From: Bacillus sp. Cs-700
GTDB lineage: Bacteria; Bacillota; Bacilli; Bacillales; Guptibacillaceae
Assembly: GCF_011082085.1 (NCBI RefSeq)
Contig: NZ_CP041063.1
Location: forward strand, 4,078,001 to 4,142,000
Direction: 5' to 3'
Length of the DNA: 64,000 nucleotides
In this document: positions 1 to 64,000 of the stretch, in pieces
Position numbering within the stretch: the first letter of the stretch is position 1
How the letters are laid out: each line of letters opens with the position of its first letter
Notes under the pieces: model-generated
The model's input: the letters and a program-made list of their open reading frames with translations, nothing else
Database searches by the model: none
What the model was told of the DNA's origin: nothing
Program-made: the position numbers and the translations under genes

Positions 1-1
1 C

Positions 2-94
2 CGCTATATTGGAAATGTTTTAACAAAACGTGGCTGGACATTAGAAGGGAACAAAGGGACAGCAAACTGGACAATCCATACGTATACCAAATGA
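2..94 (+). CDS. C-terminal end of an unidentified protein (partial)
   Basis: Frame 2 is open from the window edge to a TGA at 92-94 and encodes about 30 residues ending in HTYTK, rich in Gly, Asn, Thr and Trp. The start and most of the protein lie outside the window. I do not recognise the family. No clear terminator hairpin follows it. Confidence 0.45.
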   Translation, partial: RYIGNVLTKRGWTLEGNKGTANWTIHTYTK

Positions 95-633
95 AATAAA
101 CAGATGGGGTTGTTTCACCTCAAGGTGGTAAACGAATGAGACATAAGACGGTTCCTTTCCAAAAAAAATAATCGAGTGATTTTCCTTCAATCCTTATTAT
201 GCTGAAATATTTTTAGGCATGCGGTGGAAAACAGAATTATTTAATAGAGGTCTTACATCATGATGGTGGCATACGAAGTCATTCTCCAGTGAGAGCGTTT
301 ACGTAATTTCTTCTTCAGTTAAGTAAAGTGATTTGTTAACAATGCACATGTGGGACGAACTTTGCTTTTACTAAAAAGAGATTCAAGAAATCAGATTTAG
401 GAACAACGTCGATGTTATCCCAGCAAAGCATAAAGGAAGAAGATGGGGGAGGTTTAGCTGAACGCTTGAGGAAGTAAGGGGTTGTCAAAAATAAAAAAGT
501 AGGTAAAATGGACGCAAGGTTAAAGAAATGGCGTGTTTGGCATCATAGAAAAACATGCCAAACATATCATGGAAGTATAGAAACAAACTGTTCCACAGAG
601 GAACCATTACATGCTTAGAAAGGGGAAAAAATC
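95..633. other. gene-poor stretch with an inverted repeat
   Basis: About 540 bases hold no well-supported gene. Short open stretches exist (for example 508-618, 36 codons, ATG start) but lack convincing ribosome binding sites and the reading frames are repeatedly stopped, so it may be a decayed gene or plain intergenic DNA. A 10-bp perfect inverted repeat, TGTTTGGCAT at 534-543 and ATGCCAAACA at 555-564, with an 11-nt loop, lies 70 bases before the next gene. It is not followed by a T-run, so it is more like an operator or RNA hairpin than a terminator. Confidence 0.4.
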
Positions 634-879
634 ATGAATCGTTCAGTGGTCTGTCCATGTGAGGGTGTTATTGAGAAGATCTTTGTTCATCATTCATCCC
701 GCGTTTATGAGTGGGAGCCAATGTTTGTCATCCGAAACGGGCAGGGCAATACCGAGAAAATTACGCTTGGAGTAAGCGGAGAAATTTCTGAACTTCATGT
801 GAAAGAGAATGATCGTGTGACAGGCGGATACATTCTTGCGTCAATGAAAGAAGATGACTTTGTAACAGGAAGCGATTAA
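634..879 (+). CDS. small biotinyl/lipoyl-like domain protein
   Basis: An 81-residue protein made of two half-motifs of a lipoyl/biotinyl hammerhead fold: CEGVIEKIFV near residues 9-18 and GEISELHVKENDRV around 49-62. In carboxylase carrier proteins a Met-Lys-Met turn would lie between them; here that turn is missing, so attachment of biotin or lipoate is doubtful. A clear AAGGGG ribosome binding site precedes the ATG. No carboxylase or dehydrogenase gene is adjacent, and the nearest downstream gene is a symporter behind a terminator, so the partner is unknown. Confidence 0.6.
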   Translation: MNRSVVCPCEGVIEKIFVHHSSRVYEWEPMFVIRNGQGNTEKITLGVSGEISELHVKENDRVTGGYILASMKEDDFVTGSD

Positions 880-928
880 TAATCGGTCTTTGCCGAACAC
901 ATTTATAAATAAGATTGACACGAACTGG

Positions 929-971
929 TGCAAGCATGACGGGCTACCGTAGTGCTTGTGCCTCTTTTATT
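929..971 (+). terminator. intrinsic terminator
   Basis: GCAAGCA and TGCTTGTGC arms around a GC-rich inner stem (ACGGGCTACCGT) are followed by CTCTTTTATTTT. It closes the lipoyl-like gene. Confidence 0.65.
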
Positions 972-1116
972 TTGTGAGTTAAACCTTTCTCTCTTTTTGT
1001 TTACAAAAGTTTCTTGTCAGATTCTAACGAATATGTCTTGCAGGATCCATTGATTTTTAGTAAAGTACACATATATTACACCTGAGATGGACAAATGTTT
1101 TTGTATGGAGGACACT

Positions 1117-2307
1117 ATGAAGAAAATTGGACTATTGCCACGTATTCTTATTGCTATTGCCCTTGGTATTGTTATTGGGGCTTATCTTCCTGAAGCGGTT
1201 GTACGTATTTTCGCGACGTTTAATGGGATTTTCGGAAACTTTCTTGGTTTTGCGATTCCATTAATTATTATTGGCTTTATTGCACCTGGAATAGGTGAAA
1301 TTGGGAAAGGCGCGGGAAAGTTGATCGGGATCACAACTACGGTTGCCTACCTTTCTACTTTTTTGGCTGGCTTGCTCGCCTTCTTCGCTGCACGAAATCT
1401 TTATCCCCTCTTTCTTGAAACGGGTGGAGCTGCATCAGACATGGCTAACCCTGAAGAGTCATTGTTAAAACCTTTTTTCGAAGTTGAAATTCCGCCTATT
1501 ATGGGTGTGATGACAGCGCTCGTACTGGCGTTTACACTAGGACTTGGAATGGCTGCCATGAAGGGAAAGATGTTAAAAGGCGTTATGGTTGAGTTTCGAA
1601 CCATTATTGAGAAAGTGATTCGTTTTGTCATCATTCCATTATTACCGCTTCATATTCTTGGTATTTTTGCTAACATGACGAGTGCTGGACAAGTTCAGAC
1701 AATCTTAAGCGTATTTGCAAAAGTGTTTGTCATGATCATACTTCTTCATCTGACAATGCTTTTGATCCAATATAGTGTGACAGGTGCTGCTACGTCACGT
1801 AATCCGTTGAAGCTTCTTAAAGGGATGATGCCAGCGTACTTTACAGCGCTTGGTACTCAGTCTTCTGCGTCTACTATTCCTGTAACATTAAGGCAAACGA
1901 AAAAGAACGGTGTACGTGAGAAAATAGCTGACTTCAGCGTTCCACTTCTTGCAACGATTCACCTTTCAGGAAGTACAATTACAATCGTTTCTTGTGCGAT
2001 GGCAGTGATGATGTTGAATGGACAAGATCCAACGTTTGCATCAATTATTCCATTTATTCTTATGTTAGGGGTAACGATGATTGCTGCACCAGGCGTACCG
2101 GGCGGTGCTGTCATGGCGGCGATCGGATTGCTTGAGACAATGCTCGGATTTGATCCAACAATGGTATCGCTTATGATCGCGTTATATCTTGCACAGGATA
2201 GCTTCGGTACAGCTTGTAATGTGACAGGTGATGGTGCTCTGTCAGGCCTCGTTGATCGATTAACGAGAGAGAAAGCACCAGTAAAAAGTACGGTTAAAGC
2301 TGGATAA
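1117..2307 (+). CDS. dicarboxylate/amino acid:cation symporter (DAACS family)
   Basis: A 396-residue polytopic membrane protein of the GltP/DctA-like DAACS (SLC1-type) family, which couples uptake of acidic amino acids or dicarboxylates to Na+ or H+. The serine-rich re-entrant loop is visible as QSSASTIPVTL and the second hairpin as PGVPGGAVMAA, both in the C-terminal half that binds substrate. The ATG at 1117 is chosen because GGAGG lies at 1107-1112; the in-frame ATG at 1087 would add ten residues without a Shine-Dalgarno. Substrate cannot be assigned. It stands alone between terminators. Confidence 0.85.
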   Translation: MKKIGLLPRILIAIALGIVIGAYLPEAVVRIFATFNGIFGNFLGFAIPLIIIGFIAPGIGEIGKGAGKLIGITTTVAYLSTFLAGLLAFFAARNLYPLFLETGGAASDMANPEESLLKPFFEVEIPPIMGVMTALVLAFTLGLGMAAMKGKMLKGVMVEFRTIIEKVIRFVIIPLLPLHILGIFANMTSAGQVQTILSVFAKVFVMIILLHLTMLLIQYSVTGAATSRNPLKLLKGMMPAYFTALGTQSSASTIPVTLRQTKKNGVREKIADFSVPLLATIHLSGSTITIVSCAMAVMMLNGQDPTFASIIPFILMLGVTMIAAPGVPGGAVMAAIGLLETMLGFDPTMVSLMIALYLAQDSFGTACNVTGDGALSGLVDRLTREKAPVKSTVKAG

Positions 2308-2313
2308 AGAACT

Positions 2314-2338
2314 GGACAGGCACTCGCCTGTCCTTTTT
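2314..2338 (+). terminator. intrinsic terminator
   Basis: GGACAGGC-ACTC-GCCTGTCC followed by TTTTT, directly after the symporter stop codon. Confidence 0.9.
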
Positions 2339-2433
2339 GTATGTATGCAAAGCGCTCTCCTCTTTATTCTCCGATGGAAAAAGGGTTTCATACGCTTATT
2401 CTCGAATTGATTGGAGTTGAGGAGGAGAGATCG

Positions 2434-3189
2434 ATGAATAACACAATTTTAAACCAGAACAAACAAAGCTGGGACAAAGTAGCGCATCATTTTAATGGAA
2501 TTGATGCGCTACCTCACTATGGTCCTTATGCACAAACAGAGGAAGAGCTTCATTTATTTGATGAAGTGGCAAATGCGAAAGTACTCGAGATTGGCTATGG
2601 TAGTGGCCATTCACTTCGGTATATGGCTAAAAGAGGAGCTGCTGAACTTTGGGGAATTGATTTGTCTGAAGAACAAAGAAGAACGGCAGAAAGTACGCTA
2701 GCCGGTTTGTCAGCTAAGTTATTTTGTGCACCGATGGAACAAGAGATCGATTTACCAAAAAACTATTTTGATCACGTTTTTTCGATCTATGCGATTGGCT
2801 GGACAACGGATTTAACGCGTACGTTTGAGCTTGTTTATTCCTATTTAAAAAAGGGAGGAAGTTTTATTTTTAGCTGGGATCATCCTCTTTATGTTCATGT
2901 AACGAGTGAGAATGGTGAGATTTCGTTGAACGGTTCTTATCAGCAGGAAGGCCTGCATACGTTTGAAGATTTTAAAGGGGAAGGCGTTCGGATGACGATC
3001 CATAAGCGGAAAATGGCCACGTATATCAATAAGTTAATTCAGGCTGGTTTTGCCATTCAAGAGGTCATTGAAAGTGATGTTTCAAATCTGTATAACGAAG
3101 AGGAGGAGGCTATCTCTGACCGTTATTATTCTCTTTATAAAGCGAGAAAGTTTCCAACTACGATGATTATCAAGGCGGTGAAAGAATGA
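2434..3189 (+). CDS. class I SAM-dependent methyltransferase
   Basis: A 251-residue Rossmann-fold methyltransferase. SAM-binding motif I is VLEIGYGSGHS (about residues 53-63), followed by the acidic end of beta-2 (GIDLSEEQ) and a post-motif segment HVFSIYAIGWT. The C-terminal part resembles the UbiE/Methyltransf_11 group acting on small molecules. ATG at 2434 follows GAGGAGGAG with good spacing; upstream in-frame ATGs at 2341 would run into the preceding terminator. Substrate is unknown. Confidence 0.8.
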   Translation: MNNTILNQNKQSWDKVAHHFNGIDALPHYGPYAQTEEELHLFDEVANAKVLEIGYGSGHSLRYMAKRGAAELWGIDLSEEQRRTAESTLAGLSAKLFCAPMEQEIDLPKNYFDHVFSIYAIGWTTDLTRTFELVYSYLKKGGSFIFSWDHPLYVHVTSENGEISLNGSYQQEGLHTFEDFKGEGVRMTIHKRKMATYINKLIQAGFAIQEVIESDVSNLYNEEEEAISDRYYSLYKARKFPTTMIIKAVKE

Positions 3190-3285
3190 ATTGAAAAGAA
3201 TAATTTGGAGGAAAACGGAACTTTCATGATTTTAGATCGTAACTTTAAAAGAGTGTCAGTTAATCTTTTAAGGAAGTGATCCGAT

Positions 3286-3732
3286 TTGATCGTTAAATTT
3301 CTCGCAAGCTTTAGCTTTCTAGTTATGGCTGTTCTGTTTGCTGGGGTACTGAGCAAGGTTTCTTCGGTTGTTGAAACACGCTTTTTAAGTAAGCTAAGTA
3401 CTCGAGAACAGAGAATCTTTTTAATAGGAGGGACGGTTTTTTTAGAATCTTGCCTTGTCATGCTACTAGCTAAAGCAAGTGAATGGTCTTACATCGATTC
3501 TTTGTTTGTTGCGAGTCTATTATTATTAGCGCTTATCTGGTTACCTGCTTACTTTAGACCCTATCAGGAGAATGCCAGTCGAACTATTGGTAGATTTCAT
3601 AGAGGACTTCACTCAGGTGAAATCGATATACATAAGAGTGGATCGCGGCACCCTTTTTTTATCGGGACGTTGATTTTTTGTACAGTGGGATTACTTACTG
3701 TTTTTGCATACTATTTTTCGTATGTAACGTAA
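3286..3732 (+). CDS. membrane protein of unknown function
   Basis: A 148-residue protein with four predicted membrane helices (around residues 5-25, 43-62, 70-88 and 123-145) separated by basic loops. The middle loop, GRFHRGLHSGEIDIHKSGSRH, is rich in His, Arg and Gly. The start is a TTG at 3286 preceded by AAGGAAGTG. No family recognised. It lies 96 bases after the methyltransferase and 30 bases before the isomerase gene, so it may be cotranscribed with the latter. Confidence 0.6.
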   Translation: MIVKFLASFSFLVMAVLFAGVLSKVSSVVETRFLSKLSTREQRIFLIGGTVFLESCLVMLLAKASEWSYIDSLFVASLLLLALIWLPAYFRPYQENASRTIGRFHRGLHSGEIDIHKSGSRHPFFIGTLIFCTVGLLTVFAYYFSYVT

Positions 3733-3762
3733 AAGTGAATTGAGTCAATGAGGAGTTGATCA

Positions 3763-4530
3763 TTGTTGAAATATTCCCTATGCATTGGAGCCTACCCAGG
3801 TGAGGATGTGATTACTCACCTGGAAAAAGTGAAGGATCATGGATTTCATGGGCTAGAATATTATGATTGGACGGAATTAAATCTGGAGGAAGTGGCTAAG
3901 GCCGAGAGGCGAATTGGCGTTGGAATTACGGCAACTTGTACGCGTTTTTTTAATTTAGTTAATCCGAAACTGCGAGAATCGTATCTTCAAGGATTATCAG
4001 AAACGATTGAAGCGTGTAAAAAACTTGGAACGCCGTCGATCATTACCCAAACGGGGAACGTGATGGTCGATACGCCCATTAGCATACAGCAAGAAGCGAT
4101 GGTTGAAACACTTAAAAGAAGTGCGGAACTATGTGAAAAGGCTGATGTTGTCCTTGAAGTTGAACCGTTAAATGGGCTTGTTGATCATGAAGGTCATTTT
4201 CTACAATATTCGGATCAGGCAGTGTCGATTGTCGATCAAGTGGATAGTCCACATGTAAAACTATTATTTGACGTATATCATCAGCAAATTACGGAAGGAA
4301 ATGTTACCCGTAACGCAACAAATTATTGTAACCGAATCAATCATTATCATATTGCTGATAATCCTGGACGTCATGAGCCGGGTACAGGTGAGTTGAATTT
4401 TGGGAACATCTTAAAAGCGATTAAGAAGACAGGCTTTGAGGGGTTTATTGGGCTCGAGTGCAACTACACAATTCCAACAGATCAAGCAATCGATTCGTTT
4501 AAGAAGACAATTTTACAGTCTGTTGAATAA
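3763..4530 (+). CDS. hydroxypyruvate isomerase-like TIM-barrel sugar isomerase/epimerase
   Basis: A 255-residue AP-endonuclease-2-type TIM barrel. Metal-ligand and active-site stretches expected for hydroxypyruvate isomerase are visible: VLEVEPLNG (catalytic Glu), LLFDVYHQQ (Asp/His ligands), YHIADNPGRHEPGTGELNF and the terminal GLECNY (Glu). The family interconverts hydroxypyruvate and tartronate semialdehyde in glyoxylate-type metabolism, although close homologues act on other 3-keto or ketose sugars. The start is one of two adjacent TTG codons at 3763 and 3766 after GAGGAG. It ends at an 18-bp bidirectional terminator shared with the rhodopsin gene. Confidence 0.8.
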   Translation: MLKYSLCIGAYPGEDVITHLEKVKDHGFHGLEYYDWTELNLEEVAKAERRIGVGITATCTRFFNLVNPKLRESYLQGLSETIEACKKLGTPSIITQTGNVMVDTPISIQQEAMVETLKRSAELCEKADVVLEVEPLNGLVDHEGHFLQYSDQAVSIVDQVDSPHVKLLFDVYHQQITEGNVTRNATNYCNRINHYHIADNPGRHEPGTGELNFGNILKAIKKTGFEGFIGLECNYTIPTDQAIDSFKKTILQSVE

Positions 4531-4540
4531 GCTACATAAA

Positions 4541-4585
4541 AAAGAGCGAGAAAGACGTTTTTGAAATACGTCTTTCTCGCTCTTT
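4541..4585. terminator. strong bidirectional terminator between convergent genes
   Basis: An 18-bp perfect stem (4541-4558 with 4568-4585) starting AAAGAGCGAG separates the isomerase gene from the convergent rhodopsin gene, with A/T-rich flanks on both sides. Confidence 0.9.
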
Positions 4586-4593
4586 CTTTAACA

Positions 4594-5274
4594 CTATCCT
4601 TTTATTTTTCGAAGACCATGAAGATCCAGAATGCCAAAGCCAACTTTTGAGAAGATTGGAAGAACGATAAACGCCAGTGTATCAATGATGCCTTTCGTTA
4701 GACCTACTCCTGATGCGCCAAAGAACCATGCCAACGGATAAAGCACCCAAAAAGATGTTAGATAAATGGCCATTCGCTTATAGTGCTTGGCAAGTTGGTC
4801 GCTTTCATGTGCCATTTTCTTAAGAGGGCCCCATATAATCCTTAATATGATTGCAAGGGCAACAAGCCCAAGACTATACCAGATGTATTTTAGCGAATCA
4901 GGTGAAAAATCGGCGATCAGTCCAGTTAAAATCATGAAAACGTCAGCTATAATCAGAGAAGCGATCAGTGTGCGGTTGATTTTCCTTTGGTAAAACATCG
5001 CGGTTAAGGCAAGTGAAAGGAGTAACAGGGGAGTAGAGACCACCCAATCTAAGTATCGTGCAAAGTAAATCGTTTTCTCTGGTCTTTCTAATAGCCCCTG
5101 ACCTAATGCAATGGATAAATAAGCGACTCCAGACCATCCTGTAATGACGATAGCGATCACATATTCATACAAAGGTACGCCCTTTGGTTTTCGACTTAGG
5201 AAATAAAAATAAATGGCGCTTGAGATCATCACGGTAAAATAAAAAATATGTAACGATGTATCGATTGAATTCAT
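4594..5274 (-). CDS. microbial rhodopsin of xenorhodopsin type
   Basis: A 226-residue seven-helix retinal protein. Helix C reads RYLDWVVSTPLLLLSLAL: Arg73, Asp76 (bacteriorhodopsin Asp85), Ser80 (Thr89) and Ser87 (in place of the donor Asp96). Helix G reads VLPIFSKVGFGILDL: Lys210 is the Schiff-base lysine, Pro206 replaces the otherwise near-universal Asp212, and Asp217 lies at the cytoplasmic end. Pro at the Asp212 site plus the helix-G Asp are hallmarks of Anabaena sensory rhodopsin and xenorhodopsins, known light-driven inward proton pumps; a Bacillus coahuilensis member has been described. The ATG follows AGGTGAA. No transducer, carotenoid or retinal-forming gene lies in the window, so retinal must come from elsewhere. 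Confidence 0.93.
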   Translation of the reverse strand: MNSIDTSLHIFYFTVMISSAIYFYFLSRKPKGVPLYEYVIAIVITGWSGVAYLSIALGQGLLERPEKTIYFARYLDWVVSTPLLLLSLALTAMFYQRKINRTLIASLIIADVFMILTGLIADFSPDSLKYIWYSLGLVALAIILRIIWGPLKKMAHESDQLAKHYKRMAIYLTSFWVLYPLAWFFGASGVGLTKGIIDTLAFIVLPIFSKVGFGILDLHGLRKIKG

Positions 5275-5332
5275 GTTTCACCTCACTAGCAAGTTGTGTT
5301 ATCCAGTATTGACATTGCAAAAGGATTTATTC

Positions 5333-5360
5333 AGATTAGTAGAGGCGCCCGTTGTGGCAA
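5333..5360 (-). promoter_or_regulatory. candidate promoter of the rhodopsin gene
   Basis: On the minus strand TTGCCA (5360-5355), a 16-base spacer and TAATCT (5338-5333) make a moderate SigA-type match about 60 bases upstream of the rhodopsin ATG. Confidence 0.35.
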
Positions 5361-5434
5361 TGTAAGGCAAACAGCTAGACGAATCAGTAAGAACCTTTTA
5401 AAATGTGGGTAATGAACGGGAAAGGAGTTTCCGT

Positions 5435-6061
5435 ATGAATTTTGTGGCATTAGATTTTGAAACAGCAAATTCTTCACGAGGAAGCGTTTGCTCGATTGGT
5501 CTTGTTGAATATGAAGGTGGTCAGCTGATTCGAGAATATTATCGTTTAGTGAAGCCGAAGCAAAATGTTTTCTCTGGCATCAATATTAGCATTCACGGGA
5601 TTACAGAAGAAGATGTTGAAGATGCACCTGAATTTGATGTTCTGTGGCGAGAGGAAATTCGTGAGTTAGTGGAGGGGAAATTCCTCATTGCTCATAATGC
5701 GCAATTTGATATGAGCGTGCTACGTGCTGTTCTTGATCAATATGGACTCCCATATCCAATGCTTGCGTATAACTGTACTGTGAATCTATCAAAAAAAACA
5801 TGGACATTACCTAAGTATAAATTAAATGTTGTTTCCGATTATCTTGGGATTCAACTCGACCATCACCATGCGCTAGATGATGCAAGAGCTTCTGCGCAGA
5901 TTTTCTTAAAAGTGGCAGAGACGTTAGATACGGCAGATATCAATGAACTTATCGCAAGAACTGGTACAGCAAACGGCGTTTTATTTGATAGCGGCTATGA
6001 ACCTGCCAAATTAAATAAGAAAAACTCAAAAAACACAAAGAAAACCCCTGCACCACGTTGA
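5435..6061 (+). CDS. DnaQ-like DEDDh 3'-5' exonuclease
   Basis: A 208-residue exonuclease of the DNA polymerase III epsilon type. Exo I is LDFETAN (Asp7, Glu9), Exo II is HNAQFDMSVL, and Exo III-epsilon is HHALDDARAS with the catalytic His and Asp. The C-terminus after about residue 185 is a Lys/Asn-rich basic tail. ATG at 5435 is preceded by AAAGGAG; an in-frame start at 5405 would precede that site. It stands alone, unlike epsilon subunits fused to PolC, so it is probably a repair or RNA/DNA end-trimming nuclease. Confidence 0.85.
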   Translation: MNFVALDFETANSSRGSVCSIGLVEYEGGQLIREYYRLVKPKQNVFSGINISIHGITEEDVEDAPEFDVLWREEIRELVEGKFLIAHNAQFDMSVLRAVLDQYGLPYPMLAYNCTVNLSKKTWTLPKYKLNVVSDYLGIQLDHHHALDDARASAQIFLKVAETLDTADINELIARTGTANGVLFDSGYEPAKLNKKNSKNTKKTPAPR

Positions 6062-6080
6062 ATTTTGGTGAGGGGTTTTT
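6042..6080 (+). terminator. intrinsic terminator overlapping the exonuclease stop codon
   Basis: AAACCCCT (from 6042) pairs with AGGGGTTTT ending at about 6080. The stem begins inside the last codons of the exonuclease gene. Confidence 0.75.
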
Positions 6081-6091
6081 CGTGCATCTTT

Positions 6092-6721
6092 TTAAAAGAA
6101 ATGAATCAGGAAAGAGAGTGTATCCAGTTCACGTGCTAAATCAATTTGTTGAAGGTGAACGTTTGCTGGGAGCTTAAGGTAGGCAGATGAAAAATTCATG
6201 ATACCAAGTATTCCGGTTTCAGATAGCTTTTCAGAAACCATTTGCGCTGAAGCGGCGGGAATAGCTAGAATGGCTACCGTTACACTAGCGGTTAAACGTT
6301 CATTCATTTCATCGATATGATAGACCGGTACACCTGCAATGGTTTTGCCAACAACTTTTGGGTTATTATCAAACGCCATTTTAATTTTAGGAGACGATTT
6401 TCGTAAGTGATTATAGTGAAGAAGCGCTGTGCCCAGCCGGCCTGCGCCAATTAGAGCTGCTTCAGGCTCAGTCTTCTCGTTTACAATCAAGTGAAGGTGA
6501 TTCACAAGTTTTTTAACTTCGTACGCTGCCCCTTTTCGGCCTGGGGCTTTTATCTTAGAAAAATCTCTCCTCACAAGATCTGATTTAAAATTAAGCGCAT
6601 GACCAATCTCAACAGAGGAGATCGATTTTTGACCTGATTTCTTTACGCTCTTTAAATAAGAAAGGTAGAGAGGGAGACGCTTTATGGTTGCATTTGGAAG
6701 TTTATTCTCTTCCTTTTTCAT
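6092..6721 (-). CDS. Rex-family redox-sensing transcriptional regulator
   Basis: A 209-residue Rex-type repressor. The N-terminal winged helix spans residues 1-75 (KRLPLYLSYLKSV, then the recognition region LVRRDFSKIKAPGRKG). A Rossmann domain follows with the NAD(H)-binding GAGRLGTALLHYN and AFDNNPKVVG, then GVPVYHIDEM and the C-terminal domain-swap helix ending ARELDTLSFLIHFF. Rex proteins release DNA when NADH is high and control fermentation and respiration genes. Its recognition helix and C-terminus look diverged from the B. subtilis protein, so it may be a paralogue rather than the main Rex. It stands alone, behind its own promoter. Confidence 0.88.
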   Translation of the reverse strand: MKKEENKLPNATIKRLPLYLSYLKSVKKSGQKSISSVEIGHALNFKSDLVRRDFSKIKAPGRKGAAYEVKKLVNHLHLIVNEKTEPEAALIGAGRLGTALLHYNHLRKSSPKIKMAFDNNPKVVGKTIAGVPVYHIDEMNERLTASVTVAILAIPAASAQMVSEKLSETGILGIMNFSSAYLKLPANVHLQQIDLARELDTLSFLIHFF

Positions 6722-6759
6722 ACGATTACCTCCGTCAAACTATATCCGCTTTCTTCTCT

Positions 6760-6787
6760 ATTATAATCTTAATCTAGCAAAGTGCAA
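6760..6787 (-). promoter_or_regulatory. SigA-type promoter of the rex-like gene
   Basis: On the minus strand TTGCAC (6787-6782), a 16-base spacer and a perfect TATAAT (6765-6760) sit about 40 bases upstream of the start codon. Confidence 0.7.
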
Positions 6788-6870
6788 TTTGGAAAATAAT
6801 CCAAAAGAACTAGTGAGGAGATAGGCTCCTGTAAAATCCCCAAACGATGGAATTCATATAGAGTCAACAG

Positions 6871-6900
6871 AAAAAGAACCGGTCATTAGGCCGGTTCTTT
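6871..6900 (-). terminator. terminator of the peroxiredoxin gene
   Basis: AAAGAACCGG (6873-6882) pairs with CCGGTTCTTT (6891-6900); on the minus strand the hairpin runs into TTTTT. Confidence 0.85.
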
Positions 6901-6907
6901 CAAACGG

Positions 6908-7570
6908 TTATTGATTTAAATCTTTTTTGCATAAATACCAATCAATACATTCAAGACCTTCTTCGTTCTCCCTCTTTTTCATATCTTCCTGTGTTTTAGG
7001 AGGAGAAACAAGCACCTGATCCCCTGGTTCCCAATTGGCCGGTGTCGGAGCACCGTGCTCATCCGTTGTTTTTAACGCCTTTACTAATCTCATAATTTCA
7101 TGCATGTTGCGACCGGTCGTAAGAGGATAGTAGATGACAGCTCGGACAACTTGTTTATCATCAACTACGAAGACTGCACGACTCGTTTCCGTTTGACTTT
7201 CTTCCGGCATGATCATGCCGTAGCGTGTCGCCACTTTTCGATCGAGATCAGCAATAACCGGAAATTCAATTTCGGTATCAAAATTCTTCTCAATGTTTCG
7301 AACCCATGCTAAATGGGATGAAACGCTATCGACACTAAGGCCGATTAACTCAACATCAAGCTTTCGTAACTCTGGATAAATTTCCTGAAAAGCCACAAAT
7401 TCTGTCGTACATACCGGCGTGAAGTCAGCGGGATGCGAAAACAACACAAACCATTTTCCTTTGTAATCATCGAGTGAAAGTTGACCGTGTGTCGTGTTGG
7501 CAGTAAAGTCAGGGGCTGGTGACCCGATTCGTGGTAGCTGATAAGCTGTTTCTGTTTGTTGTTCTGACAT
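6908..7570 (-). CDS. peroxiredoxin, Prx6-type with archaeal-like C-terminal cysteine pair
   Basis: A 220-residue AhpC/TSA peroxiredoxin that reduces H2O2 and organic peroxides. The peroxidatic cysteine is Cys54 in PADFTPVCTTE. After the thioredoxin fold there is the long C-terminal arm of the Prx6 subgroup (PANWEPGDQVLVSPP), ending with Cys208 and Cys214 (ECIDWYLC). This spacing mirrors the Aeropyrum pernix thioredoxin peroxidase (Cys50, Cys207, Cys213), where the C-terminal Cys resolves the sulfenate. A strong AGGAGG precedes the ATG. No reductase partner is adjacent. Confidence 0.9.
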   Translation of the reverse strand: MSEQQTETAYQLPRIGSPAPDFTANTTHGQLSLDDYKGKWFVLFSHPADFTPVCTTEFVAFQEIYPELRKLDVELIGLSVDSVSSHLAWVRNIEKNFDTEIEFPVIADLDRKVATRYGMIMPEESQTETSRAVFVVDDKQVVRAVIYYPLTTGRNMHEIMRLVKALKTTDEHGAPTPANWEPGDQVLVSPPKTQEDMKKRENEEGLECIDWYLCKKDLNQ

Positions 7571-7741
7571 AGTGAAACATCCTCCTTCTATTCGAATCTA
7601 TGGTTGGTTTTCCCTCCTATTTTTTAACTAAACTGTCTTTTTTGTGAACGAATATTGTCGAGATACCTTATGAAAAAGATAGAAAATGATAGAATGAAAG
7701 AGAGGAAAAGAATTCCTAAGATAGGAGAGAGGAGAAATCGT

Positions 7742-8590
7742 ATGCAAATTGAATTTCTTGGTACCGGTGGGGCCATGGCGATCCCCCGGCCACTATGTCA
7801 GTGCGCAGTTTGCGTAGAAGCGAGAGCGAAAGGTGTCCCTTACAGTCGATCGGGTCCTAGTGTTTTTGTTCACGGTCCTAACGTATTAATTGATACGCCT
7901 GAAGATAGCTATATGCAGTTAAATCGCTCGCAGATTTCGAGGATAGACGGCGTATTTTATTCGCATTGGCACCCTGATCATGTTATGGGGAGGCGGGTGC
8001 TAGAATCAGTAAATGCGGATTGGGTCAACCATCCCCCAGAAGGAACAACAACGGACGTTTATTTGCCGGAGCAAGTGGCGATTGACTTTCAAACAAGATT
8101 AGGTAGTGGTGAACATCTTGCTTTTTTTGATCAACAAAAATACATAGCGCTTCATAAGCTGAACGATGGGGAGAAAGTAACCATTAATGGCGTATCAATT
8201 ACGCCGTTTCGCTTATCTGAGGATTATGTTTATGCGTTCCTGTTTGAAGGGGAAGGCAAACGGATATTGATTGCTCCGGATGAACTTTATGGTTGGGAGC
8301 CAGAGGAGCTTGGTGAATTGGATGTAGCGGTATTACCGACTGGCATCTGCGAATTTCACCCCTTAACAGGAGAGCGACAAATCAGTGAAGATCATCCTGT
8401 ATTGAAAGAAGAAGCAACATTTCGTCAAACGCTGGCTATTATTGAGAAGTTACAGGCAAAAGAAGTGTATTTAACACACTTGGAAGAACCTGATCAATTG
8501 AGCTATGACGATCTCAAAAAAGTGGAAGAAACGCTTCCGCATGATAAAACCATTTTATTTGCGTATGATACCTTAACAATTAGTCTATAG
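7742..8590 (+). CDS. metallo-beta-lactamase-fold hydrolase (PhnP-like)
   Basis: A 282-residue MBL-fold protein. The fold start is FLGTGGAMAIPRPLCQCAVC, with a Cys cluster like the structural zinc site of PhnP-type phosphodiesterases, and the metal motif is SHWHPDHV. Later ligands are in APDEL and THLEEP. Note SHWHPDH rather than the usual THxHxDH. The family cleaves cyclic phosphodiesters or related esters; the substrate here is not known. ATG at 7742 follows GAGAGGAG. The longer frame from 7655 is basic and has no ribosome binding site. Confidence 0.82.
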   Translation: MQIEFLGTGGAMAIPRPLCQCAVCVEARAKGVPYSRSGPSVFVHGPNVLIDTPEDSYMQLNRSQISRIDGVFYSHWHPDHVMGRRVLESVNADWVNHPPEGTTTDVYLPEQVAIDFQTRLGSGEHLAFFDQQKYIALHKLNDGEKVTINGVSITPFRLSEDYVYAFLFEGEGKRILIAPDELYGWEPEELGELDVAVLPTGICEFHPLTGERQISEDHPVLKEEATFRQTLAIIEKLQAKEVYLTHLEEPDQLSYDDLKKVEETLPHDKTILFAYDTLTISL

Positions 8591-8657
8591 GAAGACACGG
8601 TTTAAAAATCCGTTCTTTAGGGAACCATTTTTTTAGATATAGAAACGAGGTGAGCGT

Positions 8658-8912
8658 ATGGAACTGTCATTTGGGCTTATTCTTAATATTGTCATAGCAA
8701 TTTATTTATTTGTGGATGCAAAAAAACGGGATAAAAGCTCTTTTTTCTGGGCGATTATCGGGTTGATTTTTGGACCAATCGTTCTTGGGATCTACTTTAT
8801 TCAAACAGGTAGAAAAGGCATTGGTTGGCTTATTATCATTCTTGCCCTTATTTGGTTTATTATTGCCATTGTGCTAGGTATATTGGCGGGGATCATTGGT
8901 CTCTTATTTTAG
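8658..8912 (+). CDS. small hydrophobic membrane protein
   Basis: An 84-residue protein with three hydrophobic helices (about residues 3-18, 28-47 and 55-83) separated by short charged loops (DAKKRDKSS and QTGRKG). The ATG follows GAGGTGAG, and a palindromic terminator follows the gene, so expression is likely. No known function; it resembles small integral membrane proteins of unknown role. Confidence 0.65.
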   Translation: MELSFGLILNIVIAIYLFVDAKKRDKSSFFWAIIGLIFGPIVLGIYFIQTGRKGIGWLIIILALIWFIIAIVLGILAGIIGLLF

Positions 8913-8916
8913 GATT

Positions 8917-8945
8917 AAACCTGAAGCATATGCTTCAGGTTTTTC
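8917..8945 (+). terminator. palindromic intrinsic terminator
   Basis: A 26-bp perfect palindrome, AAACCTGAAGCAT then ATGCTTCAGGTTT (8917-8942), followed by further T residues. Confidence 0.9.
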
Positions 8946-9083
8946 TATGGGTTTAAGACTTGATGGAATGTGGAAGAGTATTGAGATACTATTAAAACAA
9001 ATGAGCGCTTGAGGTGAATGTGTCAAATTGACGAATGAAGGGATCTCACATTCATAGATAAGTAATGACTCAAGGGGGAAGCA

Positions 9084-9293
9084 ATGGATGAAGAAGCAAA
9101 AGTGATAGATTGGATCACTTCCGAAGTCGAAGTAGAATCATGCACCATGCAAGATTATCCGGTGTACCATTCGGGTAAACGAGTCATCGATCGAAGCGGA
9201 GATTATCTTATTGTCTACTTTCATCCGTTGCTTGAAAAAGTGGTTTATACGTTTAAAGGGATTGAAGATTGTTTTTTTATTGCTCATCGTTAA
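9084..9293 (+). CDS. small hypothetical protein
   Basis: A 69-residue acidic protein preceded by AAGGGGGAAGCA and ATG. It contains two cysteines and several aromatic residues (YLIVYFHP, FFIAHR). No transmembrane segment or recognised domain. The gene is isolated and ends at a bidirectional terminator shared with thiM. Confidence 0.6.
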   Translation: MDEEAKVIDWITSEVEVESCTMQDYPVYHSGKRVIDRSGDYLIVYFHPLLEKVVYTFKGIEDCFFIAHR

Positions 9294-9325
9294 GCAATTT
9301 TGAAATAGGTAAATCGAATTAATAT

Positions 9326-9357
9326 AAAAAAGAGGAGCGCAGTTGCGCTCCTCTTTG
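9326..9357. terminator. bidirectional terminator
   Basis: AGAGGAGCGC (9331-9340), loop AGTT, GCGCTCCTCT (9345-9354), with A-run upstream and TT downstream; it separates the small hypothetical gene from convergent thiM. Confidence 0.85.
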
Positions 9358-9361
9358 GTGT

Positions 9362-10171
9362 TTATTTGACGAGGTGGATATTTGCTTCAATGTCTTCTGG
9401 TGTAATAAGCGAAAGTTGATTTAAAAGCGCAATTTGAAAGTCGCCTGGCCGATTTTCAATATGATCGGCGGCTTTGTCACTTGCAACACCATAAAACGCA
9501 AGTACGCCGTATACAGCTAGCATCGGATCTGACTCAACAGCCGCAAACGCACCGAGAAGAGAGGAGAGAAGGCAGCCAGTACCGGTTACCTTCGTTAAGA
9601 TCGGGTGGCCGTTACCAAGTTTGAGTGTCGTTTCGCCATCTGAAACAATGTCGATCGCCCCTGTGACGATGACCGTACATCCAAACATTTTTGCGGCTTT
9701 CCTTGCTAGCATTTCGCTATTTCCTTCTCCTTCTGCAGCATCAACGCCTTTAATTGACCACTTTTTTCCTGAAATATTTGCAATTTCAGCTCCATTTCCT
9801 CTTAGAAATTGCACGTCAACTTCTTTAAGAATATGTCGAGCTGTTGATGTTCGATATGGAGTGGCCCCTGCTCCGACCGGGTCGAGAATAACAGGGATGT
9901 TCATTTCATTCGCTGCTTTTCCAGCGATGACCATTGCTTCCACCAGTTCTTTTGTTAACGTGCCGATATTTAAAACAAGAGCTCCAGAAATCTTGGCCAT
10001 ATCAGCGACTTCTTCTTTCGCATAAGCCATAACAGGGCTTGCTCCTGCAGCGAGTAAACCGTTCGCTGTAAAATTGGTTACGACGGTATTCGTTATATTA
10101 TGAACGAGAGGGGATGCCTCCCTTACTTTTGTAATGAGGTGAGCTGCCTGAGATTTCTCCACGGTTAACAT
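9362..10171 (-). CDS. thiM: hydroxyethylthiazole kinase
   Basis: A 269-residue ThiM, which phosphorylates 4-methyl-5-(2-hydroxyethyl)thiazole in thiamine salvage. Typical signatures are [29 protein letters not shown] at the N-terminus (residues 21-49), [25 protein letters not shown] and the phosphate-binding [11 protein letters not shown] with the catalytic Cys. Unusually it is not next to thiD or thiE, and its 5' region lacks a THI-box (no CTGAGA/ACCTGATC), so TPP-riboswitch control is not seen here. Confidence 0.95.
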
Positions 10172-10269
10172 CCTTTCTTGCTTGTTATTTCTAATGGTTT
10201 TTCCCTTTTTTTATTGTAACAATAAGGCGTGTTCGTGAAAATAAAAAGTAAGGAGTTCCTTTTCCTTTA

Positions 10270-10512
10270 TTAAGGTCTTGAGTAACGATTCCAAAAACGT
10301 AAGATCCATGAAAACGGAAATGGTAATCGGTACCCAGCTTTTTCAAGTTGTTTTAGAAGGTTTATAAACGCGCCGCCAACGCGGCGCTGCTGTTTTAATT
10401 CTTCTTCATTCGCTTTCACTGTAATGCGATAGCCATCTTGAAGTCCCTCTACTTTCACTTCTTTTGTACCAAGCTTTTCGGTAGTTTCTTTCATCACTTT
10501 CGGATCTTCCAT
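10270..10512 (-). CDS. small protein downstream of the ABC1 kinase
   Basis: An 80-residue basic protein starting two bases after the ABC1 kinase stop codon with its own AAGGAG, so it is almost certainly cotranscribed and probably translationally coupled. The N-terminal half is charged (TEKLGTKEVKVEGLQDGYRITV) and the C-terminal half has Pro-Phe-Trp-rich sequence (LPFPFSWILRFWNR). No known domain. A role linked to the kinase is inferred only from position. Confidence 0.6.
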   Translation of the reverse strand: MEDPKVMKETTEKLGTKEVKVEGLQDGYRITVKANEEELKQQRRVGGAFINLLKQLEKAGYRLPFPFSWILRFWNRYSRP

Positions 10513-10514
10513 CT

Positions 10515-12143
10515 TTATTTCTCCTTTTTTAACCAGAGTCGTTTTTCCATTGCACTAACAGTAAAGAGGGCGAGTAGAGTAATGCCGCTGGATATGACAG
10601 TAGGAAGGAATAGAGACTGAATCTCAAAAGCAAGACTTATAAAAAAACCAATAAAACTTAACGAAAAGAGAATAAAGGCATAGTGTTTATTCCATAACAT
10701 ACTTTTTGATTGAATTTCTGTTTTCTTCACGTTTTCTTCCCATTGGCGATGATCGGTGAATTCATCTGAAAGTCGATCAAGTGGATTTTCAATTGAAGAA
10801 ATTCTTGCATAGAACTGCTTCAAAAGATTTTTAGGGTCATAGTCAGCCGATTCCTCGCGATTGATCCACTCTTGAACAATTGGTTTGCCTTCTTCAATTA
10901 AGTCAATTTCAGGGTCCAAGGTATAGAGGATGCCGACAATTGTTGAAATGGCTCTCCCTAGAAAAGCAAACTCACTCGGTAATTGAATAGGCTGCTTGTT
11001 TACGAGCGTTTGTACTTCCTTTAAAACTTGTTCAGCGGTATCTTCATCCATCATCGTTAAATCCTGTTCAATGAATAAGGTGACTAGCGTCTGTATGGCT
11101 TTCTCAATCTGTCTTTTATCAGAATTAGGAAGAAGAAAGCGCAATTCGTCTAGAGCCTCTGTTACATCGCTGTACTGACTAAGCACGATCCCGGTAATGA
11201 GCTTTCGAATGGAAAGAGCATCCTTTGCTTCAATATGTCCGACCATACCAAAATCGATAAAAACGATCGTCCCGTCTTCTTGAATAAGGAGGTTACCAGA
11301 GTGAGGATCGGCATGAAATTGTCCTTCTTGAAGAAGCTGTTCAAGATACCCCTTTAAAAGCTTGCGAGCTAGCTCTCGTCGATTAATGGCTTTCTCGTCA
11401 ATATAAGAAAGGTTTGTTATACGAGCGCCTTCCATCCATTCCATGACAAGCACTTTTTTCGTTGACCATTCTTGGACGTAATTTGGCACCCGGTAGCCTG
11501 GACTATTGCTGTAGCGCTCCTTAAAGTGAATGCCATTTTTCAATTCTTTCTTAAAATCAAGCTCATCTTCAATCACATGACGAACTTCCTCGTAAAGCCT
11601 GCTTAGATCAAGCTGCTTGCCGTACGACGTAAACTTATCCATAAGCCAGAACACGATGCGAAGGGCTTGAAAGTCAGCCCGAATAATCTTGCGAATATTG
11701 GGGCGGCGTATTTTAATTGCCACTTCTTCGCCTGATTTTAATGTTGCTCTGTACACCTGTCCTATGGAAGCTGATGCAATCGGCCGATCTGAAAGGTTGT
11801 TAATCACATCTTGAACGTCGGCTGCCCATTCTTCTTCAAGAATTTGTTTCGCTTTCTCCCAGGAAAAAGAAGGGACGCGGTCAACGAGATCTTCAATTTC
11901 TTCTAGAAAAACTTTTGGAAGGATATCTGCTCTTGTTGAGAGGAATTGTCCTAGCTTAACGAGCAGTCCTTCAAGCCGAATCGCTTTTTCCTTGTACTCT
12001 TTTGCCTGCTTTTTTAATAGTTTCTGCCATTGTTCCTGATCCCACGAATGCTTGCTTTTTCTTCGAAAGCGTTCAAGTTGGAGGAAGAACTTAATGGACA
12101 TCCAAACAATCACACTAATCCGATACAGCGATTGATATTTCAT
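10515..12143 (-). CDS. ABC1/AarF/UbiB family atypical kinase
   Basis: A 542-residue UbiB-like kinase. The family signature KLGQFLSTRADILP lies near residues 63-76, the Ala-rich nucleotide loop is ASASIGQVYRA, the lysine is in VAIKIRRP, and the catalytic loop is HADPHSGNLLI followed by IDFGMVG. Two membrane helices at the C-terminus (about residues 485-525) anchor it, as in AarF/UbiB. The family supports isoprenoid-quinone or lipid handling through ATPase activity. It forms a two-gene unit with the 80-residue protein at 10270-10512. Confidence 0.9.
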   Translation of the reverse strand: MKYQSLYRISVIVWMSIKFFLQLERFRRKSKHSWDQEQWQKLLKKQAKEYKEKAIRLEGLLVKLGQFLSTRADILPKVFLEEIEDLVDRVPSFSWEKAKQILEEEWAADVQDVINNLSDRPIASASIGQVYRATLKSGEEVAIKIRRPNIRKIIRADFQALRIVFWLMDKFTSYGKQLDLSRLYEEVRHVIEDELDFKKELKNGIHFKERYSNSPGYRVPNYVQEWSTKKVLVMEWMEGARITNLSYIDEKAINRRELARKLLKGYLEQLLQEGQFHADPHSGNLLIQEDGTIVFIDFGMVGHIEAKDALSIRKLITGIVLSQYSDVTEALDELRFLLPNSDKRQIEKAIQTLVTLFIEQDLTMMDEDTAEQVLKEVQTLVNKQPIQLPSEFAFLGRAISTIVGILYTLDPEIDLIEEGKPIVQEWINREESADYDPKNLLKQFYARISSIENPLDRLSDEFTDHRQWEENVKKTEIQSKSMLWNKHYAFILFSLSFIGFFISLAFEIQSLFLPTVISSGITLLALFTVSAMEKRLWLKKEK

Positions 12144-12233
12144 AGACGACTCCTACTCCTGAATAAGTTGTTTAGTGTTTAACATAGCCTATTTCCAGCG
12201 ATTAGAAACAATTTTTACAAGTAAGGAGCACAT

Positions 12234-12264
12234 CAAAACCCCTATCACAATTAAGGATAGGGGT
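12234..12264 (-). terminator. terminator of the fdhF-like operon
   Basis: ACCCCTATC (12238-12246) pairs with GATAGGGGT (12256-12264); on the minus strand the hairpin is followed by TTTT, about 20 bases after the oxidoreductase stop. Confidence 0.8.
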
Positions 12265-12282
12265 AGGTTCGAAATGCATAAC

Positions 12283-14643
12283 TTAAACCGGTGCATTTAC
12301 TTCAAGGTCTTCAATTTCTTTCTCCTGGTATTGCACATCTTTTCTAGCATGAAAGCGATCTGCTTTTTCAACGGTTACTGTAATGTTGTAGTCAGGAATA
12401 CCGGCATATTTCTCATATCTTCCTCGAGGTAAAAGGAAGTTCCCTTCAGGAAAGTGTACTTCAAGATTTCCGCTTGCGATATCTACAAATTTAGCTCTTC
12501 CTTGAAAGACACCGAATCCATTGTAGATAACAATTCCTTCTCCTTCAGTGATGCTTAGTCTACTTGCATCTTTTGCATTTATAAGCACGTCATATCGCTC
12601 TGCTTTGTTGAACGGGTCCGTTTCTTTATAAACCATAGAGTTAAATTGCTTGCCACGTCGTGAGGTCACAATGAACTGCCCATCCTTTTTGCCAAGATCC
12701 GGGATCTCTACAGGAACGAGATTTCCTCTTCCATCTGGAGTCGGGCAGATGCCGCCTTCACATAACCAGGCGCCACCCCATTGGAAGACGTCACCTTTCT
12801 TCGATAAGTGTTGAATGCCGTCATAATCACGATTAGCAATGGCGATTTCACTACGGATCTCCTGACCTGTTGTGAAATCAACTAAGTGAGCAGTCTCTGG
12901 CTTAACTCGCTTTGCAAGATCAATATAGATTTTCCATTCCGAACGCGCTTCTTCTACTTGATTTTGATTTCCGTCTATTTCAGGTGAAAAGTAAACCATT
13001 CGCTCGGTTGAAGTAGAAGTACCGCCGCCTTCTTGTTCATATCGCGTTCGAGCGGGTAGCACGATAACGGCTTCTTTAGCATCGACTAGAGTAGAGGTGT
13101 TAAGGATAATATCCTGATGGACGCGAATATCTAGCTCAGATAAGGCTTTTTCAATAAAATCAGGGTCAGGCATCGTTTCAAGGAAATTTCCTCCTGATAA
13201 GTAGTAAAGTTTTATCTTTCGTTCGTGATCATCTGGAAGGACGATGTTTTCTAAGGTCACCCCGACGATATCACCCTGCCATTTCGGCAGCTCAAATCCC
13301 CATACTTGTTCCATACGCCGAATATTGTTGACGTCAAATCCACCTCCAGGTAAAACAAACGGATCGGCTCCCATTTCTCCCGATCCCTGTACAGATGAGT
13401 GGCCACGGAAAGGCATTAAGCCACTATTTTTTTTGCCTAGGAAACCACGGAGTAGAGCGAGATTAGCTACTTGTGAAATGTTGTCTGTTGCAAAAGAGTG
13501 CATGGTTAAACCAAGCGCCCATGCGAAAACAGCACTTTGGCTTTTAGCTAGAAGGAGAGAGAGTTCAATGATACGCTCTTTTGCTATGCCAGAAGAGCGA
13601 ACGATCTCCTCCCAAGATTGAAGTTGAACGTTTGCTTTTAACGCTTCATACCCATTCACATGTTCTTGAACAAATGAGTGATTAATCGCTGAGCCATGCT
13701 TCTCCTCTTCCATGTCAAACCAGTGCTTCATAATGCCGTGCATGAAGGCAATATCTCCTCCAACGTTTACCTGATAGAAGTCGTCCGCTAATTTGGTTCC
13801 AAATAGAGCGGACTCACCGTTTGATGGGATCCAATATTTGTCCATTGCTGGCTCTTTGTACGGGTTGACCATAATGATTTTCGTGCCTCTTTTTTTTGCT
13901 TCAAGCATGTATTTGGTTGATACGGGTGAACTATTTGATGCGACGCTTCCCCAGAACATTAAAACGTCCGTTCCAAACCAATCTTGATAATTGACTGTCG
14001 ACGCTCCTACACCGATTGAGCGTTTTAAAGCGGTTTTACTTGGTGAGTGGCAAATACGTGACGCGTTGTCAATATGGTTAGTACCTAGAAATCGAGCCAC
14101 TTTCGATGCGACGTAATAAGACTCGTTTGTAATTCCTCTTGATGTTAAGTAAAAGGCGTACTGTTTTGGATTAAGCTTTTTCATCTTTTGTGCGATAAGA
14201 TCCATTGCCTCTTCCCAAGTAAGACGAGAGAAGTGGTTTTCTCCTTTTCGGCGAATTAAGGGGTAAGGGATCCGTCCTAATTTGCGAAGTTCTGTACTGC
14301 TGTATTGACGAAGCTCTTTAATATCAGAATGAAGCACGTCTTGATCGATTGCTGGCATTGTGTTTAGTCTTAGTACGTTAAGTCGTGTTGTGCAAACGTG
14401 AGGACCTTTTAATGTTTGATCATATAATCCTGAAACCCCTAAAGCACAGCCATCACAAACGCCCTGTGTTAAAATTCGCGTCGCATAGCTGATATTATCA
14501 CGATTTTCCCATGCGATTTTTGCAGTGTCTCGGAAGTGCTGAGGTTTTACTTTTCCTAATCCAAAGGGGATGGGACTTACCCAATGTTTTGGCTGTGGTT
14601 TCTTTGTGGCTTTAATTGGTCCTTGATGTTTTGTTTTACCCAT
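12283..14643 (-). CDS. FdhF/YdeP-type molybdopterin oxidoreductase
   Basis: A 786-residue bis-MGD enzyme of the FdhF/YdeP family (formate-dehydrogenase-alpha-like). N-terminal cysteines at about 63, 66 and 84 (GVCDGCALG and HVCTTRLN) fit an Fe-S site; a molybdopterin core follows (ASRICHSPSKT, DVLMFWGSVASNSSP) and a C-terminal MopB-CT domain (QFIVTSRRGKQFNS through GNLEVHFPEGN). No selenocysteine is evident. Members include formate dehydrogenase-like proteins and E. coli YdeP of acid resistance; the true substrate is not certain. The ATG at 14643 is eight bases after AGGAG; a GTG at 14652 overlaps that site. A leader RNA with terminator precedes it. Confidence 0.88.
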   Translation of the reverse strand: MGKTKHQGPIKATKKPQPKHWVSPIPFGLGKVKPQHFRDTAKIAWENRDNISYATRILTQGVCDGCALGVSGLYDQTLKGPHVCTTRLNVLRLNTMPAIDQDVLHSDIKELRQYSSTELRKLGRIPYPLIRRKGENHFSRLTWEEAMDLIAQKMKKLNPKQYAFYLTSRGITNESYYVASKVARFLGTNHIDNASRICHSPSKTALKRSIGVGASTVNYQDWFGTDVLMFWGSVASNSSPVSTKYMLEAKKRGTKIIMVNPYKEPAMDKYWIPSNGESALFGTKLADDFYQVNVGGDIAFMHGIMKHWFDMEEEKHGSAINHSFVQEHVNGYEALKANVQLQSWEEIVRSSGIAKERIIELSLLLAKSQSAVFAWALGLTMHSFATDNISQVANLALLRGFLGKKNSGLMPFRGHSSVQGSGEMGADPFVLPGGGFDVNNIRRMEQVWGFELPKWQGDIVGVTLENIVLPDDHERKIKLYYLSGGNFLETMPDPDFIEKALSELDIRVHQDIILNTSTLVDAKEAVIVLPARTRYEQEGGGTSTSTERMVYFSPEIDGNQNQVEEARSEWKIYIDLAKRVKPETAHLVDFTTGQEIRSEIAIANRDYDGIQHLSKKGDVFQWGGAWLCEGGICPTPDGRGNLVPVEIPDLGKKDGQFIVTSRRGKQFNSMVYKETDPFNKAERYDVLINAKDASRLSITEGEGIVIYNGFGVFQGRAKFVDIASGNLEVHFPEGNFLLPRGRYEKYAGIPDYNITVTVEKADRFHARKDVQYQEKEIEDLEVNAPV

Positions 14644-14671
14644 TAGTTTCACTCCTATAATTAACTACAAA

Positions 14672-14770
14672 TAAAAAACCACTGCTCGCCCGTCGCTTGT
14701 GACAGAAAAGCAGTGGTTGAGTCTTTAGCAGGATCGCTACCAAGTGCCTAACCAGAGGTTATTTATATGT
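14672..14770 (-). promoter_or_regulatory. structured leader with terminator before the fdhF-like gene (candidate riboswitch, single unit)
   Basis: On the transcribed strand the core GGTAGCGATCCTGCTAAA lies inside a closing stem made of TGGTT (14754-14750) and AACCA (14718-14714). The same AACCA begins the 5' arm of a perfect 10-bp terminator stem, AACCACTGCT (14718-14709) with AGCAGTGGTT (14686-14677), followed by TTTTTT. The two structures exclude each other, so stabilising the core should let transcription continue into the oxidoreductase gene. The core matches two units ahead of the OFA transporter gene. Confidence 0.75.
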
Positions 14771-14776
14771 TTTCTA

Positions 14777-15139
14777 TTAAGAACTTTTCATTTTTTCTTC
14801 TATGTTTTGGTCAAATACAAAGATTGACATCCCAAAGTCACGATCAATATCGATATCGACGAAGAGATCAAGAAATTTACTGTCTAGAAACTCTTCCATC
14901 TGCACCGGAGGATGATTGCGATACATTTCTTTCACCATTTCAGTTCTTGCAGCTCGAAGCATTTGTTTGCCGTCATCTGCACTAGCAATAAATTTTTCTA
15001 CAGGTGAAAGGTTTCCTTCCATTTCACAAATTGCCCAGTTTTTGCAAAACGTTGTTGTGATCTTACTCGGTCCTTTTCCCATGTGTTTCTTACGAAAAGA
15101 ACGAACAAGGTTGCTAAATTCTGCTTCATACTTATTCAT
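14777..15139 (-). CDS. DUF2294 family protein
   Basis: A 120-residue protein of the DUF2294 family: MNKYEAEFSNLVRSFRKKHMGKGP at the N-terminus, then the typical NWAICEMEGNLSPVEKF and a middle RTEMVKEMYR. The biochemical role is unknown. In this operon it sits between the OFA transporter and the molybdopterin oxidoreductase, 68 bases after the former and 133 bases before the latter, suggesting an accessory role in formate/oxalate-linked metabolism; that is inference from context. Confidence 0.8.
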   Translation of the reverse strand: MNKYEAEFSNLVRSFRKKHMGKGPSKITTTFCKNWAICEMEGNLSPVEKFIASADDGKQMLRAARTEMVKEMYRNHPPVQMEEFLDSKFLDLFVDIDIDRDFGMSIFVFDQNIEEKMKSS

Positions 15140-15207
15140 ACTGTCCTACCTTCTTATCGAGATGATCTTATCCAACTTTACTACATGATCATAACTACTT
15201 AAAGAAT

Positions 15208-16464
15208 TTACATATTTACAGCCGTAAGCGTTTCATTTTCTTTACGAAGCCTACGAATATCTTTTCGAATGACGATTGAAATAATGAGGGCGACAACAAA
15301 CATGCCCGCAAAGAAAGTTAAACTTGCAGCGTAACTTCCAGTAGTATCCTTCATCCATGCAGCGAACATAGGTCCAACAAGTCCCGCTGCGGCCCAGGCT
15401 GTTAGAATGTACCCGTGAATCGCACCGAGCTGTTTTGTGCCAAACATGTCACCAATATAAGCTGGAATAGAGGCAAACCCTCCGCCATAGCACGTATACA
15501 CAATCGCTAGCATGATTTGAAATAAGATCGCTGTCGATGTATGTGGAAGAAGAGCAAACAAACCAATTTGTAGAACAAAGAAGGTGGTATACGTATTGGG
15601 ACGTCCGATGTAATCGGAAACGGAGGCCCAACCGATTCGCCCAAGACCATTGAAAATTCCCAGGACACCAACGAGTGCTGCCGCTTCAGTAGTGGTTAAT
15701 CCGATACTTTCTTGAGCAAGTGGTTTTGCAGCAGACAAAATGGCAATTCCGCATGTTACATTAATAAACAACATGAGCCATAAATAATAAAATCGTGACG
15801 TTTTGATCGCTTCGTTGGCTGTTAACTGGGAAAGATCACCGGATTTTTTCGAATGCTTTTGTTTTTCTTTAAATCCTTTAGGAGCCCAGCCTTCAGGAGG
15901 TTTCTCTAAATATAAAGAAGAGGCGACCATGATAATGAAATAGCTTGTTCCGAGTATGTAAAAGGTATTGGCGGTTCCAACAGATTTAATTAACGTATCC
16001 ATTACAGGACTTGCGATCGCTGCTGCGAATCCAAAGCCCATTATGGCAAGTCCAGTCGCAAGACCGCGTCGGTCTGGAAACCACTTAACTAGTGTTGAGA
16101 CGGGAGCGATATACCCAACCCCAAGTCCTATTCCTCCAAGTGCTCCATAGAATATGTATAGAAGAGGAAGAGAGCCGAGATTTACAGCGAACCCAGAACC
16201 GAAGATACCGATTCCGAAAAAACTAGCTGCAAGAAGGCCAGCTTTTCTTGGGCCATACTTTTCTACAAAATGACCGAGAAATGCTGCGGATAAACCTAAA
16301 AATAATATAGCGAGACTAAATGTAAATTGTACTTGTTTAGCTGACCAGCCAAATTCGTTAATAAGTGGGTCGGTGAAGTTACTCCAGGCATAAACGGAAC
16401 CGATCGATATATGAATCCCTACTGCAGATGCTGCAATTAGCCATCTGTTTTTAACCTTTTTCAT
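15208..16464 (-). CDS. OFA-family MFS transporter (oxalate/formate antiporter type)
   Basis: A 418-residue major facilitator with twelve predicted helices. The N-terminus (HISIGSVYAWSNFTDPLINEFGW) is diagnostic of the OFA family; loop 2-3 is GHFVEKYGPRKAGL, and the central loop after helix 6 carries EKPPEGWAPKGF. Founding members exchange oxalate for formate, but many in Bacillaceae carry other monocarboxylates. The ATG follows AAAGGAG at good spacing. It heads the operon with DUF2294 and fdhF-like genes, and a long leader with two RNA units and a terminator precedes it. Confidence 0.9.
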   Translation of the reverse strand: MKKVKNRWLIAASAVGIHISIGSVYAWSNFTDPLINEFGWSAKQVQFTFSLAILFLGLSAAFLGHFVEKYGPRKAGLLAASFFGIGIFGSGFAVNLGSLPLLYIFYGALGGIGLGVGYIAPVSTLVKWFPDRRGLATGLAIMGFGFAAAIASPVMDTLIKSVGTANTFYILGTSYFIIMVASSLYLEKPPEGWAPKGFKEKQKHSKKSGDLSQLTANEAIKTSRFYYLWLMLFINVTCGIAILSAAKPLAQESIGLTTTEAAALVGVLGIFNGLGRIGWASVSDYIGRPNTYTTFFVLQIGLFALLPHTSTAILFQIMLAIVYTCYGGGFASIPAYIGDMFGTKQLGAIHGYILTAWAAAGLVGPMFAAWMKDTTGSYAASLTFFAGMFVVALIISIVIRKDIRRLRKENETLTAVNM

Positions 16465-16511
16465 CCGCTACATCTCCTTTAGTTCATTAACTAGCTAACT
16501 AGAAAAACAAA

Positions 16512-16690
16512 ATAAAAAACTGTCGATCGACCAAATAAGAGAATGGGCATTCTCTTGGAGGTGATTGACAGTTAGTAGTTAGCAGGGAACGCTACTATCA
16601 AAACCAACAGTTAATCGCTTTCACATTTGTTGTAACCATCAAAACCGATGACAGGTTCGCTACCTCGTGTCTTTAATTGTTACAACATCA
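16512..16690 (-). promoter_or_regulatory. tandem structured leader with terminator before the OFA gene (candidate riboswitch, two units)
   Basis: Unit 1 is closed by a 9-bp perfect stem, TGTTGTAAC (16687-16679) with GTTACAACA (16636-16628), and contains GGTAGCGAACCTGTCA. Unit 2 is closed by GATTAACTGTT (16616-16606) against AACTGTCAATC (16573-16563), nine of eleven paired, and contains AGTAGCGTTCCCTGCTAA. AACTGTC is also the 5' arm of a terminator (16573-16567 with 16524-16518) that ends in TTTTTTATTTTG. The terminator and unit 2 are thus alternative folds. Both units share GGTTTTGATRGT as well. I cannot match this to a known riboswitch. Confidence 0.75.
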
Positions 16691-16696
16691 TGAACT

Positions 16697-16725
16697 TTTA
16701 TAAATAATAGCATAAAATTTTACAA
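16697..16725 (-). promoter_or_regulatory. promoter of the OFA-DUF2294-fdhF operon
   Basis: On the minus strand TTGTAA (16725-16720), a 17-base spacer and TATAAA (16702-16697). Transcription would begin near 16690, just before the first paired base of RNA unit 1 at 16687, which supports the leader model. Confidence 0.6.
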
Positions 16726-16765
16726 CCAATCAATAAATAATTGTAGTTTAGTAGAATCGAGCGAA

Positions 16766-16990
16766 TCATTTAGATCGGTTTTTAATCTTCTTATGAATGA
16801 AAAAAGATAGTAGAGCAGAGGTTGCCAGTACAATAATGGTTACTAAAAAAGAATTTTCAGCACTTGTATAATTACCTGCGCTAGAGTAGGAGGATTGGTT
16901 ATGGAAAACAGTGAAAAAAATTCCTGATAAGAGCTGTAAACAAAAAAATAACACGATAAAACTGCTAACGAATGAGAAGTAATTCTTCAT
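16766..16990 (-). CDS. small two-helix membrane protein
   Basis: A 74-residue protein with an N-terminal hydrophobic segment (about residues 5-28) and a second helix (about 48-66), joined by a Ser/Tyr/Asn-rich polar loop and ending in a basic tail (HKKIKNRSK). The ATG follows GAAAGGAAC with good spacing. No family recognised; the gene is isolated upstream of the OFA operon promoter. Confidence 0.6.
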   Translation of the reverse strand: MKNYFSFVSSFIVLFFCLQLLSGIFFTVFHNQSSYSSAGNYTSAENSFLVTIIVLATSALLSFFIHKKIKNRSK

Positions 16991-17184
16991 CAGTATTGTT
17001 CCTTTCTATAATCAATAAAGCTATCTTAAACGGCTTATTAATAGTACTTCGCGTTTCGTATCGATTACTAGGGGAGAAAAATTAAAGCTACACGTATCCT
17101 TGATTGTAATAACTGTTTCACCTTCCAAAAAGAGGGGAATGGTAGAAACAGACTTTGCAATTTCTGTTTAGGGAGGACAAAATC

Positions 17185-18072
17185 GTGAAACGTGCTATGC
17201 TCATAATAAATCCATCGTCTGGTAAAGAAAAAGCAATGAATTACGAAGAAGAAGCAGTAAACATCTTACAAAAAAATCATGTTGACGTTACAGTGAAATA
17301 TACTGAAAAAGAAGGGGATGCGATCCGTTTTGCTAAAGCCGCATGCGAGAATCATTTTAACACGCTTGTCGCAATGGGGGGAGACGGAACGATTAATGAA
17401 GCCATTAATGGATTAGCAAGTGAGTCGGAGCGCCCTGATTTTGGCTTCATTCCTTTAGGGACGGTTAATGATTTCGCAAGAGCGCTCGGCATACCAATGC
17501 AACCGAAAAAGGCGCTAAAAGTTCTAGCACAACAGCATACTAAACCGGTCGATATCGGACGTATTAATAACCAGTACTTTATGAATGTGCTTGCTGTAGG
17601 AGCGATTGCAGAAGCCGTATATGATGTGACGCCTGAGCAAAAATCCAAATTTGGACCGCTTGCTTATTTAATTGAAGGTGGAAGAGCGTTAAAAGATAAA
17701 ACACCGTTTAACCTAAAAGTGACTTATGATGGGAAACAATGGAATGGAGAAGCGTACATCATGCTGATTGCTTTAACGAATTCAGTAGGAGGGATTCAGT
17801 CTTTCGCCCAGCATGCTGAAGTGAATGATGGGTATTTTCACGTTTTTATTTTAAGAGAATTTTCTCTACCTAAAGTTTTTAAGATCATTCCAGATCTATT
17901 TACTGGCCATTTACAAGATAACGCTCAAGTAGAATATTTCCCTGCCTCTAGTCTAAAAGTAGAGTCAGATCATGAACTTGTCGTTAATATTGATGGGGAT
18001 GAAGGTGTACATCTTCCATTTGAAGCAGAAGTGATGCACAACGAACTACATATTTTTGTTCCTGAAGAGTAG
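17185..18072 (+). CDS. diacylglycerol kinase-like lipid kinase (YegS/BmrU family)
   Basis: A 295-residue DAGK-catalytic-domain protein. The nucleotide-binding elements are INPSSGKEKA (residues 7-16), VAMGGDGTINEAINGL and the substrate-site FIPLGTVNDFARALG; the later NIDGDEG completes the active site. The family phosphorylates diacylglycerol or related lipids at the inner membrane face. GTG at 17185 follows GGGAGGA at the correct distance; an upstream frame to 17155 lacks this. B. subtilis DgkB is the essential recycler, while paralogues such as BmrU are uncertain, so I give no symbol. Confidence 0.88.
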   Translation: MKRAMLIINPSSGKEKAMNYEEEAVNILQKNHVDVTVKYTEKEGDAIRFAKAACENHFNTLVAMGGDGTINEAINGLASESERPDFGFIPLGTVNDFARALGIPMQPKKALKVLAQQHTKPVDIGRINNQYFMNVLAVGAIAEAVYDVTPEQKSKFGPLAYLIEGGRALKDKTPFNLKVTYDGKQWNGEAYIMLIALTNSVGGIQSFAQHAEVNDGYFHVFILREFSLPKVFKIIPDLFTGHLQDNAQVEYFPASSLKVESDHELVVNIDGDEGVHLPFEAEVMHNELHIFVPEE

Positions 18073-18090
18073 GACGCCTACTCTTTTTTT
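18065..18090 (+). terminator. intrinsic terminator overlapping the lipid kinase stop codon
   Basis: AAGAGTAGG (18065-18073), loop, CCTACTCTT (18077-18085) and T-run. Confidence 0.85.
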
Positions 18091-18195
18091 ACGTTGACTG
18101 GATGAATACTTAGTGCATCTCTAAATGTCCTGCTTCTTATTCTCTTTCTTCACGAATAGGCTAGTTGTGATGAAAACTGGGATGAGGTGGAGAGT

Positions 18196-19143
18196 ATGAG
18201 GCAAAAAGTATTGTTTTTTGGAGACGTTGGGATTGATGACACGATTGCATTGTTATTTGCTTATTTATCTAAAGATGTAGAGGTTATTGGTATAGTAGCC
18301 TGTTACGGTAATGTGTCGAAGAAGCAAACAACGAGGAATGTGCGTTATTTATTGAAAGAAGTGGGCCGAACAGATATCCCTGTAATGGGTGGTGCGGAAA
18401 AACCAATGACAGGGGAGGTACCAACGTATTATCCGAATGTTCACGGTCCAGAAGGTTTAGGTCCGATTACGCCACCACCAAATGAAGCAGAGCCGTTAGA
18501 AAACTTCTTTGAAGTGATCCCTCTCATTGAAAAATATCGAGAAGATTTAGTTATCGTTAATGTGGGCAGAATGACTTCCCTCGCAACGTTGTTTCTTCTC
18601 TATCCTGATACAATGAAAATGATTAAATCTTTTTATATTATGGGGGGAGCATTTAATGTGCCAGGGAACGTCACTCCGAGTGCAGAAGCGAACTTTTATG
18701 CGGATCCCGTTGCAGCCAATATCGTCATGAAGTACGCAGAGAATGTTTTCTTATTTCCACTAAACGTAACGATGCATGCTATTGTAACACCAGGAATGGT
18801 AAATTATATAGAAGCCAAAAGCAAGCCGCCTTTTCTTAAGGCGCTTTTAGATTATTATTACGAGGAATTTTATCAAAAGATGGTTCCGGATATTGAAGGA
18901 AGTCCCGTTCACGATGCGCTCACTTTAATGAGTGTCCAAGATAATAGCATCTGTACTTTTTACCGTACGCCAGTTGCAGTGGAAATTACTGGAGAGGCGC
19001 GGGGGCTTAGCATCGGTGATTTTAGAAAATCCTTTAAACAAGCAGAATTTGATAATAGGCCTGCACATCATGTGGCGATCGAACTGAATTATTTTATGTT
19101 TTATAAATTATTTATGGAAACCATGACGGGAGAGACATTTTAG
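18196..19143 (+). CDS. inosine/uridine-preferring nucleoside hydrolase family protein
   Basis: A 315-residue IUNH-type hydrolase, which cleaves N-glycosidic bonds of ribonucleosides for base salvage. The calcium motif appears as GDVGIDDTIAL, keeping the Asp before PG/VG and the DD pair but with Gly in place of the first Asp. SAEANFYADPVAA and SPVHDALTL supply ribose-binding residues and the catalytic-site His. The usual GPLTN segment reads VGRMTSLAT, lacking the Asn. These changes suggest a diverged substrate. ATG at 18196 follows GAGGTGG; the GTG at 18187 lies within that site. Confidence 0.82.
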   Translation: MRQKVLFFGDVGIDDTIALLFAYLSKDVEVIGIVACYGNVSKKQTTRNVRYLLKEVGRTDIPVMGGAEKPMTGEVPTYYPNVHGPEGLGPITPPPNEAEPLENFFEVIPLIEKYREDLVIVNVGRMTSLATLFLLYPDTMKMIKSFYIMGGAFNVPGNVTPSAEANFYADPVAANIVMKYAENVFLFPLNVTMHAIVTPGMVNYIEAKSKPPFLKALLDYYYEEFYQKMVPDIEGSPVHDALTLMSVQDNSICTFYRTPVAVEITGEARGLSIGDFRKSFKQAEFDNRPAHHVAIELNYFMFYKLFMETMTGETF

Positions 19144-19335
19144 AAAGTGAAACCAATTCTTGTTATTTTTCGTAAAGAGAGTAAAATCGATAAGAAAACA
19201 CCATTTTTTAGCTACCTAGAGGCATATGGACATTGATTAAGTAAGAGGTTGGTTCCCCTTATACAAGACATCTGTTGCGAATAGATTAAAATATAGAAAC
19301 GTAGCAAATGGAAGAAGTGAAGAGGGTGCTTGTAC

Positions 19336-19944
19336 TTGAACGACATTGAGAGAACGATGATTAATATCAGAATAGAAGGGACAAGTGTTCTTCAGAAACC
19401 AGATGACTTAACGATCATCGGTAGAGGAAGAAGTGCAGTTGTTTTTAAAATTCCGGATGAGCCAAAAGTTCTTAAAGTTTTTTATCCTGATTTTGTTCAT
19501 CTTGCTAGACTTGAAGCATCGATTTATCAAGATTTAAACAATAGTGATTACTACCCTTCTTTCTATGAAGGAGGAGAGGGGTATGTCGTATTAGAATATT
19601 TAGAAGGACTGACCTTTTACGAATGTTTAATTCAAGGCATTGTGATTACAGAGGAAATGATTACGAAAGTTGATTATGCTCTTAACTACGCGCGTAAGAA
19701 AGGGCTAAATCCTTCAGATACGCATCTCCAGAACGTTATGCTACTATCAAATGGGGAAGTTCGCGTCATTGATGTCGTTCGCTTTCGTCAAAGCAAAGTG
19801 TGTACACACTGGGAAGATCTTAAGGTAGCCTATGACCGCCTTTATTCATCTCGTTTCTTTCCGAAAAAATATCCAGTGTGGTTCGTGGAGATGATTATTC
19901 GCCTTTATCGTAAAGGCTTTATTCGATTGAAAAAAAGGAAGTGA
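19336..19944 (+). CDS. kinase-like (lipopolysaccharide kinase/serine-threonine kinase fold) protein
   Basis: A 202-residue protein with a compact eukaryotic-like kinase fold. Gly-rich loop IGRGRSAVVFKI, the lysine in KVLKVFY, hinge YVVLEYLEG, catalytic loop NPSDTHLQNVML with Asp and Asn, and metal motif IDVVRF in place of DFG. It resembles short Bacillus kinase-like proteins (YrzF-type). The target is unknown. TTG at 19336 follows AGAGGG with nine-base spacing. It ends seven bases before the AI-2E-type permease gene, so the two are cotranscribed. Confidence 0.75.
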   Translation: MNDIERTMINIRIEGTSVLQKPDDLTIIGRGRSAVVFKIPDEPKVLKVFYPDFVHLARLEASIYQDLNNSDYYPSFYEGGEGYVVLEYLEGLTFYECLIQGIVITEEMITKVDYALNYARKKGLNPSDTHLQNVMLLSNGEVRVIDVVRFRQSKVCTHWEDLKVAYDRLYSSRFFPKKYPVWFVEMIIRLYRKGFIRLKKRK

Positions 19945-19951
19945 AGACACA

Positions 19952-21052
19952 GTGCAACAATCGCGCTTATTTCGATTTTTTATTTGGCTTCTTCTTATTT
20001 TTACAGTGATTTGGGTTGGCAGTAAAATTGAATTTATTTTTCGACCTCTTGTCATCCTGGTCACAACATTAGCTTTTCCAATTATTGCAGCAGGAGTGTT
20101 TTATTACATTCTACGCCCTGTCATTGCTCTATTAGAAAAATGGAAAATACCAAGGCCACTCGGTATTCTTCTCGTTTATCTGGCGCTAGCTGGTGGTGTA
20201 ACGGGACTTGTTATTAGTATTGGTCCTGTACTTGTTGAGCAATTTAATAGTCTTGTAAAGGGTGCCCCAACGCTTGTCAATGATTTGCAATCCGCGATTA
20301 ACGACTGGCAGAGGAATCCGTACATAGCTAGAATTCTTCAAAGTGAAATGGTCGACATACAGGGATTGACCGATCGGATTTCTGGTTCAATTGGAGAAAT
20401 AAGCTCTTCTTTTGGAAATTACATCTTTTCAATCTTAAATGTTGTCACGAATGTGCTTGTTGGGATTGTTCTTCTTCCATTCATTTTGTTCTTTATGCTG
20501 AAAGATGGAAAAAAGCTGATGCCATCCTTACTTCGAGTCGTTCCTAAAGCTCACCGGAAAGAGGGGGCAAAAATACTAGAAGATATGGATGACGCGCTAA
20601 GCGGATTTATCCAGGGACAGCTGATTGTAAGTGTCTTTATCGGAACGTTTGTTTATATTTGGTATGTCATTATTGATCTTGATTATGCCTTAATCCTTGC
20701 GATGATTGCTCTCTTCCTTAACGTTGTCCCATTTATCGGACCGATAATCGGAACAGCACCAGGCGTCATCGTCGGACTCATCCAATCACCGTTAACAGCT
20801 CTATGGGTTGTTCTTGGTGTCATTGTGATTCAACAAATTGAAAGTAATCTTGTCTCCCCGCTTGTGATGGGGCGTAAACTGGACATTCATCCATTGACGA
20901 TCATCTTGCTCCTATTGGTGGCCAGTAGTCTCGCAGGGTTTCTCGGGCTTATTCTCGCCATCCCAACGTACGCAGTGCTAAAAGTAATCTTTACCCATAC
21001 GTATCGGTTAATTAAGTTGCAGCAACGAGGCAAGAATACAACAAACGAATAA
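19952..21052 (+). CDS. AI-2E family (UPF0118) membrane transporter
   Basis: A 366-residue polytopic protein of the AI-2E transporter/PerM family. Helices near residues 8-60 are followed by a soluble amphipathic segment (NSLVKGAPTLVNDLQSAI), then helices with family motifs PFILFFMLKDGKK, FIQGQLIVSVFIG, NVVPFIGPIIGTAPGVIVG and QQIESNLVSPLVMGRKL. Members have been linked to autoinducer-2 export or Na+/H+ antiport, so the substrate stays open. The start is GTG after AGGAAGTGA, seven bases downstream of the kinase-like gene. Confidence 0.9.
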   Translation: MQQSRLFRFFIWLLLIFTVIWVGSKIEFIFRPLVILVTTLAFPIIAAGVFYYILRPVIALLEKWKIPRPLGILLVYLALAGGVTGLVISIGPVLVEQFNSLVKGAPTLVNDLQSAINDWQRNPYIARILQSEMVDIQGLTDRISGSIGEISSSFGNYIFSILNVVTNVLVGIVLLPFILFFMLKDGKKLMPSLLRVVPKAHRKEGAKILEDMDDALSGFIQGQLIVSVFIGTFVYIWYVIIDLDYALILAMIALFLNVVPFIGPIIGTAPGVIVGLIQSPLTALWVVLGVIVIQQIESNLVSPLVMGRKLDIHPLTIILLLLVASSLAGFLGLILAIPTYAVLKVIFTHTYRLIKLQQRGKNTTNE

Positions 21053-21054
21053 AT

Positions 21055-21088
21055 AAAGACAGGTTCGCTAAGCGAACCTGTCTTTTTA
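21055..21088. terminator. bidirectional terminator
   Basis: AAAGACAGGTTCGCT (21055-21069) pairs with AGCGAACCTGTCTTT (21071-21085), then TT; shared by the permease gene and the convergent 3D-domain gene. Confidence 0.92.
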
Positions 21089-21886
21089 CTATTCAATAAC
21101 GCGTACCGTTACATCTTTGCGTCCCCAGTTAAGGGCGTTTTGTTGGTTTGGAATAAAAACATCAATTCGATTGTGATCGATGTCACCACCGATGTCAGCT
21201 GCAATTGCAGTTCCATATCCCTCCACTTCAACAATTGAGCCTAGGGGGATTTGATCTGGATCAACAGCAATCACTTTCGCATCAGGGTATTTTTCTAAAT
21301 CAATGCCCATCTTAGTAACGCCAGAACAACCGGTGCAGTTGGCCGTATAAGCTGTACTTTCAACAGTCATTTCTTTTCCAGCCGCCGAGTCAGGTGATGC
21401 CATTTGATCTAACGCTCTTCGTGTAGCTGGTCCAGCAATTCCATCAGCCGCTAGCCCTTTGTTACGCTGAAACTGTTCGACAGTAGCGACCGTTCCTGAA
21501 CCGTAAATTCCATCAACTTGTCCTTCATAGCCAGCTTGTTGAAGCTGACTTTGTATATGTATGACTTGCTTTCCAATATCGCCTCTTCTAAGTACTTGAA
21601 CCGCTTTGTTTGTTTCTGAGCCTGCAAGACCATCCACTTGCAAATTTCGGCTTTCTTGAAACGCAGCAACGGCATTTTCCGTAATACTACCAAAATAACC
21701 TGTTGCTGTGTGGTAAGGAAACATTCCTTTTGTCATTAAATAGTCTTGTAGTTCTTTCACATCTTCCCCAGAACTCCCATTTTGCATCGTTCGATCTCCT
21801 AATGCCGCTGAAGCAAAGGATGGTGTGGCTACAAAAATAGCACTTACGATTAGTAGCGCAGCTACGATTCTCATTTTTTGAACCAT
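21089..21886 (-). CDS. secreted peptidoglycan-binding protein with 3D domain (YocH/Rpf-like)
   Basis: About 265 residues. A signal peptide (residues 1-27, hydrophobic core VAALLIVSAIFVATPSFASA) leads to two PG_binding_1 repeats (about 35-95 and 97-160: GSSGEDVKELQDYL, GDIGKQVIHIQSQL) and a C-terminal 3D domain (TAYTANCTGCSGVT, then AADIGGDIDHNRIDVF with the three conserved aspartates). The 3D domain resembles lytic transglycosylase MltA/Rpf catalytic cores, so cell-wall cleavage is likely. AGGAGG precedes two adjacent ATGs (21889 and 21886); the second has better spacing. Confidence 0.88.
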   Translation of the reverse strand: MVQKMRIVAALLIVSAIFVATPSFASAALGDRTMQNGSSGEDVKELQDYLMTKGMFPYHTATGYFGSITENAVAAFQESRNLQVDGLAGSETNKAVQVLRRGDIGKQVIHIQSQLQQAGYEGQVDGIYGSGTVATVEQFQRNKGLAADGIAGPATRRALDQMASPDSAAGKEMTVESTAYTANCTGCSGVTKMGIDLEKYPDAKVIAVDPDQIPLGSIVEVEGYGTAIAADIGGDIDHNRIDVFIPNQQNALNWGRKDVTVRVIE

Positions 21887-22124
21887 CATTTCTCCTCCTT
21901 AAATGATTTTACATTACAAGTGAAACCATTCGGCTAGAAGAAACGATATTCGACGTTTTATCAACAATATACGACATTTTGATTAGAAAAAGACCAGATA
22001 ATGGAATGGTTGAACGATGAAAAGAGACTCAATTGGAATTGATCGTTGACTCTTTCACTTAAGAAAAGGAAAATGGAATGAGCATCGAAAAGAACGGGCT
22101 TGTAAGAAAGGGGAATCGCGTGTT

Positions 22125-22388
22125 GTGAAAGATCTTGACCGAAAGTGGATTCATTTGATTAACATCATCCTAGGAGTAATTATCGTTCCATATTCTATTC
22201 TTGAATTCGTCGCAGTCCTTAAGTTAGCTGACAATAATGACTATTTATTAGTCCCTATTGGGCTACTCGCACTCTGGCTAGTCCTGTATCTTGTTCAGTT
22301 AAAAAAGATGAAAACCCTCCTTACAATGGGCGCTGTTTTTCTAAATGTCTTCTACTTATTTTTTGTTATCCCGCAATTGCTTTATTAG
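22125..22388 (+). CDS. small three-helix membrane protein
   Basis: An 87-residue protein with three hydrophobic helices (about residues 9-30, 40-58 and 62-85). The GTG start follows AAGGGG at a slightly long distance. No recognised family. It has its own upstream space and no close neighbours in the same direction except the DJ-1 family gene 111 bases downstream. Confidence 0.6.
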   Translation: MKDLDRKWIHLINIILGVIIVPYSILEFVAVLKLADNNDYLLVPIGLLALWLVLYLVQLKKMKTLLTMGAVFLNVFYLFFVIPQLLY

Positions 22389-22499
22389 AAAACTTTCTGG
22401 ATCTTCATTAAGATGAATACTTTTATGAAAAGCGGGTATTGTACTAAAGTGGTCATAAAGATCAACAAAGTACTTAGAAGATAAAGGAGAGGAATTCAA

Positions 22500-23162
22500 A
22501 TGACTAAAGTATTAATGGTCGTAACAAATCATACAGAAATCGATTCAGAACACAAAACAGGGTTATGGCTTGAAGAGTTCGCTGTCCCTTATAACATCTT
22601 CAAGGAAAAAGGATATGATATTAAAGTAACTTCGATCCAGGGTGGCGAAGTTGAACTTGATCCAAATAGTATTCCAGAGGAAGATCCGAAAGAGTGGGAA
22701 GATGCACAGAACCAGCTTAAGAATACAACAAAGGTAACGAAAGAAGATGCGAATAACTTTGATGTTGTGTTCCTACCAGGTGGTCACGGTACGATGTTTG
22801 ACTTCCCAGATAGTGAAGTCCTACAGCATATTCTTCAGGAACAAGCTGAAGCTAATAAAATTATCGGCTCCGTTTGCCACGGTCCTGCTGGACTAGTAAA
22901 CGTTACGTATAAAGACGGTACTCCTCTTGTAAAAGGGAAGAAAGTAAGTGCCTTTACTGATTCTGAGGAACGAGAAATGGGACTTGTTGAGCAAATGCCA
23001 TTCTTGCTTGAATCAAAGCTACGTGAAAAGGGAGCGAACTTTGAGTTAGCAGATAACTGGTCCGTTTTTTCTGTTCGTGACGGTAACTTGATTACAGGAC
23101 AAAACCCTCAGTCAAGTGAAAGTGCTGCGAATAAAATCATTGAAGCAATTGAAGGAAAATAA
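22500..23162 (+). CDS. DJ-1/PfpI superfamily protein (Hsp31-like)
   Basis: A 220-residue class I glutamine-amidotransferase-like protein. The nucleophile elbow is GSVCHGPAGL with the reactive Cys, the acidic partner lies in TGLWLEEFA, and PGGHGTMFD precedes it. Layout fits the Hsp31/YDR533c branch, whose members have glyoxalase III, deglycase or holdase activity. The ATG follows GGAGAGG. Likely a stress protein against carbonyls; exact activity is not proven by sequence. Confidence 0.88.
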   Translation: MTKVLMVVTNHTEIDSEHKTGLWLEEFAVPYNIFKEKGYDIKVTSIQGGEVELDPNSIPEEDPKEWEDAQNQLKNTTKVTKEDANNFDVVFLPGGHGTMFDFPDSEVLQHILQEQAEANKIIGSVCHGPAGLVNVTYKDGTPLVKGKKVSAFTDSEEREMGLVEQMPFLLESKLREKGANFELADNWSVFSVRDGNLITGQNPQSSESAANKIIEAIEGK

Positions 23163-23210
23163 AAATATTCTTATCGTAATAAAGCAAAATGCATTGAATG
23201 ACTAAGGATT

Positions 23211-23246
23211 GAAAAGGAGTGGGCCTGTTCTGGTTCGCTCCTTTTC
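23211..23246 (+). terminator. terminator after the DJ-1 family gene
   Basis: GAAAAGGAG (23211-23219) pairs with CTCCTTTTC (23238-23246) around an 18-base loop; the tail contains only scattered T, so moderate strength. Confidence 0.6.
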
Positions 23247-23318
23247 TATGTTTGTTCTTTTTTCTAAAGAGGAACAGAGCAAGCATATGTAGAATGAATG
23301 AAGAAGAGGATGATGAGT

Positions 23319-23597
23319 TTGAAATTAATTTTATCTCACCCTTTTGTTAAGGTGACACGAAAAATAGAACGGAACGAGCAGAAAACGCTTGAGCAGGAGC
23401 ACGACTTAAAATTATATGAAGATCGTATTATCGTTGGGCAGGATCAATTTGCGATACAAGATGTGTTTGACATGTCGTATCGTTTTCAATCAACGCTATA
23501 TGGCTTTTTGTACCTTCATACTAATCGTGGTGTGGTTACGTTTATTATTAAAAAGGATCCAACGGTTTTTATTAATGAATACCGAAAGCTCATATAA
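23319..23597 (+). CDS. small hypothetical protein, PH/YokE-like beta fold possible
   Basis: About 92 residues, soluble, with alternating beta-strand-like segments (DLKLYEDRIIVGQDQFAIQDVFDMSYRF, LYGFLYLHTNRGVVTFII) reminiscent of bacterial PH-like domains. The start is uncertain: TTG at 23319 is eight bases after AGAGGA, while ATGs at 23298, 23310 and 23313 lack good ribosome binding sites. No neighbour suggests a role. Confidence 0.5.
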   Translation: MKLILSHPFVKVTRKIERNEQKTLEQEHDLKLYEDRIIVGQDQFAIQDVFDMSYRFQSTLYGFLYLHTNRGVVTFIIKKDPTVFINEYRKLI

Positions 23598-23675
23598 GGT
23601 ATAGGAAGCAAATTGGAAAAATAAATTAACTATAGCTTTGTTTAATGAAATTGAAACGAGTGAAGGGGGTAGGTT

Positions 23676-24545
23676 ATGATGGGGATCGACAAAAGAGTAG
23701 TGCTTTCTAATGGCGTTAAAATGCCTTGTTTAGGCTACGGTGTTTTTAAGATGAGCGATGAAGAAGTAATCAAAGGTGTTAAGGTTGCTTTGGAAGCAGG
23801 CTATCGAGGAATTGATACGGCTTCTTATTATGAAAATGAAGAAGCGGTTGGAATGGCGATAAAGGACTCGAGCGTTCCGAGGGAGGAAATCTTTCTTACT
23901 TCTAAAGTTTGGAATGATGAACAGGGATATAACGCTACATTAGCCGCGTTTGAGCGGTCGCTTGAGCGCCTCGGCACCGATTATCTCGATCTTTACTTAG
24001 TTCATTGGCCCGTACCGCACTTATTCCTTGAAACGTGGCAGGCTTTAGAAAAGCTCTATCATGAAGGGAAAGTTTGTGCGATTGGCGTAAGCAATTTTGA
24101 AACCCATCATCTTGAAGCCATTTCTCGGATCTCAACTGTGACACCGGTGCTTAATCAAATTGAGCTACATCCCGAATTAATTCAAGGCGAATTACGAGAT
24201 TATTGCCGATCAAAAGGAATCCGAGTTCAAGCATGGTCTCCGTTAAAGAGGGGTCAGGTGCTAAGTCATTCCGTTATTCAAGCCATCAGCGAACGTTATG
24301 GGAAAACCCCTGCTCAGGTTGTGATCAGATGGTGCTTACAGCATGACCTTCTTTTAAATGTAAAATCCACTCGTGAAGAACGAATTAAAGAAAATGCAGA
24401 TGTGTATGATTTCCAATTAACGGATGAAGAGATGACATCGATTGATTCGCTTCATGTAAATAGCCGTATCGCCCATCATCCAGATCATCTGGATTTCTAT
24501 GAAAGAACGGTTCCTGGTTTTAAAAAATCCAAATCTACCACCTAA
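23676..24545 (+). CDS. aldo/keto reductase (AKR5-type)
   Basis: A 289-residue NADPH-dependent aldo/keto reductase, like B. subtilis YtbE/YvgN. The catalytic tetrad is visible: Asp and Tyr in GIDTASYYENE, Lys in TSKVWND, His in YLVHWPV. Cofactor-binding parts are IGVSNF, NQIELHPE, WSPLKRG and the terminal KSTREERIKENADVYDF. Such enzymes reduce methylglyoxal and other aldehydes, matching the nearby DJ-1 family protein. AAGGGGGT precedes two in-frame ATGs (23676 and 23679). Confidence 0.92.
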   Translation: MMGIDKRVVLSNGVKMPCLGYGVFKMSDEEVIKGVKVALEAGYRGIDTASYYENEEAVGMAIKDSSVPREEIFLTSKVWNDEQGYNATLAAFERSLERLGTDYLDLYLVHWPVPHLFLETWQALEKLYHEGKVCAIGVSNFETHHLEAISRISTVTPVLNQIELHPELIQGELRDYCRSKGIRVQAWSPLKRGQVLSHSVIQAISERYGKTPAQVVIRWCLQHDLLLNVKSTREERIKENADVYDFQLTDEEMTSIDSLHVNSRIAHHPDHLDFYERTVPGFKKSKSTT

Positions 24546-24572
24546 AAAAGACGCCACTGGCGCCTTTTTTTT
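24545..24572. terminator. terminator between convergent aldo/keto reductase and cupin genes
   Basis: AAGACGCC and GGCGCCTT arms (one mismatch) around ACT, followed by nine T residues at about 24564-24572. Confidence 0.8.
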
Positions 24573-24577
24573 TGGAA

Positions 24578-25078
24578 CTACTGCTTAGTCCAGCTTTTTA
24601 TTAAGGGCCCATCCACTCCGAAAACGGGATCGAATTCAGGTACAGGCACATTTAGAATGTTTTCAAGAACCGTAGGACGCTCATTTGGCTCCCCAGTTCT
24701 AAGATCGTGATCGCGGCCATCTGGATAGGCGCCCACAACGAGAAAGTCGGAGGAAGCTTGTTCTCTTTTGTGACCAACTCCTGCGGGTATGACAACAACG
24801 TCTCCTTCTTCCACACGAATCGTTTCTCCTTTTTCACCCCCGAACGTAATCGAAGCTTCTCCTTTTACAATGGCAAGTACTTCGTGTGTATTGCTGTGAT
24901 AGTGGTGATAAGGAAAAACGCCATTTTGCCATGCGTTCGTCCAATTGTTCTTGTTAAAAAGGGCCATCGCATCCTGGTTTTCTAACGCAGCACGATAAAG
25001 GATAAGAGGATAGAAAGCGTTGTTTGGAATCTTGCCGTCATCACTAAAGTAAAGCGTTTTAATCATTTCTTTCTTCAT
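24578..25078 (-). CDS. cupin domain protein (YjlB-like)
   Basis: A 166-residue single-domain cupin. The metal-binding motifs are HHYHSNTHEVLAIVKGEASI (first motif, three His and Glu) and DVVVIPAGVGHKRE (second motif His). Asp/Gly-rich sequence after it (PDGRDHDLRTGEP) is typical of YjlB-type proteins. Activity unknown; possibly a dioxygenase, isomerase or sugar-binding protein. It starts upstream of the trehalose operon but reads away from it. Confidence 0.82.
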   Translation of the reverse strand: MKKEMIKTLYFSDDGKIPNNAFYPLILYRAALENQDAMALFNKNNWTNAWQNGVFPYHHYHSNTHEVLAIVKGEASITFGGEKGETIRVEEGDVVVIPAGVGHKREQASSDFLVVGAYPDGRDHDLRTGEPNERPTVLENILNVPVPEFDPVFGVDGPLIKSWTKQ

Positions 25079-25210
25079 TTCATCACTCCTTCTTTCTTAT
25101 GTATACGTTTTTGAGCAAAGTGAAACATGAGCGTTTAGGAAATGGAGTGAAGGGAATTTACCTACGAATCAATCCTTCCCCCTTGGGTTGAAAAAAGATG
25201 AGCTTTGGAG

Positions 25211-25239
25211 TTGACTAACCTGTCTATACAAGATAGACT
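25211..25239 (+). promoter_or_regulatory. promoter of the trehalose operon
   Basis: TTGACT (25211-25216), a 17-base spacer and TAGACT (25234-25239). The first TreR-type operator occupies the spacer, so a bound repressor would block RNA polymerase. Confidence 0.65.
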
Positions 25240-25270
25240 ACAAGGTGAAACATGAACTTGTCTATACAAG
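25219..25270 (+). promoter_or_regulatory. two TreR-type operators
   Basis: The motif TGTCTATACAAG occurs twice: in CCTGTCTATACAAG (25219-25232) and in the palindromic CTTGTCTATACAAG (25257-25270). These resemble the known TreR operator built on TTGTATATACAA. One lies between the -35 and -10 elements and the other about 20 bases after the -10, consistent with two-site repression by the TreR encoded at 29072. Confidence 0.85.
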
Positions 25271-25281
25271 ATGTTAAATAA

Positions 25282-25296
25282 ATGAAAGCGGTTGAA
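25282..25296 (+). promoter_or_regulatory. cre-like site (CcpA)
   Basis: ATGAAAGCGGTTGAA fits the loose cre consensus WTGNAANCGNWNNCW with one mismatch near the 3' end. It lies downstream of the promoter where CcpA roadblocks are common. Tentative. Confidence 0.45.
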
Positions 25297-25310
25297 AGGA
25301 GAAGATATCC

Positions 25311-25808
25311 ATGTTGAAAAAACTATTTGGTAAAAAAGAAAAACCTTCTGAAGAGGTTATTTATGCTCCATTAAACGGTAAGGTTGTTGAACTTGAAACG
25401 GTTCCTGATCCGACATTTTCACAAAAAATGATGGGAGACGGTGTTGCGATCGAACCGACAGATGGCAAAGTTGTATCACCGGTAAACGGTAAGGTTATTC
25501 AATTTTTCCACACAAAGCATGCTGTTGGGATTGAGTCTGAATCAGGTCTTGAGATTTTGATCCACGTTGGACTTGAAACAGTTGGCATGGGTGGCGAAGG
25601 TTTTGAAGGTCATGTGAAAGAAGGCGACAAAGTAAAAGTTGGCGATCCACTTATTACCGTTGACCTTGATCTTGTGAAAGAAAAAGCAGCAAGTACCATT
25701 ACACCTGTCATTATTACGAACGCAGATGTTCTTGAAAATGTTGAGAAGAAATACTCAGCTGGTGCTTCAAATGAAACAGAAATTATGACGACGAAAGTAA
25801 AAGTTTAA
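25311..25808 (+). CDS. PTS EIIA component, glucose (Crr) type
   Basis: A 165-residue EIIA-Glc-like protein with a short basic N-terminal extension ([11 protein letters not shown]). His70 in [10 protein letters not shown] and His85 in ILIHVGLET match the paired active-site histidines of Crr. It passes phosphate from HPr to the EIIB domain of the next gene. Many Bacillus tre operons lack a dedicated EIIA and borrow one from another permease, so its inclusion here makes this operon self-contained. First gene after the TreR operators. Confidence 0.92.
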
Positions 25809-25817
25809 AGGAATGTA

Positions 25818-25866
25818 ACTTAGAGAGCACTGCTCAACGTGTTCTCTAAGTAAATAGCTTTTTTTA
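25818..25866 (+). terminator. intra-operon hairpin between IIA and IIBC genes
   Basis: ACTTAGAGAGCAC (25818-25830) pairs with GTGTTCTCTAAGT (25839-25851); a T-run starts nine bases later. The spacing from hairpin to T-run is long, so it may act as a partial terminator or mRNA processing/stability element. Confidence 0.55.
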
Positions 25867-25883
25867 CTAAGGGGGAAGAAAAC

Positions 25884-27287
25884 ATGGCAATTAATCGAGA
25901 GTCTGTTGAACACATTCTTGAAGCCATTGGTGGAAAAGAAAATATTTCGACCGCCACACATTGTGTGACTCGTCTGCGTCTTGTCTTACATGATGAAAGT
26001 AAAGTTGATACAAAAGCATTAGAAGAGAACGAACTTGTGAAAGGATCATTTTCGGCTAATGGACAGTTCCAGGTAGTTATTGGACAGGGAACGGTTGATA
26101 AAGTATTTAAGATTTTTGCAGAGTTGGCAGAAATTGAAAGCGCGTCCAAACAGGATGTAAAGGATGCGGCTGCAAGCAAACAAAACATTCTTCAGCGCGG
26201 CGTGAAGACGCTAGCCGACATTTTTATTCCGATTTTACCTGCGATTGTAACTGCTGGCTTGCTTCTTGGGATTAATAATATTCTCACAGCACCAGATATT
26301 TTCTTTAGCGATCCGCTTGTCGAAGTGTATCCGCAATGGGCAGATTTGGCGAGTATTATTAACCTGATTGCCAATACAGCCTTCGTCTTTTTACCAGGTC
26401 TGATCGGTTGGTCAGCCGCCAAGCAATTTGGTGGAAGCCCACTGCTCGGTATTGTGCTTGGTCTCATTCTCGTTCATCCGGACTTACTGAATGCGTGGGC
26501 ATACGGTGAGGCAGATGATATTCCAACGTGGAACTTGTTTGGACTTGAAATTGAGAAAATCGGCTATCAAGGTCAAGTGTTACCAGTACTTGTTTCAGCG
26601 TATATCTTAGCGAAAATCGAAACGTTCTTAAATAAACGAATACCAGATTCGATTCAGATGTTGATCGTGGCGCCTGTAGCGTTACTTGTTACTGGTTTTC
26701 TTGCATTTACACTAATTGGTCCCGTAACATTCTGGATTGCAAATCTCTTAACTGATGGCTTTATTGGCTTGTTTGATTTTGCGCCAGCCATCGGTGGACT
26801 AGTCTATGGTGCCTTGTATGCACCGCTCGTTATTACAGGGATGCACCACACGTTTCTTGCCGTCGACCTACAGTTAATTGGTAGTACAGGCAGTACGTTC
26901 TTATGGCCGATGCTAGCTCTATCCAATATTGCGCAAGGTGCAGCTGCACTTGCGATGATGCTTATTACTCGTAATGAGAAAACAAAAGGTCTTGCCGGAA
27001 CGTCAGCCGTGTCTGCCTTTCTTGGTGTGACCGAGCCAGCTTTGTTTGGAGTAAACTTACGCTTTAAATTTCCATTCTTCGCTGCAATCATCGGATCAGC
27101 GATCGCTGGTCTTGTGATTACCGTTAGTGGTGTTGAAGCTACATCAATTGGTGTAGGCGGTATACCAGGATTCCTTTCCATTTTTAAAGAATACTGGGGT
27201 GCTTTCTTTACAGGTATGGCTATTGTACTTGTTGTGCCATTTGTTTTAACATTCTTATATGGAAAAGTAAGAAAAGTAAGCGAGTAA
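25884..27287 (+). CDS. treP: PTS trehalose-specific EIIBC
   Basis: A 467-residue fused permease. The EIIB domain (residues 1-80) has the phosphocysteine Cys27 in THCVTRLRL; a linker leads to the EIIC membrane domain with about ten helices from residue 110, including GVTEPALFGVNLRFKFP, the conserved substrate-site loop of the glucose superfamily. Trehalose specificity follows from the gene next door (trehalose-6-phosphate hydrolase) and TreR. A fused IIA domain is absent, consistent with the separate IIA at 25311. AAGGGGGAAG precedes the ATG. Confidence 0.93.
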   Translation: MAINRESVEHILEAIGGKENISTATHCVTRLRLVLHDESKVDTKALEENELVKGSFSANGQFQVVIGQGTVDKVFKIFAELAEIESASKQDVKDAAASKQNILQRGVKTLADIFIPILPAIVTAGLLLGINNILTAPDIFFSDPLVEVYPQWADLASIINLIANTAFVFLPGLIGWSAAKQFGGSPLLGIVLGLILVHPDLLNAWAYGEADDIPTWNLFGLEIEKIGYQGQVLPVLVSAYILAKIETFLNKRIPDSIQMLIVAPVALLVTGFLAFTLIGPVTFWIANLLTDGFIGLFDFAPAIGGLVYGALYAPLVITGMHHTFLAVDLQLIGSTGSTFLWPMLALSNIAQGAAALAMMLITRNEKTKGLAGTSAVSAFLGVTEPALFGVNLRFKFPFFAAIIGSAIAGLVITVSGVEATSIGVGGIPGFLSIFKEYWGAFFTGMAIVLVVPFVLTFLYGKVRKVSE

Positions 27288-27290
27288 AGA

Positions 27291-27345
27291 AAAGGAGCGA
27301 TATCATTAGGTGCGTAAGAGCTCCAATGGTATCGCCTTTGTTTTT
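27291..27345 (+). terminator. hairpin between treP and treA
   Basis: AAAGGAGCGATATCATT (from 27291) pairs with AATGGTATCGCCTTT (27325-27339), followed by GTTTTT. It probably attenuates transcription or sets relative levels of treA within the operon. Confidence 0.65.
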
Positions 27346-27378
27346 GACTGTTTAATCTAACAATAGGAGTGGAATCAG

Positions 27379-29067
27379 ATGCAACCATGGTGGAAAAAAT
27401 CCGTTGTTTATCAAATTTATCCAAAAAGCTTTAATGATACAACAGGTAGTGGAACGGGAGACATTCAGGGGATTATTGAAAAGCTTGATTATTTAAAAGA
27501 GCTTGGAGTAGATGTTGTTTGGTTAACGCCGATCTATGATTCTCCTCAAAATGATAATGGTTACGACATTCGTGATTATTTTAGTATTTATGAAGAGTAT
27601 GGCACGATGGAAGACTTTGATCGTCTTTTAAAAGAAGCTCATGCAAGAGATATAAAGATTATTATGGACATTGTCGTAAACCACACATCAACAGAACACC
27701 AGTGGTTCGTAGAATCTCGTAAATCAAAGGATAATCCTTATCGTGATTATTACATTTGGAAAGACGGTGTTGATGGAGCGGAACCGACAAACTGGCAGTC
27801 AAAGTTTGGCGGCAATGCATGGCAGTTCGATAAGGAAACGGGTCAATATTATTTACATCTTTTTGATGTTACTCAGGCTGATCTAAATTGGGAAAATGAG
27901 AAAGTGCGCGATGAAGTGTATGATATGATGACATTCTGGTTTGAAAAGGGAGTAGATGGCTTTAGACTTGATGTCATTAACCTGATCTCGAAAAATCAAA
28001 ACTTCCCGAATGATGATGGGTCTGTCGCCCCTGGGGACGGACGCAAATTCTATACAGATGGTCCTCGCGCTCATGAATTCATGAACGAAATGAATCGCAA
28101 CGTCTTTATGAAGTATAACAGCATGACAGTAGGCGAGATGTCGTCTACTACAATTGAAGACTGCATTCAATATTCGAACCCTGAGCGCAATGAATTAAGT
28201 ATGACGTTCAATTTCCACCATCTAAAAGTCGACTACCCTAACGGAGAGAAATGGTCTGTAGCGGCTTTTGATTTCTTAAAGCTTAAAGAGATTCTTTCCA
28301 CATGGCAAACAGAAATGATCAAAGGTGGCGGGTGGAATGCGCTCTTCTGGTGCAATCATGACCAGCCTCGCATCGTATCGCGCTATGGAAATGACGGAGA
28401 GTACAGACGAGAATCAGCTAAAATGCTCGCTACCACGATGCACCTGATGCAGGGTACTCCTTATATTTACCAGGGAGAAGAAATTGGGATGACAAACCCT
28501 AAGTTTGACGCAATTTCTTCTTATCGTGATGTAGAGTCATTGAATATTTTCTCGATTTTAAAAGAGGAAAAAGGATATAGTGAGGAAGAAGTTCTTGAGA
28601 TTTTACGCCATAAATCAAGAGACAACTCCAGAACGCCTGTGCAATGGACGCCTGAACCTCATGCTGGATTTACGACAGGGGAACCGTGGATTCCGGTCGC
28701 GAAAAACTATGAAGATATTAATGTAGAAGATACCTTGAAAGAAAGAAATTCCGTATTTGATCACTACCAAAAGCTGATTTCATTAAGAAAGAGTGTCGAT
28801 CTCATCACATATGGAGATTATGAACTCCTTTTAGCGGAAGATCCTCAACTATTCGCTTATGTTCGTAATGGAGAGAATGAAAAGTTACTTGTCATTAATA
28901 ATTTCTATGAAACAGAAGCAACCTTTGAACTGCCGTCCCATATTGAAGTAGATGGGTATCATGCAGAGGTATTGATTTCAAACTACGAAGATTCTCCATC
29001 AACCTTTAAGAAAGTGACGTTACGACCATATGAGTCGGTCGCTTATCATCTAACTGAGACAAGGTGA
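27379..29067 (+). CDS. treA: alpha,alpha-phosphotrehalase (trehalose-6-phosphate hydrolase)
   Basis: A 562-residue GH13 enzyme that hydrolyses trehalose-6-phosphate to glucose and glucose-6-phosphate in the cytoplasm. GH13 regions are all visible: DIVVNHTS (region I), DGFRLDVINLI with the nucleophile Asp (region II), VGEMSS with the acid/base Glu (region III) and WCNHDQPR with the third Asp (region IV). The N-terminus MQPWWKKSVVYQIYPKSFNDT is characteristic. AGGAG precedes the ATG, and treR starts four bases after its stop. Confidence 0.96.
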   Translation: MQPWWKKSVVYQIYPKSFNDTTGSGTGDIQGIIEKLDYLKELGVDVVWLTPIYDSPQNDNGYDIRDYFSIYEEYGTMEDFDRLLKEAHARDIKIIMDIVVNHTSTEHQWFVESRKSKDNPYRDYYIWKDGVDGAEPTNWQSKFGGNAWQFDKETGQYYLHLFDVTQADLNWENEKVRDEVYDMMTFWFEKGVDGFRLDVINLISKNQNFPNDDGSVAPGDGRKFYTDGPRAHEFMNEMNRNVFMKYNSMTVGEMSSTTIEDCIQYSNPERNELSMTFNFHHLKVDYPNGEKWSVAAFDFLKLKEILSTWQTEMIKGGGWNALFWCNHDQPRIVSRYGNDGEYRRESAKMLATTMHLMQGTPYIYQGEEIGMTNPKFDAISSYRDVESLNIFSILKEEKGYSEEEVLEILRHKSRDNSRTPVQWTPEPHAGFTTGEPWIPVAKNYEDINVEDTLKERNSVFDHYQKLISLRKSVDLITYGDYELLLAEDPQLFAYVRNGENEKLLVINNFYETEATFELPSHIEVDGYHAEVLISNYEDSPSTFKKVTLRPYESVAYHLTETR

Positions 29068-29071
29068 GTCT

Positions 29072-29791
29072 ATGAAGCAAACGAAGTATCAGCAAATTTA
29101 CAATGATCTCTCTGAGAATATTCGAAACGGAACCTATAAGCCGAATAGTAAATTGCCATCTGAGCATGAGCTTGCAGAAACCTATGGCACATCAAGGGAG
29201 ACCATTCGCAAAGCGTTAAATTTACTATCTCAGAACGGGATGATTCAAAAAATTAAAGCAAGAGGATCGGTCGTTCTTGACTTAAATCGCTATGAATTTC
29301 CTGTTTCGGGACTTGTGAGCTTCAAAGAAATTTCGGAAAAGATGAACCGATCATCAAGAACAATCGTTCATCATCTTGAAAAAAAGTTACCTGAGGAATG
29401 GATTCGCGAACAACTTGAGCTTGAAGCAGGGGCAGAAGTTTGGCACGTCCTCCGTGCTCGCGAGATTGAGGGCGAAAAAATTATCTTAGATCGCGACTTT
29501 TTTTCTGCTAAGTGGGTACCTGAACTGACACGAACGATTTGTGAGAATTCAATCTACGATTATTTGGAAAATGATCTTGGTCTTTCCGTAAGCTATGCAA
29601 AAAAGGAAATTGTCGTAGAAGAGGCTGACGAAGAGGATCGACGGTATCTAGATTTGCATGATTACAAACATGTGGTGGTCGTTCGAAATTACGTTTATTT
29701 AAATGATACAACATTAATTGAATATACCGAATCACGACACCGTCTAGATAAATTTCGATTTGTCGATTTTGCAAGACGTGAAAAACAATAA
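29072..29791 (+). CDS. treR: GntR-family trehalose operon repressor
   Basis: A 239-residue regulator with an N-terminal winged helix (KYQQIYNDLSENIRNGTYKPNSKLPSEHELAETYGTSRETIRKAL, split over residues 4-50) and a UTRA effector domain (residues 90-235) like B. subtilis TreR. It is expected to bind the two operators at 25219-25270 and to release them with trehalose-6-phosphate. It closes the operon, giving autoregulation. Confidence 0.93.
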   Translation: MKQTKYQQIYNDLSENIRNGTYKPNSKLPSEHELAETYGTSRETIRKALNLLSQNGMIQKIKARGSVVLDLNRYEFPVSGLVSFKEISEKMNRSSRTIVHHLEKKLPEEWIREQLELEAGAEVWHVLRAREIEGEKIILDRDFFSAKWVPELTRTICENSIYDYLENDLGLSVSYAKKEIVVEEADEEDRRYLDLHDYKHVVVVRNYVYLNDTTLIEYTESRHRLDKFRFVDFARREKQ

Positions 29792-29796
29792 AGAGG

Positions 29797-29824
29797 GCGC
29801 TCCAATAAAATGGAGCGCTTTTTA
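29797..29824 (+). terminator. terminator of the trehalose operon
   Basis: GCGCTCCA (29797-29804), loop ATAAAA, TGGAGCGC (29811-29818) and a T-run. Confidence 0.92.
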
Positions 29825-29909
29825 ATGTTCTTTTTACTATGAGGGAAGGAAACCTTACTCTATTCTCGAATGGAGAATGGTGTCGGAAAACACGAGAGGA
29901 GCGATCACA

Positions 29910-30398
29910 TTGAACGTAACCGAAAAAAAGATTACACTCACGAAAGTGGCATCTCACCATCTTACATCGTTAAAGCAATTTACCCTACATGAACATCAGC
30001 TCGCTTTCACTTCAATGCCGATGCCTGCCTACGAAAAATGTATGCGCGACCCTAATCGTTTACCTGTAGCAATTATGGAAGGCGTTCGAACGGTTGGTTT
30101 TTTTGTTCTCGATCAAGGGGACGATGTTTTCTCGTATACAACTCGTCCAAATGCGATTTTATTAAGAGCGTACTCAATCAACTTACCAGATCAAGGGCGT
30201 GGTATTGCGAAAGCATCTCTTCGACAATTAAAGCCATTTGTAGAGAAACATCTTTCTGACTGTAGAGAAGTCGTGCTTGGTGTAAATGAAAATAATCCTT
30301 CAGCCAAAAAAGTCTACATAGAGGCTGGATTTATTAACACAGGCGAGCAGAAAATGGGGCGCTCAGGTCCTCAGGCGATTCTAAAATTTCTCATGTAA
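29910..30398 (+). CDS. GNAT family N-acetyltransferase
   Basis: A 162-residue GNAT protein. The acetyl-CoA pyrophosphate loop is in LPDQGRGIAKASLRQL, followed by the beta-5/alpha-4 motif GVNENNPSAKKVYIEAGF. The TTG at 29910 lies nine bases after GAGAGGA, so it is preferred over an in-frame ATG at 29877. The acceptor is unknown. Stands alone. Confidence 0.82.
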   Translation: MNVTEKKITLTKVASHHLTSLKQFTLHEHQLAFTSMPMPAYEKCMRDPNRLPVAIMEGVRTVGFFVLDQGDDVFSYTTRPNAILLRAYSINLPDQGRGIAKASLRQLKPFVEKHLSDCREVVLGVNENNPSAKKVYIEAGFINTGEQKMGRSGPQAILKFLM

Positions 30399-30471
30399 TC
30401 TTCTTGAGCTCCGCACACTCATAAAAGCTAGTTGCATGTTAAAAGAGATGTATGGAAAGGAGAGGTACAGC

Positions 30472-31554
30472 GTGTGGTATGATACGCCAGTAAGTTCAAT
30501 GTTAAACATAACCTATCCGATTGTTCAGGCAGGAATGGCGGGCGGTGTGACGACACCGCAGTTAGTTGCTTCCGTCTCAAACGCCGGAGGACTCGGAAGC
30601 TTAGGGGCAGGCTATATGAAACCTGAACAGATGAAGAAGGCAATAAGGGATATTAAACGGCTCACTCCGAAACCTTTTGCGGTTAATTTATTTATTCCAG
30701 AAGACGATCCGTCTTCGGAAGTGAGTATTGCAAACGTGCAAGTAAAGCTTCAACACTATGAGGACCAACTCGGTATTTCTGATCTAGAACGTAAGAGGAA
30801 GACGTTTGTAGAAACTCAAAAAGAATATCAAGATAAGCTTCAGATTATTATTGATGAAGCCATTCAAGTATGCAGTTTTACCTTCGGGGTCCCTTCTATA
30901 AAAGATGTTCAGCGTCTAAAAAAAGAGAAAGTGATTTTAGTTGGAACAGCTACGACTGTAAAAGAAGCGATTATCAATGAGAAAAGTGGAATGGATCTTG
31001 TTGTTATGCAAGGAATGGAAGCAGGCGGTCACCGCGGAACGTTTGCTGGTGATTTTCAAGCTTCACTGATTGGCAGTGCTTCACTTATTCCTCAAACGGT
31101 CGATGCTATTCAAATTCCTGTTATTGCGGCAGGGGGGATTATGGACGGAAGAGGGATTCTTAGTATGCTCGCTCTTGGGGCAGATGCTGTTCAAATGGGC
31201 ACAGCGTTTGTAACATGTCAGGAAAGTGGTGCAAATCCAGTTCACCAACATGCCATCTTAACTAGTACAGAAGATCAGACAGTTGTAACGCCGGTGTTTA
31301 GTGGGAAGCCTGCACGTGGCATAAATAATGATTTCGTTGCTGAGATGGCGGACCAAAACGATTTACCGGGATACCCGACGTTAAATACGTTAACGAAAGA
31401 AGTAAGAAAACAAGCAGCGATTCAGAACCGTCCAGAGTGGATGTCGCTATGGTCAGGGCAAAGCCCGCGTCTTAGCACATCGAAATCTGTGGAGGAAATC
31501 ATCGATTGTAGCGTGAAACAAGTGACGGACATTTTGGAGAGGTTAACGACATAA
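30472..31554 (+). CDS. nitronate monooxygenase (2-nitropropane dioxygenase-like)
   Basis: A 360-residue FMN-dependent TIM-barrel enzyme. Signatures: PIVQAGMAGGVTTPQLVASVSNAGGLGSLGAG at the N-terminus, the active-site MEAGGHRG with the catalytic His, then PVIAAGGIMDGRG and ALGADAVQMGTAFV forming the FMN phosphate site. The family oxidises toxic alkyl nitronates such as propionate-3-nitronate. GTG at 30472 follows AAGGAGAGG; ATG codons at 30436 and 30448 precede that site. Confidence 0.9.
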   Translation: MWYDTPVSSMLNITYPIVQAGMAGGVTTPQLVASVSNAGGLGSLGAGYMKPEQMKKAIRDIKRLTPKPFAVNLFIPEDDPSSEVSIANVQVKLQHYEDQLGISDLERKRKTFVETQKEYQDKLQIIIDEAIQVCSFTFGVPSIKDVQRLKKEKVILVGTATTVKEAIINEKSGMDLVVMQGMEAGGHRGTFAGDFQASLIGSASLIPQTVDAIQIPVIAAGGIMDGRGILSMLALGADAVQMGTAFVTCQESGANPVHQHAILTSTEDQTVVTPVFSGKPARGINNDFVAEMADQNDLPGYPTLNTLTKEVRKQAAIQNRPEWMSLWSGQSPRLSTSKSVEEIIDCSVKQVTDILERLTT

Positions 31555-31571
31555 ATGCGATAAAAATGATC

Positions 31572-31604
31572 AGGCCCCTCTCACGATGTGAGAAGGGCCT
31601 TTTC
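31572..31604 (+). terminator. intrinsic terminator
   Basis: AGGCCCCTCTCAC (31572-31584) pairs with GTGAGAAGGGCCT (31588-31600) with one mismatch region, followed by TTT. Confidence 0.8.
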
Positions 31605-31623
31605 AATGACTTGCATTGGTACG

Positions 31624-31670
31624 GCCGGTCATCTGACAGCATCTTTTATTATGAAAAGATAATGACCGGC
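31624..31670. repeat. nested inverted repeat upstream of the quinone reductase gene
   Basis: GCCGGTCAT (31624-31632) pairs with ATGACCGGC (31662-31670), and inside it ATCTTTT (31641-31647) pairs with AAAAGAT (31654-31660). No T-run follows. It lies about 115 bases before the start codon, so it may be an operator region or a small repeat element. Confidence 0.55.
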
Positions 31671-31785
31671 TGTATCATGAAGTTTAGTCATAAATCAGTC
31701 AGACAATACCTGTTTGTTTAGAAAGTTATCAGGGAAATGTAAAAAGAATAGAAAGTATGTAGCATTTCAAGGAGGACGTTTAACA

Positions 31786-32787
31786 ATGAAAGCAGTAGTG
31801 ATTAATGAGTTTGGAAAATCTTCTAAGTTTAGCATAACGAATCTCTCTACAAGAGAGTTGAAGCCAGGCGAATTGAAAATTAATGTAAAAGCAACAAGTG
31901 TTAATCCAGTTGACACAAAGGTTCGTTCTGGTCAAGCTGAAGCATTTGCACCAGAGTTTCCAGCGGTTCTCCATGGTGATGTCGCCGGTATTGTAGAGGA
32001 AGCATACGAAGGAAGCCCTTTTCAAAAGGGTGATGAAGTGTATGCCTGTGCAGGTGGTGTAAAAGGTCTTGACGGAGCTCTTCGAGAACAAATGATTGTC
32101 GACCAAAAGCTCGTTGCAAGGAAGCCTGAACGATTATCGATGAAAGAAGCTGCAGCACTACCGTTAGTCTCCATTACAGCATGGGAAGCCCTTGTGGACC
32201 GCATGAACGTGCAGCCAGGTCAAAGCGTTCTTATCCATGGTGCAACGGGTGGCGTCGGGCACATCGCCATTCAGCTTGCGAAATCATTAGGAGCAATTGT
32301 GTACACGACGGCGTCTACTTCAGAGAAAATGAAAATCGGTCAAGATCTTGGAGCAGATTATGCGATCAACTATAAAGAAACAACCGTAGATGAATATGTA
32401 AAGCAGTATACAGATGGCAAAGGATTTGATGCAGTTTTTGATACTGTAGGCGGTGGGAATATGGAAAAGGCGTTCCAGGCAGTGAGGAACGGTGGACAAG
32501 TTGCCTGTATCGTTGGTAGCGGTGAGCATGATATGACACCACTGTATGTGAAAAGTGCTACATATCATGGCGTGTTAATGCTCATTCCGATGCTAACTAA
32601 TGAAGGAAGAGAGCACCATGGTGAAATCTTAACGAGCGTAGCGCGAATGGTAGACCATGGCGTACTTAAACCGGTGTTGGATGAAGAAAGTTTTACGTTC
32701 TCTACTATTGCTGAAGCACACAATCGACTTGAATCAGGAAAGACGATCGGGAAAGTTGTAGCAGAGAATGATCTTTTACAATTTTAA
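31786..32787 (+). CDS. zinc-independent quinone oxidoreductase-like medium-chain dehydrogenase
   Basis: A 333-residue MDR-superfamily protein of the NADPH:quinone reductase group. The catalytic fold shows KATSVNPVDTKVRSG, PAVLHGDVAGIVEE and GDEVYACAGG; the Rossmann domain has VLIHGATGGVGHIAIQLAK. Zinc ligands of alcohol dehydrogenases are absent. AAGGAGG precedes the ATG at 31786; the frame extends upstream without a better start. Likely reduces quinones or alpha,beta-unsaturated carbonyls. Confidence 0.88.
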   Translation: MKAVVINEFGKSSKFSITNLSTRELKPGELKINVKATSVNPVDTKVRSGQAEAFAPEFPAVLHGDVAGIVEEAYEGSPFQKGDEVYACAGGVKGLDGALREQMIVDQKLVARKPERLSMKEAAALPLVSITAWEALVDRMNVQPGQSVLIHGATGGVGHIAIQLAKSLGAIVYTTASTSEKMKIGQDLGADYAINYKETTVDEYVKQYTDGKGFDAVFDTVGGGNMEKAFQAVRNGGQVACIVGSGEHDMTPLYVKSATYHGVLMLIPMLTNEGREHHGEILTSVARMVDHGVLKPVLDEESFTFSTIAEAHNRLESGKTIGKVVAENDLLQF

Positions 32788-32808
32788 GAACGAAATAAAG
32801 ATATGACA

Positions 32809-32848
32809 AAAAGGAACCTTTCAACATGTAGAAAGGTTCCTTTTCTTT
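32809..32848. terminator. bidirectional terminator
   Basis: AAAAGGAACCTTTC (32809-32822) pairs with GAAAGGTTCCTTTT (32831-32844), between the quinone reductase gene and the convergent betaine-binding gene. Confidence 0.92.
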
Positions 32849-32880
32849 TAGATAAAGAATTCGAAGATGAAATGAGGGCG

Positions 32881-33735
32881 TTAGTTCGTCCACTCGGAGA
32901 CGAGTTCTTCGTTCTCTTCAATCCACTGCTGTGCACCTGTTTCGGCATCATCAGCGTCTTTGATCGTAGCCATTAGACTACCAAGAGAATCATCGTCCAT
33001 CTGCCAATTGTTCATCCACTCAACAATTTCAGGGTGATCGTCACTGAAATTTGTTCTTGTCATAAAAAAGATATCATCTGCTTCACCGTATACGTTCTTT
33101 GGATCTTCGAGATATTTCAAATCATATTCTGCAAAAGCCCAATGAGGGTTCCACAATGTAACGACAATGGGTTCCTCGTCTTCATAAGCTTTTTTTAATT
33201 CACTCATCATTGCAGGCCCTGAACTATCAATTAGGTCATAGTTTAAGTTATATTCTTTAAGAGCGGTACGACTCATTTCCATCAAGCTTGCACCAGGATC
33301 GATCCCGACAATTTCTTCTATGCCTAGCTCGTCTTTTTTGTCATTTAGCTCATCCATGCTCGTGATATCCATATAAGAAGGAACAACAAGTCCAAGTCCT
33401 GTACCTTCATACCATGCTTCGTGTAAGACGATATCTTCTTTGTATTCCTCGTACAATGGTTTATCCGTTGTAGGGAGCCATACTTCTGCAGCTATATCAA
33501 GATCGCCTTGTGAAAGCCCTGCCCATACAGGGGATTTCTCCATTGACTTCAGTTCAATGTCATATCCTTTATCTTCTAAAATAACTTTCCACATGTTTGA
33601 AACTGCAATGTTTTCAGCCCAGTTGTTTAAACCCAACGTTACCGTACCTTTCGATTTCTCTGCACCCTCTTCTGAACCGCTACATGCAGCCAGCGACAGT
33701 GCTACAATAACCATGATTAAAATTCCTCTCCTCAT
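32881..33735 (-). CDS. glycine betaine ABC transporter substrate-binding lipoprotein (OpuAC-like)
   Basis: A 284-residue lipoprotein: signal peptide with lipobox LSLAAC, Cys18 as the lipidated residue. The mature part is an OpuAC/ProX-type binding protein with conserved aromatic-box segments (LNNWAENIAVSNMW, DIAAEVWLPTTDKPLY, VTLWNPHWAFAEYDLKYL). It would capture glycine betaine or a related osmoprotectant. No ABC ATPase or permease lies beside it, so it must serve a transporter encoded elsewhere. The very acidic mature domain suits a saline habitat. Confidence 0.9.
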   Translation of the reverse strand: MRRGILIMVIVALSLAACSGSEEGAEKSKGTVTLGLNNWAENIAVSNMWKVILEDKGYDIELKSMEKSPVWAGLSQGDLDIAAEVWLPTTDKPLYEEYKEDIVLHEAWYEGTGLGLVVPSYMDITSMDELNDKKDELGIEEIVGIDPGASLMEMSRTALKEYNLNYDLIDSSGPAMMSELKKAYEDEEPIVVTLWNPHWAFAEYDLKYLEDPKNVYGEADDIFFMTRTNFSDDHPEIVEWMNNWQMDDDSLGSLMATIKDADDAETGAQQWIEENEELVSEWTN

Positions 33736-33768
33736 AGATACTCTCCTTTTTTTTCTCTTCTAATTTTT

Positions 33769-33786
33769 ATGTGCGAAAACGCACAT
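33769..33786. repeat. 18-bp palindrome upstream of the betaine-binding gene
   Basis: ATGTGCG-AAAA-CGCACAT (33769-33786) lies 34 bases upstream of the OpuAC-like start codon and in front of the divergent small membrane gene. No T-run follows on the minus strand, so an operator or mRNA leader hairpin is more likely than a terminator. Confidence 0.5.
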
Positions 33787-33874
33787 GTTTCTTATCATAA
33801 CAAATGTGTCACACTTTTGCAGGTTTATTACAAAATCAGGACAGTGTATGATGAGAGGTGAGGAGGGATGGCGA

Positions 33875-34069
33875 ATGATCACGATCGCAACAACGCTTAT
33901 TATCATTTTTCTTGTCATTATTTTAATTGGTACATTGATGGTTGCTGGAAAGAGTGATCCGGGGTATGGGAAGAAGGCGAAAAATACGACTGTCACTATT
34001 TCAGCCATTTATCTTTTTGTAACCGTTTTAGCGGTAGCTGGAATTGCCGTTTACGTCTATTTTATTTAA
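33875..34069 (+). CDS. small two-helix membrane protein
   Basis: A 64-residue protein with helices at about residues 3-24 and 42-63 separated by a polar loop AGKSDPGYGKKAKNTT. ATG at 33875 has AGGAGG eight bases upstream; longer versions of the frame have none. A terminator follows. No family recognised. Confidence 0.6.
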   Translation: MITIATTLIIIFLVIILIGTLMVAGKSDPGYGKKAKNTTVTISAIYLFVTVLAVAGIAVYVYFI

Positions 34070-34081
34070 ATGCTCAACCAC

Positions 34082-34120
34082 AAAATAGGGCTGAACCGGT
34101 TTTAGGTTCAGTCCTATTTT
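34082..34120. terminator. bidirectional terminator
   Basis: A 16-bp stem with one mismatch, AAAATAGGGCTGAACC (34082-34097) and GGTTCAGTCCTATTTT (34105-34120). It overlaps the last codons of the lysE-like gene. Confidence 0.88.
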
Positions 34121-34752
34121 GAAGCGATAAAGATCATCTCAGCTGCAAGATACCCAAAGCGTAACCCGAAGAATAATAATACAACACTAGCGGTTACACT
34201 AATGGCACGAAGTGTACGGGGTTTTAATAACGATTTTCCGAAATGCACGGTCATGCAAAGGTTGATGTTCCAGAGTCCAATTCCAATAAACACGAGAGCA
34301 GATAGAAAGAAAGCTTGCCATTTATCAGGTTGCTGAAGGGAAACACTTAGAACTGAGCCATAAATGCCTAGCCAGAATAAAAGGTTCATGGGATTAAAAG
34401 CAGCAATCATAAAACCAGTAGCATAAGCGTGTATAAGTCCAGAACCCTCTTTGTCCGTTTCTTCATCAAGACTTATTCGAGATAAGAACCCTTGTATCCC
34501 AGAAACCGTTAAAATAATCGCACCAAGAAGCATGAGTGAGATTTGGACAGCAGTTAACTTAACAAATGTCGCGATACCAAAATACATTAAGTACATAAGA
34601 ATAAGATCAGCACTCATCCCACCTGCTCCAACAAGAAGTGACGACCAGAATCCTTTGTGAATCCCTCTTTTCATGATCTCAATATTGATCGGTCCGAGCG
34701 GCGCTGCAATGGATAAGCCTAGGACGATATGAGTTAGTGCAATCTCGAACAT
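34114..34752 (-). CDS. LysE family amino acid exporter
   Basis: A 212-residue membrane protein with six helices of the LysE/RhtB family. The N-terminal LSIAAPLGPINIEIMKRGIHKGF contains the family's Pro-Gly-Pro-type motif, and FNPMNLLFWLGIYG corresponds to the second half motif. Such proteins export lysine, threonine or other amino acids. ATG at 34752 is about ten bases after AAAGGAG, better placed than the ATG at 34761, which abuts it. Confidence 0.85.
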   Translation of the reverse strand: MFEIALTHIVLGLSIAAPLGPINIEIMKRGIHKGFWSSLLVGAGGMSADLILMYLMYFGIATFVKLTAVQISLMLLGAIILTVSGIQGFLSRISLDEETDKEGSGLIHAYATGFMIAAFNPMNLLFWLGIYGSVLSVSLQQPDKWQAFFLSALVFIGIGLWNINLCMTVHFGKSLLKPRTLRAISVTASVVLLFFGLRFGYLAAEMIFIASK

Positions 34753-34917
34753 AGTGTCCATTCTCCTTTAATTATAGCTGGGAAATATGGTACATAACGT
34801 GATTTTTAATACGCTTTCTTACTTAACTTAATACATGTCCTAATGGTGTATTTTAGAAGTACAATTTTGAATTTGTTCGAAAATATGCTATTATGCTTTT
34901 TTGGGTCGCTCAATATT

Positions 34918-34945
34918 TTGAAGAAGATGTGGAAAATTGTATAAT
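34918..34945 (+). promoter_or_regulatory. promoter of the SNF2 helicase gene
   Basis: TTGAAG (34918-34923), a 16-base spacer and a perfect TATAAT (34940-34945), 40 bases before the start codon. Confidence 0.65.
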
Positions 34946-34984
34946 GAAGGTTACTACTACCATTGGAATTGATGTGATGTGGAT

Positions 34985-37900
34985 ATGAAGCATTTTTCTA
35001 TGTTTACAAAAAGTGAAATAAAAGAACGTTTTCCAGTCAGCTTCTATCAAAGGGGGCTAACGTATTTTCAAAATGGGCGCGTTTCTGAGCTTACATATGA
35101 TCAAGAAGATCAATCCTACCGAGCTTATGTAAACGGCAGCTCAGAATATAGCGTGTTAATTGAGCTACTTGGTGATAATTGGTTTGGATCTTGTGAATGT
35201 CAGGCATTTCAAACCTATGGAACATGCAAGCACCTTGCTGCTGTTCTTATCGCGATTAGCGAAGAAGGTCCGCCAGAGAAAGAAGGCGAGAAACCATCGC
35301 AGGTAACTCAATCACCACGAAGTTATAACGAAACGAATCAGCTTATCCAAGTGCTAAGTGATTATCAACCTGAACGAGGTCGCTCGAACACGAGGGCAGA
35401 TGAGCTGAAGGTTGAATTCACCTTGAAAGCAAGCTCATACCCAACTTTACGTAAATCTCAAGGTGATTCCCCCTGGACGTTAGAGCTTAAAGTAGGGGTA
35501 AATCGGTTATATGTCGTCAAAGACATTCGCTCATTTCTTGATGCAGTCCTTGAAGGTCAGTCCTACTGGTTTACGAAAAAGTTCAGCTATGAACCTGATG
35601 AACACACGTTTCATGAATTAGATGGGCCGCTTGTGCAAATCCTGCTTTCAATTAGACGGAATGAAAAGGTTTATTTGGATTTGCCTGATAATTGGGGACG
35701 TTTCACTGAAAACCGAGAATTAATCCTACCTCCAATAACAGCAAATGAATTTCTTGCAGAATATTTAAAACAAGGTCGTTTCTTACGTTTTGAGTTTAAT
35801 CGCACTCTTATCGAAGAAACTGCGCTTGTGGATCGTAGTCTTCCATTTTCGTTTGAAATTGAGGAGAAGGATAATGATTATGTGATTCAGTTAAATGGTT
35901 TTCAAAGCGCAGCATACTTCCCAACTTATGGCTGGTTATTTCATGATGAAAAGCTTTTCAAGCTAACTAAAAAGCAACAGTCTTTATTACGAGACCTATC
36001 AGCTTTTCGAAATGCCGCAAAAAAAAGTGAACTTTCAATTTCACCCGCACAAATTGAGCCATTTCTATCTCAAGTCGTTCCTGGATTAAGAAAACTTGGT
36101 GACGTGATCATTTCTGAGCAAATCAACGATAAAATCATTAATCCGGATTTACAAGCCCGAGTGTACGTGAATGCAGAGGGTGAGCGTTTGCTCGTTACGG
36201 TAGAATACGAATACGGTGATGACGTAATCAATCCATTTAAGGATAATTCTCGGATTGTCAATGATCAGGGAGGCATTGTTCTTAGAGATAGTGAAAAAGA
36301 ACAAACGATTATGTCGTTGATTGAACAAGCTTCATTGAAATTTAACGGAAGAGAACTTTATGTTGAAGATGAAGCGTTAATTTTTGATTTTCTTTATTGG
36401 ACAATCCCTGAACTAAATGACCTTGCCGATGTTTTTCTAACAGAATCCGCACGAGCATGGTTATTAGATGAATCATCAGCTCCTGTGACCTCTGTTGACA
36501 TGGACAACAGTGGAAATTGGCTTGACGTTAGTTTTGACATGAAAGGGCTCGACGACGAAGAAATTTCAAATATCCTAAAAGCGGTCATTGAAAAAGACCG
36601 TTATTATCGCCTTTCGAATGGTACCTTTGTTTCAATGGAAAATGAAGATTTTCAACATGTTAGTCAATTATTTGACGACCTAAATATTAAACAAAATGAT
36701 ATTGAGCGAGGAGAGCTTCACCTTCCGCTTTATCGTGGCCTGCAGCTTGATGAAAGAATGAGTGGAGGGAAACACGCCTCTCGTTATAGCAAAGCTTTTC
36801 GAGACCTGATCTCGAGACTCAAACATCCTGAAGATCTTCAATTTCACCTTCCATCTGGCCTAGAAGCCGATCTCCGTTCTTACCAGATGACTGGTTTTCA
36901 ATGGTTGAAGGCACTGGCGCATTATCATCTTGGAGGCATTCTTGCAGATGACATGGGACTCGGAAAGACGTTGCAGAGCATTGCCTATTTGCTTTCTGAG
37001 AAAGAAGATAACCCTAACGCAACAGCTCTTGTTGTTGCCCCGGCTTCACTCATTTACAACTGGAAAAAAGAATTTGAGAAGTTTGCACCAAAACTCATGA
37101 TTGAAGTCAACACAGGTACTCCGACAGAACGGAAGGAGCTTCTTAGCAAAGGGCTTCAACCAGACGTATGGATTACTTCATATCCAACGCTTAGACAGGA
37201 CATCGATCACTACGAAACGATTCAATTTGATTCCGTCATTCTTGATGAAGCACAGGCGATTAAAAACCCAGCAACAAAAACGTCGCAGGCAGTAAGGATG
37301 CTCCAGGCAAAGAAGCGTTTTGCTCTAAGCGGTACACCAATTGAAAATTCACTCGATGAACTGTGGGCATTATTCCACTCGATTATGCCAGGCTTCTTTC
37401 CTGATCAAGCGACGTTTCGAAATTTGCCTCACGAGCGGATTTCAACAATGGTCAAGCCGTTTATTCTAAGAAGAGTGAAGAAAGATGTTCTTAAAGAGCT
37501 TCCAGACAAAATTGAAACTGTTCAAGTATCGGAGTTAACAAAACAGCAGAAAGAGCTGTATATTGGATACTTGCACCGAATTCAACAGGAAACGAAAGAA
37601 AGTCTCGCAGGAGATGGTTTTCAAAAGAATCGCATGAAAATACTTGCTGGACTTACGCGTCTGCGTCAACTGTGTTGTCATCCGTCTCTTTTTGTAGAAA
37701 ACTATGAAGGGCAATCAGGAAAACTTGAGCAGCTTTTAGAGATCGTCACAACATCTATTGAGAATGAAAAGCGACTGCTTATTTTCTCCCAGTTTTCTAG
37801 TATGTTGAAAATCATTCATCAAAAGCTATCCGATCTTGGTTATTCGGTTTTCTATTTAGATGGACAAACGCCTTCGAAAGATCGTGTTGAAATGACGGAA

Positions 37901-38227
37901 CGGTTCAATGGGGGAGAAAATCAAATCTTTTTAATCTCATTGAAAGCTGGCGGCACTGGTTTGAACTTAACAGGCGCAGATACAGTTATCTTATATGATC
38001 TCTGGTGGAATCCTGCGGTTGAAGAGCAGGCAGCAGGTCGAGCTCACCGAATTGGCCAGAAAAAAGTAGTGCAAGTGATGAGGTTAATTACACAGGGCAC
38101 CATAGAAGAAAAAATTTATGAGCTTCAACAGAAGAAAAAAGAGCTCATTGAAAAGGTTATTCAACCTGGCGAAACGATGATTTCCAGTTTATCTGAAGAT
38201 GAAATTAAAGATATTTTAAGTATCTAA
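34985..38227 (+). CDS. SWIM zinc-finger SNF2-family helicase (YwqA-like)
   Basis: A 1080-residue protein. Residues 1-85 include a SWIM zinc finger (CECQAFQTYGTCKHLAAVL, CxCx-n-CxH). A long middle segment to about residue 610 matches the SNF2-associated domain of bacterial HepA-like proteins. The SNF2 motor follows: Walker A DDMGLGKTLQS, DEAQ box LDEAQAIKNP, ALSGTPIENS, and in the second RecA lobe LISLKAGGTGLNLTGAD and QAAGRAHRIGQ. It should act as a dsDNA translocase at stalled or damaged DNA or transcription complexes. The start may also be the GTG two codons upstream (34979); neither has a strong ribosome binding site. Confidence 0.92.
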   Translation: MKHFSMFTKSEIKERFPVSFYQRGLTYFQNGRVSELTYDQEDQSYRAYVNGSSEYSVLIELLGDNWFGSCECQAFQTYGTCKHLAAVLIAISEEGPPEKEGEKPSQVTQSPRSYNETNQLIQVLSDYQPERGRSNTRADELKVEFTLKASSYPTLRKSQGDSPWTLELKVGVNRLYVVKDIRSFLDAVLEGQSYWFTKKFSYEPDEHTFHELDGPLVQILLSIRRNEKVYLDLPDNWGRFTENRELILPPITANEFLAEYLKQGRFLRFEFNRTLIEETALVDRSLPFSFEIEEKDNDYVIQLNGFQSAAYFPTYGWLFHDEKLFKLTKKQQSLLRDLSAFRNAAKKSELSISPAQIEPFLSQVVPGLRKLGDVIISEQINDKIINPDLQARVYVNAEGERLLVTVEYEYGDDVINPFKDNSRIVNDQGGIVLRDSEKEQTIMSLIEQASLKFNGRELYVEDEALIFDFLYWTIPELNDLADVFLTESARAWLLDESSAPVTSVDMDNSGNWLDVSFDMKGLDDEEISNILKAVIEKDRYYRLSNGTFVSMENEDFQHVSQLFDDLNIKQNDIERGELHLPLYRGLQLDERMSGGKHASRYSKAFRDLISRLKHPEDLQFHLPSGLEADLRSYQMTGFQWLKALAHYHLGGILADDMGLGKTLQSIAYLLSEKEDNPNATALVVAPASLIYNWKKEFEKFAPKLMIEVNTGTPTERKELLSKGLQPDVWITSYPTLRQDIDHYETIQFDSVILDEAQAIKNPATKTSQAVRMLQAKKRFALSGTPIENSLDELWALFHSIMPGFFPDQATFRNLPHERISTMVKPFILRRVKKDVLKELPDKIETVQVSELTKQQKELYIGYLHRIQQETKESLAGDGFQKNRMKILAGLTRLRQLCCHPSLFVENYEGQSGKLEQLLEIVTTSIENEKRLLIFSQFSSMLKIIHQKLSDLGYSVFYLDGQTPSKDRVEMTERFNGGENQIFLISLKAGGTGLNLTGADTVILYDLWWNPAVEEQAAGRAHRIGQKKVVQVMRLITQGTIEEKIYELQQKKKELIEKVIQPGETMISSLSEDEIKDILSI

Positions 38228-38297
38228 TCGATCGGCATTCGTCATGCCGTATAGTGTCCAAGAAACTAACAAACACTAGCTAATGGAGGATATGAGA

Positions 38298-38585
38298 ATG
38301 GATGTATGTGAACTATGTGGAAGAAGTGGCGTGACGTGTACAATCCATCACTTGACCCCTAAGGAAGAGGGTGGAGCACATAAACCGACCGCATCTCTTT
38401 GTGTCCCCTGTCACAAGCAAATCCATGCTTTATATACAAACCAGGAATTAGCGATTAGACTCGATTCGATTGTAAAGCTGAAGCAAGACGAACAAATTCG
38501 TCGTTATTTGAAGTGGATCCGAAAACAACCTGCATCAAAGAGTGTGAAAATGAAAAAGTCTAATCATCGAAAGCAAAAAAAATAA
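38298..38585 (+). CDS. HNH-type zinc protein (YisB-like)
   Basis: A 95-residue protein with a compact HNH/zinc motif: CELCGRSG, then IHHLTPKEEGG with the His pair, then CVPCHKQIHALYTN. The arrangement matches small Bacillus HNH nucleases such as YisB. The C-terminal 25 residues are strongly basic, suitable for DNA contact. ATG at 38298 is eight bases after GGAGG. It follows the SNF2 gene by 70 bases, so shared transcription and a DNA-processing role are plausible. Confidence 0.78.
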   Translation: MDVCELCGRSGVTCTIHHLTPKEEGGAHKPTASLCVPCHKQIHALYTNQELAIRLDSIVKLKQDEQIRRYLKWIRKQPASKSVKMKKSNHRKQKK

Positions 38586-38775
38586 ATTTTCGGATTTTAT
38601 TTTTTCAAAAACCCTTATGATATGCAGGTTTTACCACCTAAATGCAACGCGCGGTTCTTTAGTACTAGAAAATACGCGTTTCGACATTTTCTATAGTGGT
38701 ATAAGTAGATAGAGGTAAAATTGTACTAATTTATACTACGGATTACAGAAATTATTCTAAGATGAGGTGAAGTTT

Positions 38776-40347
38776 ATGAGGGAAAAAGTATCCTCCGTGT
38801 TTTGGAGCACGCTGGTAATAAGTTTAATTATGGTAGTCTGGGGGGCAATTTCTCCAGATACGTTAGCATCCATGTCATCAAGTGCACAGTCATTTATTTC
38901 AAACAAGTTAGGGTGGTATTACCTTATTCTTGTGACGCTGTTGGTGATTTTTTGTATCTTTATCATTTTCACACCGTATGGCAAAATCAAGCTAGGAAAG
39001 CCTGATGAAAAACCAGAATTTACACGTTTAAGCTGGTTTGCCATGCTCTTTAGTGCGGGAATGGGAATTGGCCTTGTATTCTGGGGAACGGCTGAACCGA
39101 TGTCCCACTATGCAGTCAATGCACCTACTGCAGAAACAGGAACACCCGCTGCAATTAAAGAAGCCCTACAATATTCGTACTTCCATTGGGGAGTTCATGC
39201 ATGGGCAATTTATGCAATCGTAGCCCTTGTGCTTGCTTACTTTAAATTTAGACACGACCGTCCTGGTTTGATTAGCGCAACGCTTTACCCTATTTTTGGT
39301 GAGCGAGTAAATGGATTACTAGGTAAAGTGATCGATGTACTTGCCGTTTTTGCAACGATCGTAGGTGTTGCAACGACGCTAGGATTTGGAGCTGTTCAAA
39401 TCAACGGAGGACTTTCTTACTTAACCGATATACCAAATAGCTTTAGTTCACAACTTATTATTATCGGTGTCGTTACCGTGCTGTTCATGATTTCAGCTTG
39501 GACAGGAATTGGGAAAGGGATTAAATACTTAAGTAATGCAAACCTTGGACTTGCAGGCATCCTTTTTCTTGCTGTGTTTATTCTTGGTCCAACGATTTAC
39601 ATTCTAAATATGTTCACTGATACTATCGGTGCTTACATTACAAACTTTATGGCGATGAGTTTCCGCATTGCGCCATTGAATCCAGAAAATAGAGAGTGGA
39701 TAAACAACTGGACCATTTTCTACTGGGCATGGTGGATTTCTTGGTCACCATTCGTTGGTATCTTCATTGCCCGTGTTTCACGCGGAAGAACAATTCGAGA
39801 GTTTCTTGTAGGCGTTCTTCTTGTTCCTTCTATCGTTGGTTTCCTATGGTTCTCAACGTTTGGTATTTCAGGAATTAATATTCAGCAGCAAGGAATTGCT
39901 GATATTGCCTCACTTGCAACAGAAGAATCGCTGTTTGGAACTCTACAGAATTACCCACTAGGTACGGTGTTATCGATTGTTGCCATTACGTTAATCGGAA
40001 CATTCTTTATTACATCTGCTGACTCTGCTACGTTCGTTCTTGGAATGCAAACAACATATGGTTCTTTAAATCCAGGTTCACACGTTAAATTAACATGGGG
40101 AGTTATCCAATCTTCCATGGCAGCTGTTCTGCTTTACACAGGTGGACTACAAGCGTTACAGAATGTACTAATTCTGGCAGCATTACCGTTCTCGGTCATA
40201 ATGATTCTTATGACGGTTTCATTCTACAAAGCGCTCAAGAAAGAGAAATACTTGGTCGCAAAAGATCCGAAACCGAAAAAAGAGAAACGAAAAGAGAAAA
40301 AAGCAGGCACTGACAATGTAGACAATCCCGCACCTGCAACGAAATAG
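38776..40347 (+). CDS. BCCT family betaine/carnitine/choline transporter
   Basis: A 523-residue Na+-coupled transporter with twelve helices. The BCCT signature WAWWISWSPFVGIFIARVSRGRTIREF lies at about residues 315-341, with SAGMGIGLVFWGTAEPMSHY earlier; the C-terminal tail is highly charged (KDPKPKKEKRKEKKA), the region that senses osmolality in BetP/OpuD. It likely imports compatible solutes. ATG at 38776 follows GAGGTGA. Confidence 0.93.
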   Translation: MREKVSSVFWSTLVISLIMVVWGAISPDTLASMSSSAQSFISNKLGWYYLILVTLLVIFCIFIIFTPYGKIKLGKPDEKPEFTRLSWFAMLFSAGMGIGLVFWGTAEPMSHYAVNAPTAETGTPAAIKEALQYSYFHWGVHAWAIYAIVALVLAYFKFRHDRPGLISATLYPIFGERVNGLLGKVIDVLAVFATIVGVATTLGFGAVQINGGLSYLTDIPNSFSSQLIIIGVVTVLFMISAWTGIGKGIKYLSNANLGLAGILFLAVFILGPTIYILNMFTDTIGAYITNFMAMSFRIAPLNPENREWINNWTIFYWAWWISWSPFVGIFIARVSRGRTIREFLVGVLLVPSIVGFLWFSTFGISGINIQQQGIADIASLATEESLFGTLQNYPLGTVLSIVAITLIGTFFITSADSATFVLGMQTTYGSLNPGSHVKLTWGVIQSSMAAVLLYTGGLQALQNVLILAALPFSVIMILMTVSFYKALKKEKYLVAKDPKPKKEKRKEKKAGTDNVDNPAPATK

Positions 40348-40354
40348 CTTTGAA

Positions 40355-40385
40355 AAGACGATGAGATAACCTCATCGTCTTTTTG
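40355..40385 (+). terminator. terminator of the BCCT gene
   Basis: AAGACGATGAG (40355-40365), loop ATAAC, CTCATCGTCTT (40371-40381) and TTT. Confidence 0.9.
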
Positions 40386-40402
40386 TATGGATTCGTTAAA
40401 TC

Positions 40403-40431
40403 TTTACAATTGTGAAAAGGCAGGATAAAAT
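40403..40431 (+). promoter_or_regulatory. promoter of the first RsbR-like gene
   Basis: TTTACA (40403-40408), a 17-base spacer and TAAAAT (40426-40431): each hexamer has one mismatch to the SigA consensus. Confidence 0.7.
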
Positions 40432-40470
40432 AATTGAGATTATTTAATATTGTTGAAGTGGGGATGAACA

Positions 40471-41295
40471 ATGAAGGCTATTGTGCAAATGGCTAGTGAT
40501 CAAGTTTTGAATCGTAAAGAGTACATTGCAACAAAAATTACGAGTCAACAAAATAAAAACTATCCCACCGAGCTCAAAGATAAAACAGATGAGCTTTTTC
40601 CATTGCGTGTGGAATTGGTAACGATTTATGCAAAGTCACTCGCACTTCGAGAAGAGGAAGCAGAAAAAAGTATTGAAGCGTGGGGTGTAGAAACAGGAAG
40701 AATGTGCGCACGCTTAGGAACCACACTTGATTCGATGCTAGGAGAAGTACCACACTATCGCAAATACATAGGCGAGGTTTTAAAAGAAGTAGCCATTGAA
40801 CAACAAATAGGAATTGAAGAACTGTATGAGCTCATTTCTAAGCTTGATCATGCTATGAATTTAGTCGTTTATTATTTTAGTGTTCCGTTTGTTGAATACC
40901 AGACGAATTTGCTTGAACAGTCTAGAAACGAAATTCTTGAGTTATCAGCACCAGTTGTTCCAATCATGGAAGGCGTAGCGGTATTGCCTTTGATTGGAAC
41001 AATTGATACGTATCGAGCAAAGTTGATTATGGAAGAATCACTTAATCAAAGCGTCCGCCTTCATTTGAATTACTTTGTTTTAGATCTTTCAGGTGTTCCG
41101 ATTGTCGATACATTTGTCATTCAGCAGCTTTTTCAAATTATTGAAGCGCTTAGACTCGTCGGAGTGGAAGCGAGAATTAGTGGCATAAAACCAGAAATTG
41201 CATTATCAGTCGTTAAACTAGATATTAGTTTCAAAATGGTGAACACCTATTCGACGCTAAAGCAAGCACTTGCCGATTTAGTTATCCAATGCTAA
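40471..41295 (+). CDS. RsbR-type STAS domain protein (stressosome paralogue)
   Basis: A 274-residue protein with a helical, non-haem globin-like N-terminal sensor (residues 1-150) and a C-terminal STAS domain (about 158-270: LSAPVVPIMEGVAVLPLIGTIDT, LDLSGVPIVDT, SGIKPEIALSVVKLDI). Thr180 and Thr214 are spaced 34 residues apart like the RsbT-phosphorylated Thr171 and Thr205 of RsbRA. It should join the stressosome and tune SigB activation. rsbS/rsbT are not adjacent, as for orphan RsbR paralogues. A second paralogue lies at 60537-61379. Confidence 0.87.
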   Translation: MKAIVQMASDQVLNRKEYIATKITSQQNKNYPTELKDKTDELFPLRVELVTIYAKSLALREEEAEKSIEAWGVETGRMCARLGTTLDSMLGEVPHYRKYIGEVLKEVAIEQQIGIEELYELISKLDHAMNLVVYYFSVPFVEYQTNLLEQSRNEILELSAPVVPIMEGVAVLPLIGTIDTYRAKLIMEESLNQSVRLHLNYFVLDLSGVPIVDTFVIQQLFQIIEALRLVGVEARISGIKPEIALSVVKLDISFKMVNTYSTLKQALADLVIQC

Positions 41296-41440
41296 TTTTG
41301 TGAAAAACAAAAAACCTTTCAAAATTGTAAACAAATCAGCTTTTTGATTAACTTTAGATAACAAATATCAGGACCTGGGGTTTAGAAATGCGCATATATG
41401 TGAATGGTTAACTATTGGATAAATGAAAGCTGGTGATTCT

Positions 41441-42172
41441 ATGCTTAAGGAATTATTTAATAAGTCCAGACATACTGTCGTTCTCACAGGTGCAGGAATG
41501 AGTACAGAAAGCGGTTTGCCTGACTTTCGATCTGCGCTTGATGGCATGTGGAACGAAGTAGACCCCCTCCAGCTTGCGAGCAGAGACGCGATGCAATACG
41601 AACGGAATATGTTTGTTCGTTTTTATAAACAACGCATAAAAAAGTTGAAAGAGGCATCTCCACATCCGGGATATTTTCATCTCGCTGAATGGGAGCGAAA
41701 TGGTAAGGTCGCATCGATTCTTACTCAAAATGTTGATGGCTTCCATCAATTGGCAGGGAGCCAAAACGTTGCAGAAATGCATGGTTCGTTAAGAGAAATG
41801 TACTGTGATGATTGTGGAGAAAAATCTTCTAGTGATGGATATTTAGATGATGTTTTAGCATGCGAATGCGGTGGCTTTAATCGTCCTGGAGTTGTGCTAT
41901 TTGGTGAACCATTGCCGCTAAATGCCATTCACCAGGCAAAGGTGGAAGCAAAAAAAGCGGATTTATTCATTGTTCTCGGCTCTTCTCTTCAAGTAGCACC
42001 AGCAAATGTTTTTCCTATGGAAGCGAAGCGAAACGGAGCGAAGCTTGTTATTGTGAACGAGGAAGAAACGGATTATGACAAAGTAGCAGACCTCGTGATT
42101 CATGACAAAATAGGAAAAGTATTAGCGGACCTAGCTGAAGATAATGCATGTTTGGATAAAAGAAAAGAGTAA
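41441..42172 (+). CDS. sirtuin NAD-dependent protein deacylase
   Basis: A 243-residue SIR2 enzyme. GAGMSTESGLPDFR binds NAD, TQNVDGFH contains the Asn/Asp pair, MHGS carries the catalytic His, four cysteines (CDDCG and CECGG) form the zinc site, and RPGVVLFGE and LGSSLQVAPA complete the pocket. It removes acetyl or other acyl groups from lysines, comparable to B. subtilis SrtN. The start is taken as ATG 41441 after a weak GGTGATT; an ATG at 41423 has no ribosome binding site. Confidence 0.9.
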   Translation: MLKELFNKSRHTVVLTGAGMSTESGLPDFRSALDGMWNEVDPLQLASRDAMQYERNMFVRFYKQRIKKLKEASPHPGYFHLAEWERNGKVASILTQNVDGFHQLAGSQNVAEMHGSLREMYCDDCGEKSSSDGYLDDVLACECGGFNRPGVVLFGEPLPLNAIHQAKVEAKKADLFIVLGSSLQVAPANVFPMEAKRNGAKLVIVNEEETDYDKVADLVIHDKIGKVLADLAEDNACLDKRKE

Positions 42173-42202
42173 AAAATACCGACGTTTGTCGGTATTTTTT
42201 TT
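42172..42202 (+). terminator. intrinsic terminator
   Basis: AAAAATACCGAC (42172-42183), loop, GTCGGTATTTTTT with a T-run; closes the sirtuin gene. Confidence 0.92.
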
Positions 42203-42267
42203 GATCGTATTTCCTCTATTTATTAAACTTTAGAAATAGTAAGATAAGATGAGGAAGGAGTTGGGAA

Positions 42268-42738
42268 ATGTTGATTAACCTAGTACCAATGAGTGAATTT
42301 GATTTCAACCAATTTTTAGACGCTTCAATTGAAAACTATGCTAAAGAAAAAGCGGCTGCAGGTAACTGGAGAGCGGAGGAAGCCTTGGAGAAATCAAGGC
42401 AAGAATTTGACCGTTTACTACCTGAGGGCAGGAATACAGAGGGACATACTCTTTATACAATAGTGGTAGAGGGTAATGAAGAGAAGGTAGGCAGTCTATG
42501 GGTTAAAACGGACTGGAATGCAAAAGAAGCGTTTATTTATGAATTTAATGTTCATGACGAAAAACAAGGAAACGGTTTTGGCACGGAAGCGATCAACGTC
42601 CTTGAAAGGATTTTAACGGAACATGGAATTACTGGACTGTCACTTCATGTTTTTGCTCATAATAAACAAGCGATTCGTTTATATGAACGTCTAGGGTTTG
42701 CAACAACAAATATTAATATGAAGAAAATATTGGACTGA
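42268..42738 (+). CDS. GNAT family N-acetyltransferase
   Basis: A 156-residue GNAT enzyme: VHDEKQGNGFGTEAINVLER is the acetyl-CoA loop and HVFAHNKQAIRLYERLGF the beta-5/alpha-4 motif. AAGGAG precedes the ATG. It is followed after 31 bases by the LOG-family gene and may share its transcript. Acceptor unknown. Confidence 0.85.
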   Translation: MLINLVPMSEFDFNQFLDASIENYAKEKAAAGNWRAEEALEKSRQEFDRLLPEGRNTEGHTLYTIVVEGNEEKVGSLWVKTDWNAKEAFIYEFNVHDEKQGNGFGTEAINVLERILTEHGITGLSLHVFAHNKQAIRLYERLGFATTNINMKKILD

Positions 42739-42769
42739 TGGTGTAAAAGGTAGAGAGGAGGATGACAAA

Positions 42770-43366
42770 GTGAATGATTTGAAGAGAATGACGGTTTTTT
42801 GTGGATCCAGTAATAATGTTGATCAGAAATATTTCAAGGCAGTGGAAGAACTGGGAGCTGTTTTAGCAGAAAAAAACATTGAAGTGATCTATGGTGGCGG
42901 GAACGTTGGTCTCATGGGTGCGCTTGCCAGAACGGTGCTGAAACATGGGGGGAGAGTAACGGGGATTATCCCACGAAAAATCTATGATAACGTTAGTCAT
43001 ATCGAGTTATCCGACCTTATCATTGTGGAAACAATGCACGAGCGGAAGGCAAAAATGTACGAGTCAGGAGATGCTTTTCTTGCTCTTCCAGGTGGGATCG
43101 GCACGCTCGAAGAATTAACAGAAATCTTCACGTGGTACCAGCTAGAGTATCATAATAAGCCAATTGGCCTTTTAAATACAAAAGGGTATTATGATCCTTT
43201 TTACCGCATGCTTGAACATATGGTGGAGGAAGGCTTTCTCCATGAACGCTATATGGAACCGTTGCTAACGGAGGAGAGTCCTAAACGGTTAGTTGAAAAC
43301 ATTCGTTCACACTCTGTCCCATTAATGAATAAGTGGAAGCAAGATGATATTGGCGATCGAATTTAA
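42770..43366 (+). CDS. LOG family (TIGR00730) nucleotide phosphoribohydrolase
   Basis: A 198-residue lysine-decarboxylase-like Rossmann protein, actually of the LOG family that releases free base from nucleoside 5'-monophosphates (cytokinin riboside 5'-monophosphate hydrolase). Motifs are VFCGSSNNV, YGGGNVGLMG, MHERKAKM with the catalytic Arg/Lys and PGGIGTLEELTE. Matches B. subtilis YvdD in size. GTG start after GAGGAGG. Ends at a terminator overlapping the stop. Confidence 0.9.
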   Translation: MNDLKRMTVFCGSSNNVDQKYFKAVEELGAVLAEKNIEVIYGGGNVGLMGALARTVLKHGGRVTGIIPRKIYDNVSHIELSDLIIVETMHERKAKMYESGDAFLALPGGIGTLEELTEIFTWYQLEYHNKPIGLLNTKGYYDPFYRMLEHMVEEGFLHERYMEPLLTEESPKRLVENIRSHSVPLMNKWKQDDIGDRI

Positions 43367-43391
43367 ATACCGGAGAATCCGGTATTTTTTT
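43365..43391 (+). terminator. intrinsic terminator
   Basis: AAATACCGG (43365-43373) and CCGGTATTT (43379-43387) with T-run, overlapping the LOG gene stop codon. Confidence 0.9.
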
Positions 43392-43531
43392 GTTGAATTC
43401 TGTGATTAAGGTACACAATGCGTACAATTAATTGATTAAATATTCAGAAAAAAGAAGGGTTTTTACCTGTGAGAATGGAACTATACATACGCTACTTAAA
43501 CATAAGTTAAAAAGAAAATGGAGGGTTTAAC

Positions 43532-45085
43532 ATGTATGGTACGATCGGTTCTTTATTTCTTCAAACGGTAAAAAAGTATGGCAAAGAAGAAGCGCTTGTG
43601 GATGTCGACAGGGAGATTAGATGGTCTTATGATGAATGGAACGTAGAAGTGAACCGCCTTTCAAACGCCCTAATCGATGCTGGAGTAAAAAAGGGCGATC
43701 GCGTATCTACTTTTTTATTTAATACGATAGAATTGGCAACCTTATTTTTCTCATGTGCAAAAATAGGGGCTGTATTAAATCCAATTAATTTTCGATTGAA
43801 GTCAAATGAAATCGCTTACATTATTGAGGATGCTAAACCGAGTATTTTCGTATTTGAGCCTGCTCTTTCACCGGTCGTTGCAGAGGTTCAAGAACGATAT
43901 CCCGATGTATCGTTCTGGTCAACAGAGGCAGCACCGGGCTTTGCTGATAGCTACAGTGAACACGTTCGTCTTTCACATAGTGGTGAACCTGCGATTGAAG
44001 TAGATGAAAATGATACGTATGCGATCATGTACACAAGTGGTACCACCGGCCGCCCAAAAGGTGTGATGCATCGTCATCGAAACATGCTTGAACAGAGTAT
44101 TCTTTGTGGCGCGTCTCTTAACTTAAAACAGGTGGATCGAGGACTTGTCGCTGCACCAATGTTTCATTGTGCAGAGCTTCATTGCAACTTTTTACCAAGG
44201 GTACATTTTGGAGCTACGAATGTTATTATTCATCATTTTGAACCAAAGAAAGTGCTTCAGGTTATTGAAAGAGAAAAAATATCGGTGTTCTTTGCTGCAC
44301 CTACAATGTGGAATATGATTTTACAAGAAGATTATGCAGCATTTAATCGAAGTAGCTTACGAGTAGGTCTGTATGGTGCTGCACCTATGGCTCCATCACT
44401 CGTTGTTGCGGTCAAAGAAAAGCTAGGTATTAATCTCATTCAGGCATATGGGATGACGGAAATGGGACCTGCAGTGACATTTCTTGATGAGCATGAGCAA
44501 TTAACGAAAGTGGGATCTGCAGGAAGAGCGGCGCTGAACCATGAGGTCAGAATCGTTAGACCGAATGAAAATGGACCATCTGAGCCTGATGATGAGCTAC
44601 CAGCTGGCGAAGTTGGTGAGATTATTGTGAAAGGACCATGTATGATGATCGGCTATTTTAATCGCCCAGAAGCAACAAAGGACGCGATGTATAAAGGCTG
44701 GTACCATTCAGGTGATCTTGGTTATATGGATGAAGACCGCTATGTCTATGTTTCTGATCGTGTCGATGATATGATCATATCTGGTGGAGAAAACGTTTAT
44801 CCAAGAGAAGTAGAAGATGTCCTCCATGCTCATGCAGGGGTGCTTGATGTTGCGGTACTTGGCGAACCTGATGAAAAGTGGGGAGAAATTGTTACAGCCA
44901 TTATAGTGAAGAAACAAGATTCACTAACTGAGGCTGACTTAGATCGTTACTGCAAAGAGAGTCCAAACCTTGCTACTTATAAACGACCGCGAAAGTATTT
45001 GTTCGTAGAAGAGCTACCTCGGAATGCCAGCGGTAAAATCCAAAAGTTTCGACTTCGTGAGCAATTTCAGGTTAAGTCGAACTAA
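43532..45085 (+). CDS. long/medium-chain acyl-CoA synthetase (AMP-binding)
   Basis: A 517-residue ANL-superfamily ligase. P-loop motif YTSGTTGRPKGVMHRH (about residues 168-183), QAYGMTEMGP, GWYHSGDLGYMDEDRYVYVSDRVDD with the hinge Asp, and the catalytic lysine near the end in NASGKIQKF. It activates a carboxylate as acyl-AMP and transfers it to CoA; chain-length preference is not evident. AATGGAGGG precedes the ATG. It stands alone between terminators. Confidence 0.9.
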   Translation: MYGTIGSLFLQTVKKYGKEEALVDVDREIRWSYDEWNVEVNRLSNALIDAGVKKGDRVSTFLFNTIELATLFFSCAKIGAVLNPINFRLKSNEIAYIIEDAKPSIFVFEPALSPVVAEVQERYPDVSFWSTEAAPGFADSYSEHVRLSHSGEPAIEVDENDTYAIMYTSGTTGRPKGVMHRHRNMLEQSILCGASLNLKQVDRGLVAAPMFHCAELHCNFLPRVHFGATNVIIHHFEPKKVLQVIEREKISVFFAAPTMWNMILQEDYAAFNRSSLRVGLYGAAPMAPSLVVAVKEKLGINLIQAYGMTEMGPAVTFLDEHEQLTKVGSAGRAALNHEVRIVRPNENGPSEPDDELPAGEVGEIIVKGPCMMIGYFNRPEATKDAMYKGWYHSGDLGYMDEDRYVYVSDRVDDMIISGGENVYPREVEDVLHAHAGVLDVAVLGEPDEKWGEIVTAIIVKKQDSLTEADLDRYCKESPNLATYKRPRKYLFVEELPRNASGKIQKFRLREQFQVKSN

Positions 45086-45165
45086 CCTTAGGTGAGATCT
45101 ATGAATGAACGATTGGATTCAGTGGACATGAAACGGTTTTGGGCGGTATAATTGAAAATTGCAAG

Positions 45166-45193
45166 AAAAAGCGGGCATATGCTCGCTTTTTTT
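45166..45193 (+). terminator. intrinsic terminator
   Basis: AAAAAGCG and CGCTTTTT arms around a GGCATATGCT centre (45166-45193), about 80 bases after the acyl-CoA synthetase stop. Confidence 0.8.
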
Positions 45194-45259
45194 CAGTAGT
45201 ATGATTTTCATGAATTTTAAATTGACGTACATACTACTAGTGAAAAGGAGGAATGCCGA

Positions 45260-46504
45260 ATGATTAAATTATTTACTGATAGCGATCTTGATGGAACGGC
45301 TTGCGCGATCATAGCAGAACTTGCTTTTGACAAAGAGGCGGACGTGACCCATTGTACATATCGAAATTTAGATGACCGCGTCGAAGGATTTCTACAACAA
45401 AATAATGAAGATCCAATCTTCATTACTGATTTATCTGTGAACCAACAAGTAGAAAAGCTTTTAGATGAACGTTTTCGTGAAGGATCTCACGTTCAAATGA
45501 TTGATCACCACGCAACAGCCATGCACTTTAATGAGTATAAGTGGGGGTTTGTGGATCCGGGAGAGAATCAAAAAACGTGTGCCGCAACCCTTTTTTATGA
45601 TTTTCTATTGGAGAAAGAAAAAATTGAACGCTTAGAAAGTCTTGAGGCATTTCTTGAGCTTGTTCGAAAATATGATACGTGGGAATGGGAAGAAGAAAAT
45701 GAAGTAGATGCGAAACGGTTAAATGATCTATTCTCAATAATGGGGAGAGAAACGTTCAAAGCTGAGATGATCAGGCGTTTAACGCGGGAATCTGATTCTT
45801 TTAAGTTTAATGATTCAGAGGAAATGATTCTTGATCTGGAAGAACGAAAGATTGAACGGTACATTCATCAGAAGAATCGTCAACTTGTGCAAATGTTTGT
45901 AGATGAGTATTGTATCGGCCTTGTTCATGCAGAATCGTATCATTCCGAACTTGGAAACGAGTTGAATAAGCGAAATCCTCATCTTGATTTTATTACGATT
46001 ATTAATGCGGGAAGCAAGCGCTTAGGTTTTCGTACGATTCATGACGAAGCGGATGTTTCAGAGTTTGCCTCTCGTTTTGGTGGGGGAGGGCATCCTAAAG
46101 CGGCAGGTTGTGAACTAAACGAAGATACGTTCCGAATTTTTGTGGAACCTTCTTTTGCGCTTAAACCAGTTCGAAAAGATCCGGAACGAAATAAGCTGAA
46201 TGAGCGTAACAGTGAAAGCGGCTCTTTCTATGAAAATCATGATGAGAAGATCATTTATATTCGTCCTCGTCGTGAAGATGAGTGGGAAGTGATGTGTCGT
46301 GGAAAAGTGGAAAGTAGTGTGTTTCACGACTTTGAAGATGCGGAACGCCATGTGAAACGAACTTACCATGCTTGGCTTCGTCCGGATAAAGCGGTCGTGG
46401 AAGATTTTGTGAGAGTTCTTCCGTTAACAAAAGAGCAGATCATGGATCGGTACCATACGATGATTAAAGCGATGCTTTATCAAGAAGAAGACGTTCTTAG
46501 TTGA
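45260..46504 (+). CDS. nrnB: DHH/DHHA1 phosphoesterase, NrnB-type oligoribonuclease
   Basis: A 414-residue DHH-family protein. DHH motifs: TDSDLDGTACA, ITDLS, MIDHHATAM and, in the DHHA1 domain, SRFGGGGHPKAAG. Size and layout match B. subtilis NrnB (YngD), which degrades nanoRNA 2-5 nucleotides long and can hydrolyse pAp or cyclic dinucleotide products. A C-terminal extension of about 100 residues follows DHHA1 (YIRPRREDEWEVMCRGK). AAGGAGG precedes the ATG. Confidence 0.82.
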   Translation: MIKLFTDSDLDGTACAIIAELAFDKEADVTHCTYRNLDDRVEGFLQQNNEDPIFITDLSVNQQVEKLLDERFREGSHVQMIDHHATAMHFNEYKWGFVDPGENQKTCAATLFYDFLLEKEKIERLESLEAFLELVRKYDTWEWEEENEVDAKRLNDLFSIMGRETFKAEMIRRLTRESDSFKFNDSEEMILDLEERKIERYIHQKNRQLVQMFVDEYCIGLVHAESYHSELGNELNKRNPHLDFITIINAGSKRLGFRTIHDEADVSEFASRFGGGGHPKAAGCELNEDTFRIFVEPSFALKPVRKDPERNKLNERNSESGSFYENHDEKIIYIRPRREDEWEVMCRGKVESSVFHDFEDAERHVKRTYHAWLRPDKAVVEDFVRVLPLTKEQIMDRYHTMIKAMLYQEEDVLS

Positions 46505-46518
46505 ACGTCTTCTTTTTA
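46485..46518 (+). terminator. terminator overlapping the nrnB stop codon
   Basis: AGAAGACGTTC (46485-46495) and GAACGTCTTCT (46503-46513) followed by TTTT. Confidence 0.9.
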
Positions 46519-46749
46519 CAACAAATTCACAGCGATTTTACATTTCTTTGTTTATTTGTTTGGTATGCTTGAAGCCTAGAGAGGGCGCCCGTGATCGTGT
46601 GTCTAAAGGTAAGATGAATGAAGAAAAATGTTGGTAGTTGTTTGCTAAACTGTTTCCTTTTTCAAATACATGGGTATAGTCTTATACATGCCCATGGCAC
46701 TCAACCATAGCGTTGCAAGCATGCATTATGGGTGTGAAAGGAGAAAACA

Positions 46750-46953
46750 GTGAAGCGAATCATGTTTAACAATCGCTACTCGCAAGTCCTTTACCAGACA
46801 CAGAAAGCCAGGGCACGATGCATAAAGTTAGAGAAGAGACCGTACATCAGGACGATCGCGACTGCAACTGGATTCTCGGAGGAAGAGATCTTAGAATCTC
46901 TCGAATTTGGTGATGTCGATTACATCATGAAGCTGCGTTTGCACTATAGCTAG
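46750..46953 (+). CDS. small protein resembling sigma-70 region 3
   Basis: A 67-residue basic protein (GTG start seven bases after AAAGGAG). The central part, RPYIRTIATATGFSEEEILESLEFG, looks like region 3 of sigma-70 factors, where a helix-turn-helix of the form IAEELGxSEEEVLEALE occurs. The N-terminal MKRIMFNNRYSQVLYQTQKARARCIKLEK could be the preceding helix. There is no region 2 or 4. It may be a free-standing sigma subunit fragment, an anti-sigma-type partner, or a chance resemblance. It is flanked by 245-base non-coding stretches. Confidence 0.55.
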   Translation: MKRIMFNNRYSQVLYQTQKARARCIKLEKRPYIRTIATATGFSEEEILESLEFGDVDYIMKLRLHYS

Positions 46954-47045
46954 ACGCGACGTTATGCGTTGTAGGCCATTAGGGCATGCCACCTCTTTGT
47001 TGAACCATGTTCAAAAAGAGAGCAGCTACTCATCAATAAATTTGG

Positions 47046-47077
47046 AGGCTGATTATTTATATAATCGGCTTTTTTTG
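47046..47077 (+). terminator. intrinsic terminator
   Basis: AGGCTGATTAT (from 47046) pairs with ATAATCGGCT (47061-47070) allowing G-U, then seven T. A second short hairpin (CTCTTTGTTGAAC with GTTCAAAAAGAG) precedes it. The 46954-47135 stretch holds no gene. Confidence 0.8.
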
Positions 47078-47135
47078 TTGGATTAAAAGTAAATCCTATC
47101 AAAATATCAATTAAATTAACTTTTTTTCAAAAACA

Positions 47136-47162
47136 TGGAACCTTTTTTATGAGAGAGTCGTA
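47136..47162 (+). promoter_or_regulatory. ECF (SigW-type) promoter of yknWXYZ
   Basis: TGGAAC (47136-47141), a 17-base spacer and CGTA (47159-47162) fit the SigW consensus TGAAAC-N16/17-CGTA with one mismatch. It lies 38 bases before the yknW start. yknWXYZ is a SigW-regulated operon in B. subtilis. Confidence 0.75.
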
Positions 47163-47199
47163 GAACGAGATGACATTATTTTGAAAGGTTGTGTACATA

Positions 47200-47880
47200 A
47201 TGAATGAAGTGCATGAAGAAACAAGTAAGACAGAGAAGCCATCGTTAGTAGGAGTGATTTGGAGTCCTGGTGAACAGTTTGCCAACATTCGCTCGAATCC
47301 AAAAGTATGGTTGCCTCTGATCGTCGTAACTGTGCTTTCGTTAATCGGCGGGTGGTTAATGGTGATTGGACCTGGATTTGAAGAGCAGTTTGCGACAGCG
47401 GAGTTAGAAGGTGAAAACATTGACGGCATTATTTTATTTACGAAAATAACAACGGTTGTTTTTTCTGCCATTGGACCGATTCTAGGTATTCTAATCTCAA
47501 GCTTTATTTTTTGGCTTATTAATAAGGCAACAAGTTCGGAAGCTACGTTTAAGCAATTTTTCTCTATGAATTCCTATATTGGGTTCATTAGTGCAATTGG
47601 TTTAGTTCTAAATGGCATTCTTCTAGCGCTATTAGGCGGGTCACCAGGGAAACTTTATACAAGTCTGGGTGCATTAGTTAATTCAGAAGGCTCCGTTGGT
47701 GCTTTTCTAAATGGCATTGAAATTTTTGGAGTGTGGACCATTATTTTAACAGCCATAGGACTTAGAGTGACTGCCAGGTGGCCAAAAGGACTTGCGTGGA
47801 CAATTGCGATTATTTTCCTAGTCTTTACAATAGGGGCAGCAGCAGTTGGTAGTATGATGAATACGATGTCGGGAATGTAA
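47200..47880 (+). CDS. yknW: Yip1-domain membrane protein YknW
   Basis: A 226-residue membrane protein with a short acidic cytosolic N-terminus (GVIWSPGEQFANIRSNPKVWLPL is the Yip1 entry motif) and five predicted helices. By position and family it is YknW, which assists assembly of the YknXYZ exporter that protects B. subtilis from the SdpC killing toxin. ATG at 47200 follows AAAGG; GTG at 47191 is too close to it. Four bases separate it from yknX. Confidence 0.88.
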   Translation: MNEVHEETSKTEKPSLVGVIWSPGEQFANIRSNPKVWLPLIVVTVLSLIGGWLMVIGPGFEEQFATAELEGENIDGIILFTKITTVVFSAIGPILGILISSFIFWLINKATSSEATFKQFFSMNSYIGFISAIGLVLNGILLALLGGSPGKLYTSLGALVNSEGSVGAFLNGIEIFGVWTIILTAIGLRVTARWPKGLAWTIAIIFLVFTIGAAAVGSMMNTMSGM

Positions 47881-47883
47881 GGC

Positions 47884-49005
47884 ATGAAGAAAAAGATTTG
47901 GATTACCATTGCGGTTGTGATCATACTTACTCTCGTTGTAGGAGTAAATATTTATCGAACTTATGCCGATAGTACAGCTAATGTAAAAACGGAAACAGCT
48001 AAATTCGAAGAAATTAATTCCACTGTTATGACGCCTGGAACGTTGGCGATGGCTAATGAAAGCACACTTTATCAGGATTCTAGCAAAGGTGAGCTGAAAG
48101 AAATTCTTGTTAATGAAGGAGACTCTGTAAAAAAAGGAGATCCAGTTATTCGCTATGAGAACAAGGATTTAGAAATGGAGAAGGAACAAAACGAGATCAA
48201 CATTGAGTCTCTTTATCTTCGGATTAATACATTGGATAAACAAGAGGAGCGTCTGAAAGAAAAGAAAAGCGATTTAGCAGATGATGTTGGAGAAGAAGAA
48301 GCAGAAGAAACGATGGAAGCTGAAATCGAACAGGTGAAAATGGACAAGCGAATGGCAAATCTTGATTTGCGTCAGGCATTATTACAGCGAGATCGATTAA
48401 AGCAAAAGATAAGTGACCTTGAAGAAACAAGCGAAATTAGCGGTGTTGTACTAGAAGCGAATGATTCAAGTGCCCCACAGTCAACTCAGATGGAGAAACC
48501 AATCTTACGGATTGGAAGCATGGAAAATCTTATCATAGAAGGAACGCTTTCCGAATACGACACGCTGAATATTGAAGCCGGTCAACAAGTCATGATTACA
48601 ACGGACGTACTCCCTGACGAAAAATGGGAAGCAGAAGTAATGGAAGTAGGTTATTTACCACAAGCCTCTTCACCTGAGGCTAATACGTCGGCTGTGCAAT
48701 ATCCCGTTTCTGTTAAATTTAATAACTCAGAAGACGTTCCATTAAAACCTGGCTTTCAAATGATTATCGAGATTGAAACAGAGTCACATGAAGCTTTAAC
48801 TGTACCTTTAGAAGCGGTGGATCAGGATGGAGAAGAATCCTTTGTATTTGTCGTAGAAGATGGGAAGGCAGTTAAACGTCAAATTGAAACAGGTTCTTCC
48901 ACTACAAAACGAATCGAAGTAACAAAAGGATTATCTGAGAAAGCTCAAGTTGTGGTGGAAGCTCCTGATCATCTCAAGGATAATATGGAAGTGACTATGC
49001 AATGA
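47884..49005 (+). CDS. yknX: membrane fusion protein / efflux adaptor YknX
   Basis: A 373-residue HlyD/RND-type adaptor: N-terminal membrane anchor (residues 5-25), a lipoyl half-motif (LKEILVNEGDSVKKGDPVIRYE), a charged coiled coil (about 95-185, rich in Glu/Lys/Arg), the second lipoyl half and a beta-barrel/membrane-proximal domain (GQQVMITTDVLPDEKWEAEV, PGFQMIIEIE). It links the ABC permease YknZ to extracytoplasmic toxin handling. Its stop TGA overlaps the yknY ATG. Confidence 0.9.
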   Translation: MKKKIWITIAVVIILTLVVGVNIYRTYADSTANVKTETAKFEEINSTVMTPGTLAMANESTLYQDSSKGELKEILVNEGDSVKKGDPVIRYENKDLEMEKEQNEINIESLYLRINTLDKQEERLKEKKSDLADDVGEEEAEETMEAEIEQVKMDKRMANLDLRQALLQRDRLKQKISDLEETSEISGVVLEANDSSAPQSTQMEKPILRIGSMENLIIEGTLSEYDTLNIEAGQQVMITTDVLPDEKWEAEVMEVGYLPQASSPEANTSAVQYPVSVKFNNSEDVPLKPGFQMIIEIETESHEALTVPLEAVDQDGEESFVFVVEDGKAVKRQIETGSSTTKRIEVTKGLSEKAQVVVEAPDHLKDNMEVTMQ

Positions 49006-49712
49006 TCCAACTTGAGGAGATAACAAAAAGCTATACACTTGGTAAGGAAGCAGTGAACGTGCTGAGAGGAATAAGTCTTCAAATTAAAAGCGGCGAATTT
49101 GTCGCGATTATGGGTCCGTCGGGGTCGGGAAAATCAACCTTAATGAATATTATTGGTTGTCTTGATCGGCCGACTACAGGTTCCTACTTATTAAATAAAG
49201 AAGATGTTTCTCAACATAAAGATCATGAATTAGCAAAAGTTCGAAATCAATCGATTGGATTTGTGTTTCAACAGTTTCAACTGTTACCGAGATTAACTGC
49301 GCTTAAGAATGTGGAGCTTCCTATGGTTTATGCTGGTGCCTCTAAACAAGAGCGTGAAGAACGCGCGCGAGATGCTTTAGCAAAAGTTGGCTTACAGGAT
49401 CGAGTGGGACACCTTCCAAATGAGCTTTCAGGTGGTCAAAAGCAACGAGTTGCGATTGCGAGGGCCCTTGTGAATGATCCATCGCTTATTCTTGCTGACG
49501 AGCCCACTGGTGCTCTTGATACCGCTACAAGCGTAGCGATTATGGATTTATTTGTTCAACTTAATCAGGAGGGGACAACAATCGTTGTGGTCACGCACGA
49601 GCCGGAAGTTGCGGAGTATGCGAGTCGGGTCATATATGTGCGAGATGGATTATTAGGACAAAACCCTCTTGAGAAAGGGGGCAAACGCGATGAGTCTTTG
49701 GGAAAATATTAA
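49002..49712 (+). CDS. yknY: ABC transporter ATPase YknY (MacB/LolD type)
   Basis: A 236-residue ATPase: Walker A GPSGSGKSTL (about residues 38-47), Q-loop FVFQQFQLLPRL, signature LSGGQKQRVAIARAL, Walker B LILADEPTGALD and the His switch VVTHEPE. It starts with ATGA overlap on yknX and ends 23 bases inside the yknZ gene, indicating tight translational coupling. Confidence 0.95.
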   Translation: MIQLEEITKSYTLGKEAVNVLRGISLQIKSGEFVAIMGPSGSGKSTLMNIIGCLDRPTTGSYLLNKEDVSQHKDHELAKVRNQSIGFVFQQFQLLPRLTALKNVELPMVYAGASKQEREERARDALAKVGLQDRVGHLPNELSGGQKQRVAIARALVNDPSLILADEPTGALDTATSVAIMDLFVQLNQEGTTIVVVTHEPEVAEYASRVIYVRDGLLGQNPLEKGGKRDESLGKY

Positions 49713-50877
49713 AATGGCTCTTATGTCAGTGAAAGCCCACAAAATGCGGTCCATCCTAACGATGCTTGGGATTATCATTGGTGTCGCAGCTGTTATTGTC
49801 GTCGTGGCGATCGGACAGGGTGGAGAAGCGATGCTTAAATCCCAAATTGCTGGAGATGGTAATACGATCGAAGTCTTTTACCAACCATCTGAAGAAGAAA
49901 TGCAGCAGGGGAAATGGGAGGAGAATCCGTTCACCCAAGAAGACATTCGTCAGTTAGAGGGAATCGAAAAGGTTTCAAATGTCGTTGCCTCTTCATCGGA
50001 ATTTTCAACAGCCAGACTCCGTGAAGAAGAAGCAGAAACGTCCATTACAGGGATTAATGAAGCGTATTTGGATGTGAATCAACTTAAAGTGGAGAAAGGC
50101 CGCTCCTTTACGAGCGCTGATTTTCTAGGCGGTCGTAGGGTAGCGATCGTCAGTGCAGCAATGCAGGAAGAGTTATTTGAAGGGAAGTCACCGATTGGAG
50201 AAATTATCCGCATAGGTGTTCAGCCTGTGGAAGTGATCGGTGTTCTAGAGAAGCCAACAGGTCTCTTCGCATTTGGTTCCGTAGAAACCTATATTCCGTG
50301 GACGGCAATGCGAAACATGCTTGGTACAAGTAACTACAGTCAGGTTACGCTCCAAGTGGAAAATGCAGATGACATTCAGCCAATAGGAGAGCGTGCAACG
50401 ACGGTCTTAAATCAACTTCATGACACAGACGATTCTTATCAGGTTATTAATATGGAAGAAATCGCTCAAGGAATTGGACAGGTAACAACAATCATGACAA
50501 CGATTATCGGCAGTATTGCTGGTATTTCACTTCTAGTGGGTGGAATCGGAGTGATGAACATTATGCTCGTCTCTGTTACAGAGCGAACGCGTGAAATTGG
50601 GATCCGAAAATCATTAGGGGCGACGAGACAGCAAATACTTCTTCAGTTTCTCGTTGAATCCATCATACTTACCTTAATTGGTGGGATCATCGGTATCATA
50701 CTTGGAGCAGGGACGGCGTATCTTGTGTCGTTCTTTGCGGACTGGCCATCTTTGATTTCGTGGCAGGTTGTTCTTGGAGCCGTTTTATTTTCAATGCTTA
50801 TCGGGATTGCCTTTGGTCTCTTGCCTGCGAATAAAGCATCAAGACTCGATCCGATCGATTCACTTCGTTATGAATAA
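49690..50877 (+). CDS. yknZ: MacB-type ABC permease YknZ
   Basis: A 395-residue permease with one N-terminal helix (MLGIIIGVAAVIVVVAIGQG), a large extracytoplasmic MacB periplasmic-core domain (residues 45-240) and three C-terminal helices with the FtsX-like signature SVTERTREIGIRKSLGATRQQIL. ATG at 49690 is preceded by AAAGGGGGC. With YknW, YknX and YknY it forms the SdpC-resistance exporter. Confidence 0.93.
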   Translation: MSLWENIKMALMSVKAHKMRSILTMLGIIIGVAAVIVVVAIGQGGEAMLKSQIAGDGNTIEVFYQPSEEEMQQGKWEENPFTQEDIRQLEGIEKVSNVVASSSEFSTARLREEEAETSITGINEAYLDVNQLKVEKGRSFTSADFLGGRRVAIVSAAMQEELFEGKSPIGEIIRIGVQPVEVIGVLEKPTGLFAFGSVETYIPWTAMRNMLGTSNYSQVTLQVENADDIQPIGERATTVLNQLHDTDDSYQVINMEEIAQGIGQVTTIMTTIIGSIAGISLLVGGIGVMNIMLVSVTERTREIGIRKSLGATRQQILLQFLVESIILTLIGGIIGIILGAGTAYLVSFFADWPSLISWQVVLGAVLFSMLIGIAFGLLPANKASRLDPIDSLRYE

Positions 50878-50881
50878 GAAA

Positions 50882-50912
50882 AGAAAGAGGATGAGCCCAT
50901 CCTCTTTTTTTG
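50882..50912. terminator. bidirectional terminator
   Basis: AAAGAGGATG (50884-50893) pairs with CATCCTCTTT (50898-50907); T-runs flank both sides. Separates yknZ and convergent recQ. Confidence 0.92.
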
Positions 50913-50915
50913 TTG

Positions 50916-53003
50916 TTATTTTTTTGATGTGAGTCGTTTTTTTGTTAAAGCGACTTTTATTTGAAAGTAAGTGAATGATTCAGGTAGAGCTTCTTTTATG
51001 GGCTTTAATTTATCAAACCCAACTGATTTAGCTTTTTCTAAAATCACATTTTCTGTTTCCTCATCAAGCAGTCGAGTTGTGTCTTGAAACAATCCTTCCT
51101 CCAAGCCTTTCAGCAAGTGGCCTTCTACTGTAGTAGGGCTTAGCGATCGAGCAGCGGCAATGTTTAAAATGTCTTTGCCCTCCTCAAATAACTTGAGTGA
51201 AGCTCTATGACTTGCATCTTCAGAGGAAGCTTGCACTGATTTAGCGGAAAGCAAAAGTTCTAAAAAGGCTTCGCCGTATTTATCATACTTCATCTCTCCA
51301 ACACCTTTGATTTGAAGCATTTCTTCACGAGAAGACGGCATGCTCGCACTCATTTCTCGCAATGTACTGTCGGCAAAAACAACGTATGGTGGAACGTTGT
51401 CTCGATCCGCAATCTGCTTTCGTAAGGTTCTTAGCTGTGTAAAGAGCTGATCATCTTCCTCGATTGAAACAGGCTTCCGAGCAACTTTCTTGAAGATGGT
51501 TTCTTGTCCTTTTAAAACAGGTAGCGTTTTTTCTTGGAGGATTAATGTTGGGTATTTGCTTTCTGTTAAAAGGAGGTACTGTTCTGCTGTTAGAAAATCA
51601 ATCATATCAACAATTTCTTGTTGTGTAAGATGCTTTAATAAACCAAACGTGGAAACGCTATTTAGGTTTAGCTCATTTATTCGCTTAGACTTTGATCCTT
51701 TTAGGATTTGGGCGATCATCGTTTTGCCAAATCGTTCGTTCACTCGTTTAATGGTAGAAAAAATCATTTGTGCTTCACGTGTAATTTCGACAGCTTCTCG
51801 ATCATCAATACAATTGCTACATTTGCCACATCTGTAGCCTGGTCGGTCATCACCAAAATAGTGAAGGATCGTTCCTTGAAGGCATTTTTCAGTATGACAA
51901 TAATCAACCATAGCTTTTAATTTGGAGAGATCAGCTGATTTTCTTTCTGGCTCATGCTGATTTTGCTCAATTAGAAATTTCTGGACATGGATATCGCCAG
52001 GTGAGAAGAGAACAAAACAATCACTTTCTTCTCCATCACGACCGGCACGGCCAGCTTCCTGATAGTAAGATTCCATATTCTTTGGAAGGTTATGATGAAT
52101 CACAAATCGAACGTTGGATTTATCAATTCCCATTCCAAATGCATTTGTCGCTACCATAACCGATAAATTATCGAACAAAAACGCTTCCTGAGCAGCTTTG
52201 CGCTCGTTCTCTGTCATCCCCGCATGATACTTACCTACTTTTATCCCTTGTTTTAGAAGCGAATTGTATAGCTGGTCCGCTTCTTTTCGGGTCGCAGTGT
52301 AGATAATTCCGGATTCCGCTCTGTTTTGACTAAGATATTTGTCGATAAAAGACTTTTTCTTCTCTCCTTTAATAACTGAGAAATGTAAGTTTTCTCGTGC
52401 AAAACCAGAAATAAACGTTTGTTCTGGAGCGATATCTAGAAGTCGCTGAATATCTTGAATGACTTCAGGTGTCGCTGTAGCCGTTAAAGCAATGACAGGC
52501 GGCTGATCTTCAAAGTGATGGAGCATTTGGCTGATTTTCATATAGCTAGGTCTGAAATCATGTCCCCATTGAGAGATACAGTGCGCCTCATCGACCGCAA
52601 TGAGAGAAATGGTTGTTCGCTGTAATAAACGTTGGAAAGTAGGTGCTTCTAGACGCTCCGGAGCAACATAGAGTAACTTTAATTCTCCGTTTTCTGCTTC
52701 CATCATTCGTTCTCTTATTTCGGTTTCTGTCAAAGAGCTGTTAATATAAGCGGCTTCGATACCGTAACTTGCAAGTGTATCAACCTGATCTTTCATCAAT
52801 GAAATAAGCGGAGAGATGACGATCGTTAGTCCCTCTGATATAAGAGCCGGGATCTGATAGCAGATCGATTTACCACCGCCAGTAGGCATAATACCTAGCG
52901 TATTATTTTGAGATAGAACACTCGAAATGATCTCTTCCTGCCCACCTCGAAATTCATCGTATCCAAAATGGTGTTTCAGCTGTTCTTTTGCTTTAAGAAG
53001 CAT
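50916..53003 (-). CDS. recQ: ATP-dependent DNA helicase RecQ
   Basis: A 695-residue 3'-5' helicase. Helicase core: [16 protein letters not shown] (Walker A), [23 protein letters not shown], and in lobe two [23 protein letters not shown] and [13 protein letters not shown] zinc-binding RecQ-Ct with four Cys (CLQGT, CGKCSNC) and a winged helix follow, then an HRDC domain (residues 510-595) and a C-terminal helix-turn-helix ([22 protein letters not shown]), as in RecQ of many Firmicutes. It resolves recombination intermediates and stalled forks. Confidence 0.95.
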
Positions 53004-53196
53004 TGTATCTTCCTTTCTAATTCGCCAGTTCGTTTGCTTTTTTCATCTTACCGTATCTATGGAACTGTGTATAGATAACGAATTTACGAATGAACTTGCA
53101 AGCGTAATAAAAAGGATAAACATTTAGAAAAAGGGCAAACTACTACAATATGGAAAGAATAAGTGGTTTTACGTCAAGAAAAAGGGGAATACGAAT

Positions 53197-53895
53197 ATGG
53201 TGGACTGGATAGAAGTTATTCTTAGATCGCTGTTCATATTAATTGGACTTTTTATCATTACAAAACTTCTTGGAAAAAAACAATTATCAAAGCTATCTTA
53301 TTTTGAATATATTGTAGGCATTATTATCGGTGATATAGCAGGCAGTTTATCAATGGATATGGAAGTGAGCTTACTTCACGGTGTGACAAGCATTCTCATT
53401 TGGACACTTATGTCTGTATTCTTAAGCTATATTTCAATGAAAAATAAAAAAGTGAGAGATTTTGTAGAGGGAAAAGCGAGAGTATTTATAAAAGATGGAA
53501 AGATCCTTGAAGAAAATTTGAAGAAAGAGCGCTTTACGACAGATGAATTGCTAGAAATGCTTCGTAAAAAAAGTGTTTTTTCCGCAAGTGAAGTCGAGTT
53601 TGCGCTGCTTGAAGCAGATGGAGAACTTAGCGTTTTATTAAAACGTGACTACCGAGCGATTAAGCCTGCTGAACTTTGGCTACACCTTCCTCGGGATAAA
53701 GAACCAAAAACGCTTATTATGGATGGCGAGATAATCAAAGAAGTGTTAACAGAAGAAGGCCATAATGAAGCATGGCTTAAAAAGATCTTGTCAGATAAAC
53801 ACGTACAAATAGAAGATGTGTTTCTTGCGCAGCTTCATTCTGATGGTAAGTTAACGCTAGATTATTACGAAGACGATATGTCAGAAGTTGAATAG
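53197..53895 (+). CDS. DUF421 (YetF-like) membrane protein
   Basis: A 232-residue protein with three N-terminal helices (about residues 8-80, containing FIITKLLGKKQLSKLSYFEYIVGIIIGDIAGSLSMD) and a cytosolic DUF421 domain (KARVFIKDGKILEENLKKERFTTDELLEMLRKK, ASEVEFALLEADGELSVL). The family includes B. subtilis YetF, YrbG and YkjA, found in spore or vegetative membranes, of unknown biochemical function. AAGGGG precedes the ATG. The small FbpA-like gene follows after 17 bases. Confidence 0.88.
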   Translation: MVDWIEVILRSLFILIGLFIITKLLGKKQLSKLSYFEYIVGIIIGDIAGSLSMDMEVSLLHGVTSILIWTLMSVFLSYISMKNKKVRDFVEGKARVFIKDGKILEENLKKERFTTDELLEMLRKKSVFSASEVEFALLEADGELSVLLKRDYRAIKPAELWLHLPRDKEPKTLIMDGEIIKEVLTEEGHNEAWLKKILSDKHVQIEDVFLAQLHSDGKLTLDYYEDDMSEVE

Positions 53896-53912
53896 AATCA
53901 TGGAGGAAAATC

Positions 53913-54092
53913 ATGAAAAAAGAAAGTTCTTATCGATCGAAGGATGAACTAATCGTTCTTCTTTTAGATCGAGGGATATACAAAGTAAAGAGTAAACAGT
54001 TATATGAGTGTTCGCAAACGGAATTGTTTTATTATTACCTTTCCATCACAAGGGAATCCTTGCAACAGGTAAAAACGAAGGTTAGTTCTTAA
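53913..54092 (+). CDS. FbpA-like small basic protein
   Basis: A 59-residue protein with GGAGG before the ATG. The pattern DELIVLLLDRGIYKVKSKQLYECSQTELFYYY matches the FbpA family (Fur-regulated basic protein A), whose members read L-x-x-L-x-x-x-G-I-Y-K...QLYELTLTEL. In B. subtilis FbpA works with the FsrA small RNA in iron sparing. No Fur box is seen just upstream; it sits 17 bases after the DUF421 gene and may be carried on that transcript. Confidence 0.75.
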   Translation: MKKESSYRSKDELIVLLLDRGIYKVKSKQLYECSQTELFYYYLSITRESLQQVKTKVSS

Positions 54093-54122
54093 CAGCTTCT
54101 TACAAGAAGCTGTTATTTTTTT
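54091..54122 (+). terminator. terminator after the FbpA-like gene
   Basis: AACAGCTTCTT (54091-54101) and AAGAAGCTGTT (54104-54114) followed by ATTTTTTT; the stem begins in the stop codon. Confidence 0.9.
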
Positions 54123-54285
54123 AGGTGAATGGACTTATAATAAGGGAATGTTCGAATACTGTAAAGAACGCTTTAAGAAAGATTAACAATGATTTTGTCT
54201 AGTTTTGCCGAAAGCCTTCACAAGCCACAGAATAGTTTGGATAATAGAGCTTGTACTTATATAAGTAGGGGAGGGGTGGCGAGCC

Positions 54286-54474
54286 TTGTTATATGTAAAA
54301 CAGGATGCAAAAGAAGAATTGCTCCATTGGATTAAGCGTAAGCAAGAGGAAATGATCGAGATTGGCACTGCAAAAGGCATTTCACATAAAGAAACATTAC
54401 AGTGTAGTCAAGAGTTAGATGATTTACTAACTTCTTATCAACGTTTGACCTCCGTCAACCAGTTGAGAAGTTAG
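54286..54474 (+). CDS. Spo0E-like sporulation aspartyl-phosphatase
   Basis: A 62-residue protein matching the Spo0E family: WIKRKQEEMIEIGTAKGISHKETLQCSQELDDLLTSYQ, including the signature SQELD at residues 41-45 used to dephosphorylate Spo0A~P. Such small phosphatases delay sporulation. The start is TTG at 54286, eight bases after AGGGGAGGGG. Its last 48 bases overlap the convergent gene at 54427-54594. Confidence 0.85.
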   Translation: MLYVKQDAKEELLHWIKRKQEEMIEIGTAKGISHKETLQCSQELDDLLTSYQRLTSVNQLRS

Positions 54475-54594
54475 CGTCTGAATCGAATGGAAAAGGGCTT
54501 CCTTGACGACTGGTGGATAATCGTTTTGGAATTCAGAAATACAATCACGGATTTGTTGAATTAGTAGGATCTCCTCATGACTCGCATCGTTCAT
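54427..54594 (-). CDS. small acidic protein convergent with the Spo0E-like gene
   Basis: A 55-residue acidic protein (MNDASHEEILLIQQIRDCISEF at the start) with a strong GAGGAGG eight bases before its ATG, which supports real translation. The 3' ends of this gene and the Spo0E-like gene overlap by 48 bases, so their transcripts are antisense to each other. No family recognised; amphipathic helices are likely. Confidence 0.6.
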   Translation of the reverse strand: MNDASHEEILLIQQIRDCISEFQNDYPPVVKEALFHSIQTLTSQLVDGGQTLIRS

Positions 54595-54793
54595 CTCAAC
54601 ATCCTCCTCAAAATTCGATTTATACACCAATCATGACAAATCATACTCGTTTTCGTCAATGCTTTTCCCTAAAAATCGTTCGAATGATGTTTAAAATTTC
54701 TTTATTTTCTGTATAATAAGGACTTATTACCTACTTTGTGTACGTTTTATACATAATGAGCATTAAATTTCTAAAAAAACTTTCATACAATGT

Positions 54794-54822
54794 TTGAACA
54801 AATGGCACAAAAATTATATACT
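54794..54822 (+). promoter_or_regulatory. promoter of the L31 gene
   Basis: TTGAAC (54794-54799), a 17-base spacer and TATACT (54817-54822), good SigA match, about 110 bases before the start codon. Confidence 0.7.
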
Positions 54823-54886
54823 AGAAAGGACGGGTTTTGGTGCCCAAAGATTTGCGGGTCCAAACCTCTGTTTATTTCTATACCAT

Positions 54887-54903
54887 TCATTTAACGTAAA
54901 TGA
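54887..54903. promoter_or_regulatory. inverted repeat in the L31 leader
   Basis: TCATTTAACGTAAATGA is a 17-bp near-perfect inverted repeat in the 5' untranslated region of the L31 gene, 29 bases before the ATG. It does not match the Zur box well; it might be a repressor site or mRNA hairpin. Confidence 0.4.
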
Positions 54904-54931
54904 TGATTTGATTGATAAAGGAGGTCTAGCA

Positions 54932-55174
54932 ATGAAGGAAGGAATCCATCCAAAATACCAGCAAGTTGTATTTTTAGACGTTAGTACTGGTTTTAAGTTT
55001 CTAACTGGTTCTACAATGGGATCTAACGAAACAATTGAGTGGGAAGACGGTAGCGAATATCCACTAATCAAAGTTGATATTAGTTCTGAATCTCACCCAT
55101 TCTACACTGGTCAACAGCGCTTTAACGATGCTGGTGGTCGTGTTGAAAAGTTCAAAAAGAAATACAACCGCTAA
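54932..55174 (+). CDS. rpmE2: 50S ribosomal protein L31 type B (zinc-free)
   Basis: An 80-residue L31: [23 protein letters not shown], then [34 protein letters not shown] and [11 protein letters not shown]. It has no cysteines, so it is the type B, zinc-free form. In related Bacillus the zinc-free form (YtiA) replaces the zinc-binding L31 under zinc limitation. AAAGGAGG precedes the ATG. The longer open frame upstream is not translated on the evidence of start signals. Confidence 0.93.
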
Positions 55175-55181
55175 TAAAAGT

Positions 55182-55214
55182 AGAAAACACTCTGAGGAGT
55201 GTTTTCTTTTTTTA
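55182..55214. terminator. bidirectional terminator
   Basis: AGAAAACACTC (55182-55192) and GAGTGTTTTCT (55197-55207) with T-run; between rpmE2 and the convergent sigma factor gene. Confidence 0.9.
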
Positions 55215-55688
55215 GGTATTAAATTGTTTCCGTAATTTCGTTATAGCACTTTTTCTCCACGATTTAACCGCTTCTACACTGACACCTTCAGCAGTTGCAA
55301 CACTTTTAAGTGATTTTCCCTCTATGATAACCTGTTCAACCCATTTTCTTTGATTTATTGTAAGGCTACTTAAATCAATGTTAAGCGTTACGCTGTTCTG
55401 AGGCGTGAAGAACGTTTCTTCATAGTCATTCCAATCAGCATGCGATGCTTCTTTAGACGCGCGTAATTCTTTTCTTCTTTCATCAAGTAATTTTCCGCGC
55501 ACTTTTAAATAAGCATATGCGGAGAAGCTTCCTTTTGAATCCTGATAATTCTGAACGCATTCCCATAGCGCAATCATTGCCGCTTGTTCATATATGGGAT
55601 TGTTCATTGTAAGGTTTAATTTATAGATTTGACTCTTTACTAGTGGTGAGTAATCTTCAACTATTCTTTCGAATGAAATATCTTGCAC
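55212..55688 (-). CDS. small sigma-70 family RNA polymerase sigma factor
   Basis: A 158-residue sigma factor. Region 2 (about residues 8-75) shows YSPLVKSQIYKLNL, AAMIALWECVQNYQDSKGSFSAYAYLKVRGKLLDERRKE, and region 4 (about 105-150) has a helix-turn-helix GKSLKSVATAEGVSVEAVKSWRKSAITKLRK. Region 3 and an ECF anti-sigma neighbour are absent. The start is GTG at 55688, nine bases after GGGAG. Regulon unknown. A 14-bp palindrome lies just upstream. Confidence 0.87.
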   Translation of the reverse strand: MQDISFERIVEDYSPLVKSQIYKLNLTMNNPIYEQAAMIALWECVQNYQDSKGSFSAYAYLKVRGKLLDERRKELRASKEASHADWNDYEETFFTPQNSVTLNIDLSSLTINQRKWVEQVIIEGKSLKSVATAEGVSVEAVKSWRKSAITKLRKQFNT

Positions 55689-55706
55689 AAAACGAGTCTC
55701 CCAAGA

Positions 55707-55720
55707 GAGGGTGCACCCTC
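55707..55720. promoter_or_regulatory. 14-bp perfect palindrome upstream of the sigma factor gene
   Basis: GAGGGTGCACCCTC at 55707-55720 is a perfect palindrome 19 bases upstream of the sigma factor GTG, placed where an operator or leader hairpin could control it. The remaining space up to 55890 shows no supported gene. Confidence 0.5.
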
Positions 55721-55891
55721 CTATATTCCGTCGGTAAAGATGACGATACGGGAATCGAAGGAAAGTGTCATATACGTGATTTGCAAGTTTGGAGATATGA
55801 GAAGGTAGAATACGTGTTATTCCATTAAAGGAGATTATAAATTTAGTAGAGTTAAATGACGCTTAACTGTTTGTATGGTTCCGATTATTCC

Positions 55892-55906
55892 GTTCTGAAT
55901 CAGAAC
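55892..55906. promoter_or_regulatory. 15-bp perfect inverted repeat
   Basis: GTTCTGAATCAGAAC at 55892-55906 is a perfect inverted repeat with one central base, eight bases before the terminator at 55914. It looks like a dimeric repressor site, but no promoter is evident next to it. Confidence 0.4.
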
Positions 55907-55911
55907 AAAAT

Positions 55912-55942
55912 AAAAAACGATCTAAAGAAAGATCGTTTTTGC
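55912..55942 (-). terminator. terminator of the small ORF at 55953
   Basis: AAAAACGATCT and AGATCGTTTTT arms (55914-55940) around AAAGA; T-rich on both strands, so it could work either way. Confidence 0.8.
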
Positions 55943-55952
55943 GGGAGAAGAC

Positions 55953-56051
55953 TTATGCTTTTCGGTAGCAAAGTTGTGCGTTAATTCCTTTTAATTGAAG
56001 TTCGCGTACAATGCGTCTTAACTCTTCTTTTGTCAGGAGCGGCTCTTTCAC
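55953..56051 (-). CDS. 32-residue basic peptide
   Basis: A short open frame with a GTG start seven bases after GGAGGTGG, encoding a basic amphipathic peptide (LTKEELRRIVRELQLKGINAQLCYRKA at the C-terminal part). It is followed by a terminator and lies directly downstream of the TetR-family gene, so it may be read from the same transcript. No known family. Confidence 0.55.
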   Translation of the reverse strand: MKEPLLTKEELRRIVRELQLKGINAQLCYRKA

Positions 56052-56077
56052 AATCTTCCACCTCCACTAATTTCTAA

Positions 56078-56962
56078 TTACTGATCAAGGTTCAGTGAGT
56101 TAACGAGGGCAGTCTTATATGAGTTAAGTTCTGTGAATCCTTCAAATTGATGTAGCATCCCTTTAAAAATAAACCGCCGAGGATTTGGCTCATTTACTTC
56201 TTTCATAAGAAATTGAACCGTTTCAAGTAGCTCTTTCCTTTTGTTTTCTTCTAACCTCATCGTCTTAATAGTCGAAGCCATGTTCGCTAAGATAGAGGAT
56301 GGCGACAGCTTTTTGCATCCTTCCGTTTGACTGCTTTTTTCAAAAATGACGGAAGCTTGCTTCATGGTTAGAAATGGCTCAGCATGGCTTTCGATCATGC
56401 CATATACCATGTCATTCAACCGTTTTAGAATGAACCGAGGAAGCTCTTCTAAGTCGATATCTGCATTCTGCAGGACAATTAACTTGATGTAAGAGGAGAA
56501 CATACCATCAAGAAGCAAGACGCAATCTGGCAAAATAGGGGTAATACGCTCGCCATATAAGTCCTGGATACTAGTTGCAAGCGTCTGAAGTGACTCCATT
56601 CTAATCTTCAAAATCAGTTCATCAATTTCTTTGTTCATCGAAATAGCTTGTTCCCTGAATTGCATAATAATAAACTCTTTATGATGCACAATTTCTCGAG
56701 CTTGCACATACAGCAGCTTTTCAAGACGTTCTTCTGGGGTAAATGAATCTAGTTTTGCATCAGAAAGTTTCTTTTTTAATATCTCATAATAATAAGAAAA
56801 GATGGAGTACAGTACGTCATCTTTTGATTGAAAATGAAGGTAAACGGCTCCTTTAGAAATTCCACTTTCATTGGCAATTTCCTGTATCGATGTTGAATGG
56901 AATCCTTTTCGAGCAAAAAGTTGCATGGCGGTTTCAAGTATGTGTTTCTTTTTTTCGTTCAT
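56078..56962 (-). CDS. TetR family repressor of the SwrC-type pump
   Basis: A 294-residue regulator. N-terminal helix-turn-helix: ILETAMQLFARKGFHSTSIQEIANESGISKGAVYLHFQSKDDVLYSIF (residues 8-55). The long C-terminal ligand domain fits the YerO type of about 290 residues. It is divergent from the RND pump gene at 57183, and two matching operators lie between them. By analogy with B. subtilis YerO/SwrC it should repress the pump and itself. ATG at 56962 follows AGAGGTGGAAG. Confidence 0.88.
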   Translation of the reverse strand: MNEKKKHILETAMQLFARKGFHSTSIQEIANESGISKGAVYLHFQSKDDVLYSIFSYYYEILKKKLSDAKLDSFTPEERLEKLLYVQAREIVHHKEFIIMQFREQAISMNKEIDELILKIRMESLQTLATSIQDLYGERITPILPDCVLLLDGMFSSYIKLIVLQNADIDLEELPRFILKRLNDMVYGMIESHAEPFLTMKQASVIFEKSSQTEGCKKLSPSSILANMASTIKTMRLEENKRKELLETVQFLMKEVNEPNPRRFIFKGMLHQFEGFTELNSYKTALVNSLNLDQ

Positions 56963-57003
56963 CTTCCACCTCTGTTCGTCAGAAATAAACTGACCGGCTT
57001 TTA

Positions 57004-57019
57004 ATGACCAGTTGGTCAT
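57004..57019. promoter_or_regulatory. TetR-family operator 1
   Basis: ATGACCAGTTGGTCAT, a near-perfect 16-bp palindrome, in front of the repressor gene. It shares ATGACCAG-N4-TCAT with operator 2. Confidence 0.85.
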
Positions 57020-57137
57020 GAACATTATATCATGTTCAAAGTTTTTTTCCTAATCCTACTTTAAGTGAGTAATAATCTCAGTATAGTAAACAATATATCT
57101 TGAATTATATCGATTTATTCAGTATAGTGATCATGTA

Positions 57138-57153
57138 ATGACCAGTCAGTCAT
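57138..57153. promoter_or_regulatory. TetR-family operator 2
   Basis: ATGACCAGTCAGTCAT, the second copy of the operator, 30 bases before the pump start codon. Together the two sites explain divergent control. Confidence 0.85.
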
Positions 57154-57182
57154 AAAAGTGGAGAAAAAGGAGTGGAAGTTGC

Positions 57183-60100
57183 TTGAGAAAGCTGATTCAA
57201 TTTTCGTTAAATAATAAGTTTGCAGTTTGGCTGTTAACGATTATTATTACAGTTGCTGGATTGTACTCAGGTTTTAATATGAAAATGGAAACAATCCCAA
57301 ATATTAATACCCCATTAGTATCAGTCACAACTGTTTACCCGGGAGCAACACCTGAAGAAGTGTCTGAGAAAGTATCAGAACCGATTGAAAATAAAGTAGA
57401 AAGTCTATCGGGAGTAAATGTCGTAAGTTCTTCTTCATTCGAAAATGCATCGAATGTTCAAATTGAATATAACTTTAGTAAAAACATGGATGAGGCTGAG
57501 GATGAAGTACGAGAAACATTGCAGTCACTTTCATTACCTGATGAAGTACAAGATCCAAATGTTTCACGATTAAGTTTTAATGCATTTCCGGTCATGTCGC
57601 TAAGTGTTTCTGAAGATGATCGTTCACTGACAGAATTAACACAGCGTGTTGAAGAAGATGTCCTGCCTGCCATTGAAGGGGTCGAGGGGGTCTCATCTGT
57701 TTCGATTGCCGGCCAGGAAGTGGAAGAAATTTCTTTTACGTTTAAAGAAGATAAGATGAAAGAGTTGGGGCTAGATGAAGAAACCGTTAAGAATCTGATT
57801 AAAGGTTCTTCTGTCAATATCCCTCTTGGTTTATATAACTTTGAAGATAACCAAAAAGCTGTTGTCGTTGATGGCAATGTTTCTTCATTAGAAGATTTAA
57901 AAGAACTAGAAATACCAGCTATGCCACAGCAAAGCCAAGCAGCCCAAGGGCCTTCTGCAGGAGCAAATCAAGCACCTCCGGCAGCCGGAGCACAAGATCC
58001 TTCTGCATCTCAAGCGGGAGCTAGTGAAGGGCAGCCGAAAATACCAACCGTTCAGCTTCAAGAAATCGCAGATATTGAATTAGTTGGTGAAGCGGAATCG
58101 ATTTCCCGTACGAACGGGAAAGAATCAATTGGGATTCAAGTAACAAAGAGTGCAGATGCAAACACGGTTGATGTTGTGAACGGTGTGAAAGACGAAATTG
58201 CATCACTTGAGGATGAGAACAATGAGATGAGTATTGTCACTATATTCGATCAGGGTGAGCCGATCGAAGAATCAGTTAGCACAATGCTGAACAAGGCAAT
58301 CATCGGTGCTATTTTTGCCGTTCTCATTATTTTATTATTCTTGCGTAACATACGATCTACGTTAATTTCCGTTATTTCCATTCCATTAAGCTTGCTAATT
58401 GCCTTATTGGTGTTGAACCAGTTAGACATTACGTTAAATATCATGACGTTAGGTGCGATGACTGTTGCGATTGGTCGTGTGGTTGATGACTCGATTGTCG
58501 TGATTGAAAACATTTATCGACGGATGGCGATCAAAGGCGAACAGTTGAAAGGGAAAGAACTCATTACGGAAGCGACAAAAGAAATGTTCCTTCCAATCAT
58601 GTCTTCCACAATTGTAACAATCGCCGTCTTTTTACCACTAGGTCTCGTTCAAGGCCCAGTTGGCGAACTATTCTTACCTTTCGCCTTAACCATTGTATTT
58701 GCGTTATTAGCTTCTTTACTAGTTGCGATTACAATTGTGCCAGCGATGGCTCACTCTCTCTTTAAGAAAGGGCTAGTGAAAAAAGGGAAGGAACCTGAGC
58801 ACAAAGAAGAAGGCAACGGCCGTCTTGCTCATCAATACAAAAAAATATTAAATTGGACGTTGAATCACAAACTGATCACGTTCGGTGCGAGTATACTTGT
58901 TTTAGTGGGAAGTTTGTTCCTTGCTCCGATTGTAGGCGTCAGCTTCTTGCCTTCTGATCAAGAGAAAATGATTGTAGCAACATATAATCCAGAGCCTGGT
59001 GAAACAACTGAAAATATTAATAACCTTGCTCTTGATGCAGAAGACTACTTCTTAGATAAAGAAGATGTGGATACCATTCAATACTCCGTTGGTGGAGAAA
59101 ACCCAATGAATCCAGGAGCTAGTAATCAAGTTCTTTTCTTTGTTAGTTATGATGAAGAAACAGAAGGATTCGAAGATGAACGTAAACTGGTTCTCGAAGA
59201 TTTGAAGCAACTGAGTGAAAAAGGTGAATGGGGTTATCAAGATATCTCAGCTTCTGGTGGAAGCAACCAAATTACACTCGTAGTAAATGAAGAAAATATG
59301 AGTGATCTTGGTCCGGTTGTAGAAGATGTGACAGCTGAGCTTGAGAAAGAAGACAACCTTTCGAATATTAGTTCAAGTATTTCAGAGTCCTATGATCAAT
59401 TTACAATCGTAGCGAACGCTGAAAAGCTAAGTGAATTTGGTTTAACAGCTGGTCAAATCGGAATGGAGCTTCGTAATACTGGGGAAGCGCCTGTTCTTAC
59501 AACTGTTGAAAAAGATGGAGAAGCATTGAATGTTGTTCTCCAAGTAAATGAAAAGACGTTTGAAGATAAAAGTGATTTAGAAGAAACGACGATTCAGTCA
59601 CCATTAGGTATAGAAGTTCCTCTTAGTGACGTCACCACCATTGAAGAAGGTCAATCATCAAATACAATCACACGTCGCGATGGCAAAGTGTACGCGAACG
59701 TAACAGCTGAAGTACTCGATGATAACATTGGGCAGGTTTCGGCAGATGTTCAGGAAGCCATTGATAAAATGGATTTACCTGATTCTTCAGAAGTCACTCT
59801 TGGTGGTGTCACTCAAGATATCAATGAATCATTCACTCAGCTTGGTTTAGCCATGCTAGCTGCGATAGCGATTGTTTATCTTGTCCTTGTCATTACATTT
59901 GGAGGCGGTCTTGCTCCGCTCGCCATTTTGTTCTCACTACCATTTACCGTTATTGGCGGACTCGTTGGATTATTGATTGCTGGTGAAACGATAAGTATTT
60001 CATCGCTAATAGGGATGCTAATGCTAATTGGTATTGTTGTAACAAATGCGATTGTATTAATTGATCGTGTCATTCATAAAGAAAAAGAAGGATTCACGAC

Positions 60101-60341
60101 TAGAGAAGCTTTAATAGAAGCCGCTGGTACGCGTCTTCGTCCGATTTTAATGACAGCTCTTGCAACGATTGGTGCTCTAGCCCCGCTTGCGTTTGGTCTA
60201 GAAGGTGGAGCGCTTATTTCTAAAGGACTTGGTGTAACTGTTATTGGAGGTTTAACAAGCTCAACTCTCTTAACGCTTATCATTGTCCCTGTTGTTTATG
60301 AATTCTTCATGAAATTTAGAAAGAAACCGAAAAGCGAATAG
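57183..60341 (+). CDS. swrC: RND efflux transporter, SwrC/AcrB type
   Basis: A 1052-residue proton-driven RND pump with twelve helices and two large extracytoplasmic domains. N-terminal FSLNNKFAVWLLTIIITVAGLYSG, TM4 AMTVAIGRVVDDSIVVIENIYRR (proton-relay Asp pair) and the C-terminal half MLIGIVVTNAIVLIDRV match Gram-positive SwrC. An insertion rich in Ala, Gln, Pro and Gly lies at about residues 246-285. SwrC exports surfactin-like lipopeptides and biocides in B. subtilis. The start is TTG at 57183, eight bases after AAGGAG. Confidence 0.92.
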   Translation: MRKLIQFSLNNKFAVWLLTIIITVAGLYSGFNMKMETIPNINTPLVSVTTVYPGATPEEVSEKVSEPIENKVESLSGVNVVSSSSFENASNVQIEYNFSKNMDEAEDEVRETLQSLSLPDEVQDPNVSRLSFNAFPVMSLSVSEDDRSLTELTQRVEEDVLPAIEGVEGVSSVSIAGQEVEEISFTFKEDKMKELGLDEETVKNLIKGSSVNIPLGLYNFEDNQKAVVVDGNVSSLEDLKELEIPAMPQQSQAAQGPSAGANQAPPAAGAQDPSASQAGASEGQPKIPTVQLQEIADIELVGEAESISRTNGKESIGIQVTKSADANTVDVVNGVKDEIASLEDENNEMSIVTIFDQGEPIEESVSTMLNKAIIGAIFAVLIILLFLRNIRSTLISVISIPLSLLIALLVLNQLDITLNIMTLGAMTVAIGRVVDDSIVVIENIYRRMAIKGEQLKGKELITEATKEMFLPIMSSTIVTIAVFLPLGLVQGPVGELFLPFALTIVFALLASLLVAITIVPAMAHSLFKKGLVKKGKEPEHKEEGNGRLAHQYKKILNWTLNHKLITFGASILVLVGSLFLAPIVGVSFLPSDQEKMIVATYNPEPGETTENINNLALDAEDYFLDKEDVDTIQYSVGGENPMNPGASNQVLFFVSYDEETEGFEDERKLVLEDLKQLSEKGEWGYQDISASGGSNQITLVVNEENMSDLGPVVEDVTAELEKEDNLSNISSSISESYDQFTIVANAEKLSEFGLTAGQIGMELRNTGEAPVLTTVEKDGEALNVVLQVNEKTFEDKSDLEETTIQSPLGIEVPLSDVTTIEEGQSSNTITRRDGKVYANVTAEVLDDNIGQVSADVQEAIDKMDLPDSSEVTLGGVTQDINESFTQLGLAMLAAIAIVYLVLVITFGGGLAPLAILFSLPFTVIGGLVGLLIAGETISISSLIGMLMLIGIVVTNAIVLIDRVIHKEKEGFTTREALIEAAGTRLRPILMTALATIGALAPLAFGLEGGALISKGLGVTVIGGLTSSTLLTLIIVPVVYEFFMKFRKKPKSE

Positions 60342-60348
60342 AAACTAC

Positions 60349-60386
60349 AAATGAAGGCCCTTTGAGAAAAGGGCCTTCATTTTTTC
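60349..60386 (+). terminator. terminator of the RND pump gene
   Basis: AAATGAAGGCCCTTT and AAAGGGCCTTCATTT arms around GAGA, then T-run. Confidence 0.93.
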
Positions 60387-60536
60387 TTGTTTCCTGTATA
60401 ATTCTTTAAGATGGCATATTTCTGAACTGTCATCTATTTCAGTAAACCAAATGTTTTTACCAACTCTGGACAGGTGTACATTTCCCCGTTTTCGGGAAAC
60501 AATGAATTAACGATGACGATTAGGAGAGACATAACA

Positions 60537-61379
60537 ATGGATAAAGTTGAAACAATGTATGTCGAGTACTTTCATGAGCGTCTTGAAGAAATTGGAGAGA
60601 AATGGACAAAAAGGCTACAAATTCTTGTCGATGAAAAAGAAGCAACAGATACAGCCGTTCTTAAAGTACCAGAATTAAAAAAGGAAATTATTTTGTTCTG
60701 TTCTGATTTTGTTAAGCAGATGATTTTTCAAAGATCAAATACTCGAGATGTACAGGAATGGGCAGGAAGGATTGTTGAGATTTTTTCGAGCCACACGTTT
60801 TCTTTGCAGCAATCGGTTGCTAGCCTAACATACCTAAGACAAATTCTCTGGGATGTTATGGTGGAGTTTAGTTCAGAGCAGGAGCATCTAATTGAAGCGA
60901 GCCGACTAGCAGGATGGGGCAGTTACATGAACAAATCGTTCGATTTGTTGCTTCATAAAGTAACGGTCTACACAAATCAACTCAATGAAGAACAACTTGC
61001 GGCACAGCAGACAAAAATTACTGAACTAAGTGTTCCTATTATTCCAATCGCAAAAGATATTGGCGTATTGCCTCTTATCGGCACGATTGATACTTATCGC
61101 GCATCACTTATTCAACGAAAAGGCATCGAACGTAGCTCAGAACTTCAATTATCCTACCTTGTGATTGATCTATCAGGCGTTCCGATCATGGACACGATGG
61201 TAGCAAACGAAATTTTTCAACTCATTAAAATGCTAGATCTATCCGGCGTGGAATCCATTTTAACTGGCATACGACCTGAAATTGCTCAAACAGCCGTTCA
61301 GCTTGGTATTGATTTTACAAACGTAAATACTTACGCTCATCTTCATCAAGCACTAAGAGCTATTTTACCATCTTCTTAA
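60537..61379 (+). CDS. second RsbR-type STAS domain protein
   Basis: A 280-residue stressosome paralogue: N-terminal helical sensor (residues 1-155), C-terminal STAS (LSVPIIPIAKDIGVLPLIGTIDT, IDLSGVPIMDTMVANEIF, TGIRPEIAQTAVQLGID). Thr186 and Thr220 keep the 34-residue spacing of RsbRA phosphorylation sites. It is distinct in the sensor half from the paralogue at 40471, suggesting a different input to SigB. ATG at 60537 follows TAGGAGAG. Confidence 0.87.
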   Translation: MDKVETMYVEYFHERLEEIGEKWTKRLQILVDEKEATDTAVLKVPELKKEIILFCSDFVKQMIFQRSNTRDVQEWAGRIVEIFSSHTFSLQQSVASLTYLRQILWDVMVEFSSEQEHLIEASRLAGWGSYMNKSFDLLLHKVTVYTNQLNEEQLAAQQTKITELSVPIIPIAKDIGVLPLIGTIDTYRASLIQRKGIERSSELQLSYLVIDLSGVPIMDTMVANEIFQLIKMLDLSGVESILTGIRPEIAQTAVQLGIDFTNVNTYAHLHQALRAILPSS

Positions 61380-61382
61380 TAC

Positions 61383-61422
61383 GATTAAAGCCTCAGAGGA
61401 ATATTCCTCTGAGGCTTTAATC
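61383..61422. terminator. 40-bp perfect palindrome acting as bidirectional terminator
   Basis: The left arm GATTAAAGCCTCAGAGGAAT (61383-61402) is exactly complementary to the right arm (61403-61422) with no spacer. It overlaps the stop codon of the convergent gene ending at 61417. Confidence 0.9.
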
Positions 61423-61752
61423 GAGGCAGGTAAGGTGAGTATGAAGACATTGATAATCTCCGTGTTTAAGAAGAAAGAGAGCTAAAATATACTGACTATG
61501 CTGTTTTAGGATCTCTATGTTGAAGAAAAACTGTTTAGAAAGTTCGCGATAAGGTAGTTTCTTTGATTTAAATATTTTTACAACAAGCGTTTCGGTTGCT
61601 GCAATTTTCCAGGCTGCTTCTTTACAAAGGTTGCGAACTTTATCCTCACTAGGCATTTTAGCAGGGAGATGTAGAAGAGAAATACGAAAGTGACGAAGTT
61701 GTTCCTGATAGCGAATGATTTCATTTTGAAGCAAATAATCGACCTTTATCAT
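61417..61752 (-). CDS. SigI C-terminal-domain-like protein
   Basis: A 111-residue protein whose C-terminal part, FFFNIEILKQHSQYILALFLLKHGDYQCLHTHL, resembles the C-terminal (region 4-like) domain of SigI, where the pattern is RKTIERNRKYIIAL...GDYxYLKxYL. The N-terminal 70 residues are helical (RNLCKEAAWKIAATETLVVKI, KSKKLPYRELSKQ). There is no region 2, so it is a stand-alone promoter-reading-like domain or a divergent truncation. AGGTG precedes the ATG. It is isolated and no rsgI gene is adjacent. Confidence 0.6.
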   Translation of the reverse strand: MIKVDYLLQNEIIRYQEQLRHFRISLLHLPAKMPSEDKVRNLCKEAAWKIAATETLVVKIFKSKKLPYRELSKQFFFNIEILKQHSQYILALFLLKHGDYQCLHTHLTCLD

Positions 61753-61937
61753 AGTTCAAACACCTGGCTACTTTCCATTAGTATTTAATGAGCATACGCT
61801 GTAATGTGTTGATTATACGACTAAGCTGCGGAGTGGTCAATGGGCCTATATTGGTAAAAAAAGTGATCCGAGCTAGGTATATAGTATGGTTCTTCAAAAA
61901 GAACGTCATGGAGGATACTCCAGTCCAAAAACGTGTT

Positions 61938-61990
61938 ATTCTCAAACAAAACCTGAACGATCGTCCAGGTTTTGTTTGAGAATGTTTTTA
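61938..61990. terminator. large hairpin downstream of the haloacid dehalogenase gene
   Basis: An 18-bp perfect stem (61938-61955 with 61966-61983; arm starts ATTCTCAAACAAAACCTG) with a 10-base loop that is itself ACGATCGT-palindromic. GTTTTT follows on the plus strand and the haloacid dehalogenase gene ends 15 bases away on the minus strand. Confidence 0.8.
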
Positions 61991-61997
61991 TCTTATG

Positions 61998-62669
61998 CTA
62001 CTCAACCCATTTTGTAAGATTACTTAAGTTCTCATAAATGGAATCAGGAAGAAGATTAAGCTGTTCAACGGGCAAGTTGTTACGATTAATCCACGCAGTA
62101 TGGAATCCAAAATTTTTGGCACCTGAAATATCCCATCCATTTGATGACATAAAGAGAATATTTTCTCGACTTAATTCAAGAAAGTTCAGCGCATGGGTAT
62201 AAGAGGCAGGTGTAGGTTTAAACTGTTTAATATCATCCGCACTGATAACATAATCCAGGTATTCAGCAAGAGGTGACTGTTTAACAAGAGGATCAAGCAT
62301 ATCGTGAGACCCGTTCGAGAAAATGGCAAGTGTGATTCCTTCCGCTTTCAGGTCCTTTAATACTTGTGGCGCTTCTTCATACACAGAAAGCTTCTGGTAA
62401 GCTTCAAAAAGGATCTCTTCGTTATCTTGAGTAAGCTCTGCACCTGCTTCCTCCACAGCGTAACGGAGGGCATCACGTGTCACTTGTGCAAATGGCTGGT
62501 AGTTTCCCATCATTTGACGTAAGTAGCTGTACTCAAGCTGCTTCTTTCGCCATGTTTGACTGATTTGGTCACCTTTATTGGGATAAAGTTCTTCGCATTT
62601 TTTAGTAACCGAAAAAACATCAAATAATGTTCCGTAGGCATCAAATACAAAAGCTTTTAGTTGGCTCAT
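61998..62669 (-). CDS. haloacid dehalogenase type II
   Basis: A 223-residue HAD-superfamily protein of the L-2-haloacid dehalogenase type: nucleophile motif FVFDAYGTLFD (Asp near residue 8), motif II IFSNGSHDML, motif III KPTPASY with Lys, and motif IV FMSSNGWDISGA. It would hydrolyse 2-haloalkanoic acids or act as a small phosphatase-like HAD. ATG at 62669 has AAAGGGGG six bases upstream; upstream ATGs overlap that site. Confidence 0.88.
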   Translation of the reverse strand: MSQLKAFVFDAYGTLFDVFSVTKKCEELYPNKGDQISQTWRKKQLEYSYLRQMMGNYQPFAQVTRDALRYAVEEAGAELTQDNEEILFEAYQKLSVYEEAPQVLKDLKAEGITLAIFSNGSHDMLDPLVKQSPLAEYLDYVISADDIKQFKPTPASYTHALNFLELSRENILFMSSNGWDISGAKNFGFHTAWINRNNLPVEQLNLLPDSIYENLSNLTKWVE

Positions 62670-62878
62670 ATCCATCCCCCTTTTGTCCATTTCTGTTAGT
62701 TCCCTCATTATTGTTTCGTAAAACCTATTGAATAATGAATTTAATCACGATTAAACTGATTTCAACATCTCTATCAATTTTTAGCTAAAAATAGTTAAAT
62801 GGACCGTGGCGTTAAGATGGAACATTGTAGGAAAATTATGCTAGACTAAACATAGAAAGTTCTTTTATGGAGGGGCAT

Positions 62879-63433
62879 ATGAAGAGTGATGGAGAACCAA
62901 ATTGGTTGAAAGATTGGGGAGCACCGTTATTATTCGCTATTATTCTGGCATTTGTCGTTAAAATGTTTGTAATGGCGCCGTACATTGTGGAAGGGGCTTC
63001 CATGGACCCAACGCTACATGATGGTGATCGCCTCCTTGTTAATAAGTTTATTTCATATGTTCAGGAGAATCCTGAACGAGGAGACATCATTATTATTAAG
63101 GACGAAGATGCGAAGAAGCATTATGTTAAACGCGTAATTGGGTTACCTGGAGATATCGTTGAAATGAAGCAAGATAAGCTTTACGTAAATGAAACCGAGT
63201 TAAAAGAGCCCTATCTGGATGCTAACCGAGATGATGCTAAGACGATGGGAATGAGGTTAACAGAAGATTTTGGACCTGTTGAAGTTCCTGAAGGTCAGCT
63301 ATTTGTAATGGGAGATAATCGGTTAAGAAGCATGGATAGTCGGAATGGACTTGGAAAAATAGAACTTGAAGAAGTTGTCGGAAAGGCCGAAGTGGTCTGG
63401 TATCCATTTCAAGATGTAAGACCGACGAAGTAA
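62879..63433 (+). CDS. sipS: signal peptidase I
   Basis: A 184-residue type I signal peptidase. One N-terminal membrane anchor (about residues 14-35) precedes the catalytic Ser41 (VEGASMDPTL) and Lys84 (HYVKRVIGLPGD), then MGDNRLRSMDSR, the conserved box E. It cleaves signal peptides of exported proteins at the outer membrane face, such as those of the 3D-domain protein and the gene at 63742. GGAGGGG precedes the ATG at 62879. Bacillus often has several Sip paralogues; the symbol is by family. Confidence 0.92.
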   Translation: MKSDGEPNWLKDWGAPLLFAIILAFVVKMFVMAPYIVEGASMDPTLHDGDRLLVNKFISYVQENPERGDIIIIKDEDAKKHYVKRVIGLPGDIVEMKQDKLYVNETELKEPYLDANRDDAKTMGMRLTEDFGPVEVPEGQLFVMGDNRLRSMDSRNGLGKIELEEVVGKAEVVWYPFQDVRPTK

Positions 63434-63435
63434 GA

Positions 63436-63470
63436 AAAGAGGTAGAGCGAGCCGCTCTTCCTCTTTTTTT
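63436..63470 (+). terminator. terminator of the signal peptidase gene
   Basis: AAGAGGTAGAGCG and CGCTCTTCCTCTT arms with one mismatch and AGC loop, then T-run. The 63471-63741 stretch behind it holds no gene that I can support; it should contain the promoter of the next gene. Confidence 0.88.
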
Positions 63471-63741
63471 GTTACGGTTTTGAAATACTTGAAATAAAAC
63501 GTTAATGGTTTTTCTCTCCCTAAAATATGACATCATTTCCATTTCTCAAAACCGTAGATGGAATGGAGAAAGAGCATCTAAGCCCTGTCAATAAAGGCTT
63601 TATATACCTAAATAGTCTCATTAGTCGAAATTTACTTCTGGTATGGATTACCGGTACAGGAAGTTATTACGGTCTTTTAGACTAGCAATCTTGTGATATT
63701 CTCATCATGTAAGAAATTTCACCAATCAGGGAGGAATCACA

Positions 63742-64000
63742 TTGAAAAAATCAATTATTCTAGGTGTCACAGCGGCAGCAGCCCTGCTGGCAGCAAATCC
63801 ATCAGCAAGTTCTGCAAGCGAAGGAAATCAATTCGCAAATGCGGAGGTAAAAGCTCAAACTTTCCAGGTCAACAATATAAATGAACTTCAATCCATTCTT
63901 GACCGTTTTGAAAAACAATATAATATCTCAATTAACGACTCTATTAATTTAGATCAGCTTCTTCAACAGGCAACTGAACAAGCAGAGCAAGCGCCTAAAG
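63742..64000 (+). CDS. secreted protein, N-terminal part (runs off the window)
   Basis: The TTG start at 63742 lies nine bases after GGGAGG. The first 28 residues form a signal peptide (MKKSIILGVTAAAALLAAN, then ASSA cleavage region). The mature part begins with Gln/Asn-rich, helical sequence (ELQSILDRFEKQYNISIND, LLQQATEQAEQ). The window ends 86 codons in. The opening resembles exported cell-wall or CAP-domain proteins of Bacillus, but the family cannot be decided from this portion. Confidence 0.8.
   Translation, partial: MKKSIILGVTAAAALLAANPSASSASEGNQFANAEVKAQTFQVNNINELQSILDRFEKQYNISINDSINLDQLLQQATEQAEQAPK

Follow-up and report, generated by a model that had tools for sequence, protein, structure and literature searches.

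The first natural inward proton pump to be described was PoXeR from Parvularcula oceani, and mutating four of its carboxylates (E35, D74, D108, and D216) cuts pumping (PMC5118547). BcXeR from Bacillus coahuilensis (PDB entries 7zmy, 7zn3, and 7zn0) is a proven inward proton pump that has been crystallized, and a hydrogen-bonded chain leads in this protein from the Schiff base past Ser211 to Glu34 (PMC13093656; PMC12002130). A third inward pump, NsXeR from Nanosalina (PDB 6eyu), has also been solved structurally. The change from Asp to Pro at the site of Asp212 of bacteriorhodopsin (BR) is a hallmark of xenorhodopsins (XeRs) (PMC3198991), and what inward pumps do for the cell is not known (PMC12002130). 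Here, we analyze a further member of this already known family, encoded in a window of 64,000 nucleotides, by which we mean the whole stretch of DNA under study.

Family assignment and organization of the gene

The product of the gene at 4594..5274 (minus strand) is a xenorhodopsin. It matched the Pfam family Bac_rhodopsin with 171 bits (E value of 3.5e-50), and a sequence search of the PDB returned BcXeR with 269 bits and ASR (Anabaena sensory rhodopsin, PDB 1xio) with 200 bits, all remaining structures scoring 110 bits or less. The AlphaFold2 model of the protein (pLDDT 93, pTM 0.89) contains seven helices and superimposes on BcXeR with an rmsd of 0.9 Å over 222 residues (Z of 35.3) and on ASR with an rmsd of 1.2 Å (Z of 33.4). 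The E values, dN/dS ratios of 0.05 to 0.12, and the confident fold rule out a chance match. We then placed the protein in a quick maximum-likelihood tree of 66 rhodopsins, in which NsXeR and BR form long branches and of which we relied on well-supported nodes only. It fell inside the XeR clade, together with ASR, BcXeR, and NsXeR (SH-aLRT of 97), and no placement outside this clade was seen. Within the clade, it belongs to a Bacillota group of 29 rows that also holds BcXeR (SH-aLRT of 96); this group excludes the alphaproteobacterial xenorhodopsins as well as ASR and its cyanobacterial relative.

The gene starts with ATG and encodes 226 aa, with seven predicted helices at residues 3-27, 35-56, 71-92, 101-123, 126-157, 159-185, and 196-223. 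A ribosome-binding site, GAGGTG, can be read from the sequence at 5279..5285 (minus strand). Farther upstream, a promoter-like pair (CTGAAT-18 nt-AATACT; 5305..5334, minus strand) is partly conserved in an alignment of seven members of the genus. Its match to the consensus is weak, and a promoter scan returned nothing on the strand of the rhodopsin gene and missed this pair as well. On the other side of the gene, a 21-pair hairpin with a trailing U-rich run (4538..4588, minus strand; -31.6 kcal/mol, z of -8.0) is common to the rhodopsin gene and the converging gene at 3763-4530. This hairpin is a bidirectional terminator, and we therefore read the rhodopsin gene as monocistronic. The gene stands alone, flanked by a converging sugar-isomerase-like gene and a divergent exonuclease gene, and a profile search found it to encode the only rhodopsin of the complete 4,297,839-base genome. 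Among named relatives, Pseudalkalibacillus hwajinpoensis AmN0-1 is the nearest, with a rhodopsin that is 96% identical, and the host is therefore a Pseudalkalibacillus species. Elsewhere in the window, 40471-41295 and 60474-61379 encode two proteins which, judged by eye, resemble RsbR-type stressosome paralogs with a STAS-like C-terminal region.

Functional residues and the proposed inward pump

We then analyzed the residues of the protein, whose codons all lie on the minus strand. Lys210 (4645..4647) in helix G is the retinal Schiff-base lysine, corresponding to ASR K210 and BR K216. According to the alignment, Pro206 (4657..4659; ASR P206) stands where BR has its second counterion, Asp212. 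Asp217 (4624..4626), in the cytoplasmic half of helix G, occupies the site of the cytoplasmic proton acceptor or release Asp (ASR D217, BcXeR D214, NsXeR D220) and is the counterpart of PoXeR D216 (PMC5118547). The Schiff-base counterion in helix C is kept as Asp76 (5047..5049; ASR D75, BcXeR D73, BR D85), and the donor site carries no Asp, since Ser87 aligns with ASR S86 and BR D96. Ser80 aligns with BcXeR S77 and ASR T79; the two inward pumps with solved structures, BcXeR and NsXeR, both have Ser at this position. The initial annotation had called the protein a candidate inward pump of the xenorhodopsin type on the basis of these six residues, taking the Pro at the Asp212 site and the helix-G Asp as marks of the clade and Ser as the donor-site residue. 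All six stand where it placed them and align as it described, and the Pfam match and the well-supported position in the XeR clade, in the group of BcXeR, agree with its assignment.

These residues bear directly on the possibility of an outward proton pump, to which the overall bacteriorhodopsin fold and the presence of rhodopsins with a DTK motif in the same order could lend some credit. We give this reading practically no weight, as the Asp at the BR D212 site is missing (Pro206), the donor site has neither a carboxylate nor Lys (Ser87), and the DTK rhodopsins branch far from our protein in the tree. The DTK rhodopsins, found in six of the 45 rhodopsin carriers of the order (L068-L072, L074), are a second type with Lys at the donor site, far from the XeRs and in hosts without Blh; the motif is of the kind found in the Exiguobacterium outward pump.

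The four carboxylates essential in PoXeR are all kept, as E37, D76, D111, and D217, judging by position and through aligned relatives rather than from PoXeR directly. Glu37 (5164..5166) corresponds to BcXeR E34, where the cytoplasmic water chain ends, and Asp111 (4942..4944), the putative equivalent of PoXeR D108, to BcXeR D107 and NsXeR E111. Asp111 is informative because nonpumping ASR and its cyanobacterial relative carry Gln at this site. A light sensor like ASR, photochromic and without pumping, acting through a soluble or unknown signaling partner, would fit the 46% identity to ASR, the shared DT/S-S motif, in which Ser occupies the donor site, and the lack of a known cellular role for inward pumps. 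We nevertheless regard a sensor as unlikely: BcXeR is closer than ASR by sequence, structure, and tree, Asp111 sets the protein apart from ASR and its cyanobacterial relative, a long C-terminal tail is absent, and no neighboring gene is conserved beyond the genus. The ASR transducer family ASRT (PF07100) was rejected as a partner, since it is absent from the host genome and, in the sole sister genome that has it, is unlinked, on a contig other than that of the rhodopsin gene. At the helix-G site of Asp217, the XeRs of two metagenome-assembled genomes from Clostridia/Bacillota (L022 and L027) have Asn or Val and are thus natural variants without the supposed cytoplasmic acceptor.

We propose that the protein is very probably a light-driven inward proton pump, a single-gene xenorhodopsin of the BcXeR group. 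This reading builds on the sequence, fold, clade membership, conserved residues, and selective maintenance of the protein itself, and we infer the transport direction, like the individual steps, from PoXeR, NsXeR, and BcXeR. Light would isomerize the retinal bound to Lys210. Pro206 at the site of BR Asp212 would leave the extracellular side with a single counterion, D76, and for this reason the Schiff-base proton would move toward the cytoplasm, through a chain of waters that ends at E37/D217. Reprotonation of the Schiff base would then come from outside, so that cytoplasmic release and outside uptake would together bring one proton into the cell per cycle. As for the gain of the cell, we can only guess at a light-triggered acidification or depolarization that is used for signaling or in controlling pH.

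A departure from BcXeR counts against the pump reading. Our protein keeps the Glu of the BcXeR chain (E37) but carries Gly214 (4633..4635) at the position of Ser211, where the L-state water chain of BcXeR reaches its cytoplasmic end; Gly is likewise found in the strong pump NsXeR. In the alignment, Gly214 and Thr45 (5140..5142) are the only residues that are fixed in all 11 sequences of the genus and yet differ from most other XeRs. Among the 33 other XeRs compared, the site of Thr45 is Pro in 32 and Val in NsXeR, and that of Gly214 is Ser in 29, with Gly occurring outside the genus in NsXeR and in three XeRs from metagenome-assembled genomes. By homology with BR P50 and G220, Thr45 (helix B) and Gly214 (helix G) would lie close to the Schiff base on its cytoplasmic side, along the proton path. 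Since NsXeR departs at both sites, with Val and Gly, the pair need not abolish pumping. Thr45 might replace the lost Ser hydroxyl, which is a guess on our part.

Distribution, selection, and retinal supply

What is new here is the occurrence of a XeR in 11 of the 14 sampled genomes of the genus, syntenic where checked and under purifying selection, with one decayed remnant. The same flanking genes were found in all six genus loci compared gene by gene, and the placement was also syntenic in two further genomes checked. In the three genomes without the rhodopsin gene, the flanking genes of the locus are still present, and one of them retains a frameshifted remnant of residues 1-40 at the syntenic site (L111 6553-6664). 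Because the flanks are in place and a decayed remnant exists among noncarriers, the ancestor of the genus probably had the gene, which was then lost several times; its loss from three of the 14 members also shows that it is dispensable, a further point against the pump reading. Of 397 genomes sampled from the order, 45 encode a rhodopsin above the curated cutoff, so that the initial annotation went too far in calling rhodopsins rare in Bacillaceae. Xenorhodopsin residues are present in 32 of these 45 carriers (11 in the genus and 21 elsewhere). No conserved neighboring gene was found outside the genus, where the flanks vary from genus to genus. Carriage by plasmids or phages was rejected, as plasmids held only distant rhodopsins (29 to 33% identity) and our search found none in phages. 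In the draft assembly of B. coahuilensis m4-4, the XeR gene is split by a frameshift (L036 5989-6677), which is either a sequencing error or a strain difference, the crystallized BcXeR being full length.

The absence of a transducer or retinal synthesis gene from the neighborhood, already pointed out in the initial annotation, holds and, for the known families, extends to the whole genome. Profile searches of the host genome detected neither Blh (PF15461) nor an RPE65-type carotenoid oxygenase (PF03055). Both families were missing from all 29 XeR-bearing Bacillota genomes (11 from the genus and 18 from elsewhere), among which Alkalibacterium has one subthreshold Blh fragment. Blh was found in 5/5 alphaproteobacterial XeR genomes, and the cyanobacterial XeR genome has three RPE65 genes. 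In the alphaproteobacterium Sphingomonas lenta (L050), the xenorhodopsin gene and blh are adjacent and converging, unlike in the bacilli. Across the order, none of the 397 genomes contained Blh above the curated cutoff, and the weak PF15461 matches below it were not counted as Blh. RPE65 genes occur in six of the 397, none of them rhodopsin carriers, which leaves 0/45 carriers with Blh or a carotenoid oxygenase.

The carotenoid cluster of the host encodes two desaturases of the CrtI/CrtN type and a synthase that scores best against CrtM (310 bits, versus 196 for phytoene synthase), which suggests, at the level of sequence, that the host makes C30 carotenoids. Some 5 kb downstream of this cluster lies a gene for a DUF817 membrane protein (L102 14569-15387; G000:C1:452568-453386), a possible lead to the source of retinal. 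Our searches for CarR-type and full-length CrtY-type lycopene cyclases found neither in the host genome. Weak PF05834 matches in bacilli were discarded as short N-terminal FAD-motif matches and not lycopene cyclases, full-length matches being confined to alphaproteobacteria.

With no Blh, RPE65-type oxygenase, or recognizable lycopene cyclase of the types searched, the protein may lack its chromophore in vivo, which also counts against the pump reading. Taken further, the gene might encode a vestigial opsin, expressed or not, that is never supplied with retinal in its natural setting and is being lost; its absence from three of the 14 genus members, one with a decayed fragment, would agree with this. 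We consider such a fate very unlikely, given that dN/dS is 0.05 to 0.12 in the genus pairs for which it could be calculated, that the retinal-pocket residues are intact in 11/11 genus carriers, and that the gene persists across many genera of the order. Moreover, it was already noted that some Firmicutes have rhodopsins yet lack blh and diox1, and one actinobacterium without known retinal genes holds endogenous retinal and a functional rhodopsin (PMC7734400); in the same study, retinal extracted from Aurantimicrobium was analyzed by HPLC-MS/MS. For an inward pump in this host, uptake of retinal from the surroundings is most likely, as the simplest reading. The combined proposal that the bacilli make retinal with an enzyme outside the known retinal-forming families, perhaps from C30 carotenoids or another precursor, and that the genus replumbed the cytoplasmic proton exit through Thr45 and Gly214 appears doubtful to us. 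Culturable bacilli with 11 carriers and three losers among 14 genomes and no known retinal pathway are convenient for testing both the role of the pumps and the way in which many rhodopsin carriers without retinal genes obtain their chromophore.

Comparison with characterized rhodopsins

ASR shares 46% identity and the same helix-G signature with our protein. It differs in that the wild type is nonpumping, in having Gln109 where our protein has Asp111, and in an operon that includes a transducer gene. NsXeR, at 31% identity, has in common the counterion, the Pro, the helix-G Asp, Ser80, and the Gly at site 214, whereas its His48, Phe44, and Trp73 are replaced by Ala41, Glu37, and Arg73. PoXeR resembles the protein in the four essential carboxylates and the Pro at the D212 site, according to residue numbers and alphaproteobacterial relatives; it has a DTL motif in contrast to D-S-S here and is probably a member of the alphaproteobacterial clade, in which the sampled hosts have Blh. 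BcXeR is the best relative of known structure. Its genome neighborhood is unlike that in the window, and its S211 and P42 are Gly214 and Thr45 here, but it falls in the same clade, with 60% identity and the rmsd of 0.9 Å, and its D73, E34, A38, T88, S77, P203, K207, and D214 are all matched in our protein.
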